A DNA stretch of 39,504 nt from a virus: positions 1 to 39,504 of IMG/VR virus record IMGVR_UViG_3300031565_000134; one strand, 5' to 3'. The notes beneath the pieces are model-generated. The model was not told where the DNA came from. It saw only the letters and a program-made list of their open reading frames with translations, and did not search any database. Position 1 is the stretch's first letter; each line of letters begins with the position of its first letter. This document shows, in pieces, positions 1 to 39,504 of the stretch. The translations under genes were made by a program, and so were the position numbers.

Positions 1-160
1 TGGAAGTCAGCATTTTTTACACCTGAAAATTACTCTCTAAAATATCATTATAGAAAAATTCATGAGAAATATTCAGGATGCCAATTTGATAAAAAAACAG
101 ATACAACAGACTTTGTCAGCATTTTTGAATACATAAAAGATAATTTTTTCTATATCTTGG
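1..160. repeat. Terminal redundancy, left copy
   Basis: The first 160 bases match the last 160 bases (39345-39504) except at position 34, which is T here and C at 39378. A primase-helicase frame reads straight through the join, so the genome is circular or circularly permuted in the assembly and the unique length is about 39,344 bp. The difference changes a codon from TCT (Ser) here to CCT (Pro) at the other end. Confidence 0.93.
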
Positions 161-735
161 ATGAGGAAGATATGTCTGTTGATAGTGTAATGAAATCGGC
201 AAAGGCATTAGTAAAGCAAAAAGGTGTTAAAATATTAGTAGTAGACCCATATAATAAATTAGAACATCAATATAAATCTAATGTTTCAGAAACTCAGTAT
301 ATAAGTAAGTTCCTTGATACTCTTTCTAATTTTGCAAAATATAACGATATATTAGTTATACTTGTCGCCCACCCTCGAAAAATGCAAACAGGGTCGGCCC
401 CAACTTTATACGATATTTCAGGATCTGCTAATTTTTACAATAAAGCAGATTACGGAATAACAATACATCGAGACAAAAACGAAAGCGGGGCAATGAGTAA
501 CGCAGTAGATTTGCACGTTCAAAAAGTGAAATTCAAACACCTTGGTATCCAAGGGATTGCAGAATTAAATTATAATTATAATAATGGTAGATTTGAATCA
601 AGAAGCGATGATGTACACAGATGGGATAATAAAAACTGGCTAAGCCAAGATGATAATATAAAAAATATTAATTTAAATAATTCAATAATCCCAAATGATA
701 ATTTTTTTAACGAAATAGACGAAATGCCCTTTTAA
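1..735 (+). CDS. Primase-helicase, C-terminal part (5' end lies at 38313)
   Basis: The frame is open from base 1 and continues the gene that starts at 38313; across the contig join the protein is 588 aa. This part holds the end of the DnaB/Twinkle-like helicase core: FTPEN just inside the window, a Walker B strand ILVVDP (Asp426 of the joined protein), VILVAHPRK (motif H3-like), and SGSANFYNKAD with a basic finger region. The last 50 residues are polar and acidic, ending in DEMPF, which could be a partner-binding tail. Role: NTP-driven 5'-3' unwinding at the phage fork. Unlike the other end, residue 12 of this part is Ser where PEN-Y-P is usual. A TTG at 157 would only give a truncated product and is not the start. 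Confidence 0.93.
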   Translation, partial: WKSAFFTPENYSLKYHYRKIHEKYSGCQFDKKTDTTDFVSIFEYIKDNFFYILDEEDMSVDSVMKSAKALVKQKGVKILVVDPYNKLEHQYKSNVSETQYISKFLDTLSNFAKYNDILVILVAHPRKMQTGSAPTLYDISGSANFYNKADYGITIHRDKNESGAMSNAVDLHVQKVKFKHLGIQGIAELNYNYNNGRFESRSDDVHRWDNKNWLSQDDNIKNINLNNSIIPNDNFFNEIDEMPF

Positions 736-736
736 T

Positions 737-850
737 ATGAAAAAAACTATTAGGATAAAAGAAGTGTTGAAAAAGCACAATGAGTTGATTAAGAAATTAA
801 AATCAATTCCAAGTGAGGACAAAGAAAATTTAAAACCATCGGCAAAATGA
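737..850 (+). CDS. Small basic protein, 37 aa
   Basis: ATG lies one base after the helicase stop, so it is probably translated from the same mRNA. The product is lysine-rich and mostly helical by composition (MKKTIRIKEVLKKHNELIKK at the start), ending in KPSAK. No family recognised. Tight spacing and a plausible start favour a real gene, but its size makes it uncertain. Confidence 0.5.
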   Translation: MKKTIRIKEVLKKHNELIKKLKSIPSEDKENLKPSAK

Positions 851-899
851 TTAAACGGAAATTCTTATAGAAAATAATTAATAACTAAAAATTAAGAAA

Positions 900-1235
900 A
901 TGAAGCAAAATAAATTCAGGAACAAACCTAAAACCGTAAACGGGATTAAATTTCAATCAACAAAAGAGGCAGATTTCTACATTAAACTTTTGATGCTAAA
1001 AAAGTTCGGTGAAATTAAAGAAATAGAATTGCAGCCTAGGTTCGATTATTTAATTACTTATTCGCAAAATGACCTTAGCCTAAGCAAAAAAACATTTTAC
1101 AAAGCCGATTTTAGGGTAAAATATACAAATAACGATGTTATTATTTATGACGTTAAAGGAGTTCGTACCCCCGAATTTATTCGCAAAAAGAAAATAATAG
1201 AGCACTTGTATAACATCAAAATAATTGAAGTATAA
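900..1235 (+). CDS. DUF1064-family PD-(D/E)XK nuclease
   Basis: 111 aa. The DUF1064 signature is clear: KFQSTKEADFY near the N-terminus (Glu23), IELQPRF, YKADFRV (Asp70) and YDVKG (Asp84, Lys86) followed by a conserved FIRKKK. These are the catalytic positions of the PD-(D/E)XK nuclease fold. DUF1064 proteins are common in phage replication modules and are proposed to act as Holliday-junction or branch nucleases; that role is inference here. It sits just downstream of the primase-helicase, fitting a replication or recombination job. Its stop codon overlaps the start of a long structured inverted repeat (1231-1308). Confidence 0.85.
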   Translation: MKQNKFRNKPKTVNGIKFQSTKEADFYIKLLMLKKFGEIKEIELQPRFDYLITYSQNDLSLSKKTFYKADFRVKYTNNDVIIYDVKGVRTPEFIRKKKIIEHLYNIKIIEV

Positions 1236-1308
1236 CGACCAAGTATTTATGCTGTTTTGTTTTTTTCTTTTTTTTAAAACAAAAATGTATTAAATACCAT
1301 GTTATGCG
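1231..1308 (+). repeat. attC-like structured intergenic site 1
   Basis: Nested inverted repeats begin on the stop codon of the preceding gene. Outer boxes are TATAAC (1231-1236) and GTTATG (1301-1306). Next come GTATTTA (1243-1249) and TAAATAC (1291-1297), a perfect 7-bp pair, then TGTTTT (1253-1258) and AAAACA (1276-1281). Spacers between outer and second boxes are 6 and 3 nt. This R''-L''-L'-R' arrangement, with AAC and GTT at the outer ends, is the layout of integron attC sites. A T-rich centre (1255-1275) leaves a termination hairpin as the main alternative. Confidence 0.45.
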
Positions 1309-1426
1309 TATTTTTATTTGTTCTTATTACTCGCTAGTTATCTTTATTAAATATGCTTTACAACACTTTTTAGTAAAATAATTGTAAATATATTTGTTTA
1401 TATCAAATAATATATTTATATTTGTG

Positions 1427-1434
1427 CTGTTGTT
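1427..1434 (+). promoter_or_regulatory. Possible Bacteroidota -7 box (TATATTTG)
   Basis: TATATTTG fits TAnnTTTG and lies 32 bp before the ATG at 1467. No well-spaced TTTG was found at -33; the nearest (1393-1396) is too far. The leader after it (about 1438-1455) can form a small hairpin between GTTGT and ACAAC. Confidence 0.4.
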
Positions 1435-1466
1435 AGTAACGAAGCTACAACGTAAAATACAGGACT

Positions 1467-1874
1467 ATGAAAGTGTATGAATATTCAAATAATACATCAA
1501 GTTTTATCGCTCAATATACAATCGGAAGCGATGGGTTGGTTTATCAAAGGCGACAAACAGTTTTTAATCATAAAGCCTCGTGGGGCAAATGGATTTTGTC
1601 AACAAGAAAATTAGATGATGAGTTTATGTCCGAATGCCACAAAGTTATTGAAATAAATCACAGAGCAGGGACGAAAATAAAAAGTTGTATTTTGATACAT
1701 AACGGCATCAAAATAGAGATTGAAAAAAGACCTTTTGCAATAGGTAGAAACCTTGCAATCGGGCTTTCTTCGATAGTTGAGAGTACAAAAAAAAAAGGTA
1801 GTGTAATGTTTGAATGTGAAAATAATTTACGCTCTGGGTGTGATTATGAAATACTTAAATTTAAAATATGTTAA
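1467..1874 (+). CDS. Hypothetical protein, 135 aa, co-expressed with XRE regulator
   Basis: A soluble protein with mixed alpha/beta composition and several Cys (positions in SECHK, SCILI, FECEN, SGCDY and FKIC). No family recognised. Its end overlaps the start of the XRE gene at 1868 by 7 bp, a two-gene arrangement reminiscent of a regulator or toxin paired with a HTH partner, but nothing in the sequence shows toxicity. It is preceded by a TATATTTG -7 box. Confidence 0.72.
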   Translation: MKVYEYSNNTSSFIAQYTIGSDGLVYQRRQTVFNHKASWGKWILSTRKLDDEFMSECHKVIEINHRAGTKIKSCILIHNGIKIEIEKRPFAIGRNLAIGLSSIVESTKKKGSVMFECENNLRSGCDYEILKFKIC

Positions 1875-2080
1875 AAGAAAAACTAAAAGAAATAAGAAAA
1901 CAAAAAGGCATTTCGCAGGGCAAACTTGCGAAGTTGCTTGTTGAAAAAGGTGCGCTGGAACATTGCACACCTGCTTATATATCGGCATTAGAAAACAAAG
2001 CATTTACAAATTTTGATTTATTTTTTTCGATTTGTGAGGTGCTGAATGTAGATGTCGAACTCGTTTTGCATTACGACTAA
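1868..2080 (+). CDS. XRE-family helix-turn-helix regulator
   Basis: 70 aa, nearly all of it a Cro/C1-type HTH domain: KEIRKQKGISQGKLAKLL (helices 1-2), then CTPAYISALEN (recognition helix and following turn) and FFSICEVLNVDVELVL (helices 4-5). It should bind operator DNA as a dimer; the target is unknown. It overlaps the upstream 135-aa gene, so the two are translationally coupled. Its stop codon lies inside the first box of the attC-like hairpin at 2075-2205. With no integrase in the genome, it need not be a lysogeny repressor. Confidence 0.83.
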   Translation: MLKEKLKEIRKQKGISQGKLAKLLVEKGALEHCTPAYISALENKAFTNFDLFFSICEVLNVDVELVLHYD

Positions 2081-2205
2081 CGTTGAGCGTATGAAATCGA
2101 AAGGGATTAGAAAGCACGTCTTTATCCAACGATAAAACGCCAATAGGAAGCACTACACAACGCATACTACTGAAAACCTTTTGTTTTATACGCTGTGTTA
2201 TCGGC
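2075..2205 (+). repeat. attC-like structured intergenic site 2
   Basis: A long imperfect hairpin starts on the stop codon of the XRE gene. Outer boxes are GACTAAC (2075-2081) and GTTATCGGC (2197-2205), sharing TAAC/GTTA. Second boxes AGCGTAT (2086-2092) and ATACGCT (2188-2194) are perfectly complementary. Pairing continues inward as AAA/TTT and AAAGG/CCTTT. The spacers between boxes are 4 and 2 nt. Its size of about 130 bp and nested layout resemble long attC sites such as Vibrio VCRs. There is no U tract after the hairpin, which argues against a terminator. Confidence 0.5.
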
Positions 2206-2215
2206 TGCCTTTTAT
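2197..2215 (+). repeat. 19-bp repeat GTTATCGGCTGCCTTTTAT, copy 1
   Basis: This intergenic 19-mer recurs exactly at 3639-3657, and its first nine bases GTTATCGGC recur at 7553-7561. All three copies are in intergenic DNA shortly after a gene end. It forms the right-hand end of the hairpin at 2075-2205. Confidence 0.8.
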
Positions 2216-2245
2216 TAATCAAATTTTAAACTTAAAAACATAGAT

Positions 2246-2542
2246 ATGAACAACGAAGAACAAATACCAAAGAAACAGCGCAAATTTGCTTTACAAAGTG
2301 TTATGCGCTGGCGACCTTTTAAACGAGAACCAAAGACAATAAAAGTGGTGATACCAGAAAACTGGATGAACTGCGCTGTGACAGTTGATAATAACTTTAT
2401 AGCCGACACCAACGATAGCAGTAATTGTGATAACCTTAAATTTCCACTACCTAAACCAAAACACAAATGGCACATAAAAAGCTATACAGGTGATATGAAT
2501 AGACCAAATAAAAGCGCAGTGGTGCTGATTGATAAGCCTTAG
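2246..2542 (+). CDS. Hypothetical protein, 98 aa
   Basis: Basic N-terminal part (EEQIPKKQRKFA, MRWRPFKREPK) followed by a beta-like stretch TIKVVIPENWMNCAVTV and a proline-rich end. No family recognised. It is a single-gene unit between the 19-bp repeat (2197-2215) and the intergenic repeat at 2550-2584. The start follows the leader ACTTAAAAACATAGAT. Confidence 0.65.
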   Translation: MNNEEQIPKKQRKFALQSVMRWRPFKREPKTIKVVIPENWMNCAVTVDNNFIADTNDSSNCDNLKFPLPKPKHKWHIKSYTGDMNRPNKSAVVLIDKP

Positions 2543-2549
2543 CTTGCGC

Positions 2550-2584
2550 ATAACATCTGTGTATACGAAATTGCTAAAATATTG
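2550..2584 (+). repeat. Intergenic repeat family, copy 1 (TATACG subfamily)
   Basis: Begins ATAACATCTG and continues TATACGAAATTGCTAAAATA. It starts 8 nt after the stop codon of the 98-aa gene and precedes a 44-aa zinc-finger gene. Close copies are at 2763-2797 and 3919-3954, and a diverged subfamily occurs four times between 29550 and 36868. Confidence 0.8.
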
Positions 2585-2621
2585 TATCAAAAAGATTTAT
2601 TAATTATTAAAAATTATCAAA

Positions 2622-2756
2622 ATGAAAAAATTAATTTTTAAAATTTTTAACAGGAATTATTATTGTAAAGATTGTGGCAGTACGCATATCTATCATTATG
2701 AACATGATTGTAAAGTATGTGCAGATTGCAGTTCTCGAAATATAGACTGTGATTAA
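2622..2756 (+). CDS. Zinc-finger mini-protein, 44 aa
   Basis: The product is very short but has six Cys: CKDC (15-18), then CKVCADC and two more near the end, with an intervening HIYHYEHD. This looks like a small zinc-binding ribbon. It lies between two copies of the intergenic repeat (2550-2584 and 2763-2797), so it is a self-contained single-gene unit. Function unknown; a protein-binding or anti-host role is possible but not shown. Confidence 0.65.
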   Translation: MKKLIFKIFNRNYYCKDCGSTHIYHYEHDCKVCADCSSRNIDCD

Positions 2757-2762
2757 TTGCAC

Positions 2763-2797
2763 ATAACATCTGTATATACGAAATTCCTATAATATTT
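2763..2797 (+). repeat. Intergenic repeat family, copy 2 (TATACG subfamily)
   Basis: ATAACATCTGTATATACG, then AAATT and an AT-rich end. It starts 6 nt after the stop of the zinc-finger gene and 20 bp before the next ATG. It contains the self-complementary octamer GTATATAC. Confidence 0.8.
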
Positions 2798-2817
2798 AAC
2801 AATTAAATAATAAAAAG

Positions 2818-3039
2818 ATGATTAAAGACACGACACAACAAGCAAAAGCAGCGCAATTCGCTATAGATAGTGTTAGAGTGCGTTTTTCAATTATCAAAAC
2901 TATTCTTTCAGGCTTCGCATTATTTGCCATTGTCGACAATGAGTTGAATAAAGTAGTCTGTCATTTGGGTTATGATAATGATGAAAAATACTGCGAAGAA
3001 ATGGCAAATAAAATGTTAGCTGGTTTAAATGGCTGCTAA
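2818..3039 (+). CDS. Hypothetical protein, 73 aa
   Basis: Alpha/beta composition, with a central hydrophobic stretch TILSGFALFAIVDN, which may be a buried strand or a weak membrane segment. It ends in LNGC. The last codons and stop (AATGGCTGCTAACG) nearly repeat the end of the 101-aa gene at 34333-34638 (AATGGCTGCTAGCG), although the proteins differ. No family recognised. Confidence 0.65.
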   Translation: MIKDTTQQAKAAQFAIDSVRVRFSIIKTILSGFALFAIVDNELNKVVCHLGYDNDEKYCEEMANKMLAGLNGC

Positions 3040-3062
3040 CGTTGACGGTATGAACTTTCATA
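3037..3062 (+). repeat. TAACGTTGA half-site with hairpin
   Basis: From the stop codon onward the sequence reads TAACGTTGACGGTATGAA, nearly the same as the left arm of the hairpin at 2078-2095 (TAACGTTGAGCGTATGAA). TATGAA and TTCATA (3049-3062) form a short hairpin. It looks like the left half of an attC-like site whose right half is missing or lies after the two inserted genes, at 3639. Confidence 0.4.
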
Positions 3063-3071
3063 TTGAAATAG

Positions 3072-3102
3072 TTTGCAAAATCAAAAAGAATGATTATATT
3101 TG
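3072..3102 (+). promoter_or_regulatory. Bacteroidota-type promoter
   Basis: TTTG (3072-3075), a 19-bp spacer and TATATTTG (3095-3102) fit the -33/-7 consensus exactly. Transcription should start about 3108 and drive the genes at 3134 and 3471. Confidence 0.7.
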
Positions 3103-3133
3103 TATCAGATTAATAACAATTAAAAATACAACG

Positions 3134-3481
3134 ATGACAACTTTAGCAAATACACCAGAAAACAACGCAAAAGTAAAAGCCTTAAAAGCAGTTGAAAACA
3201 CAGTAGGTAAAATATTTTGGACAGGTAATAACACACATGACAATTTAGAAAAATGCCTTGTAGGGTTAAACTTAGATAGTACAAATTCAGGATGGTATAA
3301 CCCTGTTGCAGTTAAAATAAACGGATTAACAGGTTATTATATGGTAAACCAAGATGGCTCATTGTTTTGCGAATCTCGTGTAATAAAACAAGAAGAAAAA
3401 AAATACCTTATCGAATACCTGACAAATGAAGGTTGGAACAAATTTGAAAACTTATACAGCCAATTTGTAGATGAAAACTAA
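3134..3481 (+). CDS. Hypothetical protein, 115 aa
   Basis: ATG at 3134 was chosen over the longer frame from 3029 because a good promoter lies at 3072-3102 and would start transcription inside the longer frame. The product begins MTTLANTPENNAKVKALKAV and has a glycine-aromatic middle (GWYNPVAVKINGLTGYYMVN) and an acidic end. The composition suggests a soluble alpha/beta protein. No family recognised. Its end overlaps the next gene by 11 nt. Confidence 0.68.
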   Translation: MTTLANTPENNAKVKALKAVENTVGKIFWTGNNTHDNLEKCLVGLNLDSTNSGWYNPVAVKINGLTGYYMVNQDGSLFCESRVIKQEEKKYLIEYLTNEGWNKFENLYSQFVDEN

Positions 3482-3635
3482 AAAAGAAACAAGGGGCGGT
3501 ACTCGAAAAGGTTCGGGTGCTAAACCTAAATACAGCGAGACGACAAAAACAGTATCTTTTCGTGTACCGATTTCAAGAATTGACCACGTTAAAAGTTTAC
3601 TCAAAACGCTGTTGGATGACTGGTCTGTTAAATAG
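3471..3635 (+). CDS. Small basic DNA-binding-like protein, 54 aa
   Basis: Overlaps the upstream stop by 11 nt, so it is translationally coupled. The N-terminus KETRGGTRKGSGAKPKYSE resembles the GGxRxGAGRK basic motif seen on many small Bacteroidota and phage DNA-binding proteins. It is followed by KTVSFRVPISRIDHVKSLLK, which has the strand-helix look of a ribbon-helix-helix protein. A DNA-binding or regulatory role is inferred. Confidence 0.68.
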   Translation: MKTKKETRGGTRKGSGAKPKYSETTKTVSFRVPISRIDHVKSLLKTLLDDWSVK

Positions 3636-3638
3636 CGT

Positions 3639-3657
3639 GTTATCGGCTGCCTTTTAT
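3639..3657 (+). repeat. 19-bp repeat GTTATCGGCTGCCTTTTAT, copy 2
   Basis: Exact copy of 2197-2215. Its first nine bases are the reverse complement of GCCGATAAC at 3915-3923, so the two motifs frame the 74-aa gene 3686-3910. Confidence 0.8.
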
Positions 3658-3685
3658 CTGATTATTAATTAAATACATAAATAAA

Positions 3686-3910
3686 ATGAAAAATTTACAG
3701 AATTTAGAGATTATTAATATCTCAACAAAAGAAGGAAAATTAGTTGCTTTAGTATCATATCAAGATACATCAGCTATCGGTGAAGATTTAAACAACGGTT
3801 ACGGAACTATTGAAATACCAATTAATCCACGAGAAATTCAAACTTCAATTCGTGGTAATATGTTGGTTGACCAATCGGTTAAAAATTATGTTGATGTTGC
3901 AACTTCGTAA
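3686..3910 (+). CDS. Hypothetical protein, 74 aa, in cassette-like unit
   Basis: Mostly beta-strand composition: LEIINISTKEGKLVALVSYQ, then GTIEIPINPREIQTSIRGNM, with no membrane segment. No family recognised. It is flanked by GTTATCGGC (3639-3647) on the left and the exactly complementary GCCGATAAC (3915-3923) 5 nt after its stop, the arrangement expected of a mobile single-gene cassette. Confidence 0.68.
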   Translation: MKNLQNLEIINISTKEGKLVALVSYQDTSAIGEDLNNGYGTIEIPINPREIQTSIRGNMLVDQSVKNYVDVATS

Positions 3911-3918
3911 GGTTGCCG

Positions 3919-3954
3919 ATAACGTCTGTATATACGAAATTGCTAAAATATATT
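3919..3954 (+). repeat. Intergenic repeat family, copy 3 (TATACG subfamily)
   Basis: ATAACGTCTGTATATACG, then AAATTGCTAAAATATAT. It overlaps GCCGATAAC (3915-3923). It separates the 74-aa gene from the gene at 3973. Confidence 0.8.
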
Positions 3955-3972
3955 ACAATTAAATTAAACAAA

Positions 3973-4221
3973 ATGAGCGAAGAAAAGAAGTTGCTACTAA
4001 TAGCTATCGAATACATTAAGCTTAAATCTAATCAAAAAACAGATAAGTCTCTTATTTTAGAGGCTATTAGTTCTATTGCTGGACATTATAGCGTAGTACT
4101 TAGAAAAACGCCGCAAAAGCAAGTTTCTGATGCTTGCATTGTAGAGTTTCTAGAAAATAAAACTGGTTATAAAAATAATCTGAATAAGCTCTACAATTCG
4201 ATAAATCAATTCAATTGTTAA
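3973..4221 (+). CDS. Hypothetical helical protein, 82 aa
   Basis: ATG at 3973 follows AATTAAATTAAACAAA, a typical A-rich start region. A longer frame from 3913 would translate the intergenic repeat and is rejected. The protein is helical and charged (MSEEKKLLLIAIEYIKLKSN at the start), with a basic middle VVLRKTPQKQ and an Asn-rich end. No family recognised. The paired GTTAAAA boxes of the next promoter begin at its stop codon. Confidence 0.62.
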   Translation: MSEEKKLLLIAIEYIKLKSNQKTDKSLILEAISSIAGHYSVVLRKTPQKQVSDACIVEFLENKTGYKNNLNKLYNSINQFNC

Positions 4222-4277
4222 AAATAGTTAAAACAGCATAGGCTTTATTGTATATGTAAAATAGTTTTGTATCTTTG
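4217..4277 (+). promoter_or_regulatory. Promoter module A: paired GTTAAAA boxes plus -33/-7
   Basis: GTTAAAA at 4217-4223 and 4227-4233 (10 bp apart), then ATTG (4247-4250) and TATCTTTG (4270-4277) with a 19-bp spacer. The second box starts 43 bp before the -7 box. The module aligns along most of its length with module B (5700-5761). It should drive the six coupled genes 4304-5704. Confidence 0.7.
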
Positions 4278-4303
4278 TTTAACAGAAATTTTAAAAAGAA
4301 ATT

Positions 4304-4516
4304 ATGAAAACTACATTCCAAAAGAAGAATATACAAAAAAGCATAGTTTCGGGAAATTTTCACCTATCTGTTGAGGATGAAAAGAAATTTGAGAATGATG
4401 TTAGAGAAGCGTTAAAAAATGGGCTAGATGTAGGATATCGAGAGAATAAAGTCAGATTAACTGAATCGGTATTAAAGTCGTTAAAAGATGCAGGGTTTAA
4501 AATAGTTAAAATTTAA
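4304..4516 (+). CDS. Hypothetical protein, 70 aa, first gene of small-protein operon
   Basis: Charged helical protein ending VRLTESVLKSLKDAGFKIVKI. It follows promoter module A with a 26-bp leader (TTTAACAG through AAATT). It is the first of six genes that are nearly all joined by ATGA-type overlaps, so they are probably made together. No family recognised. Confidence 0.68.
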   Translation: MKTTFQKKNIQKSIVSGNFHLSVEDEKKFENDVREALKNGLDVGYRENKVRLTESVLKSLKDAGFKIVKI

Positions 4517-4520
4517 TTTA

Positions 4521-4727
4521 ATGATAAAAATAAATACATACATCCCGGGATTTGCCTATAAATTTGCAATCGAACAGAGTATTAACGAGCTGTTTGTCTT
4601 GATTCAGCATGCAGAATTAGGCCAGCAAATTGAATTATTCGAAATGATGGCCAAATCCTTATCTCAAAAATCGGAATCAAACGAAATTTTAAAAGTGAGA
4701 TTAAATCAAATAAAAAAAGAGTTATGA
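4521..4727 (+). CDS. Hypothetical protein, 68 aa
   Basis: Helical, with FAYKFAIEQSINELFVLIQH and a Gln/Lys-rich end (LNQIKKEL). It starts 4 nt after the previous stop and overlaps the next gene by ATGA. The IKKEL ending is shared with the next protein (105 aa), perhaps a sign of local duplication. Function unknown. Confidence 0.65.
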   Translation: MIKINTYIPGFAYKFAIEQSINELFVLIQHAELGQQIELFEMMAKSLSQKSESNEILKVRLNQIKKEL

Positions 4728-5041
4728 AAAATTATGAAGAATTTTACACGCTATCTCATATTGAGATTAAAGATCGCTATAATGAGATTATCAGCATTTT
4801 AAATTTTATTATTTTTATTTTAGGATCAGGGTTTTATAGTAAAAATTTTGATGGGATATGCTCTATTATACATTTTATAAGAAAATCAAAAGAAATTCAT
4901 TCTGATTATACTATGATCGGATGCAATTATATAGAATATAAATTACCAACATCTGACTTCCGAAATTGGCCAAAATCTAATATAAATATCAGAGTCGAAT
5001 GGTGCGAAAAATTAATTGAAGAAATAAAGAAAGAGTTATGA
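4724..5041 (+). CDS. Hypothetical protein, 105 aa
   Basis: Has a hydrophobic stretch LNFIIFILGSGFYSKNF around residues 25-42 that may be a single membrane segment, followed by a polar domain (HSDYTMIGCNYIEYKLPTSD). It overlaps both neighbours by 4 nt. It ends in IEEIKKEL. No family recognised. Confidence 0.65.
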   Translation: MKNYEEFYTLSHIEIKDRYNEIISILNFIIFILGSGFYSKNFDGICSIIHFIRKSKEIHSDYTMIGCNYIEYKLPTSDFRNWPKSNINIRVEWCEKLIEEIKKEL

Positions 5042-5334
5042 GCAGTATATATTTTGAAAAAATAATAAAAAGGGAAAATGGAGACAGTTATCAGATCTGT
5101 ATAAATGCATCTTTTTCGAACAAAATGGATTATAAAATAAATGCATATTATAGACTTAAAAATAAACGAAAATGGACTCCTATTTCAAGAGATATCCCAG
5201 ATTTTCAGTATAGAAAACTAAGTTTAAGCGATAGACGAGAATATTATGATAATAACCTACTCAGATTCTTTACAGCAGACGAATTATATCAAGCCAGAAT
5301 GGAGCTCTGGGAATCTTTAAAGCCTGAAAAATAA
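5038..5334 (+). CDS. Hypothetical protein, 98 aa
   Basis: Begins MSSIYFEKIIKRENGDSYQI and has a beta-rich first half with INAYYRLKNKRKWTPIS, then a helical end ELYQARMELWESLKPEK. The pattern (modified fluid strand, then K-R-W) is similar to the 123-aa protein at 30000-30371, which also has a strand-rich body and an EEQLYTAYHNHW end; the two may be distant paralogues. Overlap with both neighbours shows translational coupling. Confidence 0.66.
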   Translation: MSSIYFEKIIKRENGDSYQICINASFSNKMDYKINAYYRLKNKRKWTPISRDIPDFQYRKLSLSDRREYYDNNLLRFFTADELYQARMELWESLKPEK

Positions 5335-5549
5335 TGAGCAAAGCGAAAAAAAAGGCTATCGAAATTTTTAATAAAAATTACTTTGTCTTGTTTGATTCTG
5401 AAAGCGATAAAGGTGAGGAAATTCTTGTATCAATTCTTTCAACAAAATGCGCACTAATCACAGTTAACGAAATACTAACTCTTTCAACCGATGAAGATAC
5501 AAGAAATTTCTATTATGAAGTTCGTAATTATTTAAATAAAAAGCTATGA
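5334..5549 (+). CDS. Hypothetical protein, 71 aa
   Basis: A lysine-rich start (MSKAKKKAIEIFNKNYFVLF) leads into a helical acidic body (TDEDTRNFYYEVRNYLNKKL). The start shares one base with the previous stop, and the end overlaps the next gene by ATGA. Soluble; no family recognised. Confidence 0.65.
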   Translation: MSKAKKKAIEIFNKNYFVLFDSESDKGEEILVSILSTKCALITVNEILTLSTDEDTRNFYYEVRNYLNKKL

Positions 5550-5704
5550 GAAAATTAATGTTACGCTACATAATCGGCCTATTAACAGGCGTTTTAATCA
5601 TGTCAATGGGTAGGTATAAAATACATGGGTATCACCTTTTAATGCTTGCTTTTTGTATTATTTATTTTGTATTCGATTTACTGAATGAAAAAAATAAGTG
5701 TTAA
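5546..5704 (+). CDS. Small membrane protein, 52 aa, two helices
   Basis: Two hydrophobic segments, YIIGLLTGVLIMSMG (about 8-22) and LLMLAFCIIYFVFDLL (about 31-46), are joined by a short basic loop RYKIHGYH. It should sit in the inner membrane as a hairpin. It is the last gene of the 4304-5704 operon and is followed at once by the boxes of module B, whose first GTTAAAA overlaps its stop. Function unknown. Confidence 0.65.
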   Translation: MRKLMLRYIIGLLTGVLIMSMGRYKIHGYHLLMLAFCIIYFVFDLLNEKNKC

Positions 5705-5761
5705 AAAATGTTAAAATAGTGTAGACACTATTGTGCATATCAGAAATAGTTCGTATCTTTA
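5700..5761 (+). promoter_or_regulatory. Promoter module B: paired GTTAAAA boxes plus palindrome
   Basis: GTTAAAA at 5700-5706 and 5710-5716, then the palindrome TAGTGT-AG-ACACTA (5717-5730), ATTG (5730-5733) and TATCTTTA (5754-5761) after 20 bp. The second box starts 44 bp before the -7 box. It drives 5806 onward. Confidence 0.7.
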
Positions 5762-5805
5762 CATCATAGAAATCAAGATAACATTAACAATTAAAAAATA
5801 TCATT

Positions 5806-6054
5806 ATGAAAACTTCAAGAAAAGAAATAGAGCAAAATTCAAAAACAAGAAAATCAAGTTCAAGTTACAAAAATTATTCTTTTGAAAAAGAAGGTTTATT
5901 TTTCGAAACTAGCTGTGTAGGAGTAATGGTTACTAATTATTCTGAATCATTTAAATGTGATTTGAAAATATCAGAGACGGGTGCGTTAGGTGAAGCTTTT
6001 ACTAAAAAAGATTTCGTTAATAAGGTGTATGATTATCTAAATAGTTTTAAATAA
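5806..6054 (+). CDS. Hypothetical protein, 82 aa
   Basis: Ser/Lys-rich N-terminus (QNSKTRKSSSSYKNYSFEK), then FFETSCVGVMVTNYSESFK and KKDFVNKVYDYLNSF. No family recognised. It is the first gene after promoter module B, with a leader ending TTAACAATTAAAAAATATCATT. Confidence 0.65.
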   Translation: MKTSRKEIEQNSKTRKSSSSYKNYSFEKEGLFFETSCVGVMVTNYSESFKCDLKISETGALGEAFTKKDFVNKVYDYLNSFK

Positions 6055-6090
6055 TTAAAAAGGCTGAGCTATCGGCCAAACGGGCGTATT

Positions 6091-6113
6091 TTAACATTAC
6101 TTAAAACAAAAGA
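6091..6113 (+). repeat. 23-bp intergenic repeat, copy 1
   Basis: Begins TTAACATTACTTAAAACAAA. An exact copy is at 6365-6387. Both copies follow an AACGGGC motif (6079-6085 and 6353-6359) and lie directly before an ATG, so the leader of the 76-aa gene and that of the next 51-aa gene are duplicates. Confidence 0.85.
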
Positions 6114-6115
6114 TT

Positions 6116-6346
6116 ATGAAAAATCAAGCAACAATATGGGCAGAAAAAAACGTAATATCAGAATGTATAAACGGCTATTCAAGTGAGGATTTTAAACATG
6201 GTGCAAATCCTGAAAATGATGGTGCAAAAGATGTATCTGAACCAGGTTTTCTTACATCAAGTTATAAATTTGAAGATGGCTCTGTAATACATATAACGCC
6301 GTCAAGTGTATCTGGTGTTTATTCGATAAGCATACATAATGATTAA
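6116..6346 (+). CDS. Hypothetical protein, 76 aa
   Basis: Soluble, with GANPENDGAKDVSEPGF and a beta-rich end VIHITPSSVSGVYSISIHND. No family recognised. It is a single-gene unit enclosed by the two AACGGGC plus 23-bp repeats. Confidence 0.62.
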   Translation: MKNQATIWAEKNVISECINGYSSEDFKHGANPENDGAKDVSEPGFLTSSYKFEDGSVIHITPSSVSGVYSISIHND

Positions 6347-6364
6347 TTACATAACGGGCAAAAA

Positions 6365-6387
6365 TTAACATTACTTAAAACAAAAGA
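6365..6387 (+). repeat. 23-bp intergenic repeat, copy 2
   Basis: Exact copy of 6091-6113, ending 1 nt before the ATG of the 51-aa gene. Confidence 0.85.
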
Positions 6388-6388
6388 A

Positions 6389-6544
6389 ATGGAAAACTAT
6401 ATTAAAGAAGTAGCCAAAATATTAAACGTCTCAGAAAAAGAAGTTGAAGACTATATAGAAGTTTGGCGAGGGTTTTACGACTTTGAAACAACAAGCCCGA
6501 AGGAATTTGCAGAAATGATACAGGATATAATTTATCTTTATTGA
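6389..6544 (+). CDS. Hypothetical acidic helical protein, 51 aa
   Basis: MENYIKEVAKILNVSEKEVE suggests a short helical, possibly HTH-like region, followed by SPKEFAEMIQDIIYLY. Acidic overall. The ATG follows the 23-bp repeat leader. The bases after the stop form a short tandem repeat TATTGATATT (about 6539-6560). No family recognised. Confidence 0.55.
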   Translation: MENYIKEVAKILNVSEKEVEDYIEVWRGFYDFETTSPKEFAEMIQDIIYLY

Positions 6545-6577
6545 TATTTATTGATATTTAAGACTGAATAATATCAG

Positions 6578-6668
6578 ATACGCAAAAGGCTGGGACCACG
6601 TGGATGCTATGACTAGATATTTGAAATTAGCACACGTTTATAGTTCGATTCTATAGTGTAATGCGTAT
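6578..6668 (+). tRNA. tRNA-like element, degenerate or non-canonical
   Basis: ATACGCA (6578-6584) pairs perfectly with TGCGTAT (6662-6668) like an acceptor stem. TATAG-TTCGATT-CTATA (6639-6655) is a perfect T-arm with the classic GTTCGATTC core. Against a working tRNA: six unpaired bases separate the T-arm from the acceptor strand, the D-arm is weak, and no standard 7-nt anticodon loop could be placed. It may be a decayed tRNA or a tRNA mimic. Confidence 0.3.
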
Positions 6669-6694
6669 TAATTATTTAACAACAGATACAAAAC

Positions 6695-6817
6695 ATGAGC
6701 AATCATAAAATAATATCAATCCTAATAATCCTAACATGGGTAATAATCGGAGCGATAATAAAAAAAAGATCCACAATTAAGAAAATTTTTATATCTTTGT
6801 TACAGGTTTTTTCATAA
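6695..6817 (+). CDS. Membrane peptide, 40 aa
   Basis: One hydrophobic segment (KIISILIILTWVIIGAII, about 5-22) followed by a basic stretch KKRSTIKK. This suggests a single-pass inner-membrane peptide with a cytoplasmic basic tail. A TATCTTTG box (6792-6799) overlaps its 3' end. Function unknown. Confidence 0.5.
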   Translation: MSNHKIISILIILTWVIIGAIIKKRSTIKKIFISLLQVFS

Positions 6818-6853
6818 TTTCATAATTTTAATTGTTTTAATTAATATTGGCTG

Positions 6854-6884
6854 AAAAAAGCTGCTCTTTTGGGGTAGCTTTTTT
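6854..6884 (+). terminator. Rho-independent terminator
   Basis: AAAAAAGCT (6854-6862) pairs with AGCTTTTTT (6876-6884), extended by G/C pairs around a TTTT loop. The 3' arm is the U tract. It may end a short transcript from a possible TATCTTTG box at 6792-6799. Confidence 0.7.
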
Positions 6885-6913
6885 GTTTATATTAATTATT
6901 AATCTTATCTTTG
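6882..6913 (+). promoter_or_regulatory. Bacteroidota-type promoter
   Basis: TTTG (6882-6885), a 20-bp spacer and TATCTTTG (6906-6913). It lies directly after the terminator and 45 bp before the ATG of the secreted-protein gene at 6958. Confidence 0.7.
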
Positions 6914-6957
6914 TGTGTTTAAAGTATTATACTTATTGTTAAATTAAATTTTATAAA

Positions 6958-7248
6958 ATGAAAAAAATTATCTTATTTTTAATGTTTTTGGTGGGTCTTT
7001 TCCTATTTGAAAACACGGAAACAAAAGCAAAAGATTTTAGTCCATATTGTGGGACTATAATTAGCCAAGATTTAAACATCCAAATTGATGGAGTTCCGTT
7101 AAATCTTATTGAGTTAAATCTTATTGAGTTAAAGAGTAATAACATTTTCAGGCAAAGATATTTAGGCCATAAATGTAATAAAATTAAATCCAATACGTAT
7201 TTTAATAATTTTGTTTTCGATAATTCGTTTAATAAATTTATAAAATAA
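6958..7248 (+). CDS. Secreted hypothetical protein, 96 aa
   Basis: The N-terminus MKKIILFLMFLVGLFLFENT is a signal peptide with a basic end and hydrophobic core. Cleavage is likely near KAKDF (about residue 25). The mature part is basic and Asn-rich, with two Cys (PYCG and HKCN) that could form a disulphide. It contains two exact 15-bp tandem repeats (7099-7128) encoding a duplicated NLIEL. It is a monocistronic unit with its own promoter and terminator, like a lysogenic-conversion or moron gene. Function unknown. Confidence 0.7.
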   Translation: MKKIILFLMFLVGLFLFENTETKAKDFSPYCGTIISQDLNIQIDGVPLNLIELNLIELKSNNIFRQRYLGHKCNKIKSNTYFNNFVFDNSFNKFIK

Positions 7249-7270
7249 TTGTTTTAAAAAATCTTTTATA

Positions 7271-7311
7271 AAGGTCTGCAAATTCGAGGGGGTTGCGTAG
7301 ACCTTTTTTTT
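7271..7311 (+). terminator. Rho-independent terminator
   Basis: AAGGTCT (7271-7277) pairs with AGACCTT (7299-7305), with inner CAA/TTG pairing and a run of eight T. It ends the monocistronic secreted-protein transcript. Confidence 0.85.
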
Positions 7312-7369
7312 ATGCGATTTTTTTTGTAATTTTGTATTTGATATCTCAATTATTTTTAAATAAAAGCCT

Positions 7370-7534
7370 ATGAAAAAACCAATATTTACAGAAGAACAGA
7401 GGCGCACATGGTATACCATAGATTTTGAAGTTGCAAAACTAAAATTTAAACGAGAAATTGAAAAAGGCTATTTAGGGAAATTACTTAAAATAATACTAGA
7501 AAAGTTGGCAAAAATATTATTGTATTTACATTAA
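7370..7534 (+). CDS. Hypothetical basic protein, 54 aa
   Basis: MKKPIFTEEQRRTWYTIDFE then a long basic helix (KLKFKREIEKGYLGKLLKII) and hydrophobic end LEKLAKILLYLH, probably amphipathic. A TAATTTTG box at 7327-7334 may be its -7 element. It lies just before the late region and is followed by GTTATCGGC (7553-7561) and a terminator. No family recognised. Confidence 0.55.
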   Translation: MKKPIFTEEQRRTWYTIDFEVAKLKFKREIEKGYLGKLLKIILEKLAKILLYLH

Positions 7535-7552
7535 AGAATTTGAACCAGCCCT

Positions 7553-7561
7553 GTTATCGGC
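7553..7561 (+). repeat. GTTATCGGC motif, third copy
   Basis: The same nine bases start the 19-bp repeats at 2197 and 3639. This copy is 19 nt after the stop of the 54-aa gene, and its last two bases are also the first bases of the terminator stem. Confidence 0.6.
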
Positions 7562-7594
7562 TAATCAGGAAATTTACTGGTTAGCTTTTTTTTT
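7560..7594 (+). terminator. Rho-independent terminator before the late region
   Basis: GCTAATCAG (7560-7568) pairs with CTGGTTAGC (7577-7585; one G-T pair) around an 8-nt loop, followed by nine T. It insulates the late operon from the accessory genes upstream. Confidence 0.9.
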
Positions 7595-7595
7595 A

Positions 7596-7603
7596 TATCT
7601 TTG
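7596..7603 (+). promoter_or_regulatory. Late promoter -7 box (TATCTTTG)
   Basis: TATCTTTG fits TAnnTTTG and starts one base after the terminator T run, 8 bp before the ATG of the terminase small subunit. The leader would be extremely short or absent (leaderless-like). The expected -33 region falls in the terminator loop (TTTACTGG), so the promoter may need a phage factor. Confidence 0.6.
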
Positions 7604-7610
7604 TATCATT

Positions 7611-8066
7611 ATGGCTTATACAGATGAACAAATAGAATCAATTTTTAAATCCGTAATGGATATGATTGAGGAAGGTATGCCATTACGCCAAATATTACGG
7701 CTTAAGGATATGCCTAGTACTCAAACTTTTTATAGGTGGCTTAAGTTTGATGAAGAAAAATCAAAACGTTACGCACGATCCTCTGATATCAGAGCAGATC
7801 AGATTTTTGATGAAATGTTTGATATTGCAGATAATGGAACAAATGATTATACTGAATTTGAAAATTCAGAAGGTATAAAAGTTTCCAAATTTAATCCTGA
7901 AAATGTTCAGAGATCACGATTAAGAATTGATACAAGGAAATGGGCTTTGTCAAAAATGAACCCCAAAAAATATGGAGATAAATTAGATCTTAGCTCCGGA
8001 GGCGAAAAAATCACAGCCCCATCCCCTTTAATAATCAACGTAGACGGCAAAGAATTAGAATTATAA
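7611..8066 (+). CDS. Terminase small subunit
   Basis: 151 aa. The N-terminal HTH-like region (RLKDMPSTQTFYRWLKFDEE) matches small terminases that read the packaging site. The C-terminal RIDTRKWALSKMNPKKYGDK is the hallmark of the Sf6 gp1-like family. It should form a ring, recognise phage DNA and hand it to the large subunit. It is the first gene of the late region, 3 nt before terL. The assignment rests on this signature and the position. Confidence 0.88.
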   Translation: MAYTDEQIESIFKSVMDMIEEGMPLRQILRLKDMPSTQTFYRWLKFDEEKSKRYARSSDIRADQIFDEMFDIADNGTNDYTEFENSEGIKVSKFNPENVQRSRLRIDTRKWALSKMNPKKYGDKLDLSSGGEKITAPSPLIINVDGKELEL

Positions 8067-8069
8067 AAA

Positions 8070-9329
8070 GTGAAAGTATTCGACCCAAACAGGCTTTTTT
8101 ACAAAATGGCTGCTAAGTGGGCGGAGTTTAAAAAAGCAGGTAAACAGTTGATTATCTGCAATGAAGGCGGAAGTAGATCAAGCAAAACTTGGGATGCATT
8201 CCATTTGCTTATAGCTATTTGCGCTCACAATCAAGATGCCGAATTAGATATATATATTTTAAGAGATACTTTAAAAAACTGTAGATCTAAGACATTTAAA
8301 GACTTCAAAAAACTATTAAAAATTTGCGGATTACTATCCACCACATCAATTTTAGGCGAAAACCAAAGTCCCCACGTTCGCCTATATGGAAATAATTTAT
8401 ACTTTCATGGCCTTGATGATGAAAAAAACACAGAAGGCTATCCATCTGATATACTTTTCGTTAATGAAGTTTTAGAAACAAAAGAAGCAAAAGTAGAAGG
8501 GTTATTAATGCGATGCCGTAAGCTTGTAATTTTCGACTGGAATCCAAAATTCACGAAGCATTGGGTTTTTAATTATGAGGGGCGTGATAATGTCCTATTT
8601 ACTCACTCAACATTTAAGGATAACAAACATTTAGAACAAAATATTATTGATAAAATAAATAGCTACAATCCTGAAATTGAAGAAAATGTAAAAAATAAAA
8701 CAGCGAATTTATATAGATGGAGAGTATACGGTTTAGGCGTTCGAAGTGACCAGGAAGGCAATATATTTAACGATTCACAATTAAATAAATTTGAGTTAAA
8801 AGACATTGACCTAAAATTATGTTCAAAAATTATGTGGGTCGATGTAGCGGATCAGGGCGTTGATTATCTCTGCGCCCCCATCGGTGCGATTTCAGACAAA
8901 AAAACATATGTCTTTGATTGTATTTTTTCTAATAAACAAAGCGATTATACTATACCCTTAATCGTTGATGCTATTATAAAAAATGACTTAGATAAAGTTG
9001 TATTCGAGAGCAATGGCCAAGGGCTTCAATTTATGAAAAATGTACTTAATCAGCTAAAAATAAACGACTTAGAAAACAACACTGATTATTATAGAAAATA
9101 CAAAGTAAGATTAAAGGCTGTTCATAATTCATCAAATAAACATTCAAGAATTAAATTGCAAGCAGAGAACAATATCATTAAAAATTTCTATTTCTTGAAA
9201 AATATGAGGGGTCAATATTTAGAGTATTATGATTTTCTCACTAATTACAAATACGACAAATCGGTGAAAGAAGATGATGCGCCAGACGGCACGGCGGGTT
9301 TAAGCGTTTTGTCACAAGCTTATATGTAA
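8070..9329 (+). CDS. terL: Terminase large subunit
   Basis: 419 aa, GTG start 3 nt after terS; the N-terminus up to MAAKWAEFKK supports GTG rather than an internal ATG at 8106. The ATPase domain has Walker A GGSRSSKT (Lys39) and Walker B ILFVNE (Glu133). The RNase H-like nuclease domain has WVDVADQG (Asp258), VVFESNGQG (Glu313) and an acidic EDDAPDGTAG near the C-terminus (Asp402-406). This is the packaging motor and headful or site cutter, docking on the portal. Length is normal for the family. The cutting mode is not shown by the sequence. Confidence 0.95.
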   Translation: MKVFDPNRLFYKMAAKWAEFKKAGKQLIICNEGGSRSSKTWDAFHLLIAICAHNQDAELDIYILRDTLKNCRSKTFKDFKKLLKICGLLSTTSILGENQSPHVRLYGNNLYFHGLDDEKNTEGYPSDILFVNEVLETKEAKVEGLLMRCRKLVIFDWNPKFTKHWVFNYEGRDNVLFTHSTFKDNKHLEQNIIDKINSYNPEIEENVKNKTANLYRWRVYGLGVRSDQEGNIFNDSQLNKFELKDIDLKLCSKIMWVDVADQGVDYLCAPIGAISDKKTYVFDCIFSNKQSDYTIPLIVDAIIKNDLDKVVFESNGQGLQFMKNVLNQLKINDLENNTDYYRKYKVRLKAVHNSSNKHSRIKLQAENNIIKNFYFLKNMRGQYLEYYDFLTNYKYDKSVKEDDAPDGTAGLSVLSQAYM

Positions 9330-9367
9330 AAAGTTTATATCAAAATGTTTTTTATAGAAAATATTTA

Positions 9368-9375
9368 TAACTTTG
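9368..9375 (+). promoter_or_regulatory. Possible -7 box before portal (TAACTTTG)
   Basis: TAACTTTG fits TAnnTTTG 18 bp before the portal ATG. Only a poor -33 match (TGTTT at 9345-9349) is seen. It could be a secondary promoter for head genes. Confidence 0.35.
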
Positions 9376-9392
9376 TAAAAAAAATAGTTTAA

Positions 9393-10652
9393 ATGTGGCC
9401 ATTCACTAAAAAGGAAATAAATTTTATACCGAGTAAAGAGTATTTTTTCACTCCATTTAAAAATATTGCAATTGATTGGAAACAACTATTTAAAGACAAT
9501 CAGAATAATAGTTTATTACTATCATATTTTAATGATATTGCAGAAGTCCAAGCCCCGATACTTAAATTTGCCGATGCCGCAACACTTGTTAAAATTAAAT
9601 CAAATGTTCCAGAGGTAGAAAAACTCCTTTCAAAACCGAATCCATTTCAAAATTACGGTGAATATATAAGCCAATTCATTATATATAAGCGGCTTATGGG
9701 GAATAGTATTGTTAATGCATTCAGCCCATTAACAGCAGACGGGAAGAAACCGATCCACCTATTTAATTTAAGTCCGGAATTTGTTAAAATACAAACTTCA
9801 AAAGATAAAGATTTTCGGTTTAACACTATTGAATTATATATTTTTGACTCAGGAGATGCTAGAAAAAATAAATTAGAAATAGACCCCGAATACATTTTAC
9901 ACGTAAAAGAATCTAATCCGAATTTTTCAAATGACCAATATTTGTTCGGGCTGAGTAGATATGCTAGTTGTTATAGAAATATTGAAACCCTGTCAAATGG
10001 TTACGATGCAAAGAAAAACATATATAAAAATGGGCCCCGCCTTGCAATAACTGGGAAGGCTCAAGGAGATTTTGCAAGCGTTAACACAGAAGATGATCTA
10101 AGGGGAGTCCAGGAAAGATATAAAAAATATGGAATGCGTGAACAGGATTATAACGCATTTATTACAGATATGCCCCTTGATGTTAAAGTAATTTCTTTCA
10201 ATGTCCAAGATTTGCAGATAACAGAAATGAACGCATCTGATTTCCAAAGGTTGTGTGATGCTCAAACAATTGACTCAAGATGTTTTTCCGATTTAAAAGG
10301 ATCTACATTTACAAATAAAGAAGCGGCTCTGAATGACTTTTATAATAATTCATTTCGCTCGGAAATGGACAGTATCACTAAAGATCATGAAGCCTTTTTG
10401 AAAAAATGGTGGCCCAATTTAGAATTAACTAATGATTATTCTGCAATTTCATATATAAATAAAAATGATGAATTGGTTTACGCTTCATTATTCGAAGAAG
10501 TGAAACTGGGCTTAATGACTAGAAATGATTACTTTGAAAAAATAGGGAAAGAAAGAATTAAATTACCAGAATTTGACCAATATTTCTTCTGGAGTAATGG
10601 CTGGTTTCCTGTTAAAAATCAAAATATAAACACAGATGGAACAAATATTTAA
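9393..10652 (+). CDS. Portal protein, HK97 family
   Basis: 419 aa. Features of the phage portal family: an N-terminal part with SYFNDIAEVQAPILKFADA, LLSKPNPFQNYGEYISQF, the segment FGLSRYASCYRNIETLSNGY before the stem helices, and a C-terminal region around DFYNNSFRSEMDSI. Forms the dodecameric ring through which DNA is packaged and to which the tail joins. It lies between terL and the prohead protease in canonical order, and its 3' end overlaps the protease start by 17 nt. Confidence 0.9.
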   Translation: MWPFTKKEINFIPSKEYFFTPFKNIAIDWKQLFKDNQNNSLLLSYFNDIAEVQAPILKFADAATLVKIKSNVPEVEKLLSKPNPFQNYGEYISQFIIYKRLMGNSIVNAFSPLTADGKKPIHLFNLSPEFVKIQTSKDKDFRFNTIELYIFDSGDARKNKLEIDPEYILHVKESNPNFSNDQYLFGLSRYASCYRNIETLSNGYDAKKNIYKNGPRLAITGKAQGDFASVNTEDDLRGVQERYKKYGMREQDYNAFITDMPLDVKVISFNVQDLQITEMNASDFQRLCDAQTIDSRCFSDLKGSTFTNKEAALNDFYNNSFRSEMDSITKDHEAFLKKWWPNLELTNDYSAISYINKNDELVYASLFEEVKLGLMTRNDYFEKIGKERIKLPEFDQYFFWSNGWFPVKNQNINTDGTNI

Positions 10653-11283
10653 GGATTATAGGTCTACGGTAAAGGATTTAAATAGTAAAGGACTTGTGAC
10701 TGTAGCAGCTAATGCATTTAACAACATTGATGCTCAAAAAGATATTAGCTTGCAAGGAAGTTTTAAAAAAACTATTGAGAACATAAAAAATATTTATTGG
10801 TACAAGAATCATGACACGAATGAAACTTTAGGAATAATTACAAAGCTTTGGGAATCAGATTTATTTCTAAATGCTGAAATGAAATTTAATTTAGATAAAG
10901 AAATCAGTCGGAATATGTATTCTGACTATAAATTCTTCGCCGAAAATGAAAGTACAGTAAAACATTCTGTTGGTGTTAGCCCCGTGGCGGGTAAGTATGA
11001 ATTAAAAGACGGGGTAAGATATGTTAAAGAATGGCGGTTATATGAAATTTCCTCATTGACAAAATGGCCCGCGAATGACAACACACCAACCCATTCAATA
11101 AAATCATTATCTGAATATTATGAATGGTGCGCAAAAGAAGGCATCCATACAGATAATTTTATTCTTCAATTGGAACAATTACTCACAATACTCAAAACTC
11201 AGCAGCCGACTATATCACTGCAAAAACAAAGCGAGCCGGAATTTTCCACTCTTATATCAGATATCAGAAATATTAAATTTTAA
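10636..11283 (+). CDS. Prohead maturation protease, HK97-type
   Basis: 215 aa. The conserved serine-protease pattern is visible: WYKNHD (His59), KHSVGVSP (Ser111) and RLYEISSLTKWPAN (Glu137), in the order of the U35/HK97 family. It should cleave the delta domain of the capsid protein after prohead assembly and then digest itself. The start overlaps the portal gene; the next gene, the capsid protein, starts 5 nt after its stop. Length is usual for the family. Confidence 0.92.
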   Translation: MEQIFKDYRSTVKDLNSKGLVTVAANAFNNIDAQKDISLQGSFKKTIENIKNIYWYKNHDTNETLGIITKLWESDLFLNAEMKFNLDKEISRNMYSDYKFFAENESTVKHSVGVSPVAGKYELKDGVRYVKEWRLYEISSLTKWPANDNTPTHSIKSLSEYYEWCAKEGIHTDNFILQLEQLLTILKTQQPTISLQKQSEPEFSTLISDIRNIKF

Positions 11284-11288
11284 AAAAG

Positions 11289-12506
11289 ATGGAAAAAGAA
11301 ATATTATCAGCAATTGAAACAAAATTTGCTGAATTGCAAGCAAAGCAATTGGACGCAACATCCCCAAAAATTGCAGAGTTGAAAGAATCATTTGCCGATT
11401 TAAAAGGAGCGATAGAAGGCAAGGCGGCAAAAGAAGACATTGAAAAATTATCAAAAGCTTTTAATTTGTTAGCGATTGATGTTCAGAAATCTATCGAAGT
11501 TAAAAAACCAAACGCTGAATCAGTTGTTGATAAATTCAAAGCTGAACTGGCAGAGAGAGCAGACCTATTAAAAAACAATAATGCATCTCCGCAAACGTTG
11601 AAAACTGTAGGGACAATGACTTTTGGGAATTCTGTTACTGGTCAAATTCCACAAGCTGATCGGGAGCCAGGCGTTAATGATTTTAATAAAAGATCATTTA
11701 CAATTGAATCATTGTCAAATACAGGTACAACCAATTCTAATTTAATGGAGTGGGTATATAAGGCAGCAAAAGAAGGCAGCGCAGGAATGACAGCAGAGGG
11801 TGCAGCTAAGAGCCAACTTGATTTTACATATATAGTCGACTCCGCAAGTGTTAAGAAGATTACAGCTTTTATCAAAATTTCGAAAGAGATGCTTGATGAC
11901 ATAGCAGGGATCATGTCGGACATTAATGGAGAATTGATGTATGAGCTTGACTACTTGAAAGAAACTCAATTGATTTCCGGCTCTGGTGCAACTGTATATT
12001 TAAATGGGATCGAGAAGTATGCACAGCCTCTTGATAATGCAGGGCTCGCAGGAACAATTCCAAATCCTGACAAGTGGGCGGTATTAGGTGCTGCAATAAC
12101 TCAGATAAATGTAGAGACAGAAGGGCGAAGCGCAGCTAATGGGGCTTTATTGAATCCTGTCGATATTTATACAATGGTATTCGGTATAAAATCAACTACG
12201 AATGAGTACATTGCACCGCTCGCACAAGTTGTTAATGATGCAAGCCGTATTTTAGGAGTTCCAATTATTCCTTCGAATTCGATAACAGTTGGCGAATTTT
12301 TAGTTGGAGATTTCCGGAAATTCAACATTAAAGTAAAAGAAGGCGTTACTGTTGCTATGGGTTATGAAAATGATGATTGGACAAAAAATCTAGTTACCAT
12401 ATTGGCCGAAACCCGTTTAGTTTCTTACGTAAAGAAAAACGATGAAGCCGCTTTTGTTACTGATACCTTCGCAGATGGTATCACTTTCTTAACGCAAGCA
12501 AGCTAA
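11289..12506 (+). CDS. Major capsid protein, HK97 fold
   Basis: 405 aa. The N-terminal 1-95 is a charged coiled coil (ETKFAELQAKQ, ELKESFADLKGAIEG) that serves as the scaffold-like delta domain. A linker rich in Gly/Thr/Pro precedes the capsid domain, with FTIESLSNTGTTNSNLMEW, VKKITAFIKISKEMLDD and, near the end, VAMGYENDDWTKNLVTILAE and RLVSYVKKNDEAAFV. These match Phage_capsid (HK97) proteins. GC is visibly higher than in neighbours, as is common for highly expressed genes. Cleavage is probably near residues 95-115, but the site cannot be fixed by eye. Confidence 0.93.
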   Translation: MEKEILSAIETKFAELQAKQLDATSPKIAELKESFADLKGAIEGKAAKEDIEKLSKAFNLLAIDVQKSIEVKKPNAESVVDKFKAELAERADLLKNNNASPQTLKTVGTMTFGNSVTGQIPQADREPGVNDFNKRSFTIESLSNTGTTNSNLMEWVYKAAKEGSAGMTAEGAAKSQLDFTYIVDSASVKKITAFIKISKEMLDDIAGIMSDINGELMYELDYLKETQLISGSGATVYLNGIEKYAQPLDNAGLAGTIPNPDKWAVLGAAITQINVETEGRSAANGALLNPVDIYTMVFGIKSTTNEYIAPLAQVVNDASRILGVPIIPSNSITVGEFLVGDFRKFNIKVKEGVTVAMGYENDDWTKNLVTILAETRLVSYVKKNDEAAFVTDTFADGITFLTQAS

Positions 12507-12519
12507 TATTTTAAAAAAA

Positions 12520-12550
12520 ATAGCCAGTGGGAAAAATTGCCACTGGCTAT
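12520..12550 (+). terminator. Strong hairpin after capsid gene, without U tract
   Basis: ATAGCCAGTGG (12520-12530) pairs perfectly with CCACTGGCTAT (12540-12550). On the + strand it is followed by ATAAAAAAAC, not by T, so it is not a standard terminator. A run of A precedes it, so it could terminate minus-strand transcription. On the + strand it more likely protects the capsid mRNA 3' end or sets the expression step to the next gene. Confidence 0.75.
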
Positions 12551-12563
12551 ATAAAAAAACAAA

Positions 12564-14255
12564 ATGGTTATAAATAGTCATAATATAGAGTTTGGATATG
12601 AATTAATTAGTGTAATCCCTTACGCCAATTATTTAGCATCAAAAGGATTATTAACTGAAACGATTTCAGGTAATGATACTGATTCATTATACTATTTTAG
12701 CCCAAATCACTCAATAAATAAAGAGCAAAGGAGCTGGTATAATACGCCAAAATGCAGTAATTATCCGAATATTCAAATACACAAACCTTTTTTAGATAAA
12801 AATGAATTTCTTGCACCAGATTATAAATCAGAATTTGCGAATGATAGATTTAAATTTGAAAAAGAAACTGTAATAATATGCAACAGGCATAACATAGAAT
12901 GGTCTACAAAACCGATTAATTTTTTTGATATTCCTACATTGAGAAAAATGTTTGAATTATTAAAAGGTTATCAGGTTATTTACATAAATATTGACGGGGT
13001 TTCAGAATTATATGATAACGCTCCGCCAATTCCATTAAATGAATATCCAATTTTAAAAGAATATAAAAATGTAATCAATATTCACGACTTACATACCCAA
13101 AATAAAGATTTATCATTCAATACTTTACAATTAATGTTATTTGCCAATTGCTCTAAATTCATAACTATGAATGGAGGTCATTCAATTTTATCGGCATTTT
13201 TTGGAGGCGAAAACATAATAATGAGCAAATTAGGGGGAATACAAGCGAAAGAAGTATTACCTCAAATTAATTCATTTTATACATTCTATCATGAAATTGC
13301 AGGGCAAAGATGCATGCATGCTAAAAATGAAAATGAAATTTTTGAAACAATAAATAATATCTGGCTAAATGAAAACCCTGTCGTTAATATTCTAGTTAGA
13401 ACAGCAGGAAGGCCAAACTTTTTTAAAGAATGCTTTAATAGCATTATAAATCAAACTTATAAGAATATAAATATATTTGTTTCAATTGATGACAAAGACA
13501 CAACATATACAACGAAATATCCAATTTATCCTATTCATGTAGATAAAAAAACATTACCACCTGTTGAAATATCCCAAGATTACGGAAAGCCAATGACTTA
13601 TAATCTATATTTCAATGAGATGTATAAATATGTAAAAGAGGGGCTTATAATGTATCTTGATGATGATGACCAATTTGATGATAATAAAGCAGTTGAGAGC
13701 ATTGTCAACGAGTATAAAAAAGGTAATGAATTAATTTTTTGGAAAGTAAAAATAGGGAGGTTAATAATCCCACGTCCGGAGTTTTGGAAAAAAGAACCAG
13801 TTTTATTCAATATGTCTGGAATTGGGTTTGCTTTTGATTCTAAATATAAAGATTCCGCTCTTTGGGAAGGCTATAAACGAGGTGATTACAGAGTTGCAAA
13901 AAAATTATACGGAATAATAAAAAAAATTGGTTGGATTGATTTAATTTTATGCAAAACTCAAGAAGGAAGTCATTTTGGCGCATTGGTTGATAAGATAGTA
14001 AAAATAAAAAAAGAAGATATGATTTACAAGGCAAAAGTTTTAATAAAAAAAGCCGTAAAAGGTAGCAAGTATGAAAATGGCAAGATATACGATTTATCAG
14101 TATCAATTTGTAATCAACTTGTAAAATTAGGGATAGCCGATTATTGCAAACAAGAATCAGCTAATGTTAATGAAATAGTGCCTGAAAAAATAAATAAGGT
14201 AGTTGAAAAAAATCAAGATTTACAAGAAAAAATAACTAAAAATAAGAAAAAATGA
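12564..14255 (+). CDS. Two-domain glycosyltransferase, probable virion glycosylation
   Basis: 563 aa. Residues 1-270 look like a GT-B-type transferase: FGYELISVIPYANYL, IICNRHNIEWS, FNTLQLMLFANCSKFITMNG and GGHSILSAFFGGENIIMSK. Residues 273-470 are a GT-2-like GT-A domain: VNILVRTAGRPNFFKECFNS, FVSIDDKD and YLDDDD (Asp366-369, DXD metal/sugar-nucleotide site). The tail from about 485 is basic and has a small beta-like unit KAVKGSKYENGKIYDLS. It lies between capsid and connector genes, so its target is probably a virion protein, as with the transferases near structural genes of capsid-glycosylated phages. The sugar and acceptor are unknown. It overlaps the next gene by ATGA. Confidence 0.82.
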   Translation: MVINSHNIEFGYELISVIPYANYLASKGLLTETISGNDTDSLYYFSPNHSINKEQRSWYNTPKCSNYPNIQIHKPFLDKNEFLAPDYKSEFANDRFKFEKETVIICNRHNIEWSTKPINFFDIPTLRKMFELLKGYQVIYINIDGVSELYDNAPPIPLNEYPILKEYKNVINIHDLHTQNKDLSFNTLQLMLFANCSKFITMNGGHSILSAFFGGENIIMSKLGGIQAKEVLPQINSFYTFYHEIAGQRCMHAKNENEIFETINNIWLNENPVVNILVRTAGRPNFFKECFNSIINQTYKNINIFVSIDDKDTTYTTKYPIYPIHVDKKTLPPVEISQDYGKPMTYNLYFNEMYKYVKEGLIMYLDDDDQFDDNKAVESIVNEYKKGNELIFWKVKIGRLIIPRPEFWKKEPVLFNMSGIGFAFDSKYKDSALWEGYKRGDYRVAKKLYGIIKKIGWIDLILCKTQEGSHFGALVDKIVKIKKEDMIYKAKVLIKKAVKGSKYENGKIYDLSVSICNQLVKLGIADYCKQESANVNEIVPEKINKVVEKNQDLQEKITKNKKK

Positions 14256-14446
14256 TTGTAATAAATTGTTCAAATAAATTAGATTATCATTTTAATACTG
14301 ATGATGATGAGTCTTTTTTTGCAGAGCTGCAAATTGAATTGCTTTTGGATAAGTCTAATTTTTTATATTTAAATAATCAGATCAAGGGGCTAGATGTAAT
14401 TATTCATAAAGATCATATTGTTTCAATCGAACACATAAAAGATTAA
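14252..14446 (+). CDS. Hypothetical acidic protein, 64 aa
   Basis: Coupled to the glycosyltransferase by ATGA overlap. Acidic patch TDDDESFFAELQIELLLD and a beta-like end VIIHKDHIVSIEHIKD. No family recognised. Its position between the transferase and a head-tail connector suggests a small structural or assembly protein, but that is inference. Confidence 0.65.
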   Translation: MIVINCSNKLDYHFNTDDDESFFAELQIELLLDKSNFLYLNNQIKGLDVIIHKDHIVSIEHIKD

Positions 14447-14449
14447 AAA

Positions 14450-14968
14450 ATGGCAATAATTGATACGACCTATTTTGTTAAAGATATATCACTGCCAACT
14501 GATTCACCTTCGCATGTGAATAAGTTGCAGGGCTTTATTGATTCAGCACAAAAAAAATATCTATTGAAAATTTTTGGATATGAGTTGTATAAATTATTCA
14601 TTGCCGATTTGGCTAATCCTAGCGAAAGCAGATTTTCTGATATTTTGACGGGGGTTGAATATGTTGGTGCCGATGGGCATTTGACAAAATGGGAAGGCTT
14701 GCAAAATCCGGACAAAGAATCATTTTTGGCATACTTCGCAGCTTATGAATATTCTTTCAGCTCTCAAAATTATGAAAGTGGAAATGGAGTTAAAGCTAAT
14801 TTAAATGAAAATGCTGATCGCTTTAGCCCTGCTGAATTTCAGGTTAACGCATACAATAAAGGGGTTGATAATTACTATCAATTAGTTTCTTTTTTAAGTT
14901 CAAATATTGAAACTTATCCTGAATTTTACTATAAATCTATTGGCAAAATAAACACTTTCGGACTATGA
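14450..14968 (+). CDS. Putative head-tail connector (DUF6712-like)
   Basis: 172 aa, mostly helical. The start (ITTYF-type: IDTTYFVKDISLPTDSP), then INSAQKKYLLKIFGYELYKL-like text (here IDSAQKKYLLKIFGYELYKL) and FAAYEYSFSSQNYES are reminiscent of a Bacteroidota phage connector-region family annotated as DUF6712. Its site, two genes after the capsid and before the tail genes, fits a portal-adaptor role. Family match is from memory and moderate. Confidence 0.6.
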   Translation: MAIIDTTYFVKDISLPTDSPSHVNKLQGFIDSAQKKYLLKIFGYELYKLFIADLANPSESRFSDILTGVEYVGADGHLTKWEGLQNPDKESFLAYFAAYEYSFSSQNYESGNGVKANLNENADRFSPAEFQVNAYNKGVDNYYQLVSFLSSNIETYPEFYYKSIGKINTFGL

Positions 14969-16320
14969 GAGATAAAAATAATAATCCTATTTATATTGAT
15001 GATAATGGAACTGAGAGGCTTATTCAAATAGTAGGTATTTCCGATAATTTTGGCAATGGATTAAAAGTAAACGGAAGACAAGCAGGAACATTATTCGGTG
15101 ATGATATTAGAACAACAAGGAGAGTGCCCATTTCGTCTGGAATGTGGGCGCATGGGCTACCCCTTTATGGGATGAATTACTCAATAGTCTCGTCTGGGAG
15201 AATGTATGTAGAGCCAGATGTTAATAACGCTGCGTATTTTGACGGCACGGCAACAATTGAAAGTGGAACTAGTGCCGACGGAAAAATTTTCATCATTTCA
15301 AAAACATTAAATAGATATCAGCCTGGCCAATTATCATATTTCGAATTCACCGAAGGGCTAAAAGGGATCAATAGCACAAACGGAGATTTTTTATTATTAT
15401 TTGGAGCAATGAGACGAGGCGCAGCCGCTCATGGATTAAGCGATCAGATTAAAGAAGGGGTTTGTATAGGGTTTAAAAAAGATGGTGGAGAATTAATACA
15501 TATTTTAAGAATTTATAAAAATTATGAGTATACAGATGATATTTTAGATTATAATATATCAGATTTTGAAGGACTTGCAATTAGAAGGTTAGAAATAGGA
15601 TACCTTGGGATCCACCCAGTTTTATTATACAAAGTAGATCCTATTACATTAAAAGAAAATCTAATTCATAAAAAAGTATTCGAAAGCTACTATACATCAC
15701 TTTCGAACCCAAATTTGTCTTTAGGTGTTTATATTGAAAATAAAGGGAACACAACAAATTTGCAGATCGGGAATGGATCATTTCAGTTTGGGAATTATGC
15801 CGAAAGAATAAGTTCTGATCCATCAGGTAGATTTATTACTGATTCATATTCAATCGCAAGTATTGCAGTAGGGACAAGAGTTTTTTTTGCAGCATATACT
15901 CTTCCTGAAATTTTATCAATGCCAAAGGAAATAAATTTAGCTGGGCTTGTAAATGGGAATTTTTATAATTCAATTTCTAACAAACTAATTGATATAGAGA
16001 TTTTTGGAGCATCAAATAAAATATTTACAATAGACATTTATTTAGTTCCAAAAGCTGATGTAGTCGCTACATTTACTTATTTGGAAGCTAATATTAATGC
16101 ACTTCAAAGAGCGGTGGGAGTCGCAATAACTAGCGTAAATTTTACTAATGCTCAATTAATTGGGACTTTAAAAGTTGCGTCAACACAAATTAGAGCATTT
16201 AAAGATTTTAGCAGTTATGACAGATTGTTAGATAAAGATTTAGTAGCAGTTTTCACTATTACGAATGCTCAAACGGTGACCGATTTAGATTTAATAGTTA
16301 ATTCAATAGATTTATTCTAA
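14965..16320 (+). CDS. Virion-associated protein, 451 aa, beta-rich
   Basis: Overlaps the connector by ATGA. The N-terminal quarter is Gly-rich (GRQAGTLFGDDIRTTRRVP, SSGMWAHGLPLYGMN), the middle resembles a lectin-like beta sandwich (FEFTEGLKGINSTNGDFLLL, LSLGVYIENKGNTTNLQIGN), and the C-terminal part is beta-rich. No signal or membrane segment. It is far longer than ordinary connector proteins in this slot. It could be a head fibre, decoration or neck-whisker protein. Family not recognised. Confidence 0.68.
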   Translation: MRDKNNNPIYIDDNGTERLIQIVGISDNFGNGLKVNGRQAGTLFGDDIRTTRRVPISSGMWAHGLPLYGMNYSIVSSGRMYVEPDVNNAAYFDGTATIESGTSADGKIFIISKTLNRYQPGQLSYFEFTEGLKGINSTNGDFLLLFGAMRRGAAAHGLSDQIKEGVCIGFKKDGGELIHILRIYKNYEYTDDILDYNISDFEGLAIRRLEIGYLGIHPVLLYKVDPITLKENLIHKKVFESYYTSLSNPNLSLGVYIENKGNTTNLQIGNGSFQFGNYAERISSDPSGRFITDSYSIASIAVGTRVFFAAYTLPEILSMPKEINLAGLVNGNFYNSISNKLIDIEIFGASNKIFTIDIYLVPKADVVATFTYLEANINALQRAVGVAITSVNFTNAQLIGTLKVASTQIRAFKDFSSYDRLLDKDLVAVFTITNAQTVTDLDLIVNSIDLF

Positions 16321-16324
16321 AAAA

Positions 16325-17032
16325 ATGAGACCAGAACAGATTTTTAAAAATATAACTGATGCAATGCGATTTGGTAGTACTATTTCAAATATTATTGAAG
16401 TTAGTAATACCTCGACCATTGCAACAGATAATATTTTCAGTTTAGAGAATGGGATGTTGGTCGAAATTGGTAACAATGTATATCAAGTATCGAACATAAC
16501 AAGAACAGCAGTAAATGAATGGACATTTGATGTTGAAGGAATAAATATAATTGAAACATCTTGGAAGTTAGCTTTATATTATGAATATGGAAGGGCTTTG
16601 GAAGTTGGAAATACTTTAGAGGACAAAAAAAATGACCCTCTCAATAAAAATAAAAGATTCCCTTTAATTTGGCTTTTAACTGATATTGAAAAGAATTATG
16701 ATACGATAGAAAAAGCCGATTATCAGGCTAATATAATTTTAGGATTCATCTATATTTCAGAAGAAAATTTAAAAGCGGAAAAGAGAATAGATACTTATTT
16801 TGAACCAATTTTAGATCCGTTAGTCGAATTGTTTAAAAATACTATTCAAAACACAAAACAGCGTGAGAATTTCGCTTGGATATTAGGAGAACCTTTGAAA
16901 ATTCGGCAAACTGACAAATTCAAATATGGTTCTATAAACGGGAATAAGCATATATTTAACAACATAACTGATGCAATAGAGTTAACCATCAGTTTATATT
17001 TTTCAAGAGATAGAGTAAATTGTTCGAATTAA
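16325..17032 (+). CDS. Putative head-tail completion or tail terminator protein
   Basis: 235 aa. Contains VSNTSTIATDNIFSLENGML and VYQVSNITRTAVNEWTFDVE (beta domain), then KRFPLIWLLTDIEKNYDTIE and LGFIYISEENLKAEKRIDTY. The pattern 'fluid strand, PLIWL, residues in pairs' and the position just before the major tail protein fit a tail terminator or neck protein. Exact family not recognised. It follows the 451-aa gene by 4 nt. Confidence 0.6.
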   Translation: MRPEQIFKNITDAMRFGSTISNIIEVSNTSTIATDNIFSLENGMLVEIGNNVYQVSNITRTAVNEWTFDVEGINIIETSWKLALYYEYGRALEVGNTLEDKKNDPLNKNKRFPLIWLLTDIEKNYDTIEKADYQANIILGFIYISEENLKAEKRIDTYFEPILDPLVELFKNTIQNTKQRENFAWILGEPLKIRQTDKFKYGSINGNKHIFNNITDAIELTISLYFSRDRVNCSN

Positions 17033-17054
17033 TTTAACTTAAAAAAATAATAAA

Positions 17055-17939
17055 ATGAATTATAATGTAATAGATTGCGGAGTAGAGAGAGGCAATACAG
17101 GTTTGCCGAATTGCTTTGAAGATTTTGGCGGATGGAAAAAGATTGTCATTGGTCCTGCCGATACCGAAATTGACACAAAAGCAAACGCAATGTTAGAAGC
17201 GACATGGATTGCGCTCGCTAATTCTGCAAAAGTAACCAGGGTTTTCCCAATGCCTATGAATTTTATTGTTGAGGAGGCAGGCGAAGAATTAATAATTGAA
17301 ACAGGCACTTTTGGCGACAAAAGAATGGTTCGTGAAGGCAAAGAAGGCATTAAAATAATGTTAGATAGAATTGCTTTGTATCTTCATAAAAAATTAAGGA
17401 CTCACAACGGCGCAAACAGTTTAGGATTTGCAATTGTTACCGAAAACGGATATATAATTGGACGTTCCGAAGATGATGTAAAATTCCAATTTATCCCTTT
17501 ATCTTGGTTTCATGTCGATAAAATGACAAAACCGCTTGGCGATTCGTTCAGCAAAACCCCTATAAATTTGGAATGGGATGCAAAATATATAAACGATCAG
17601 GGCGTTGCAATAAAGCCTACTGCTTTCGACCCAATGCTTTTGGACGGCGTTTTAGATGTTTCAATTACAGGAGCATTAGGCGCAACAGGCGCAACAATCA
17701 CAGTTAAGGGTGCAGTTGATGGAATCGGAATTGTCGGACTAGTTGGTGCAAACTTTAATCTTTATGCTGATGCAGCCCCGACCGTGGCAAAAACGGTAAC
17801 ATTGGGCACTGACAATTTGGATGGCACATACGATCTTACTTGGGCATCAATCACAGGAGCGCATACTTTGACCTTATTTGGACAACCGGTCGGCACATTA
17901 GGTTATGAGGCTATTGATTCAATAAGCACAACAGTATAA
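17055..17939 (+). CDS. Major tail (tube) protein
   Basis: 294 aa. GC-richer and smoother in codon use than neighbours, like the capsid gene, as expected for an abundant virion protein. Residues 1-200 form the likely tube domain (RGNTGLPNCFEDFGGWKKIV, FIVEEAGEELIIETGTFGDK, GYIIGRSEDDVKFQFIPLSW). Residues 205-290 look like a separate Ig-like or surface domain with repeated short strands (GALGATGATITVKGA, NLDGTYDLTW). Position before the chaperone-type genes and tape measure agrees. Assignment is by position and composition, not by a sure motif. Confidence 0.72.
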   Translation: MNYNVIDCGVERGNTGLPNCFEDFGGWKKIVIGPADTEIDTKANAMLEATWIALANSAKVTRVFPMPMNFIVEEAGEELIIETGTFGDKRMVREGKEGIKIMLDRIALYLHKKLRTHNGANSLGFAIVTENGYIIGRSEDDVKFQFIPLSWFHVDKMTKPLGDSFSKTPINLEWDAKYINDQGVAIKPTAFDPMLLDGVLDVSITGALGATGATITVKGAVDGIGIVGLVGANFNLYADAAPTVAKTVTLGTDNLDGTYDLTWASITGAHTLTLFGQPVGTLGYEAIDSISTTV

Positions 17940-18106
17940 TGTTAGTGAAAATAGGTAAAATTTGGGTTCAAACAGATAATTTAACACAAAATGAACTAGA
18001 AAAACTAGGGATTTCCGAGGCTGTTATTTTATCCGAACTTAAAAAAGTGCCTGATGAAATAAAAACAAAGCCTTGTGATAGAGCCAAGAAAACTAAAAAA
18101 TCTTGA
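17939..18106 (+). CDS. Small phage protein, 55 aa
   Basis: ATG overlaps the stop of the tail protein (TAATG). Starts MLVKIGKIWVQTDNLTQNEL and ends in a basic CDRAKKTKKS. Short proteins with the layout 'strand - short strand - LxxLGIS helix' are common beside structural genes, and the C-terminal tail of the glycosyltransferase has a similar unit. Function unknown. A terminator lies 5 nt after the stop. Confidence 0.6.
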   Translation: MLVKIGKIWVQTDNLTQNELEKLGISEAVILSELKKVPDEIKTKPCDRAKKTKKS

Positions 18107-18111
18107 TTAAA

Positions 18112-18134
18112 GGGGGCTAATTAGCCCCTTTTTT
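18112..18134 (+). terminator. Rho-independent terminator
   Basis: GGGGCTAA pairs with TTAGCCCC in a self-complementary stem (18113-18128), followed by six T. It lies between the major tail protein and the tail-assembly genes and probably lowers expression of the latter. Confidence 0.88.
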
Positions 18135-18146
18135 ATACTAAAAAAT

Positions 18147-18608
18147 ATGGATTTTACGATATTGGATAACTTGAAAAAGAGTTTAAAGTTTAATATTTAT
18201 TCTTTACTCGATGAAGTTTTTAAAACTAATCAGGTTCAGAGTACGATGATTGAGTTTAATCAAGACCAGTTGAAAGCGGGCTATGATTCAACAGGCCAAT
18301 TTATAAATACAAGCGGCGGAAGTCCTTACAGACTATATACTGTAAAAATAAAGCAGACAAAGGGGCAACCTGTTAATAAAGTCACATTATACGATACAGG
18401 CGAATTTTATAAAACATTTAAAGTAAAGATTGTAAAAGATGGTTATTTAATTACTGCCAATTTCGAAAAAGAAGATGGTTCGATATTAGACAATTTTTCA
18501 AATAATTTTGATTTCATGGGACTTGATAATGAGGGTATTCAAGAACTTACGGAACAATTTATTCTTCCAATTTTAACAAAACTTTTAAGAAAAAAATTAG
18601 GATTATGA
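18147..18608 (+). CDS. Hypothetical tail-region protein, 153 aa
   Basis: The sequence has KSLKFNIYSLLDEVFKTNQV, a central TLYDTGEFYKTFKVKIVKDG and an end with FDFMGLDNEGIQELTEQFIL and LRKKLGL. The LYDTGEFYxSF-type motif recurs in Bacteroidota phage and prophage proteins near tail genes. Its role may be in tail completion or assembly. It overlaps the next gene by ATGA. Exact family not known. Confidence 0.66.
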   Translation: MDFTILDNLKKSLKFNIYSLLDEVFKTNQVQSTMIEFNQDQLKAGYDSTGQFINTSGGSPYRLYTVKIKQTKGQPVNKVTLYDTGEFYKTFKVKIVKDGYLITANFEKEDGSILDNFSNNFDFMGLDNEGIQELTEQFILPILTKLLRKKLGL

Positions 18609-19111
18609 TATATTTTTTAAGAGCATTTTTCAGAGAATTAAAACTCATGTATTTAGCTAAGAAAAAAGGCTATTATACGCATATAGATTTCTTACCTGTG
18701 TGGAACTGGTTTGAGATTTCAAAAGGCAATTTAGAATATTTATACAAAAAGGATCCAGTAAAATTTTATCCGGAATATTTTAAAAAAATTCCTCTGGAGA
18801 TGCTTTTCCAATTTGAGTACTTGGATACAACATACTTTCAAAAAATGCAGCAATTGGCTTATTTACGGGCACTTTATGCAACGACAAAAAGATTCGATTA
18901 CTTAAATAAGGCAAATTCTTTAGAGCATGAAATAAAAAAAGAGTCAAGTATTGAAAATAAAAAAGCTACATTAAACGAGATGTGTGTATTTATTGAAGAA
19001 GCATTCAAAAACATTGGGGCAATAGATGTTCAAAAAATGAGTACTTCGAAATTTTTTGCATTATATTACAGAGCAATAGAAAAAAATAAAAAAGGCAATG
19101 GCAATAATTAA
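18605..19111 (+). CDS. Putative tail assembly protein, 168 aa
   Basis: Helical, with RAFFRELKLMYLAKKKGYYT, LPVWNWFEISKGNLEYLYKK, EYFKKIPLEMLFQFEYLDTT, then charged helices. It lies between the tail tube and tape measure genes, the usual place of the tail assembly chaperone (gpG/gpGT analogue), and overlaps both neighbours (14 nt with the tape measure). No slippery site joining it to the upstream gene was seen. The chaperone role is inference from position. Confidence 0.62.
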   Translation: MIYFLRAFFRELKLMYLAKKKGYYTHIDFLPVWNWFEISKGNLEYLYKKDPVKFYPEYFKKIPLEMLFQFEYLDTTYFQKMQQLAYLRALYATTKRFDYLNKANSLEHEIKKESSIENKKATLNEMCVFIEEAFKNIGAIDVQKMSTSKFFALYYRAIEKNKKGNGNN

Positions 19112-21827
19112 GAAAACCGATATTCTCGAAGATGGCAAAATCTTTGAAAATCTTCAAAAAGAAATTGATACTTTAAAAGCATCGTTAAAAGATTTAATTG
19201 CTGTCAGTAAAGACTTAAAAAAAACAAACTCTGGTGCCGAGGCAAAACAGCGGGTAAAAGTTACCGAAGATTTAACAAAAACAACGGAAAAATTAACAGC
19301 TTTAGAAAAAGAAAGATTAAGAGTTGAGCAACAAATAATCGCAACATCAACAAAGCAATTCGCAGCAAGCGACAAAAATAATCTAACATTAGAAAAATAC
19401 AAATTAACATTAGCTGAAACAAATAAGCTAACTAAGCAACAAGCTAAGGAATCGTTAGGGCTCGTTAATGCTTATGATAAATTATCTAAAAAAACTTTAG
19501 AAGCCCAAAAAAATTATAAAAAATTAGCGGCAGAATTTGGGACTAACTCAAAGCAAGCAAAATCGGCTTTGCAAGATTTTCAAAAACTTGATAACCAATT
19601 AAGTAGCATTAATAAAGGTGCGAGAGACGGTAAAAAAGACGTTGGCCGATATGGCCTTGCATTGAAAAATCTTGGCAGTCAGTTTTTAGGAGCTGTAGGA
19701 ATAACAACCGGGTTTAACCTTGCATTCTCAGCAGCTGCAAAATTTAGCGATCAATTAAGAGCTTTAAACACATTAACAAAAAAAGTCACATCAACATTCA
19801 ACGAAAATGGTAAATCTTCTAAAAAATTAGCAGCCGATATACTTGCAATTGCTGACACTTTTGATAAAGATTATAATGAAATTCTCATATCTGCAAATAC
19901 AGTTTCAAAAGAAATGGGTATTTCAGCAGCAAAATCACTTGAATTAATACAGGAAGGCTTTTTAAAAGGATCTGATAATTCGGGGCAATTTATGGATATT
20001 TTAAAAGAATATCCGGCCCAGTTTAAAGCTGCGGGTATTGATGCTGAAACAATGTTTGCCATTATTAATCAGCAAGTTAAGCAAGGTATTTATTCCGATA
20101 AAGGTGTAGACGCAATAAAAGAAGGCGGACTGAGATTAAGAGAAAATACAAAAGCCGTTCAGGATGCATTAAAGCCCCTTTCTGAATCTGTTAAGATGCA
20201 AATTAAGCAAGAAATTGCAGCAGGAAATAGTTTTAAAGCGATTCAATTAGTTAGTAAAGAGTTAAGTAATACATCGTTAACCGCTCAACAAACTCAAACA
20301 ATTATTGCTGATGTTTTTGGCGGTGCGGGGGAAGATGCTGGTATCAGGTATTTACAAACATTATCAGATATTAATGTAAATTTAAAAGATGTAGGAGATC
20401 AAGCGACTGAGAGCCAAAAAGCAACATTAGATTTAAATAAAAATTGGAATTATTTTGTATCAGGAGTTTCAGAAGGAACTGGAATTTTTGCTAAAACATG
20501 GACTTTCTTTAAAAAAGCTTTAGCAAGTGCGATTGGCCTATTTGCAGAATTATTATCCTTTGAAGCCGCTTATGGTAAAGCTTTAAAATTAACAAATGTT
20601 GATTTACAGGTAAAAAATAAAAGAGTTTCATCATTAACAAAAGAAACAAAAGAATTAACAAAAGCTGAAAAAGATTTATTAGATGAACAATTAAGAGCCA
20701 ACGCCGAACTCGAGGCCCAAATCCGCACAACAAACATTAGCCTTTTAGAAGACATTCGACAAAAAGCATTAGAAGAATTAGCGTATTGGAACGAAAAAGA
20801 ACAGGCAAAAATAAACACTTCAAAAGCAAGTGCTCAGGTTCGTAATTTGGCCTTAGAAGCATTAGAGCGATTGCACCAGCAAAAATTGAAAGAAATTGAA
20901 GCTGAATTTTATAGGCCACCTGCTTCAACAATAAATGAGATTGATAATAAAGTTAGCAATACACAAGTTTTTGCAACCGAAATTGATAAATTTGGGAATG
21001 CAAATAAGGTTGATGAGGCCGTAAAATTAACAGAGGAAATAAATCAAAATATTGCTGATGTTAATGACGCATTTCGAAAAGAAGAATTAGAAAAAGAAAA
21101 AGCACAAGCGGAGGCAATCACTACTATTAAGAATGAAGCGGTTGAAGTTGCGAAAAACTTCGTAATTGATTCATTGCAAACTCAAGTTGATGATGAACTA
21201 GCAGAAAAAACGGCACAAATTGAAGCCGAAAAAGATTTATTAAAAGACAAATTAGACAAAGGGCGAATTTCTGAAACTGCATATAAAAACGAACTAGAAA
21301 AATTAAATAGAAAGCAAAGAGAAGAAGAAGCAAAAGCAGAAAAGAAAAAGGCTCTATACGATATTGCAATTAATACAGCGGTTGCCGTTGTAAAATCTCT
21401 ACCAAATCTATTATTAGCTGGGACAGTTTTCGCATTAGGAGGATTACAGGCTTTAGCCGTAGCCGCAAAACCAGTCCCTAAGTTTGAAAAAGGGCAAATT
21501 AATATTTCGGGTAAAAGACATTCACAAGGAGGCGTTATGGCAGAGATTGAAGGCGGTGAAAGCGTAATAACCAGAACAGGCACGGCCAACGCCCCAAAAA
21601 TTCTTGAAATGGTAAATTCAGGAATGATTAAAGATGATGATTTGATTAAAGAAAAAAAAGTATCAAACAATGACTTTCTTTCTTCTAAATTAGACAGATT
21701 AAATAATTCGAATGATAAAATTCTGACAGCTTTAATCAATTCTGGAGTCGCTCAATATACCAACGCTGGCAAAACTTATATTAGATTTGCAGACGGGTCA
21801 GTAATCGAATCAATAGAAAAAAAATAA
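19098..21827 (+). CDS. Tape measure protein
   Basis: 909 aa. Long coiled-coil N-terminus (LQKEIDTLKASLKDLIAVSK, QQIIATSTKQF), a hydrophobic part FLGAVGITTGFNLAFSAAAKF near 190-210, TMP-type segments (SANTVSKEMGISAAKSLELI, GAGEDAGIRYLQTLSD) and a second coiled coil (KEELEKEKAQAEA). A membrane-active LPNLLLAGTVFALGGLQALA near 775 is followed by the usual KFEKGQINISGKRHSQGG end. At about 1.5 angstrom per residue the tail would be roughly 130 nm (inference). No peptidoglycan-cutting domain recognised. Confidence 0.9.
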   Translation: MAIIKKTDILEDGKIFENLQKEIDTLKASLKDLIAVSKDLKKTNSGAEAKQRVKVTEDLTKTTEKLTALEKERLRVEQQIIATSTKQFAASDKNNLTLEKYKLTLAETNKLTKQQAKESLGLVNAYDKLSKKTLEAQKNYKKLAAEFGTNSKQAKSALQDFQKLDNQLSSINKGARDGKKDVGRYGLALKNLGSQFLGAVGITTGFNLAFSAAAKFSDQLRALNTLTKKVTSTFNENGKSSKKLAADILAIADTFDKDYNEILISANTVSKEMGISAAKSLELIQEGFLKGSDNSGQFMDILKEYPAQFKAAGIDAETMFAIINQQVKQGIYSDKGVDAIKEGGLRLRENTKAVQDALKPLSESVKMQIKQEIAAGNSFKAIQLVSKELSNTSLTAQQTQTIIADVFGGAGEDAGIRYLQTLSDINVNLKDVGDQATESQKATLDLNKNWNYFVSGVSEGTGIFAKTWTFFKKALASAIGLFAELLSFEAAYGKALKLTNVDLQVKNKRVSSLTKETKELTKAEKDLLDEQLRANAELEAQIRTTNISLLEDIRQKALEELAYWNEKEQAKINTSKASAQVRNLALEALERLHQQKLKEIEAEFYRPPASTINEIDNKVSNTQVFATEIDKFGNANKVDEAVKLTEEINQNIADVNDAFRKEELEKEKAQAEAITTIKNEAVEVAKNFVIDSLQTQVDDELAEKTAQIEAEKDLLKDKLDKGRISETAYKNELEKLNRKQREEEAKAEKKKALYDIAINTAVAVVKSLPNLLLAGTVFALGGLQALAVAAKPVPKFEKGQINISGKRHSQGGVMAEIEGGESVITRTGTANAPKILEMVNSGMIKDDDLIKEKKVSNNDFLSSKLDRLNNSNDKILTALINSGVAQYTNAGKTYIRFADGSVIESIEKK

Positions 21828-21828
21828 C

Positions 21829-24051
21829 ATGAAACATACTTTTTACTTAGATTATGGAGCAGGTAAGGTTTTAATTGAACCTAAATCAAGGCAACTTAAA
21901 TTAGCATGGATTAGAGAATTTAACGATTTTATTATGCGTAAAAAGTTGAGCGGTTCATTTATATTGACTGAATCACAGGCTACGGCAGCTTTTACACATT
22001 TTATCACAAATGGAAACGAAACGGCTTTAATATATATTTATGAATATGGAACATATTTAACCGGTACTTTAATTTATGAAGGCAACGCGAAAATATTAGG
22101 AGAATTCGACTTCTATGCCAATACAATTACATTTAATTCTTTTGACACTATTGATATTTATACAGCAATTGCAGAATATTTCAAAGTAAAAACTAAATTC
22201 ATAAATCCATTTGACGGCGTCTCAAACGCTGTAATTCAATTCACAGTTGAAGGGAAGGCCGGATTATGTAATGAATTACAAGCATACATATGGACAGGCA
22301 CAAAATATGAGGCAGCAGGTAACGCGTATGCTATACCAATTTTGGGGCGTGTATGTGGATGCAGTAGCGCAACAAATATTGTCATATATGACAATTATTA
22401 CAGAGCTATAAAACAATTCATATTTAACGGAACTGATTTTACCGCAGACACGGATGGCACAATTTTGCAATTGAGTGAAAATACAGGTAATGGCGCATTA
22501 ATGTCTTACACATCAGGAAAAATTCTATTTGTAGATGATTACTATAATACTTTACAAACTTATGAGGAAGCAACAGGAACATGGACATTATTAGGTGATG
22601 AGCCGACCCCTGAGTTGTTATATCCTTCTTTATGTGAGCTTGGATCTGGTTATGCGGCCATGGTTGATGAAAATACAAAAATGCTAAGAGCTATATCATT
22701 AAGTTCAGATCAACCACTTTTTAATGGATATCCAATTGAGATCGGTGAGGTTTCTAAACCTAAAATTTGTCAAATAGATGTAACTACAAATACAATCGCT
22801 TTAATCGATGATAATACATTAGCATTAAGGGTGTTTAGATATGACAATGTTACAAAAGAATGGGCCCAGATTGGAAATACTTATATTTTAGATACAATTG
22901 CAAATGCAACAATAACGTCTTCGGCTACAAATGTTATAGAATTATGTGATCCTTATTCGCAAACTTTACAAAAATATACATTTGACGGAACAGACTGGAC
23001 TAAAACAGGGACAGAAACAATAGCAGGGGGAGGATATTCAACTATGTGTGAATACATAGGGACATATTTAGTTGTTGCAAATTCAGATTCATACAGATAT
23101 AGAAGCGCACGTAATATTAGATTTTACGGGATACAGGGTTGCATAAATGCAGCAACATCTGATATCTCAGGTCAATATATTAATACAGTTTTTCTATATT
23201 CTGTAAAACCAGTCAATGGGGCGACATTCGATATTGACAAGGTATTTATAGGGAACATGGGTCAACTCGTTGGAGCAAGTCGAGATCTAGGAGATGCGCA
23301 ATATATTGAATACACCCTACAGGATTTATTTAAATTATGTGAATTATTCCAGAACTATTTTTATATTGTAGAAGGTAGCAGCTCAGATTTTGATATAATG
23401 TTTACTCAACCAAATTTATTTTCAAGTTTTGGAACTGATATTGATGTTTCGGCATATTTGCCGACTAACAATAAAAGGATTTACGGTGAAAATTTCAATA
23501 TTTCTAAAGAGGAAATAGTATTTAAAAATGAATTTAACAGCGATTTTAAAGGTCAAGTTATAGAATATGAGCGTCAAAACTCAAGCTTATTAACAGAGCC
23601 TTATAATTTTACGACAGATTTAGGAGAATTAGTAAAAAATTCTATTGGACAAAATACTGAATTTGAAAAATCTGGACATATGCTTGTATATTTAGAAGAA
23701 AACGGATCTGGATATCTTCATTTTGCCTATTCACCATCCGCAACTGGAATAAGTCTGACAGAAAATGTTAAAAATTATAAATTATCTAAAACCCAGATTT
23801 TTAATGATTTCTGGAAAGATTACAGATATAAAAACGATGGAACAATTAAAATAAACGGGGTTGATGTTGCAGTACATGACACTATAAGAGATATTATACA
23901 ATTCCCTTCTATTGATATTAAAATTGATAGTTTCCCAGTTTTGCCCGCTTCGCTTGATTGGGGATCAGGAATTAAATCATTTATCACTGAGTTAACATAT
24001 GATTTTAGTACTAATATAACAACGATTGAAAGCAGATTATTAGATTTGTAA
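21829..24051 (+). CDS. Tail protein (distal-tail-like) with beta-propeller-like insert
   Basis: 740 aa. Residues 1-135 look like a compact tail domain (MKHTFYLDYGAGKVLIEPKS). Residues about 148-430 are six or seven tandem units of 43-48 aa that share 'L..Y.fdG..W...G' followed by a hydrophobic strand and D-x-Y/N. Unit starts are near 148, 191, 239, 283, 330, 377 and perhaps 422. This is the look of a beta-propeller. The rest (440-740) is beta-rich and probably a baseplate domain. It sits right after the tape measure, the distal-tail slot. The propeller could bind surface glycan or protein; that is inference. Confidence 0.75.
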   Translation: MKHTFYLDYGAGKVLIEPKSRQLKLAWIREFNDFIMRKKLSGSFILTESQATAAFTHFITNGNETALIYIYEYGTYLTGTLIYEGNAKILGEFDFYANTITFNSFDTIDIYTAIAEYFKVKTKFINPFDGVSNAVIQFTVEGKAGLCNELQAYIWTGTKYEAAGNAYAIPILGRVCGCSSATNIVIYDNYYRAIKQFIFNGTDFTADTDGTILQLSENTGNGALMSYTSGKILFVDDYYNTLQTYEEATGTWTLLGDEPTPELLYPSLCELGSGYAAMVDENTKMLRAISLSSDQPLFNGYPIEIGEVSKPKICQIDVTTNTIALIDDNTLALRVFRYDNVTKEWAQIGNTYILDTIANATITSSATNVIELCDPYSQTLQKYTFDGTDWTKTGTETIAGGGYSTMCEYIGTYLVVANSDSYRYRSARNIRFYGIQGCINAATSDISGQYINTVFLYSVKPVNGATFDIDKVFIGNMGQLVGASRDLGDAQYIEYTLQDLFKLCELFQNYFYIVEGSSSDFDIMFTQPNLFSSFGTDIDVSAYLPTNNKRIYGENFNISKEEIVFKNEFNSDFKGQVIEYERQNSSLLTEPYNFTTDLGELVKNSIGQNTEFEKSGHMLVYLEENGSGYLHFAYSPSATGISLTENVKNYKLSKTQIFNDFWKDYRYKNDGTIKINGVDVAVHDTIRDIIQFPSIDIKIDSFPVLPASLDWGSGIKSFITELTYDFSTNITTIESRLLDL

Positions 24052-24075
24052 TTTTTTTTATTAATTTTGTAAACA

Positions 24076-24519
24076 ATGAATTCTAATATATCAATAGCAG
24101 GCCTTTATATTTATGACTCATATAATGAGTTGTCTAGTATTGAAAAATTTGGAGCTGCTGATATTTTATTTGCTGTTCAATATTCTACATCTGACAAACC
24201 TCTAATGTTTCAATACTTATCTGATGAATCAATAAGTAGTTTTGATGCTGTTTTAGTAGATTTTTCAGGGAATGAAGTTGAGAGAATAAATTTAAATACA
24301 GGAATTATAACAAGTGTATCGGGTGTTCATTCGGTTACTGGAGAAGATAATTTAAGCAAAAATCTTTGTGCCGGATTATTTTATTTTGAGATAAATGGAC
24401 ATTATCGAAGCGAGTTTTTTATTGTGACTTATGAAATTTTGCCAAATTATTTGGAGCTAATGGATGGTAGTTTTCTTGAGTTGATGGATGTTAGTTTTCT
24501 TGAGTTAATGACTAGCTAA
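24076..24519 (+). CDS. Tail-associated protein, 147 aa, with octapeptide repeats
   Basis: Beta-rich (MNSNISIAGLYIYDSYNELS, LCAGLFYFEINGHYRSEFFI) with the end built of three 24-bp repeats encoding LELMDGSF, LELMDVSF and LELMTS. A TAATTTTG just upstream (24062-24069) could be a weak promoter. It lies among baseplate genes, so it is probably a small tail-tip component. Family not recognised. Confidence 0.66.
   Translation: MNSNISIAGLYIYDSYNELSSIEKFGAADILFAVQYSTSDKPLMFQYLSDESISSFDAVLVDFSGNEVERINLNTGIITSVSGVHSVTGEDNLSKNLCAGLFYFEINGHYRSEFFIVTYEILPNYLELMDGSFLELMDVSFLELMTS
24451..24516 (+). repeat. 24-bp tandem repeats at gene end
   Basis: Two full 24-bp units (24451-24474 and 24475-24498) and a partial third (24499-24516) encode LELMDxSF in phase. 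Third-position differences show the units are not brand-new copies, so the peptide repeat has been kept. Confidence 0.85.
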
Positions 24520-24521
24520 TT

Positions 24522-25661
24522 ATGATTTTAGAAATAAAATATAAGGATATCCGGAACTGGCAATCAGTTACAGGAACAGTAACGAATTGGACTAACTACG
24601 CGAAGAAATTAAAGAGCGAGCGTGTTATTCCTCATTTCGTAGCACCTGTGAAAACTCAGGACACTTGGAACGGCAAACAGTTTGACGTTCAAATAACGCT
24701 TCATGATTCTTTTTCTTTTGATTTCTATATTAAAGAATCAGAAATTAACGATTTGCAAAAAATTGCTGCGTGTTCGGATATCATAATTAGTGAATATATC
24801 CAGGGCCCAATATCAATTTTAAATAAGTCATACATCCTTGATTTAACTACATCTGATTTAATAACTATTTCGGAACCTGAAAAAATTTCAAATACTTCTA
24901 CTTTTAAAGTAAATGTAATTTTTAGAACAAACAGAACAATTATAAATAAAACCAGTCCTGTTTTAAATACAAATTACATTCAAGTTTACACAACATCGGC
25001 AATTAAAACCTATACCGATTTTGAGATTATAGATTGGCAGAAAGATAATCAAGATATTTTAATAGATTGGTTTGATGGAAGTAAGAAAAAAATACAATCA
25101 ACAGAGCAATCAGGAAAGCAAATTTTACTATATCTTAATTCTGCTGATGCAAAAACTTTTATTTCAAACTTAAAAAAATCGACAGCAACAAACATAAACG
25201 GGACTTCTATAACTGAAATAGAATTTGAAAATATCGAGATTGCTCAGGATTTGCATAAAATTATTGTAAAAGGGGTCACTGCCTCAACAATCACAACTTT
25301 TAATCCAACTATTTCAAATACATATAATTTAAGAATTGTTAACGAAGTTCCAACCACATACAATTTTTATACTGATTATGCGCCCGAATTTTCGCCCGAA
25401 GCACCAATTCTGAATAGTGTTTCAAAAGGAGATGGAATTAACGAAAGCACCTTTAATATTTCGAAAACATTAAAAAGAGTTAAATTTTTTCTGACTCAAT
25501 CAGATGCTTTTGAACTAAAAAAGAGGTTCGAATTAGGCGGAACAATGACTATTGATTCAGTACCAATTCTGGAAAGTAGAGCCGTTTCGCCTTCAAAAAT
25601 CTCTGTGAATTTATACGAAGTAGATATTGATTGCTTATTATCAACAGATTACAAATATTAA
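24522..25661 (+). CDS. Tail-tip/baseplate protein, 379 aa
   Basis: Starts 2 nt after the previous stop. Beta-rich, with MILEIKYKDIRNWQSVTGTV, FDVQITLHDSFSFDFYIKES, and near the end LKRVKFFLTQSDAFELKKRF and ISVNLYEVDIDCLLSTDYKY. No membrane or signal segment. Its place between distal-tail protein and fibre suggests a baseplate hub or fibre attachment protein. Family not recognised. Confidence 0.66.
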   Translation: MILEIKYKDIRNWQSVTGTVTNWTNYAKKLKSERVIPHFVAPVKTQDTWNGKQFDVQITLHDSFSFDFYIKESEINDLQKIAACSDIIISEYIQGPISILNKSYILDLTTSDLITISEPEKISNTSTFKVNVIFRTNRTIINKTSPVLNTNYIQVYTTSAIKTYTDFEIIDWQKDNQDILIDWFDGSKKKIQSTEQSGKQILLYLNSADAKTFISNLKKSTATNINGTSITEIEFENIEIAQDLHKIIVKGVTASTITTFNPTISNTYNLRIVNEVPTTYNFYTDYAPEFSPEAPILNSVSKGDGINESTFNISKTLKRVKFFLTQSDAFELKKRFELGGTMTIDSVPILESRAVSPSKISVNLYEVDIDCLLSTDYKY

Positions 25662-25667
25662 AAAGAT

Positions 25668-27980
25668 ATGACACTATTAAAAAATATTCCAACCAGATTA
25701 ACTGATTTTACAAAACCTGCACGGCTATATACATACGACCCAATTACTGATGATGATGCATATCTTTTACTTCCTGATCTTGCGCCTGGAATTCCTTCTG
25801 AACTCAATCAGGGTGAGTCGTTTACATACCTAGGGTCATTACTTAATGAAAGCTTTACAGGAACAACATTAAACGCATCTAACTGGTCCGGAGTATTACC
25901 AACTGGGGCCAGTATAAATAATAAGCTTATTATTGCATCCGGACTTAATGACTGGTCAAGATATATTCAATTAGCAAGCCTAAAGGCATGTATTTACGAA
26001 AAACTAGATATTATAATTGATTTTAAAGCTGTTACTAAAAACGCAGGTGACGGCTGGGGACTTACTCAGAGTAATATTTTATCATTTTATAATTCATCTG
26101 CACAATTAAAATTTAATCAAGAAACTGGACGTATAACATTTGATGGGAATACAAGTCAAGAAATAGATTTTGTTGCAGGGGATGATCTTAGAATGACAAT
26201 CAAAAGAAAACCTTCAAAAACAATTATAATTATAGAAAATGTTACGACACCAGCTACTTCGAAAATATTATTTGAAGTTAAATTGTCGAAATGGGGAACA
26301 GGTGGATATCTTCAATTAGCATTTTTAGGAGGGCAACAAGAATTTGCAAATATTACTATTTCATCAACAATAAGGGATTATCAAGGAGTTGAAGGAGTTG
26401 TTTTTATAGGTGATTCAATTACAAACGGTGGAGGTGCTAGTCTTGTTATAAATCGCTTTACAAATGTGTTGATGAAAAATCAACAGCATTTATATGAAAA
26501 TTTAGGGGTAAATGCATGGATATCTGGGGCATTAACATCAGCAAGAGTAAATGACTTACTATCACTTATTAATGCAAAATATCTTGTCGTTAGTTTTGGT
26601 TATAACGATAAATCGCAAAGTATATCTACACTAGCTTATCAAACTAATTTAGAAACTATTGCTACAATAGCACAAGGTCTTGGATATGAGGTCATATTTG
26701 TTAGCCCATGGCCTGATTTAACATCTACAAATGCATCATATGTAACTGCAATGCAATCAGCAGCAGCTAATACTTTATCAAAATTTGTTAATATAAGTAG
26801 TGCCGTTGGATTTATTGCTGACAATAAATATATTGATGATAGTGTTCATCCTAATGACGAGGGGCATGAATTAATAGCAACCTCAATAGATTATTATTGT
26901 CCAGAACTATTTGCAGATATACAAACAGATATAGATAACGAAGATATATTGTTCAGAAATTTAGGATATTCAAATGAAATAATCCCTATTTTAGGTATAG
27001 ATCAAAAAGGACGAGCTGTAAAATTAAACCCCTCAAATTATGCAAACAAAAATACAATACGCTTACAGCAGAGCTTATACAGATCATATATACCATATCT
27101 GTTTCAACCTGGATCTTTTGGCATAACAGGTATTATATCAAATAATGCTGCATATGTACAGCAAGCCGCTGGCCAAGGAGGTCTAAGGATTGGGTTTAAC
27201 GATGGACTAGCAACTAACACCGCAACAAATATACAAATAACAAACAAAGGGATTGGAGGTGCAGGTTATCCCCAGGCGTGGTCATCAATAACAGGAGATA
27301 GAAATATTTTATTAAGTGCGTTGTCTAATAAAGGCGGTTATACATTATCAATATCAGGTAGCGATAATACTATTTTAGGATCTATATTTACAGTAATATC
27401 AGGTAGTAGAAATGTAATATTGGGTAATACAACACTTACACTATCATCAGGGAATGACAATATTTTCATCGGTACTTATTCAGGGAAAGCTATAACTACA
27501 GGATCGTCAAATATAATAATATGTAATAAAAATACGGGTTCATTTGCAGGATCAAATGTAAGCAACATTATTCTTATTGGGGAGTATCACATGGATGCAG
27601 GTAATACTTATGCGTCAGGTGATGTAATTTTAAATGCAGGGTACTACACGGCAACAAATCTATATGTTGGAGGTAAAGAGAATAGCGGGATTGATGGAAC
27701 AATAAATTCACCTAAAAATAGATCTCTAATTTTGCAATCTCATACAAGCATTAAGGTAAATATAGGAACAACGCCTACAAATAAATTAACTATATCAAGC
27801 GCATTGGCTAATTTTCAAGTTCCGGTTTTAGCAACTCAATTTAAATTGTCAGCTCTTAATACTGCACCTGCATCTGCATCTGACACAGGGACAACAGGCG
27901 ATATAAGATTTACATCAGATTCATTATATTTGTGTATATCAACAAATACATGGGTAAAAGCAACTTTAGCAACTTTTTAA
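25668..27980 (+). CDS. Tail fibre with SGNH/GDSL esterase domain
   Basis: 770 aa. The N-terminal domain to about 235 is lectin-like (LNESFTGTTLNASNWSGVLP). An SGNH hydrolase follows: FIGDSIT (Ser250), SGALTS (block II), VSFGYND (Asn313) and DDSVHPNDEGH (Asp391, His394), a full catalytic set. After it come GSDNTILG, GSRNVILG and GNDNIFIG units like the YadA head, typical of trimeric fibres. The last 40 residues, with PASASDTGTTGDIRF and CISTNTWVKA, match a C-terminal tip common to Bacteroidota phage fibres. It is the likely receptor-binding protein, perhaps removing acyl groups from surface polysaccharide during adsorption. Confidence 0.88.
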   Translation: MTLLKNIPTRLTDFTKPARLYTYDPITDDDAYLLLPDLAPGIPSELNQGESFTYLGSLLNESFTGTTLNASNWSGVLPTGASINNKLIIASGLNDWSRYIQLASLKACIYEKLDIIIDFKAVTKNAGDGWGLTQSNILSFYNSSAQLKFNQETGRITFDGNTSQEIDFVAGDDLRMTIKRKPSKTIIIIENVTTPATSKILFEVKLSKWGTGGYLQLAFLGGQQEFANITISSTIRDYQGVEGVVFIGDSITNGGGASLVINRFTNVLMKNQQHLYENLGVNAWISGALTSARVNDLLSLINAKYLVVSFGYNDKSQSISTLAYQTNLETIATIAQGLGYEVIFVSPWPDLTSTNASYVTAMQSAAANTLSKFVNISSAVGFIADNKYIDDSVHPNDEGHELIATSIDYYCPELFADIQTDIDNEDILFRNLGYSNEIIPILGIDQKGRAVKLNPSNYANKNTIRLQQSLYRSYIPYLFQPGSFGITGIISNNAAYVQQAAGQGGLRIGFNDGLATNTATNIQITNKGIGGAGYPQAWSSITGDRNILLSALSNKGGYTLSISGSDNTILGSIFTVISGSRNVILGNTTLTLSSGNDNIFIGTYSGKAITTGSSNIIICNKNTGSFAGSNVSNIILIGEYHMDAGNTYASGDVILNAGYYTATNLYVGGKENSGIDGTINSPKNRSLILQSHTSIKVNIGTTPTNKLTISSALANFQVPVLATQFKLSALNTAPASASDTGTTGDIRFTSDSLYLCISTNTWVKATLATF

Positions 27981-27991
27981 AAATAAAAAAA

Positions 27992-28198
27992 ATGAAAAAT
28001 CAAAAAGAAGTACAATTATCAGAGAAGCAATTTAATATTTTAGTTGAAAATATTCAACAAGTTAATTACTTGCGTGAATATTTGCAAAGCCTAGAAAAAA
28101 GTCAAAGTGATTTTATTGGCTTAATAGCAGAATTTAATAATATTGATTTTAAAAATGCTGAAATTAATATTGAGAAAAAAATTTTAATTTTTGAATAA
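27992..28198 (+). CDS. Hypothetical helical protein, 68 aa
   Basis: ATG at 27992 after the A-rich AAAAATAAAAAAA leader is chosen over a frame from 27932 that overlaps the fibre gene. Strongly helical: KQFNILVENIQQVNYLREYL, with heptad-like hydrophobic spacing. It may be a fibre chaperone or part of the lysis cluster that follows. No family recognised. Confidence 0.66.
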   Translation: MKNQKEVQLSEKQFNILVENIQQVNYLREYLQSLEKSQSDFIGLIAEFNNIDFKNAEINIEKKILIFE

Positions 28199-28270
28199 TT
28201 ATATACTTAACATGAACAGATTCTTGTATTATTTGATGAAATTATAATAGAGTATAAAATAATAATAAAT

Positions 28271-28606
28271 ATGTCCACACCAGACTTCGAACACGATAAA
28301 ATTTATCTTAAAATTGATCAGTTAACCGCTTTAATGTCACAAAATCATAATGCGATTATGATAACATTAGATCGTCAATCTAACAGTCAGAGCCAAATTC
28401 TAGAACAGGTACAGAAAACTAATGGCCGGGTAACTAAATTAGAGGGGAGAGTTACCGAATTAGAAACCTCTTTAGAATTTATAAAAATATTGAAAAGGAA
28501 TAAGATTTTTTTTAGCTTAATGTTTCTAGGCGTAGTGTATGCTATTGAGAATATCCCTTTTAAAGACATTTTATCAAACATTTTCAAATTTCTTATAAAA
28601 ATATAG
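28271..28606 (+). CDS. Coiled-coil membrane protein, holin/XhlA-like
   Basis: 111 aa. Residues 8-70 are a heptad coil (KIDQLTALMSQNHNAIMITL, GRVTKLEGRVTELETSLEFI), followed by a basic KILKRNK and one membrane segment FFSLMFLGVVYAIENI, then an amphipathic end. This soluble-coil-then-membrane layout resembles XhlA-type holin accessory proteins. It lies just after the fibre gene, a common lysis position. No endolysin is adjacent. Role inferred. Confidence 0.6.
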   Translation: MSTPDFEHDKIYLKIDQLTALMSQNHNAIMITLDRQSNSQSQILEQVQKTNGRVTKLEGRVTELETSLEFIKILKRNKIFFSLMFLGVVYAIENIPFKDILSNIFKFLIKI

Positions 28607-28608
28607 CC

Positions 28609-28725
28609 ATGAAAGATATCATATTTTTTTTAGGAATATGGGCGATCACTATATTTCTAATCTGGGCTGGCACAACGATTGCAGAGAACTATTTAAGAAA
28701 CAAGAAAAAACAGAATAAAAAATAA
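28609..28725 (+). CDS. Small membrane protein, 38 aa, possible holin
   Basis: Starts 2 nt after the previous stop. One membrane segment (IIFFLGIWAITIFLIWAGTT) followed by a basic end NYLRNKKKQNKK. This is the size and charge pattern of a small holin or lysis accessory peptide. Last gene of the late region; a terminator follows at 28749. Confidence 0.6.
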   Translation: MKDIIFFLGIWAITIFLIWAGTTIAENYLRNKKKQNKK

Positions 28726-28748
28726 CTAAATCAAACCAACATCCATGG

Positions 28749-28777
28749 GCTATCAATTAACTTTGATAGCTTTTTTT
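28749..28777 (+). terminator. Rho-independent terminator, end of late region
   Basis: GCTATCAA pairs with TTGATAGC around a 6-nt loop, followed by seven T. It ends the late transcripts just before promoter module C. Confidence 0.9.
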
Positions 28778-28787
28778 ATGCCTAAAT

Positions 28788-28860
28788 GTTAAAGTATGTT
28801 AAAATAGTAAACATTTTATATACATTATAGTTTATATGTGAATAATTATGTCTATCTTTA
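28788..28860 (+). promoter_or_regulatory. Promoter module C: paired GTTAAA boxes
   Basis: GTTAAAG (28788-28794) and GTTAAAA (28798-28804), 10 bp apart, then TATCTTTA (28853-28860). The second box starts 55 bp before the -7 box, about one helical turn more than in modules A and B. It drives 28895 onward. Confidence 0.65.
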
Positions 28861-28894
28861 CAGTACGATAAAAAACTAATTAAAACAGAATATT

Positions 28895-29317
28895 ATGAAA
28901 AACGATTTAAGTACCTGTAATAATTTAAAATTAAATATATATTTTATTAAAATAGACAATGTAGTCTATTCGAGAGATATGAAAAAGAAATTTAATTCAT
29001 TTTCTGATATGTTATCCCACGCAAGAAAATCGGGAATCTCTGTGCTTGAGTTTAAATTAAATTTAAGAAAAAAAATATCCAATACAAAATCGGAATTAAT
29101 AGATAAATCTAACGCAAGTTACAAAAGCGTTAGATTTGGTGGTGTATCTAGATATAATCCTGAATATATTAAAACAGAATATTTTGAAATAAAAATTATC
29201 CCTTCGAAAATAAGACGATATCCACTTGATTTCAAACCAGATAACCAATCAATGTTTTGTGTTGTAACACTAAACAAATTAGCAATAAAAAATAAAATGA
29301 AACACCTTTTGGTGTAA
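28895..29317 (+). CDS. Hypothetical basic protein, 140 aa
   Basis: First gene after promoter module C. Basic, with KFNSFSDMLSHARKSGISVL, SYKSVRFGGVSRYNPEYI and RRYPLDFKPDNQSMFCVVTL. No membrane segment and no family recognised. It may be an early host-interaction or regulatory gene because its promoter resembles those of the other small-protein operons; inference. Confidence 0.65.
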   Translation: MKNDLSTCNNLKLNIYFIKIDNVVYSRDMKKKFNSFSDMLSHARKSGISVLEFKLNLRKKISNTKSELIDKSNASYKSVRFGGVSRYNPEYIKTEYFEIKIIPSKIRRYPLDFKPDNQSMFCVVTLNKLAIKNKMKHLLV

Positions 29318-29347
29318 AAGAGGTTCAAATTATAGTTGAGGCTCTTT
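29317..29347 (+). terminator. Possible weak hairpin terminator
   Basis: AAAGAG (29317-29322) pairs with CTCTTT (29342-29347), with inner TCAA/TTGA pairing. There is no long U tract, so any termination would be weak. Confidence 0.35.
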
Positions 29348-29393
29348 AAAGTAGGCTTTATTGATTTAAAACTAACAATTAAAAATTAAAATT

Positions 29394-29537
29394 ATGAAAG
29401 GATTAGCAGAAATATTATTAATTACAGGAATTGCACTATGGGTGCTATTTGCTTGCGATGTAGTTCCGATTATTGCGCCAATATCTGTAAATGTTACCCA
29501 GTTAATATACATACTTTGGTTAAAGACAAGTAAATAA
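29394..29537 (+). CDS. Small membrane protein, 47 aa
   Basis: Two hydrophobic stretches: AEILLITGIALWVLFACDVV (about 5-24) and ITAPISV to VTQLIYILWLK (about 25-44), with very few charges apart from the ends. The leader is AACAATTAAAAATTAAAATT, typical for Bacteroidota starts. It is followed 12 nt later by an intergenic repeat copy. Function unknown. Confidence 0.58.
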   Translation: MKGLAEILLITGIALWVLFACDVVPIIAPISVNVTQLIYILWLKTSK

Positions 29538-29549
29538 TTTTATTTGCTT

Positions 29550-29588
29550 ATAACGTTCCAATATCCGCAATTGCGGTAAAATATATTC
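29550..29588 (+). repeat. Intergenic repeat family, copy 4 (CCGC subfamily)
   Basis: ATAACGTTCCAATATCCGCA, then ATTGCGG and AAAATATATTC. It includes the perfect palindrome CCGCAATTGCGG (29565-29576). It separates a membrane peptide gene from the 48-aa gene. Confidence 0.85.
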
Positions 29589-29611
29589 GATAATAATTTA
29601 AAAAAAAAGTT

Positions 29612-29758
29612 ATGAAAACAATGAACCCAGAACACGTGGACGAAATAGTCAGAAAATTAAAAGAAAAGGACTTTAATGATGAGCAAATTGAAGACATCTT
29701 AATAGATGTAGAATACGCTTATGATGAAACTATTCAACCATTAGAAGACAATTATTAG
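29612..29758 (+). CDS. Hypothetical acidic helical protein, 48 aa
   Basis: MKTMNPEHVDEIVRKLKEKD then FNDEQIEDILIDVEYAYDET. Very acidic and helical; UBA-like three-helix spacing is possible but not certain. It is a single-gene unit between the repeat at 29550 and the gene at 29785. No family recognised. Confidence 0.55.
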   Translation: MKTMNPEHVDEIVRKLKEKDFNDEQIEDILIDVEYAYDETIQPLEDNY

Positions 29759-29784
29759 GCGTATATGCATTAATTCAAACGATT

Positions 29785-29997
29785 ATGACAGATAGAGTAA
29801 AAGGATTTACAGTAACATTAGAACGAGACTTTCGTGATGATGATGTTGAGGTAATTTTAAACGCCATAAAAATGGTTAAAGGCGTTGCAGCCGTAGAGCC
29901 AAGTATTGTAACTGGCGAAGACCACATGAATAGGGAGCGTTTAAAATGGGAACTAAGGGATAAGTTTTATAAATTTATGAAAGATGAACTTTATTAG
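29785..29997 (+). CDS. Conserved phage protein, 70 aa
   Basis: MTDRVKGFTVTLERDFRDDD followed by VEVILNAIKMVKGVAAVEPS and EDHMNRERLKWELRDKFYKF. The text 'KGFTVTLE...DD...I..AI.M.KGV..V.P', with 'HMNRER', is familiar from many phage and prophage early regions, where its role is unknown. It has a ferredoxin-like strand-helix-strand look. It is 2 nt from the next gene. Confidence 0.74.
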   Translation: MTDRVKGFTVTLERDFRDDDVEVILNAIKMVKGVAAVEPSIVTGEDHMNRERLKWELRDKFYKFMKDELY

Positions 29998-29999
29998 CG

Positions 30000-30371
30000 A
30001 TGGAAAATATATCACACAATGGAAGCCTTTCGACAAAAACAGATTTTAGACTTAAAAGAGGAGGGCAAATTAGAATAGAAGTTTGGTTAACAACAGAATG
30101 TACAAGTACTAATAGTGCAACTTATTACAACTGCAATGTAAGTGCAAAAGGGAAAGGATGCAGAAACTGGATATTTAAGTTTAAAAGCAAATATGCTAAA
30201 GATGAGCGAATTTTAGAATTAATTACAGAAGAACAATTATATACTGCTTATCACAACCATTGGATTAAATTAAACCCAATCCGTATTTTCTCAAATGGCT
30301 GTTTTAATGGTGAGTATAAAAACTTTACAGTAAAAGAGAAAGAATATCAATCGAAGCACTACGATTTTTAA
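30000..30371 (+). CDS. Hypothetical protein, 123 aa
   Basis: A beta-rich, basic protein: TKTDFRLKRGGQIRIEVWLT, then NCNVSAKGKGCRNWIFKFKS and EEQLYTAYHNHWIKLNPIRI. It has four Cys without a clear zinc spacing. The layout resembles the 98-aa protein at 5038-5334 (strand-rich body, R/K-W motif, then L-Y-x-A helix plus W-x-x-L), so they may be distant paralogues. Function unknown. Confidence 0.66.
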   Translation: MENISHNGSLSTKTDFRLKRGGQIRIEVWLTTECTSTNSATYYNCNVSAKGKGCRNWIFKFKSKYAKDERILELITEEQLYTAYHNHWIKLNPIRIFSNGCFNGEYKNFTVKEKEYQSKHYDF

Positions 30372-30424
30372 TTTTTTCGTGGGCGTAATATTTATTTAAA
30401 AAAAATCTACTTAATTATTGAAAT

Positions 30425-30706
30425 ATGAAACAAGAAATAACAGGACAAGAAATTGCGACACTAAAATTCATCGGGCTGCAAATTAAAAGAGCCCGAGAAA
30501 TACAAGGATATTCTGCGAGGCAAACAGCTATTAAAAGCGGAGTATTAGAGAGAACGCTCTCTTTTATTGAAAACGGAAATCGTAAATATTCAATTGACAG
30601 CCTAACGAGTGTCGTAGAATTTTTAAATATCGATTTTCTGTATTTAAAACCTAATTGTAAATTATTCACTGAATTTAAAAAAACAGAAAATGAGATACTT
30701 AATTAA
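30425..30706 (+). CDS. XRE-family helix-turn-helix regulator
   Basis: 93 aa. HTH_3-type domain at about 13-75: LKFIGLQIKRAREIQGYSAR then QTAIKSGVLERTLSFIENGN and SIDSLTSVVEFLNIDFLYL. It should bind DNA as a dimer, with unknown operators; the palindromes at 32201-32212 and 5717-5730 and the paired GTTAAA boxes are candidates. It overlaps the next gene by 17 nt. Confidence 0.85.
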   Translation: MKQEITGQEIATLKFIGLQIKRAREIQGYSARQTAIKSGVLERTLSFIENGNRKYSIDSLTSVVEFLNIDFLYLKPNCKLFTEFKKTENEILN

Positions 30707-30848
30707 AACAAATAGCGACCTTATTCAAGTCGAAAACGAAATTAATAGTTTGTTAACTCTGCAAAACGAGCGAGAATTAACAGATAATGAAGCGAATAGA
30801 CTGGACAACTTACAAATTGAAGTTGACAGTTATTGCGAAAATGATTAA
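30690..30848 (+). CDS. Hypothetical helical acidic protein, 52 aa
   Basis: Overlaps the XRE gene by 17 nt. Predominantly helical: LIQVENEINSLLTLQNEREL then TDNEANRLDNLQIEVDSYCE. It could act with the regulator (antirepressor-like), but no family is recognised. Its last codons are repeated as non-coding DNA at 31170-31200. Confidence 0.6.
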   Translation: MRYLIKTNSDLIQVENEINSLLTLQNERELTDNEANRLDNLQIEVDSYCEND

Positions 30849-30852
30849 TAAT
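30822..30852 (+). repeat. Duplicated gene tail, coding copy
   Basis: This 31-bp stretch, starting GTTGACAGTTATTGCG, encodes the end of the 52-aa protein (VDSYCEND, stop). A copy with about three differences is at 31170-31200. Confidence 0.8.
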
Positions 30853-30916
30853 AATTAAAATATTAATAGGCGAACTGTGCTATTGTAGGTATAGCTTCTC
30901 CCAAAACTTAAATAAA

Positions 30917-31174
30917 ATGAATAAAGTAGTTACAAAAGTACACGGTAAAAATTCACAAGATTGGTACGAAGACTCTGAAATTAAAATTAACTCTATAAAT
31001 GGTTACGATACTATTTACAGAAGGCTTTTTTATGAAAAAGGGTATGTAAAAAGAATAGTAATTGGATTTACTGCCGAAGAACGTGATTTAGCATACAATT
31101 CTTTGAGCGTTTCAAATGAATTAAATGCAGTGAAAAAATCCTTTTGGTACAAGGTCGGAAAGTTCTTCGGTTGA
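30917..31174 (+). CDS. Hypothetical protein, 85 aa
   Basis: MNKVVTKVHGKNSQDWYEDS, then INSINGYDTIYRRLFYEKGY and a basic aromatic end FWYKVGKFFG. Possibly peripheral. Its stop codon lies inside the non-coding copy of the gene tail from 30822, suggesting it was joined there by a recombination event. No family recognised. Confidence 0.63.
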   Translation: MNKVVTKVHGKNSQDWYEDSEIKINSINGYDTIYRRLFYEKGYVKRIVIGFTAEERDLAYNSLSVSNELNAVKKSFWYKVGKFFG

Positions 31175-31200
31175 CAACTATTGCGAAAATGATTAATAAC
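31170..31200 (+). repeat. Duplicated gene tail, non-coding copy
   Basis: Near-copy of 30822-30852, here starting at the stop codon of the 85-aa gene and running into the leader of the next gene. A shorter match (AAAATGATTAATAAC) occurs again at 31607-31620. Confidence 0.8.
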
Positions 31201-31216
31201 TTAATAATTTAAAATT

Positions 31217-31615
31217 ATGAGTATAGAAGAATTATTAAACCCACGATTTGAAGTTATTGCAGACTTCCCTAATAATATTTGGAAAATTGGTAAAATTGTT
31301 AGTAATCATCAAATATCTGAAATGAGTAAATTCCCTAATTTATTTGATGTTTTAAAATGGTTTTCAGAATTAGAAAAATATCCACATTTATTCAAAAAAT
31401 TAAACTGGTGGGAAAAACGCACAAAAGAAGAAATGCCAATTTACATAAAATCACTAACTCAGGTCGTTAAACCTAAATGGGAGCTTGTGAGTTGGGATGG
31501 TAGTGAATATTGGCGAGCAAATACAAATGAAATAATGTTTGGTAGTCATTACGATTTAAAATTATTTTTACCAACTACAGAATCAGAGTATTTACAGTTC
31601 TTGAAAAATGATTAA
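31217..31615 (+). CDS. Hypothetical protein, 132 aa
   Basis: MSIEELLNPRFEVIADFPNN then VLKWFSELEKYPHLFKKLNW, EEMPIYIKSLTQVVKPKWEL and SHYDLKLFLPTTESEYLQF. Rich in Trp and aromatics; globular. No family recognised. Single-gene spacing to both neighbours, each with an A-rich leader. Confidence 0.68.
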   Translation: MSIEELLNPRFEVIADFPNNIWKIGKIVSNHQISEMSKFPNLFDVLKWFSELEKYPHLFKKLNWWEKRTKEEMPIYIKSLTQVVKPKWELVSWDGSEYWRANTNEIMFGSHYDLKLFLPTTESEYLQFLKND

Positions 31616-31635
31616 TAACAATTAAATTTTAAATT

Positions 31636-31842
31636 ATGAGCGAATGTAAAATTTGTGGTAAAGCCACACGCAAAGGCCGTCAAACCTGCATAGGGTGTGA
31701 TTCGGTTAAAAAAGTAGTAAAAGAAGGAGATAATGCTTCTTTGTTCTGCAAATCAAAAGCGGAAAAGCATTTAAAAGAAACACCAGGTCTTTTTTGCATT
31801 GCATGGAATAAACTAGCAAGAAAAAAAGAAAAACAATCTTAG
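31636..31842 (+). CDS. Zinc-ribbon protein, 68 aa
   Basis: CKICGKATRKGRQTCIGC gives two CxxC knuckles (Cys4, Cys7, Cys18, Cys21), a compact zinc ribbon, followed by a basic helical part ending KLARKKEKQS. It probably binds DNA or RNA or a host protein. It is one of several small CxxC proteins in this region. No specific family recognised. Confidence 0.68.
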   Translation: MSECKICGKATRKGRQTCIGCDSVKKVVKEGDNASLFCKSKAEKHLKETPGLFCIAWNKLARKKEKQS

Positions 31843-31867
31843 TATTAACAATTAAAAAAACTATCGG

Positions 31868-32113
31868 ATGAAACGAGAAAAATTAAATTACTCAGAAATG
31901 AGTTCGAAATGTTGCAAAGAGTGTAACAGACCAATTAAGCAAAATGTTATTGATAAAAATTCGAGCGTGAATTTATGCTATGTATGCTTTAAAGTCGCAA
32001 CTGGAAAATTCAAGGTTACAAAACACAAGGTCGTAAACGGTGAAAAAATAGTGATTAAACACGTGAACTTTAAAGATTTACAAGCTGCAAACAAAATTGA
32101 ATTTCGGAAGTAA
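31868..32113 (+). CDS. Zinc-ribbon protein, 81 aa
   Basis: Has KCCKECNRPIKQN and later NLCYVCFKVATGKFKVTKHK: two CxxC knuckles about 19 residues apart, then a basic strand region. It probably binds zinc and nucleic acid. Ends just before a strong terminator, closing the transcription unit that began near 30425 or earlier. Confidence 0.68.
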   Translation: MKREKLNYSEMSSKCCKECNRPIKQNVIDKNSSVNLCYVCFKVATGKFKVTKHKVVNGEKIVIKHVNFKDLQAANKIEFRK

Positions 32114-32118
32114 CAATC

Positions 32119-32146
32119 AAAGCGCATCTAAAGTGCGCTTTTTTTT
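32119..32146 (+). terminator. Rho-independent terminator
   Basis: AAGCGCA (32120-32126) pairs with TGCGCTT (32134-32140), followed by eight T. It lies 6 nt after the stop of the zinc-ribbon gene. Confidence 0.9.
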
Positions 32147-32200
32147 AAATAAAATATTATGAGAATTATAAGGGATGAAAATTGTCAAAAAAAGTAAAAT

Positions 32201-32245
32201 AAGTATATACTTTTTTGTATATATAAATATTATTTTATATCTTTG
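32201..32245 (+). promoter_or_regulatory. Promoter with palindromic operator
   Basis: TTTG (32214-32217), a 20-bp spacer and TATCTTTG (32238-32245) match the consensus. The perfect 12-bp palindrome AAGTATATACTT (32201-32212) abuts the -33 box, a good place for a repressor or activator. It drives 32267-33792, including the exonuclease. Confidence 0.78.
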
Positions 32246-32266
32246 TTGAACTAAATAATTAAAATT

Positions 32267-32512
32267 ATGACTTACGACGAATGGAAATTGAAAACCCCTG
32301 ATTATTTCGATGATGAAATAGAAGAAGTTGAAGAAATTAAAGAAGTTGATAAATTAGAGCTAGCGATTAGCTCTTTATCCGGATTTGGATACTATGACAA
32401 GATTAATGTAGTAAATGCCTTAAATCAAATATTATCATATAGTAATGAGGCGGGAATCAATATTAGTGATGTTAGAAAATTTATTCAAACAATAATCGAG
32501 ACAGTAGAATAA
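32267..32512 (+). CDS. Hypothetical acidic protein, 81 aa
   Basis: A very acidic first third (PDYFDDEIEEVEEIKEVDKL), then ALSSLSGFG-like text and VNALNQILSYSNEAGINISD. It is the first gene of the exonuclease operon. The acidic N-terminus could mimic DNA, but nothing else supports that. No family recognised. Confidence 0.65.
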   Translation: MTYDEWKLKTPDYFDDEIEEVEEIKEVDKLELAISSLSGFGYYDKINVVNALNQILSYSNEAGINISDVRKFIQTIIETVE

Positions 32513-32531
32513 TAAATAAAAATTTTAAATT

Positions 32532-32867
32532 ATGAAAGACCTAAAATGCCCTTATTGCAATACTGAACAGGATGTCGAGCATGAAGATTCAGCGAGCTAT
32601 GAACAAGACACTTTTCACGAGATACAATGCGTACATTGTGGAAAAAACTTTATGTATACAATATATATATCATACAGTTATGAGTCTCATGCTGCTGATT
32701 GCTTAAATGATAAGCCTCATGATTATGAGCTAATAAAATATTATCCAGTAGAGTTTTCAAGAATGCGCTGCACAATGTGCGATAAAGGGAGAGAATTAAC
32801 GACAGAAGAAAGAGAAAAGTTTGAAATAGGGACTGTTGAGGATTATATTAAATCTTTAAAAAAATAA
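32532..32867 (+). CDS. Zinc-ribbon protein, 111 aa
   Basis: Two ribbons: CPYC (6-9) with CVHCGKNF (33-36), and a second CTMC near residue 87 with Cys65 (AADC) upstream. The HEIQCVHCGKNFMYTIYISY text is typical of phage zinc-ribbon proteins. Lies 4 nt before the exonuclease start, so it may assist recombination or transcription. Exact family not known. Confidence 0.7.
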   Translation: MKDLKCPYCNTEQDVEHEDSASYEQDTFHEIQCVHCGKNFMYTIYISYSYESHAADCLNDKPHDYELIKYYPVEFSRMRCTMCDKGRELTTEEREKFEIGTVEDYIKSLKK

Positions 32868-32871
32868 AATT

Positions 32872-33792
32872 ATGGAATTTACCCAAATTGATAATTTGCC
32901 AAATGACCAGTACCACAACGGTATTGAAGAAAAAGTGTACTGGTCAAGTTCTAATATAAAAGAGTACCATAATACGCCACGAAAGGCATTTTATCAAAAG
33001 TTTTTTGGTAAACAAAAAGACAGTAAAGGAATCAGATTTGGAAATATAATGCACGATTTTCTTGCATCAAAACATCTTAAAGGACAGCCATTTATTTACA
33101 ATGTTTTCGAACCTCCTATTAATCCAACGACAAAAAAAGAATATGGCGAAAACTCAAAGATTTATATGGAAGCCATGGCCATGGTTGAAAATACAATAAC
33201 TCCAGACGAAATGGAAAAAACAATGGACATTTGGGATATGATTTTAAACAGCCAATACGCTTGGTTTTTCGAGCAGGTAATTTTAAAAACAGGAATTGCA
33301 GAGCCAAGCTTTTTTATAAAAACACCAATTCATTTATATAAATACCGTCCAGACGTTCTGCTTGATAATTTAATCATTGATTATAAGTCTGTAAATGAGA
33401 ATGCCTTCAGTGAAACAAAATTAAAATATCGCATAAAAGATTATGGTTATGATGTTTCAGCAGCATTTTATCAATTTTTCGAATGGAAAAGAACTGGAAT
33501 ATGGAAGAAATTCTATATTGTTTGGATATTGGTAGAACCTCCTTATGACATTTTATTACAAGATATGGCCCCATTTGCTTATGAAATTTTATCAGATGGT
33601 ACAGTAATACCCAATTCTGGTGCTAAAAAATTTGAAGCCTATAAAAATCAGCACGAGTTATGCGAAAGCTCAAATAATTGGCCTGGCATTGCGAATAAAT
33701 ATGAAGAAAAAAACGGCCTTCGCATTGCAACTTTTGAAGACTATAAAGAATTTTATTATAATGAATTTGAGGTTGAACAGGATGATTTTTAA
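32872..33792 (+). CDS. RecE-like PD-(D/E)XK exonuclease (DUF3799)
   Basis: 306 aa. The sequence shows YWSSSNIKEYHNTPRKAFYQ (motif near the N-terminus), GNIMHDF (His61), AEPSFF (Glu144), KYRPDVL (Asp161), IIDYKS (Asp170, Lys172) and YDVSAAFYQFF (Tyr/Gln motif, Gln201). These are the catalytic residues of the exonuclease VIII/DUF3799 family, which resects 5' strands of dsDNA ends. The RecT-like annealing protein lies 1.2 kb downstream, so the two should act together in phage recombination. The preceding zinc-ribbon gene is in the same operon. Confidence 0.9.
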   Translation: MEFTQIDNLPNDQYHNGIEEKVYWSSSNIKEYHNTPRKAFYQKFFGKQKDSKGIRFGNIMHDFLASKHLKGQPFIYNVFEPPINPTTKKEYGENSKIYMEAMAMVENTITPDEMEKTMDIWDMILNSQYAWFFEQVILKTGIAEPSFFIKTPIHLYKYRPDVLLDNLIIDYKSVNENAFSETKLKYRIKDYGYDVSAAFYQFFEWKRTGIWKKFYIVWILVEPPYDILLQDMAPFAYEILSDGTVIPNSGAKKFEAYKNQHELCESSNNWPGIANKYEEKNGLRIATFEDYKEFYYNEFEVEQDDF

Positions 33793-33794
33793 AT

Positions 33795-33846
33795 GTTAAA
33801 TAATGTTAACAAACGCGCATAATGTAGACTATAATGTTTATATTTG
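33795..33846 (+). promoter_or_regulatory. Promoter module D: paired GTTAAA boxes
   Basis: GTTAAAT (33795-33801) and GTTAACA (33805-33811), 10 bp apart, then TATATTTG (33839-33846). The second box starts 34 bp before the -7 box, about one helical turn less than in modules A and B. The segment TGTAGACTAT resembles the TGTAGACACTAT of module B. It drives the YopX gene. Confidence 0.65.
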
Positions 33847-33863
33847 TGCTTTAATAAATAACA

Positions 33864-34244
33864 ATGAAACTAATAAAATTTAGAGCAAAAATAGCGGGAA
33901 CAGATGTTTGGATTTTTGGGTTACCTTACGCTGTTTATTCGGACAATTATATTGATTCGATTCAAAGTATCGAAACTAAACAGGTTGAGTATATTAAAAC
34001 AGATACTTTAGGACAATTTACGGGCGGTTTAGATTCAAATAAAACTGAAATATTTCATGGAGATATTTGTAAATCTGACAACTTAGTATTTGTTGTAAAG
34101 TGGAATAATGAAGCTCATGCTTTTTTGGCTCACGCTGGAATTGAAGCAGTTCCTTTTAGTTGGTTTAGTGATGTCGGTGCTAATAATTGCGTTAAGATAG
34201 GCAACATGTATGATAATCCTGAACTTTTGCAGGATGCTGTTTAA
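33864..34244 (+). CDS. YopX-family protein
   Basis: 126 aa. The family pattern is clear: IKFRAKIAGTDVWIFGLPY at the start, DTLGQFTGGLDSNKTEIFHG then DIC in the middle, and KIGNMYDNPELL at the end. YopX proteins are widespread in phages of Gram-positive and Bacteroidota hosts, with unknown role. It has its own promoter (module D), and its stop is followed by GTTGTATAACGGG. It lies between the exonuclease and RecT-like genes. Confidence 0.85.
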   Translation: MKLIKFRAKIAGTDVWIFGLPYAVYSDNYIDSIQSIETKQVEYIKTDTLGQFTGGLDSNKTEIFHGDICKSDNLVFVVKWNNEAHAFLAHAGIEAVPFSWFSDVGANNCVKIGNMYDNPELLQDAV

Positions 34245-34332
34245 GCTGTTGTATAACGGGTGTGGAGATGTTTGGTTGCGGATTACCAAGCAACACAATA
34301 TCAATTTAGTATAAATTTTAATATGAGTAAAA

Positions 34333-34638
34333 ATGAATGAATTACCACAACGCCAGCAATCAAATATAGGTGCTGTTAGCAGCCGTTTATCCAAGTTGCC
34401 AAAATGGGCACAATTTGAATTTGAGAAAAAAGAAAGACAAGTGAAAGAATTAGAATATAAACTTGAACAATCTGAAAAGGCAAACGAAATAACGTCAACA
34501 ATGGATTGGTTTACACTTGGCTTTCACATGAATGAAGCGAGGTCGCTATTTATATTGCACAAAGATGCAGCTTCAAAAGTTGCAACAATTGGTGAAGGAA
34601 CAATAATGTTAATTGGTCGTCCTAAAAATGGCTGCTAG
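34333..34638 (+). CDS. Hypothetical coiled-coil protein, 101 aa
   Basis: N-terminal part with LSKLPKWAQFEFEKKERQVK, then a coiled-coil run (ELEYKLEQSEKANE) and a globular end (MDWFTLGFHMNEARSLFILH). The phrase 'LPKWAQ' before a coil is familiar from small phage proteins of unknown role. The last codons and stop (GGCTGCTAGCG) start the next intergenic repeat copy. Confidence 0.66.
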   Translation: MNELPQRQQSNIGAVSSRLSKLPKWAQFEFEKKERQVKELEYKLEQSEKANEITSTMDWFTLGFHMNEARSLFILHKDAASKVATIGEGTIMLIGRPKNGC

Positions 34639-34673
34639 CGTCTCAATATCCGCAATTGCGGGAAAATATATTC
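34635..34673 (+). repeat. Intergenic repeat family, copy 5 (CCGC subfamily)
   Basis: CTAGCGTCTCAATATCCGCA, then ATTGCGGG and AAAATATATTC. It begins within the stop codon of the 101-aa gene and holds the perfect palindrome CCGCAATTGCGG (34650-34661). Confidence 0.85.
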
Positions 34674-34696
34674 ATTAATCATTAAAAATTAAAATC

Positions 34697-34930
34697 ATGA
34701 ATAAAGAATTAGCGAACTGGATTTATTGGGAAGAAGGACACACTTACTACTGTTTTAACTGTGTTCAAAAAAGGGTTGAAGAAATCAACGCAAACAAAGA
34801 ATTTGCTGAGGATATAGATTATGAGGGAGGTGATGACTGTGGATATTATCAGGATTATGCAGATGAAGAAGAGGAAGTAGAATGCTGCAAATGCGGTAAA
34901 CAACTATTCTCAACTGGGGTGGATGCTTAA
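34697..34930 (+). CDS. Acidic zinc-binding protein, 77 aa
   Basis: CFNC near the N-terminus (YYCFNCVQKRVEEIN) and CCKCGKQLF near the end form a CxxC...CxxC site. The middle is highly acidic (DYEGGDDCGYYQDYADEEEE). It is a single-gene unit between copies 5 and 6 of the intergenic repeat. Function unknown. Confidence 0.66.
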   Translation: MNKELANWIYWEEGHTYYCFNCVQKRVEEINANKEFAEDIDYEGGDDCGYYQDYADEEEEVECCKCGKQLFSTGVDA

Positions 34931-34936
34931 TGCCCC

Positions 34937-34974
34937 ATAACGTCTCAATATCCGCAATTGCAAAAAAATAATAG
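34937..34974 (+). repeat. Intergenic repeat family, copy 6 (CCGC subfamily)
   Basis: ATAACGTCTCAATATCCGCA then ATTGC and an A-rich end; the right arm of the palindrome has decayed. It lies 7 nt after the stop of the 77-aa gene and before the RecT-like gene. Confidence 0.85.
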
Positions 34975-34995
34975 ATAACAATTAAAATAAAAATT

Positions 34996-35850
34996 ATGAG
35001 CAATTTACAGAAAATTGAAACAAATTCAAATGTGTCTTTATTTTTAGACCCTAATGCATTTGAACAGGCACAGAGATCCGCAAAAGCGTTAAGTAGTTCG
35101 GGACTTGTGCCTAAAGAGTACCAAAATAATATTCCAAGTACCCTTATAGCGTTAGATATTGCAAGTAGAATCGGAGCTTCTCCGCTAATGGTTATGCAAC
35201 ATCTTTACATCGTACACGGGAAGCCATCTTGGTCAAGTACTTTCTTAATCGCTGCATTAAATAGTTGTGGCAGATTCCACCCTTTAAGATATGAAATTAC
35301 AGGCGAAGGAAAAGAAAAGGGTTGTATTGCATGGACAACAGAAAAAGGGTCTACTGAAAGGTTAGAAAGCCCTAAAATTACTCTTAAAATGGCAGAAGAG
35401 GAAGGATGGTTAACCAAGGCAGGATCTAAATGGAAAACAATGCCAGAATTAATGATGAGATATAGGGCGGCCGCTTTCTTTAGTCGATTATTTGCACCAG
35501 AATTGACAATGGGAATGCAGACAGTTGAGGAATCACAAGACATTAATACTATCGACATTGAAATGGAAGACTTAAGCGCAAGTAAATCATTAACAGATGA
35601 AGAGTATACCGAACTAATAAATTCGCTATACGACTATGAAATTAGCCTAAAATCGGCAATTCAAAAGTACAAAGGCTATGAATTCACCGATGAACAGAAA
35701 AAAGAAATTAGAACAGCAGGAACAATCACTAATAAAAACCTTCCTGAGATTTGCGAAATTATCCAGAGTGGTGAATTGTCAATAATTCATTTTGAACATT
35801 TTTTGAATGCAGAACAATTAGCAACTGTTAAAAATTCTATAAATGTTTAA
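34996..35850 (+). CDS. RecT-like single-strand annealing protein
   Basis: 284 aa. The core has SSSGLVPKEYQNNIPSTLI, then ALDIASRIGASPLMVMQHLY and IVHGKPSWSSTFLIAALNSC, matching the RecT layout 'LP..y.......iA...A..lG.sPl...q...iV.GkpS...k..iA.i...g'. A mobile C-terminal part (205-284) is helical and may bind the exonuclease or host SSB. It should anneal ssDNA resected by the DUF3799 exonuclease. The start is preceded by an A-rich leader; it overlaps the next gene by 8 nt. Confidence 0.82.
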   Translation: MSNLQKIETNSNVSLFLDPNAFEQAQRSAKALSSSGLVPKEYQNNIPSTLIALDIASRIGASPLMVMQHLYIVHGKPSWSSTFLIAALNSCGRFHPLRYEITGEGKEKGCIAWTTEKGSTERLESPKITLKMAEEEGWLTKAGSKWKTMPELMMRYRAAAFFSRLFAPELTMGMQTVEESQDINTIDIEMEDLSASKSLTDEEYTELINSLYDYEISLKSAIQKYKGYEFTDEQKKEIRTAGTITNKNLPEICEIIQSGELSIIHFEHFLNAEQLATVKNSINV

Positions 35851-36154
35851 CCCGAAAAAAAATTACCTTTTCAAATGCCGCCTGAAAAACGGCAATATAG
35901 TTGATTGGTCAGGCCGCTTTTCATCGAGAAAAATGGCTACAAAATGGTACAATAAAAACGGCCATTTCTGGGAAAACATGGGCTATGAATTGATTTTAAT
36001 AAATAACAATGGGGTATTTAAAAAAATCAATGTTTTTAATGGTCAGAAACTTATCGGATCTATCTTCACAAATGAGACTGAAAAAAAATATATTAACGAT
36101 GAGATTAGTTTAATGTTTGAATTTTTTACTAATTACAAAATAGCAAGGAAATAA
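35843..36154 (+). CDS. Hypothetical protein, 103 aa
   Basis: Overlaps the RecT-like gene by 8 nt, so they are coupled. Basic and strand-rich first half (KKNYLFKCRLKNGNIVDWSG, FSSRKMATKWYNKNG), helical end. No family recognised. Coupling suggests a recombination or replication accessory role, which is inference. Confidence 0.68.
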   Translation: MFNPKKNYLFKCRLKNGNIVDWSGRFSSRKMATKWYNKNGHFWENMGYELILINNNGVFKKINVFNGQKLIGSIFTNETEKKYINDEISLMFEFFTNYKIARK

Positions 36155-36175
36155 TAATAATTAAAACTAAAAATC

Positions 36176-36508
36176 ATGAATGAAGAACAAAACTTACAAG
36201 AACAGACTAACCCCGCATTAAATATAGCGAGTGTTAGCATTTCGGCTTTTATTTGTCGAAATACAGGTGTTACAGATAGTGAAGGTAATGAGATTAACGA
36301 AGGCAATTTCATTGAGGATGTATTGAATACAGGAAAGATAGGACAAGTGAAATATGGCCTATATTATAATTGTTTTGATAGAAAAGAATTCAAAGAGTTT
36401 GGGGGGCATATAGGTTTTTATGTAGATTTTAACGATAATAGAACTAGGAAGGATTTATATTATTGGGCTAAAAACTCAAAGGTAGTGCCGTTTAAAGCTG
36501 AACGCTAA
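36176..36508 (+). CDS. Hypothetical protein, 110 aa, weakly YopX-like
   Basis: After a polar start (MNEEQNLQEQTNPA) comes CRNTGVTDSEGNEINEGNFI then EDVLNTGKIGQVKYGLYYNC and FGGHIGFYVDFNDNRTRKDL. 'D-S-E-G-N-E-I-N-E-G-N-F-I' recalls the YopX 'DxNGxEIyeGDIV' core, but the rest does not match well. Its stop (TAACG) begins a TAAC-type motif. Function unknown. Confidence 0.65.
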   Translation: MNEEQNLQEQTNPALNIASVSISAFICRNTGVTDSEGNEINEGNFIEDVLNTGKIGQVKYGLYYNCFDRKEFKEFGGHIGFYVDFNDNRTRKDLYYWAKNSKVVPFKAER

Positions 36509-36555
36509 CGTATGGTGGCATGTGTCATGTTTTTTTAACGACTAAATAGAACGAA

Positions 36556-36816
36556 ATGAAAACACAGGAAATTGAAAGAGTAATTGCTAATAAAATAGCA
36601 GACCATTGGTATAATGAGATACACGGAAAAACAGCACCGATATTTAGCAAGCAGAAACTTAGAGATTTTGCAGAGGCTGAGTTAAAAAAATTGCATATAC
36701 CACGTGTTGTATGGCGAAGCGGACAGTTTTGCCCTAATTGTTATAGCAGAAATGTTATTGCATGGGGCGAAAATGCTGATAAGTGCCAAGATTGTGAATT
36801 AACGTGGGATGTTTAG
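36556..36816 (+). CDS. Zinc-ribbon protein, 86 aa
   Basis: A helical first half (NKIADHWYNEIHGKTAPIFS, LRDFAEAELKKLHIP) and a clean zinc ribbon at the end: CPNCYSRNVIAWGENADKCQ then DC (Cys59, Cys62 and Cys75, Cys78 approximately). Probably a nucleic-acid or protein-binding accessory protein. It is a single-gene unit with TAACG before it and repeat copy 7 after it. Confidence 0.7.
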   Translation: MKTQEIERVIANKIADHWYNEIHGKTAPIFSKQKLRDFAEAELKKLHIPRVVWRSGQFCPNCYSRNVIAWGENADKCQDCELTWDV

Positions 36817-36828
36817 GGCAAAATTGCA

Positions 36829-36868
36829 TACAACGTCTCAATATCCGCAATTCCGAAAAAATATATTC
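36829..36868 (+). repeat. Intergenic repeat family, copy 7 (CCGC subfamily)
   Basis: TACAACGTCTCAATATCCGC then AATTCCG and AAAAATATATTC; the palindrome has one mismatch. It lies 13 nt after the stop of the 86-aa gene. Confidence 0.85.
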
Positions 36869-36894
36869 ATTAATTTAACTTAAAATTTATCGCT

Positions 36895-37014
36895 ATGAAA
36901 GAAAAACTAACTATTATTTTATTGAAATCGGTCATATTTGGCTGTGTTGTCGGTCTCCTTATATTTGCAATTATGCAAATTTTTGAAGGATTAGGACTTA
37001 TTATTTGGAAATAA
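36895..37014 (+). CDS. Membrane peptide, 39 aa
   Basis: Basic start MKEKLTIILLKSV followed by a hydrophobic segment IFGCVVGLLIFAIMQIF, then GLGLIIWK. A single-pass membrane peptide. It follows repeat copy 7 and has no recognisable family. Confidence 0.55.
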   Translation: MKEKLTIILLKSVIFGCVVGLLIFAIMQIFEGLGLIIWK

Positions 37015-37032
37015 CTTTTAAAACGTAAAATT

Positions 37033-37272
37033 ATGTATTTAATTCTATTTGGTAACGATAAAGCATTTTTAGTAAAATCGTTCTATATTGATAATGAGAT
37101 TATTCACTTTAGCGAATATCTTGAAATTAAAAGGCAATATGATTATTGTAAAAAAGATATTCTGTCCCTATTTAACATTTCCTTATTTACGAAATCAGAA
37201 TATGTAATACCGCTTAACATAGCAGGCAATAAAACTTACATACAACAGTTTAATCAATATGAAAAACTCTAA
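37033..37272 (+). CDS. Hypothetical protein, 79 aa
   Basis: MYLILFGNDKAFLVKSFYID then YLEIKRQYDYCKKDILSLFN and an end with IPLNIAGNKTYIQQFNQYEK. Alpha/beta composition, soluble. No family recognised. It lies between two membrane-peptide genes, 3 nt from the second. Confidence 0.6.
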   Translation: MYLILFGNDKAFLVKSFYIDNEIIHFSEYLEIKRQYDYCKKDILSLFNISLFTKSEYVIPLNIAGNKTYIQQFNQYEKL

Positions 37273-37275
37273 ATT

Positions 37276-37368
37276 ATGAAAAACTTAAAAAAAATAATTG
37301 TAATTGCATTGATAATATATGCAATAATCGTGATGTTAATTATTGCAGCGATTGATAAAGGGCTGTAA
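37276..37368 (+). CDS. Membrane peptide, 30 aa
   Basis: MKNLKKIIVIALIIYAIIVM then LIIAAIDKGL: a basic start and one long membrane helix. Starts 3 nt after the previous stop. Too short to be sure, but composition and spacing favour a real gene. Confidence 0.5.
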   Translation: MKNLKKIIVIALIIYAIIVMLIIAAIDKGL

Positions 37369-37371
37369 ATT

Positions 37372-37403
37372 ATTGCGATTGTTCTAAATAATTAGTATAT
37401 TTG
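37372..37403 (+). promoter_or_regulatory. Promoter of the replication operon
   Basis: ATTG (37372-37375), a 20-bp spacer and TATATTTG (37396-37403). Transcription should begin near 37409, giving a leader of about 135 nt before the replication initiator. Confidence 0.68.
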
Positions 37404-37413
37404 TATTCTAATT

Positions 37414-37498
37414 CAACCAGCGACACATGAATTTAGAATTTAATTTACACAATATACACCCTAATAAATTAGGCTTTTTGGTTTTCCGTCGCTGGTTT
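37414..37498 (+). ncRNA. Structured leader RNA of replication operon
   Basis: AACCAGCGAC (37414-37423) is exactly complementary to GTCGCTGGTT (37489-37498), closing a long-range stem. Inside lies the small palindrome CCTAAT-AA-ATTAGG. After the stem come CCAATTAGCC and T runs (TTTTTT at about 37510 and 37522), so the RNA could stop before the operon or let it pass. An attenuator or cis-acting regulator is likely; it could also be an origin-associated structure. Confidence 0.5.
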
Positions 37499-37534
37499 CC
37501 AATTAGCCTTTTTTATTGGGGTTTTTTATTCTAA
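37427..37534 (+). CDS. Possible leader peptide, 35 aa
   Basis: An open frame, MNLEFNLHNIHPNKLGFLVF and a hydrophobic aromatic end, lies within the structured leader and contains the right arm of its long stem. It ends 12 nt before the replication initiator ATG. If translated, ribosome movement would open the stem, as with attenuation leader peptides. Its reality is uncertain. Confidence 0.35.
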   Translation: MNLEFNLHNIHPNKLGFLVFRRWFPISLFYWGFLF

Positions 37535-37545
37535 AAAAATACTAA

Positions 37546-38316
37546 ATGAAATACTACCTTCATGATTCAAACGCCTTTCAAGATGAAAAAATAACAGAAT
37601 TATTTATTAATTTTGGGTATGAAGGATTAGGCTTGTTTTATACTATTCTTGAAAAATTAGCATCTCAGGAAAAACCTATTAAAACAGATGTGTTAAAACA
37701 TCAATTAAAAGTAGGTAAAAGGCTAGAGAAATGTTGGAGTTTCATGGAAGCTTTACAGATCATTTCATCAAACAATGGTGAAACTTTCAACAAACAATTG
37801 CTAAACTTTAGTGAAAAGTACAAAATAAAATCTGAAAAAAACGCAAAAAGAATTTCTCAATGGCGTGAAAAGCAGTCAATTACAGAAAATGTAACACGTT
37901 ACGAAAGTGTTCGTAACACCTCTAAAGTAAATAGAAGTAAAGTAAAAGAAATAGAAGTAAATAAATATACTGATGAAATTAAAAATTTCACAGCGGAGCT
38001 AACAAAGTTTTTTAATATTGATTTGATTTCAAAATTAAGTCAATCTGATAAAATCAACTGGATTGATACTATTGATAAATTAATTAAACTTGATAAGTAT
38101 TCAAAAGCAGAAATCGAAAAGGCTGTAAAAAATGCAACTCATGACCAATTTTGGGCAAAGCAATTTTTGTCATTAGTCAAATTGAGAAAAAAAGACAAAG
38201 ACGGGGTTTCCTATATTTCAAAATTTTTGCAACTTAATCACAAAGTTGAACCTGCAAAAAAAATAAACCCCGGTTACATGGAAAATCCATTATTCCCTAA
38301 TCCTGTAAAAAAATGA
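37546..38316 (+). CDS. Replication initiator-like protein (DUF4373 / Lin1244-type)
   Basis: 256 aa. The N-terminal winged-helix domain (MKYYLHDSNAFQDEKITELF then YEGLGLFYTILEKLASQEKP) is the DUF4373 pattern found in phage replisome organisers of Bacteroidota and Firmicutes. A basic linker (KRISQWREKQS) leads to a helical C-terminal part (LDKYSKAEIEKAVKNA) that could contact the helicase. It should bind the origin and load the primase-helicase, whose ATG overlaps its stop (ATGA). It follows a structured leader. Confidence 0.82.
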   Translation: MKYYLHDSNAFQDEKITELFINFGYEGLGLFYTILEKLASQEKPIKTDVLKHQLKVGKRLEKCWSFMEALQIISSNNGETFNKQLLNFSEKYKIKSEKNAKRISQWREKQSITENVTRYESVRNTSKVNRSKVKEIEVNKYTDEIKNFTAELTKFFNIDLISKLSQSDKINWIDTIDKLIKLDKYSKAEIEKAVKNATHDQFWAKQFLSLVKLRKKDKDGVSYISKFLQLNHKVEPAKKINPGYMENPLFPNPVKK

Positions 38317-39504
38317 AATATCAAAGCTCTATAACGAAGTTAGTTTTTGATTTTGATTTTAACTTAGATGCAAAAAAACGCTATTCTTGCCCTGAGTGCT
38401 CATCAAATTCAAAGCGAAAAAACCCTTTAGATGTTCAATTCTACCCTACAACAAAAATTGCTTATTGTCATAAATGTCAGAGTACTTTTTTTGAGTACAA
38501 ACAATTTGAGCGCAAACAGGAATATATTTGTCCAGAATGGAAAAACACAACAGAACTAAGCGACAAGGCGGTAAAATGGTTTACAAGTAGAATGATTTCG
38601 CAAAACACGCTTAAAGAAATGAAAGTTTATACTGCAATTGAGTATATGCCCCAGTTCAATAAAAATATTGATGTTATTTGCTTCCCTTTCTTCATCGATG
38701 AAAAACTGGTAAATATAAAATTTCGAGGCGCAGAAAAATCTTTCAAACTTACAAGCGGAGCGGAATTAGTTTGGTATAATTTCAATGCTTTAAAAAAATT
38801 CAAAGAGATTATCATATGCGAAGGTGAAATGGATGCCCTCACATGGATTGAAAATGGGTATGAAAATGTAATATCAGTTCCAAACGGGGCAAGTGGGAAG
38901 TTAGAATTTTTAGATAATTCGATAGATCTATTTGAAGATATTGAGAAATTTTATTTAAGTACTGACAATGATTCAGCAGGGATTAAATTAAGAGACGAGT
39001 TAATTAGGCGTTTAGGGGCTGAAAGATGCGTTTTAATAAACTTTAAACAGTTTAAGGATGCAAACGACTACTTTGTTGGTTTAGGGGGCTTAGAGTTCAA
39101 GAAATTGATAAATGATGGGGTACCTGTTCCGATTAAGGGGATAATTAATATTGATTCGATGTACTCCGAAATTTTAGATTTATACGAAAATGGGGTAAAA
39201 ACTGGACTCCCAATAAATAATTCAGAAATTGATAAATACATGACAATTGAATCAGGTAGATTAATGATTGTGACAGGAATCCCAGGGTCTGGTAAGTCTG
39301 AATTTATTGATTATCTGGTATCAAGATTAAATTTAATATATGGGTGGAAGTCAGCATTTTTTACACCTGAAAATTACCCTCTAAAATATCATTATAGAAA
39401 AATTCATGAGAAATATTCAGGATGCCAATTTGATAAAAAAACAGATACAACAGACTTTGTCAGCATTTTTGAATACATAAAAGATAATTTTTTCTATATC
39501 TTGG
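38313..39504 (+). CDS. Primase-helicase, N-terminal part (continues at base 1)
   Basis: 397 codons to the window end; with 160-735 the protein is 588 aa. Order of parts: zinc ribbon CPEC (26-29) with CHKC (52-55); Toprim-type primase with ICEGEMDAL (Glu170) and STDNDSAG (Asp218, Asp220); then the RecA-like helicase with Walker A TGIPGSGKSE (Lys328) and FTPENYP. This is the Twinkle/T7 gp4 architecture, making primers and unwinding DNA on the lagging strand. No separate DNA polymerase is in the genome, so a host polymerase must be used. Its ATG overlaps the initiator stop. Confidence 0.94.
   Translation, partial: MKYQSSITKLVFDFDFNLDAKKRYSCPECSSNSKRKNPLDVQFYPTTKIAYCHKCQSTFFEYKQFERKQEYICPEWKNTTELSDKAVKWFTSRMISQNTLKEMKVYTAIEYMPQFNKNIDVICFPFFIDEKLVNIKFRGAEKSFKLTSGAELVWYNFNALKKFKEIIICEGEMDALTWIENGYENVISVPNGASGKLEFLDNSIDLFEDIEKFYLSTDNDSAGIKLRDELIRRLGAERCVLINFKQFKDANDYFVGLGGLEFKKLINDGVPVPIKGIINIDSMYSEILDLYENGVKTGLPINNSEIDKYMTIESGRLMIVTGIPGSGKSEFIDYLVSRLNLIYGWKSAFFTPENYPLKYHYRKIHEKYSGCQFDKKTDTTDFVSIFEYIKDNFFYIL
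39345..39504. repeat. Terminal redundancy, right copy
   Basis: Same 160 bases as 1-160 except C at 39378 (T at 34). The C version keeps Pro in the FTPENYP motif of the primase-helicase, so it is the more likely wild-type base. Confidence 0.93.

Follow-up and report, generated by a model that had tools for sequence, protein, structure and literature searches.

An inverted attC-like site of Bacteroidota type in a phage genome, and cassette arrays in related Flavobacterium phages

The attC-like site and its neighbourhood

The window, a virus contig that was analysed over its whole length of 39,504 bases, carries a 160-nt direct repeat at its two ends (1-160 and 39345-39504, 99% identity) and therefore probably represents a circular or terminally redundant phage genome. 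By terminase, its closest named relative is OP947161 (49% identity); many further terminase matches are phages of Bacteroidota, and the RecT-like gene has matches in Flavobacterium phages. The terminase, the RecT-like gene and the kinship with OP947161 thus place the window among the tailed phages. A profile search with PF00589 found no tyrosine recombinase encoded in the window, even at E 10, which bears out the initial annotation in its remark that the phage genome lacks an integrase.

At the left end of the window, a DUF1064 or Holliday-junction-resolvase-like gene is encoded on the plus strand (900-1235; PF06356, E = 6.5e-17; phrog_190). Its stop codon TAA (1233-1235) sits within the left box of an attC-like site that spans positions 1230-1307, matches a covariance model on the plus strand and has its canonical orientation on the minus strand. 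Read along the plus strand, the left box GTATAAC (1230-1236) is the reverse complement of a canonical R' box, GTTATAC. It is followed by the spacer on the R'-L' side (GACCAA, 6 nt, 1237-1242) and by the left arm GTATTTATGC (1243-1252), which corresponds to the canonical L' in the model alignment and contains GTATTTA at 1243-1249. The variable terminal structure (1253-1286) folds into an AT-rich inner hairpin, TGTTTTG...AAAACAAAA, with TGTTTT/AAAACA as the inner boxes of the site. The right arm GTATtAAATAC (1287-1297, with TAAATAC at 1291-1297) represents the canonical L'' with an extrahelical base, and leads via a 3-nt spacer, CAT (1298-1300), to the right box GTTATGC (1301-1307), the reverse complement of a canonical R'' box, GCATAAC.

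The L''/L' stem thus comprises six pairs, set off from the R boxes by spacers of 6 and 3 nt, and one extra T follows the six pairs in the right arm, at the position at which chromosomal attCs have their extra base. The terminal R boxes, with AAC and GTT, are complementary to each other over 7/7 pairs, one of them G-T. On the minus strand they read GCATAAC and GTTATAC, departing from the consensus RYYYAAC / GTTRRRY at one position on each side, and chromosomal Bacteroidota attCs carry the same R boxes. From the breakpoints of related phages described below, the crossover in the left box is predicted to fall between A and C (canonical G^TTATAC). The boxes, their complementarity, the AAC and GTT at the outer ends and the stop codon inside the left box had all been described in the initial annotation, and every one of these points proved exact.

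The annotation had confined itself to this one site behind the DUF1064 gene. The site stands, but the picture was incomplete: behind several small genes there are half-sites and a second full site in degenerate form. Between the two full sites lies a two-gene unit (1467-2080, plus strand) that forms candidate cassette cargo. Its first gene encodes a protein of 135 aa with no known family and its second an HTH protein of 70 aa (PF01381, E=2e-7), and the pair may constitute a toxin-antitoxin-like arrangement. The first protein (1467-1874) has no match in plasmids, phages or the 395 genomes from the phylum of a Flammeovirgaceae-titled MAG. By eye, a Bacteroidota-type promoter (TAnnTTTG) can be made out upstream of the unit. 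The second site (2075-2205, minus strand; L-stem score 10.2) reads GACTAAC-5nt-GCGTATGAAA ... TTTTATACGC-3nt-GTTATCGG; its L stem is good, its R boxes are not complementary and it has no match to the covariance model. It resembles a site in OP947161 that the model scores at 13.0 bits.

The half-sites all lie on the plus strand. Two belong to the repeat family D1 (GCATAACATCTGTGTATACGAAATTGC, 2548-2574; ACATAACATCTGTATATACGAAATTCCT, 2761-2788), and another, TGCTAACGTTGACGGTATGAA (3034-3054), is located at the stop codon of the ORF 2818-3039. Members of the repeat family D2 are found at 29546-29577 (ATAACGTTCCAATATCCGCAATTGCGG), 34631-34660, 34932-34962 and 36826-36856. A candidate cassette at 3639-3923 is opened by the R box GTTATCGGC (3639-3647), contains a 74-aa ORF (3686-3910) and is closed by the R box GCCGATAAC (3915-3923), after which a further half-site, GTCTGTATATACGAAATTGC, follows. 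The two boxes that flank this ORF are perfectly complementary (9/9). The boxes flanking 1467-2080 and 2246-2542 are not complementary, and complementarity across the gene, the cassette rule, therefore holds in one of the three cases that can be tested in the window.

We also observed that the half-site repeats stand directly past stop codons and form two families, ATAACRTCTGTATATACGAAATTGC and ATAACGTCTCAATATCCGCAATTGCGG, the second of which holds the palindrome CCGCAATTGCGG; their right halves are missing. The repeat stretches run over 2544-2603, 2757-2816, 3913-3972, 29546-29616, 34631-34701, 34929-34970 and 36822-36883. Across the window, TAACG clusters at gene ends, with ten occurrences at most 20 nt past a stop codon where 1.9 are expected (p = 1e-5), and CGTTA is absent from these positions (1.0 expected).

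We read this region as an inverted cassette array in decay that has retained one intact attC. The term CALIN, usually reserved for two or more predicted attCs in close proximity, does not apply to it, nor is the window a complete integron, with neither intI nor a tyrosine recombinase. An Rfam scan of the whole window returned no match, and a comparison of the region 1220-3980 with plasmid and phage DNA gave matches at chance level only. When viral and genome contigs were searched for the half-site patterns, only a near-identical contig was convincing. The only near relative found, the contig L004, is 99.99% identical to the window over 10 kb, so that cassette movement is invisible in this lineage.

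Covariance model, folding and orientation

For reference sites we turned to the phylum of the Flammeovirgaceae-titled MAG, Bacteroidota, where 108 of the 395 genomes encode an integron integrase at E <= 1e-50; the loci around twenty of these integrases hold clear attC arrays. Our own covariance model, R1, was made from an alignment of 24 attCs located beside intI and comparable sites; the terminal structure was masked in it, and the structure was set by hand. R1 recovers about 100 attCs in 20 chromosomal loci, a number that includes the training sites, which match by construction. In the window, searched on both strands, the site at 1230-1307 ranks top with 25.2 bits (E = 1.1e-4). The next-best match is a short hairpin (16.9 bits), and there is no second match of attC quality in the window, as the second site and the half-sites fall below the model. 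As a null, R1 was run with filters off, since the default filters lose sites of 25-30 bits. It then scored no higher than 12.3 bits in AT-rich viral contigs totalling 95.8 kb, and the maximum over 80 kb of sequence from Flavobacterium phages was 14.1 bits. As a positive control, the Polaribacter phage P12002L gave 30.5 bits between two of its methyltransferase genes, at a site that is presumably its published attC2. An alignment of phage sites was attempted for a second model, and their left arms aligned poorly.

A covariance-model hit and extrahelical bases had been proposed in the annotation as checks on an attC. R1 provides the former, and the extra T after the sixth pair in the right arm is an instance of the latter. 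Compared with R1, two L-arm pairs of the window site are changed on both sides.

Pairing alone is not convincing genome-wide in DNA as AT-rich as this. Of dinucleotide shuffles of the window, 35% contain, on one strand or the other, a structure-only score as good as that of the site, and structure-only scoring was rejected as sole proof on that account. Once sequence and spacing are taken into account, as in R1, the match becomes significant. The local RNA fold at the site has -19 kcal/mol (z = -3.1). Folded as RNA only, the plus strand, which corresponds to the canonical bottom strand, pairs both sets of boxes and the inner A/T hairpin, and the full attC fold is the minimum. With DNA parameters, another fold is slightly more stable than the full attC fold, both for the minus strand and for the site alone. 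The attC fold of the canonical top strand as DNA has a probability of 0.04, compared with 0 to 0.53 in 26 reference sites; the DNA folds represent the top strand and not the recombinogenic bottom strand, and count only as a comparison with reference sites that were treated in the same way.

In six chromosomal arrays, 46/48 cassette ORFs are opposite to the strand on which R1 matches, and two low-GC arrays agree, from which it follows that R1 reads the bottom strand. The R1 match on the plus strand therefore places the canonical attC of the window on the minus strand, with the window genes on the plus strand. Spacer lengths and bulge likewise name the minus strand as the canonical top, with R'' = GCATAAC and R' = GTTATAC. 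The R''-L''-L'-R' plan seen in the initial annotation thus survives in its spacers, boxes and model match, and its labels need to be reversed. The usual direction, in which the ORF runs toward its attC, does not apply in the window. The same inversion is found in P12002L, where genes and R1 match are both on the minus strand, and in the viral contig IMGVR_UViG_3300046710_000109 (L017), where both R1 sites and the genes are on the plus strand. A further contig, L011, shows it at lower R1 scores and encodes a tyrosine recombinase (PF00589). In L017, which is GC-rich, three short attC-like hairpins (6950-7700) can be seen by eye after successive small genes, with boxes around each gene that are 8/8 complementary.

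Cassette arrays in Flavobacterium phages

A scan for the pattern TAAC-spacer-stem...stem-spacer-GTTA drew attention to Flavobacterium phages. The genomes of 13 phages of Flavobacterium sp. LMO6/LMO9 each contain 9-15 such sites on the strand of the genes, compared with 1-5 on the opposite strand. The inversion seen in the window holds for Flavobacterium phages as well. For each gene, the right box of the hairpin before it was paired with the left box of the hairpin behind it, and box complementarity was not used for site detection. The boxes flanking one gene are 4/4 complementary in 37 of 43 unique pairs, compared with 4/46 for the two boxes of one hairpin (Fisher p=3e-14; random pairing averages 0.93 of 4). 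Since complementarity runs across the gene, the integron-cassette rule fits these arrays, the integrated attC being split across the cassette. The minus strand of the Flavobacterium phage FPSV-D35, which also encodes an integrase (tyrosine recombinase, PF00589), holds eight attC-like sites and six pairs that obey the rule. Shuffled sequences of 91 loci yielded no such pair.

The breakpoints between LMO6/LMO9 phage genomes contain the predicted crossover box, a gene-strand TAAC, in 34/65 cases, compared with 10% expected (p=1e-17), and GTTA is not enriched in the same breakpoints (10/65 against a null of 12%). The 65 breakpoints were deduplicated, with junctions that share sequence counted once; kinship among the genomes makes the p values optimistic.

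One unit has moved between two isolates of one phage. A 0.44-kb segment with a 288-bp gene, located at 5637-6080 in lillamy9-1, is found 100% identical at 2037-2480 in lillamy9-7, with the flanks closed up. The letters common to the joints are (T)TATAAC, 5-7 bp; the hairpin forms the start of the moved unit, and the following TTATAAC its end. Judged from these junctions, the move is compatible with a crossover within the canonical R' box, at G^TT, and the spacer-and-bulge anatomy independently names the breakpoint box as R'. As a separate observation, a methyltransferase block of ~1.2 kb is inserted in hemulen9-1 (6644-7825) relative to stinky9-1 (6644-6659), with joints at TAACGT boxes. Searched with PF00589, the records of filifjonk9-1, lillamy9-1, lillamy9-7 and P12002L proved free of tyrosine recombinases.

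Origin, activity and significance of the site

We consider it probable that the site at 1230-1307 is a Bacteroidota-type integron attC, inverted within a phage gene string. One competing explanation is that of a transcription terminator or 3'-end mRNA hairpin behind the DUF1064 stop, followed by TATTTTTATTTG, with convergent attC likeness. The site shares with intrinsic terminators its hairpin at a gene end, which lies on the gene strand, has a stable RNA fold (z=-3.1) and is followed by a T-rich stretch on its 3' side. A G-C-rich stem is missing, however: the stem is mostly A-T with internal loops, there is no T tract directly past the inner stem, and a terminator scan of the window does not report the site. 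A terminator would moreover leave unaccounted for the recombination-box anatomy, that is the conserved TAACGACC, the 6/3 spacers, the bulge position and the attC model score, as well as the box rule and the breakpoints of the related phages. We therefore regard this explanation as unlikely on its own, but attCs are thought to contain weak terminators (PMC9892861), so both may hold. It is about equally unlikely that the arrays are boundary sequences at which ordinary homologous or illegitimate recombination exchanges gene modules between phages. The repeated half-sites at gene ends could serve as short homologies for such events, but the lillamy junctions share only 5-7 bp and the breakpoints prefer the left box over the right. 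The least probable explanation, a chance hairpin in AT-rich DNA, would account for the structure-only score equalled in 35% of the shuffles, but hardly for an R1 match of E=1e-4, 11 bits higher than any in roughly 176 kb of comparable phage DNA, for the exact placement on a stop codon or for the enrichment of TAACG at gene ends.

A more serious contender, which overlaps with the attC reading as a sub-case, is an inert relic, a true attC by descent from an old cassette insertion that no longer recombines. The other sites of the window, which are half-sites or have mismatched boxes, and the absence of an integrase speak for it; the intact site with all seven R-box pairs formed, one of them G-T, and the perfect 9/9 box pair around the ORF 3686-3910 speak against it. 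We treat the relic as a distinct possibility, though one that we do not favour.

If the site is an inverted attC, the left box with the DUF1064 stop codon would be the canonical R' box, cut by the integron integrase (G^TTATAC, minus strand). A cassette would then consist of the hairpin, the right box, the downstream gene or genes and the next TAAC box. The attC would precede its gene instead of standing behind it, and the gene would be read by the phage's own transcription. Because neither the window nor the four phage records encode a tyrosine recombinase, we infer an enzyme acting in trans. Exchange would most simply be carried out by a host IntI while the phage replicates, with the folded single strand as its substrate, and the window's own site may still be active.

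The closest known counterparts of the site are the attCs of chromosomal Bacteroidota integrons, in arrays beside intI (TIGR02249). These share its R boxes, the 6/3-nt spacers, TAACGACC, the model match and the two-part stem with the extra base at the same place. In contrast to them, the window site has A-T-rich arms, a short T/A-rich terminal structure and no intI, and it is inverted relative to the neighbouring genes.

The occurrence of attCs in a phage genome without integrase had been put forward in the initial annotation as new ground. It is not, as phage attCs, CALINs in virulent phages and recombination by IntI1 have been published (Qi et al. 2023, PMC9892861). Across 10,705 genomes, that study reports 17 CALINs together with a small number of full integrons. 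It tested recombination in a heterologous assay, and attC2 of P12002L was recombined by IntI1. As in the window, its attCs lie in gene blocks of phages without integrase, that of P12002L is also opposite to the genes, and divergent attC directions were noted in this phage. In the part of the article drawn on here, the TJE1 and PH101 arrays are typical, one-direction arrays, and systematic inversion or movement between isolates is not reported; the window, for its part, has only one supported site. The LMO6/LMO9 phages (Lillamyvirus, Muminvirus, Hattifnattvirus; PMC7077304) resemble the window in their gene-strand TAACG hairpins at gene ends and in the lack of a tyrosine recombinase in the records searched. 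Each of them has 9-15 sites, among which the cassette rule is intact, whereas the window has mostly half-sites. PMC7077304 mentions neither integrons nor attC, and in the open-access literature, which here comprises PMC9892861 without its supplement, we came across neither inverted arrays nor the movement of cassettes in phages. The window site as such hence belongs to the already known phage attCs, and what goes beyond the published cases covered here is that related phages carry inverted arrays which have been shuffled in nature.

On balance we lean toward a model in which Bacteroidota phages, including virulent ones, keep integrase-less arrays with every attC inverted. Through a recombinase of the host, phages would exchange small accessory genes, DNA methyltransferases among them; the captured genes would be read by phage transcription, and the window would carry such an array in a decayed state. 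LMO9 phages that plate poorly on LMO6 lack a particular methyltransferase (PMC7077304). With methyltransferase genes in the array region, cassette exchange may therefore influence how well a phage infects a given host.

Earlier evidence for recombination came from a heterologous assay (PMC9892861), whereas the isolates of one virulent phage compared here show that a cassette has moved in nature. The inverted layout suggests a way in which such arrays could rely on phage transcription and dispense with a cassette promoter. Whether host integrons supply anti-restriction genes to virulent phages thereby becomes directly testable.
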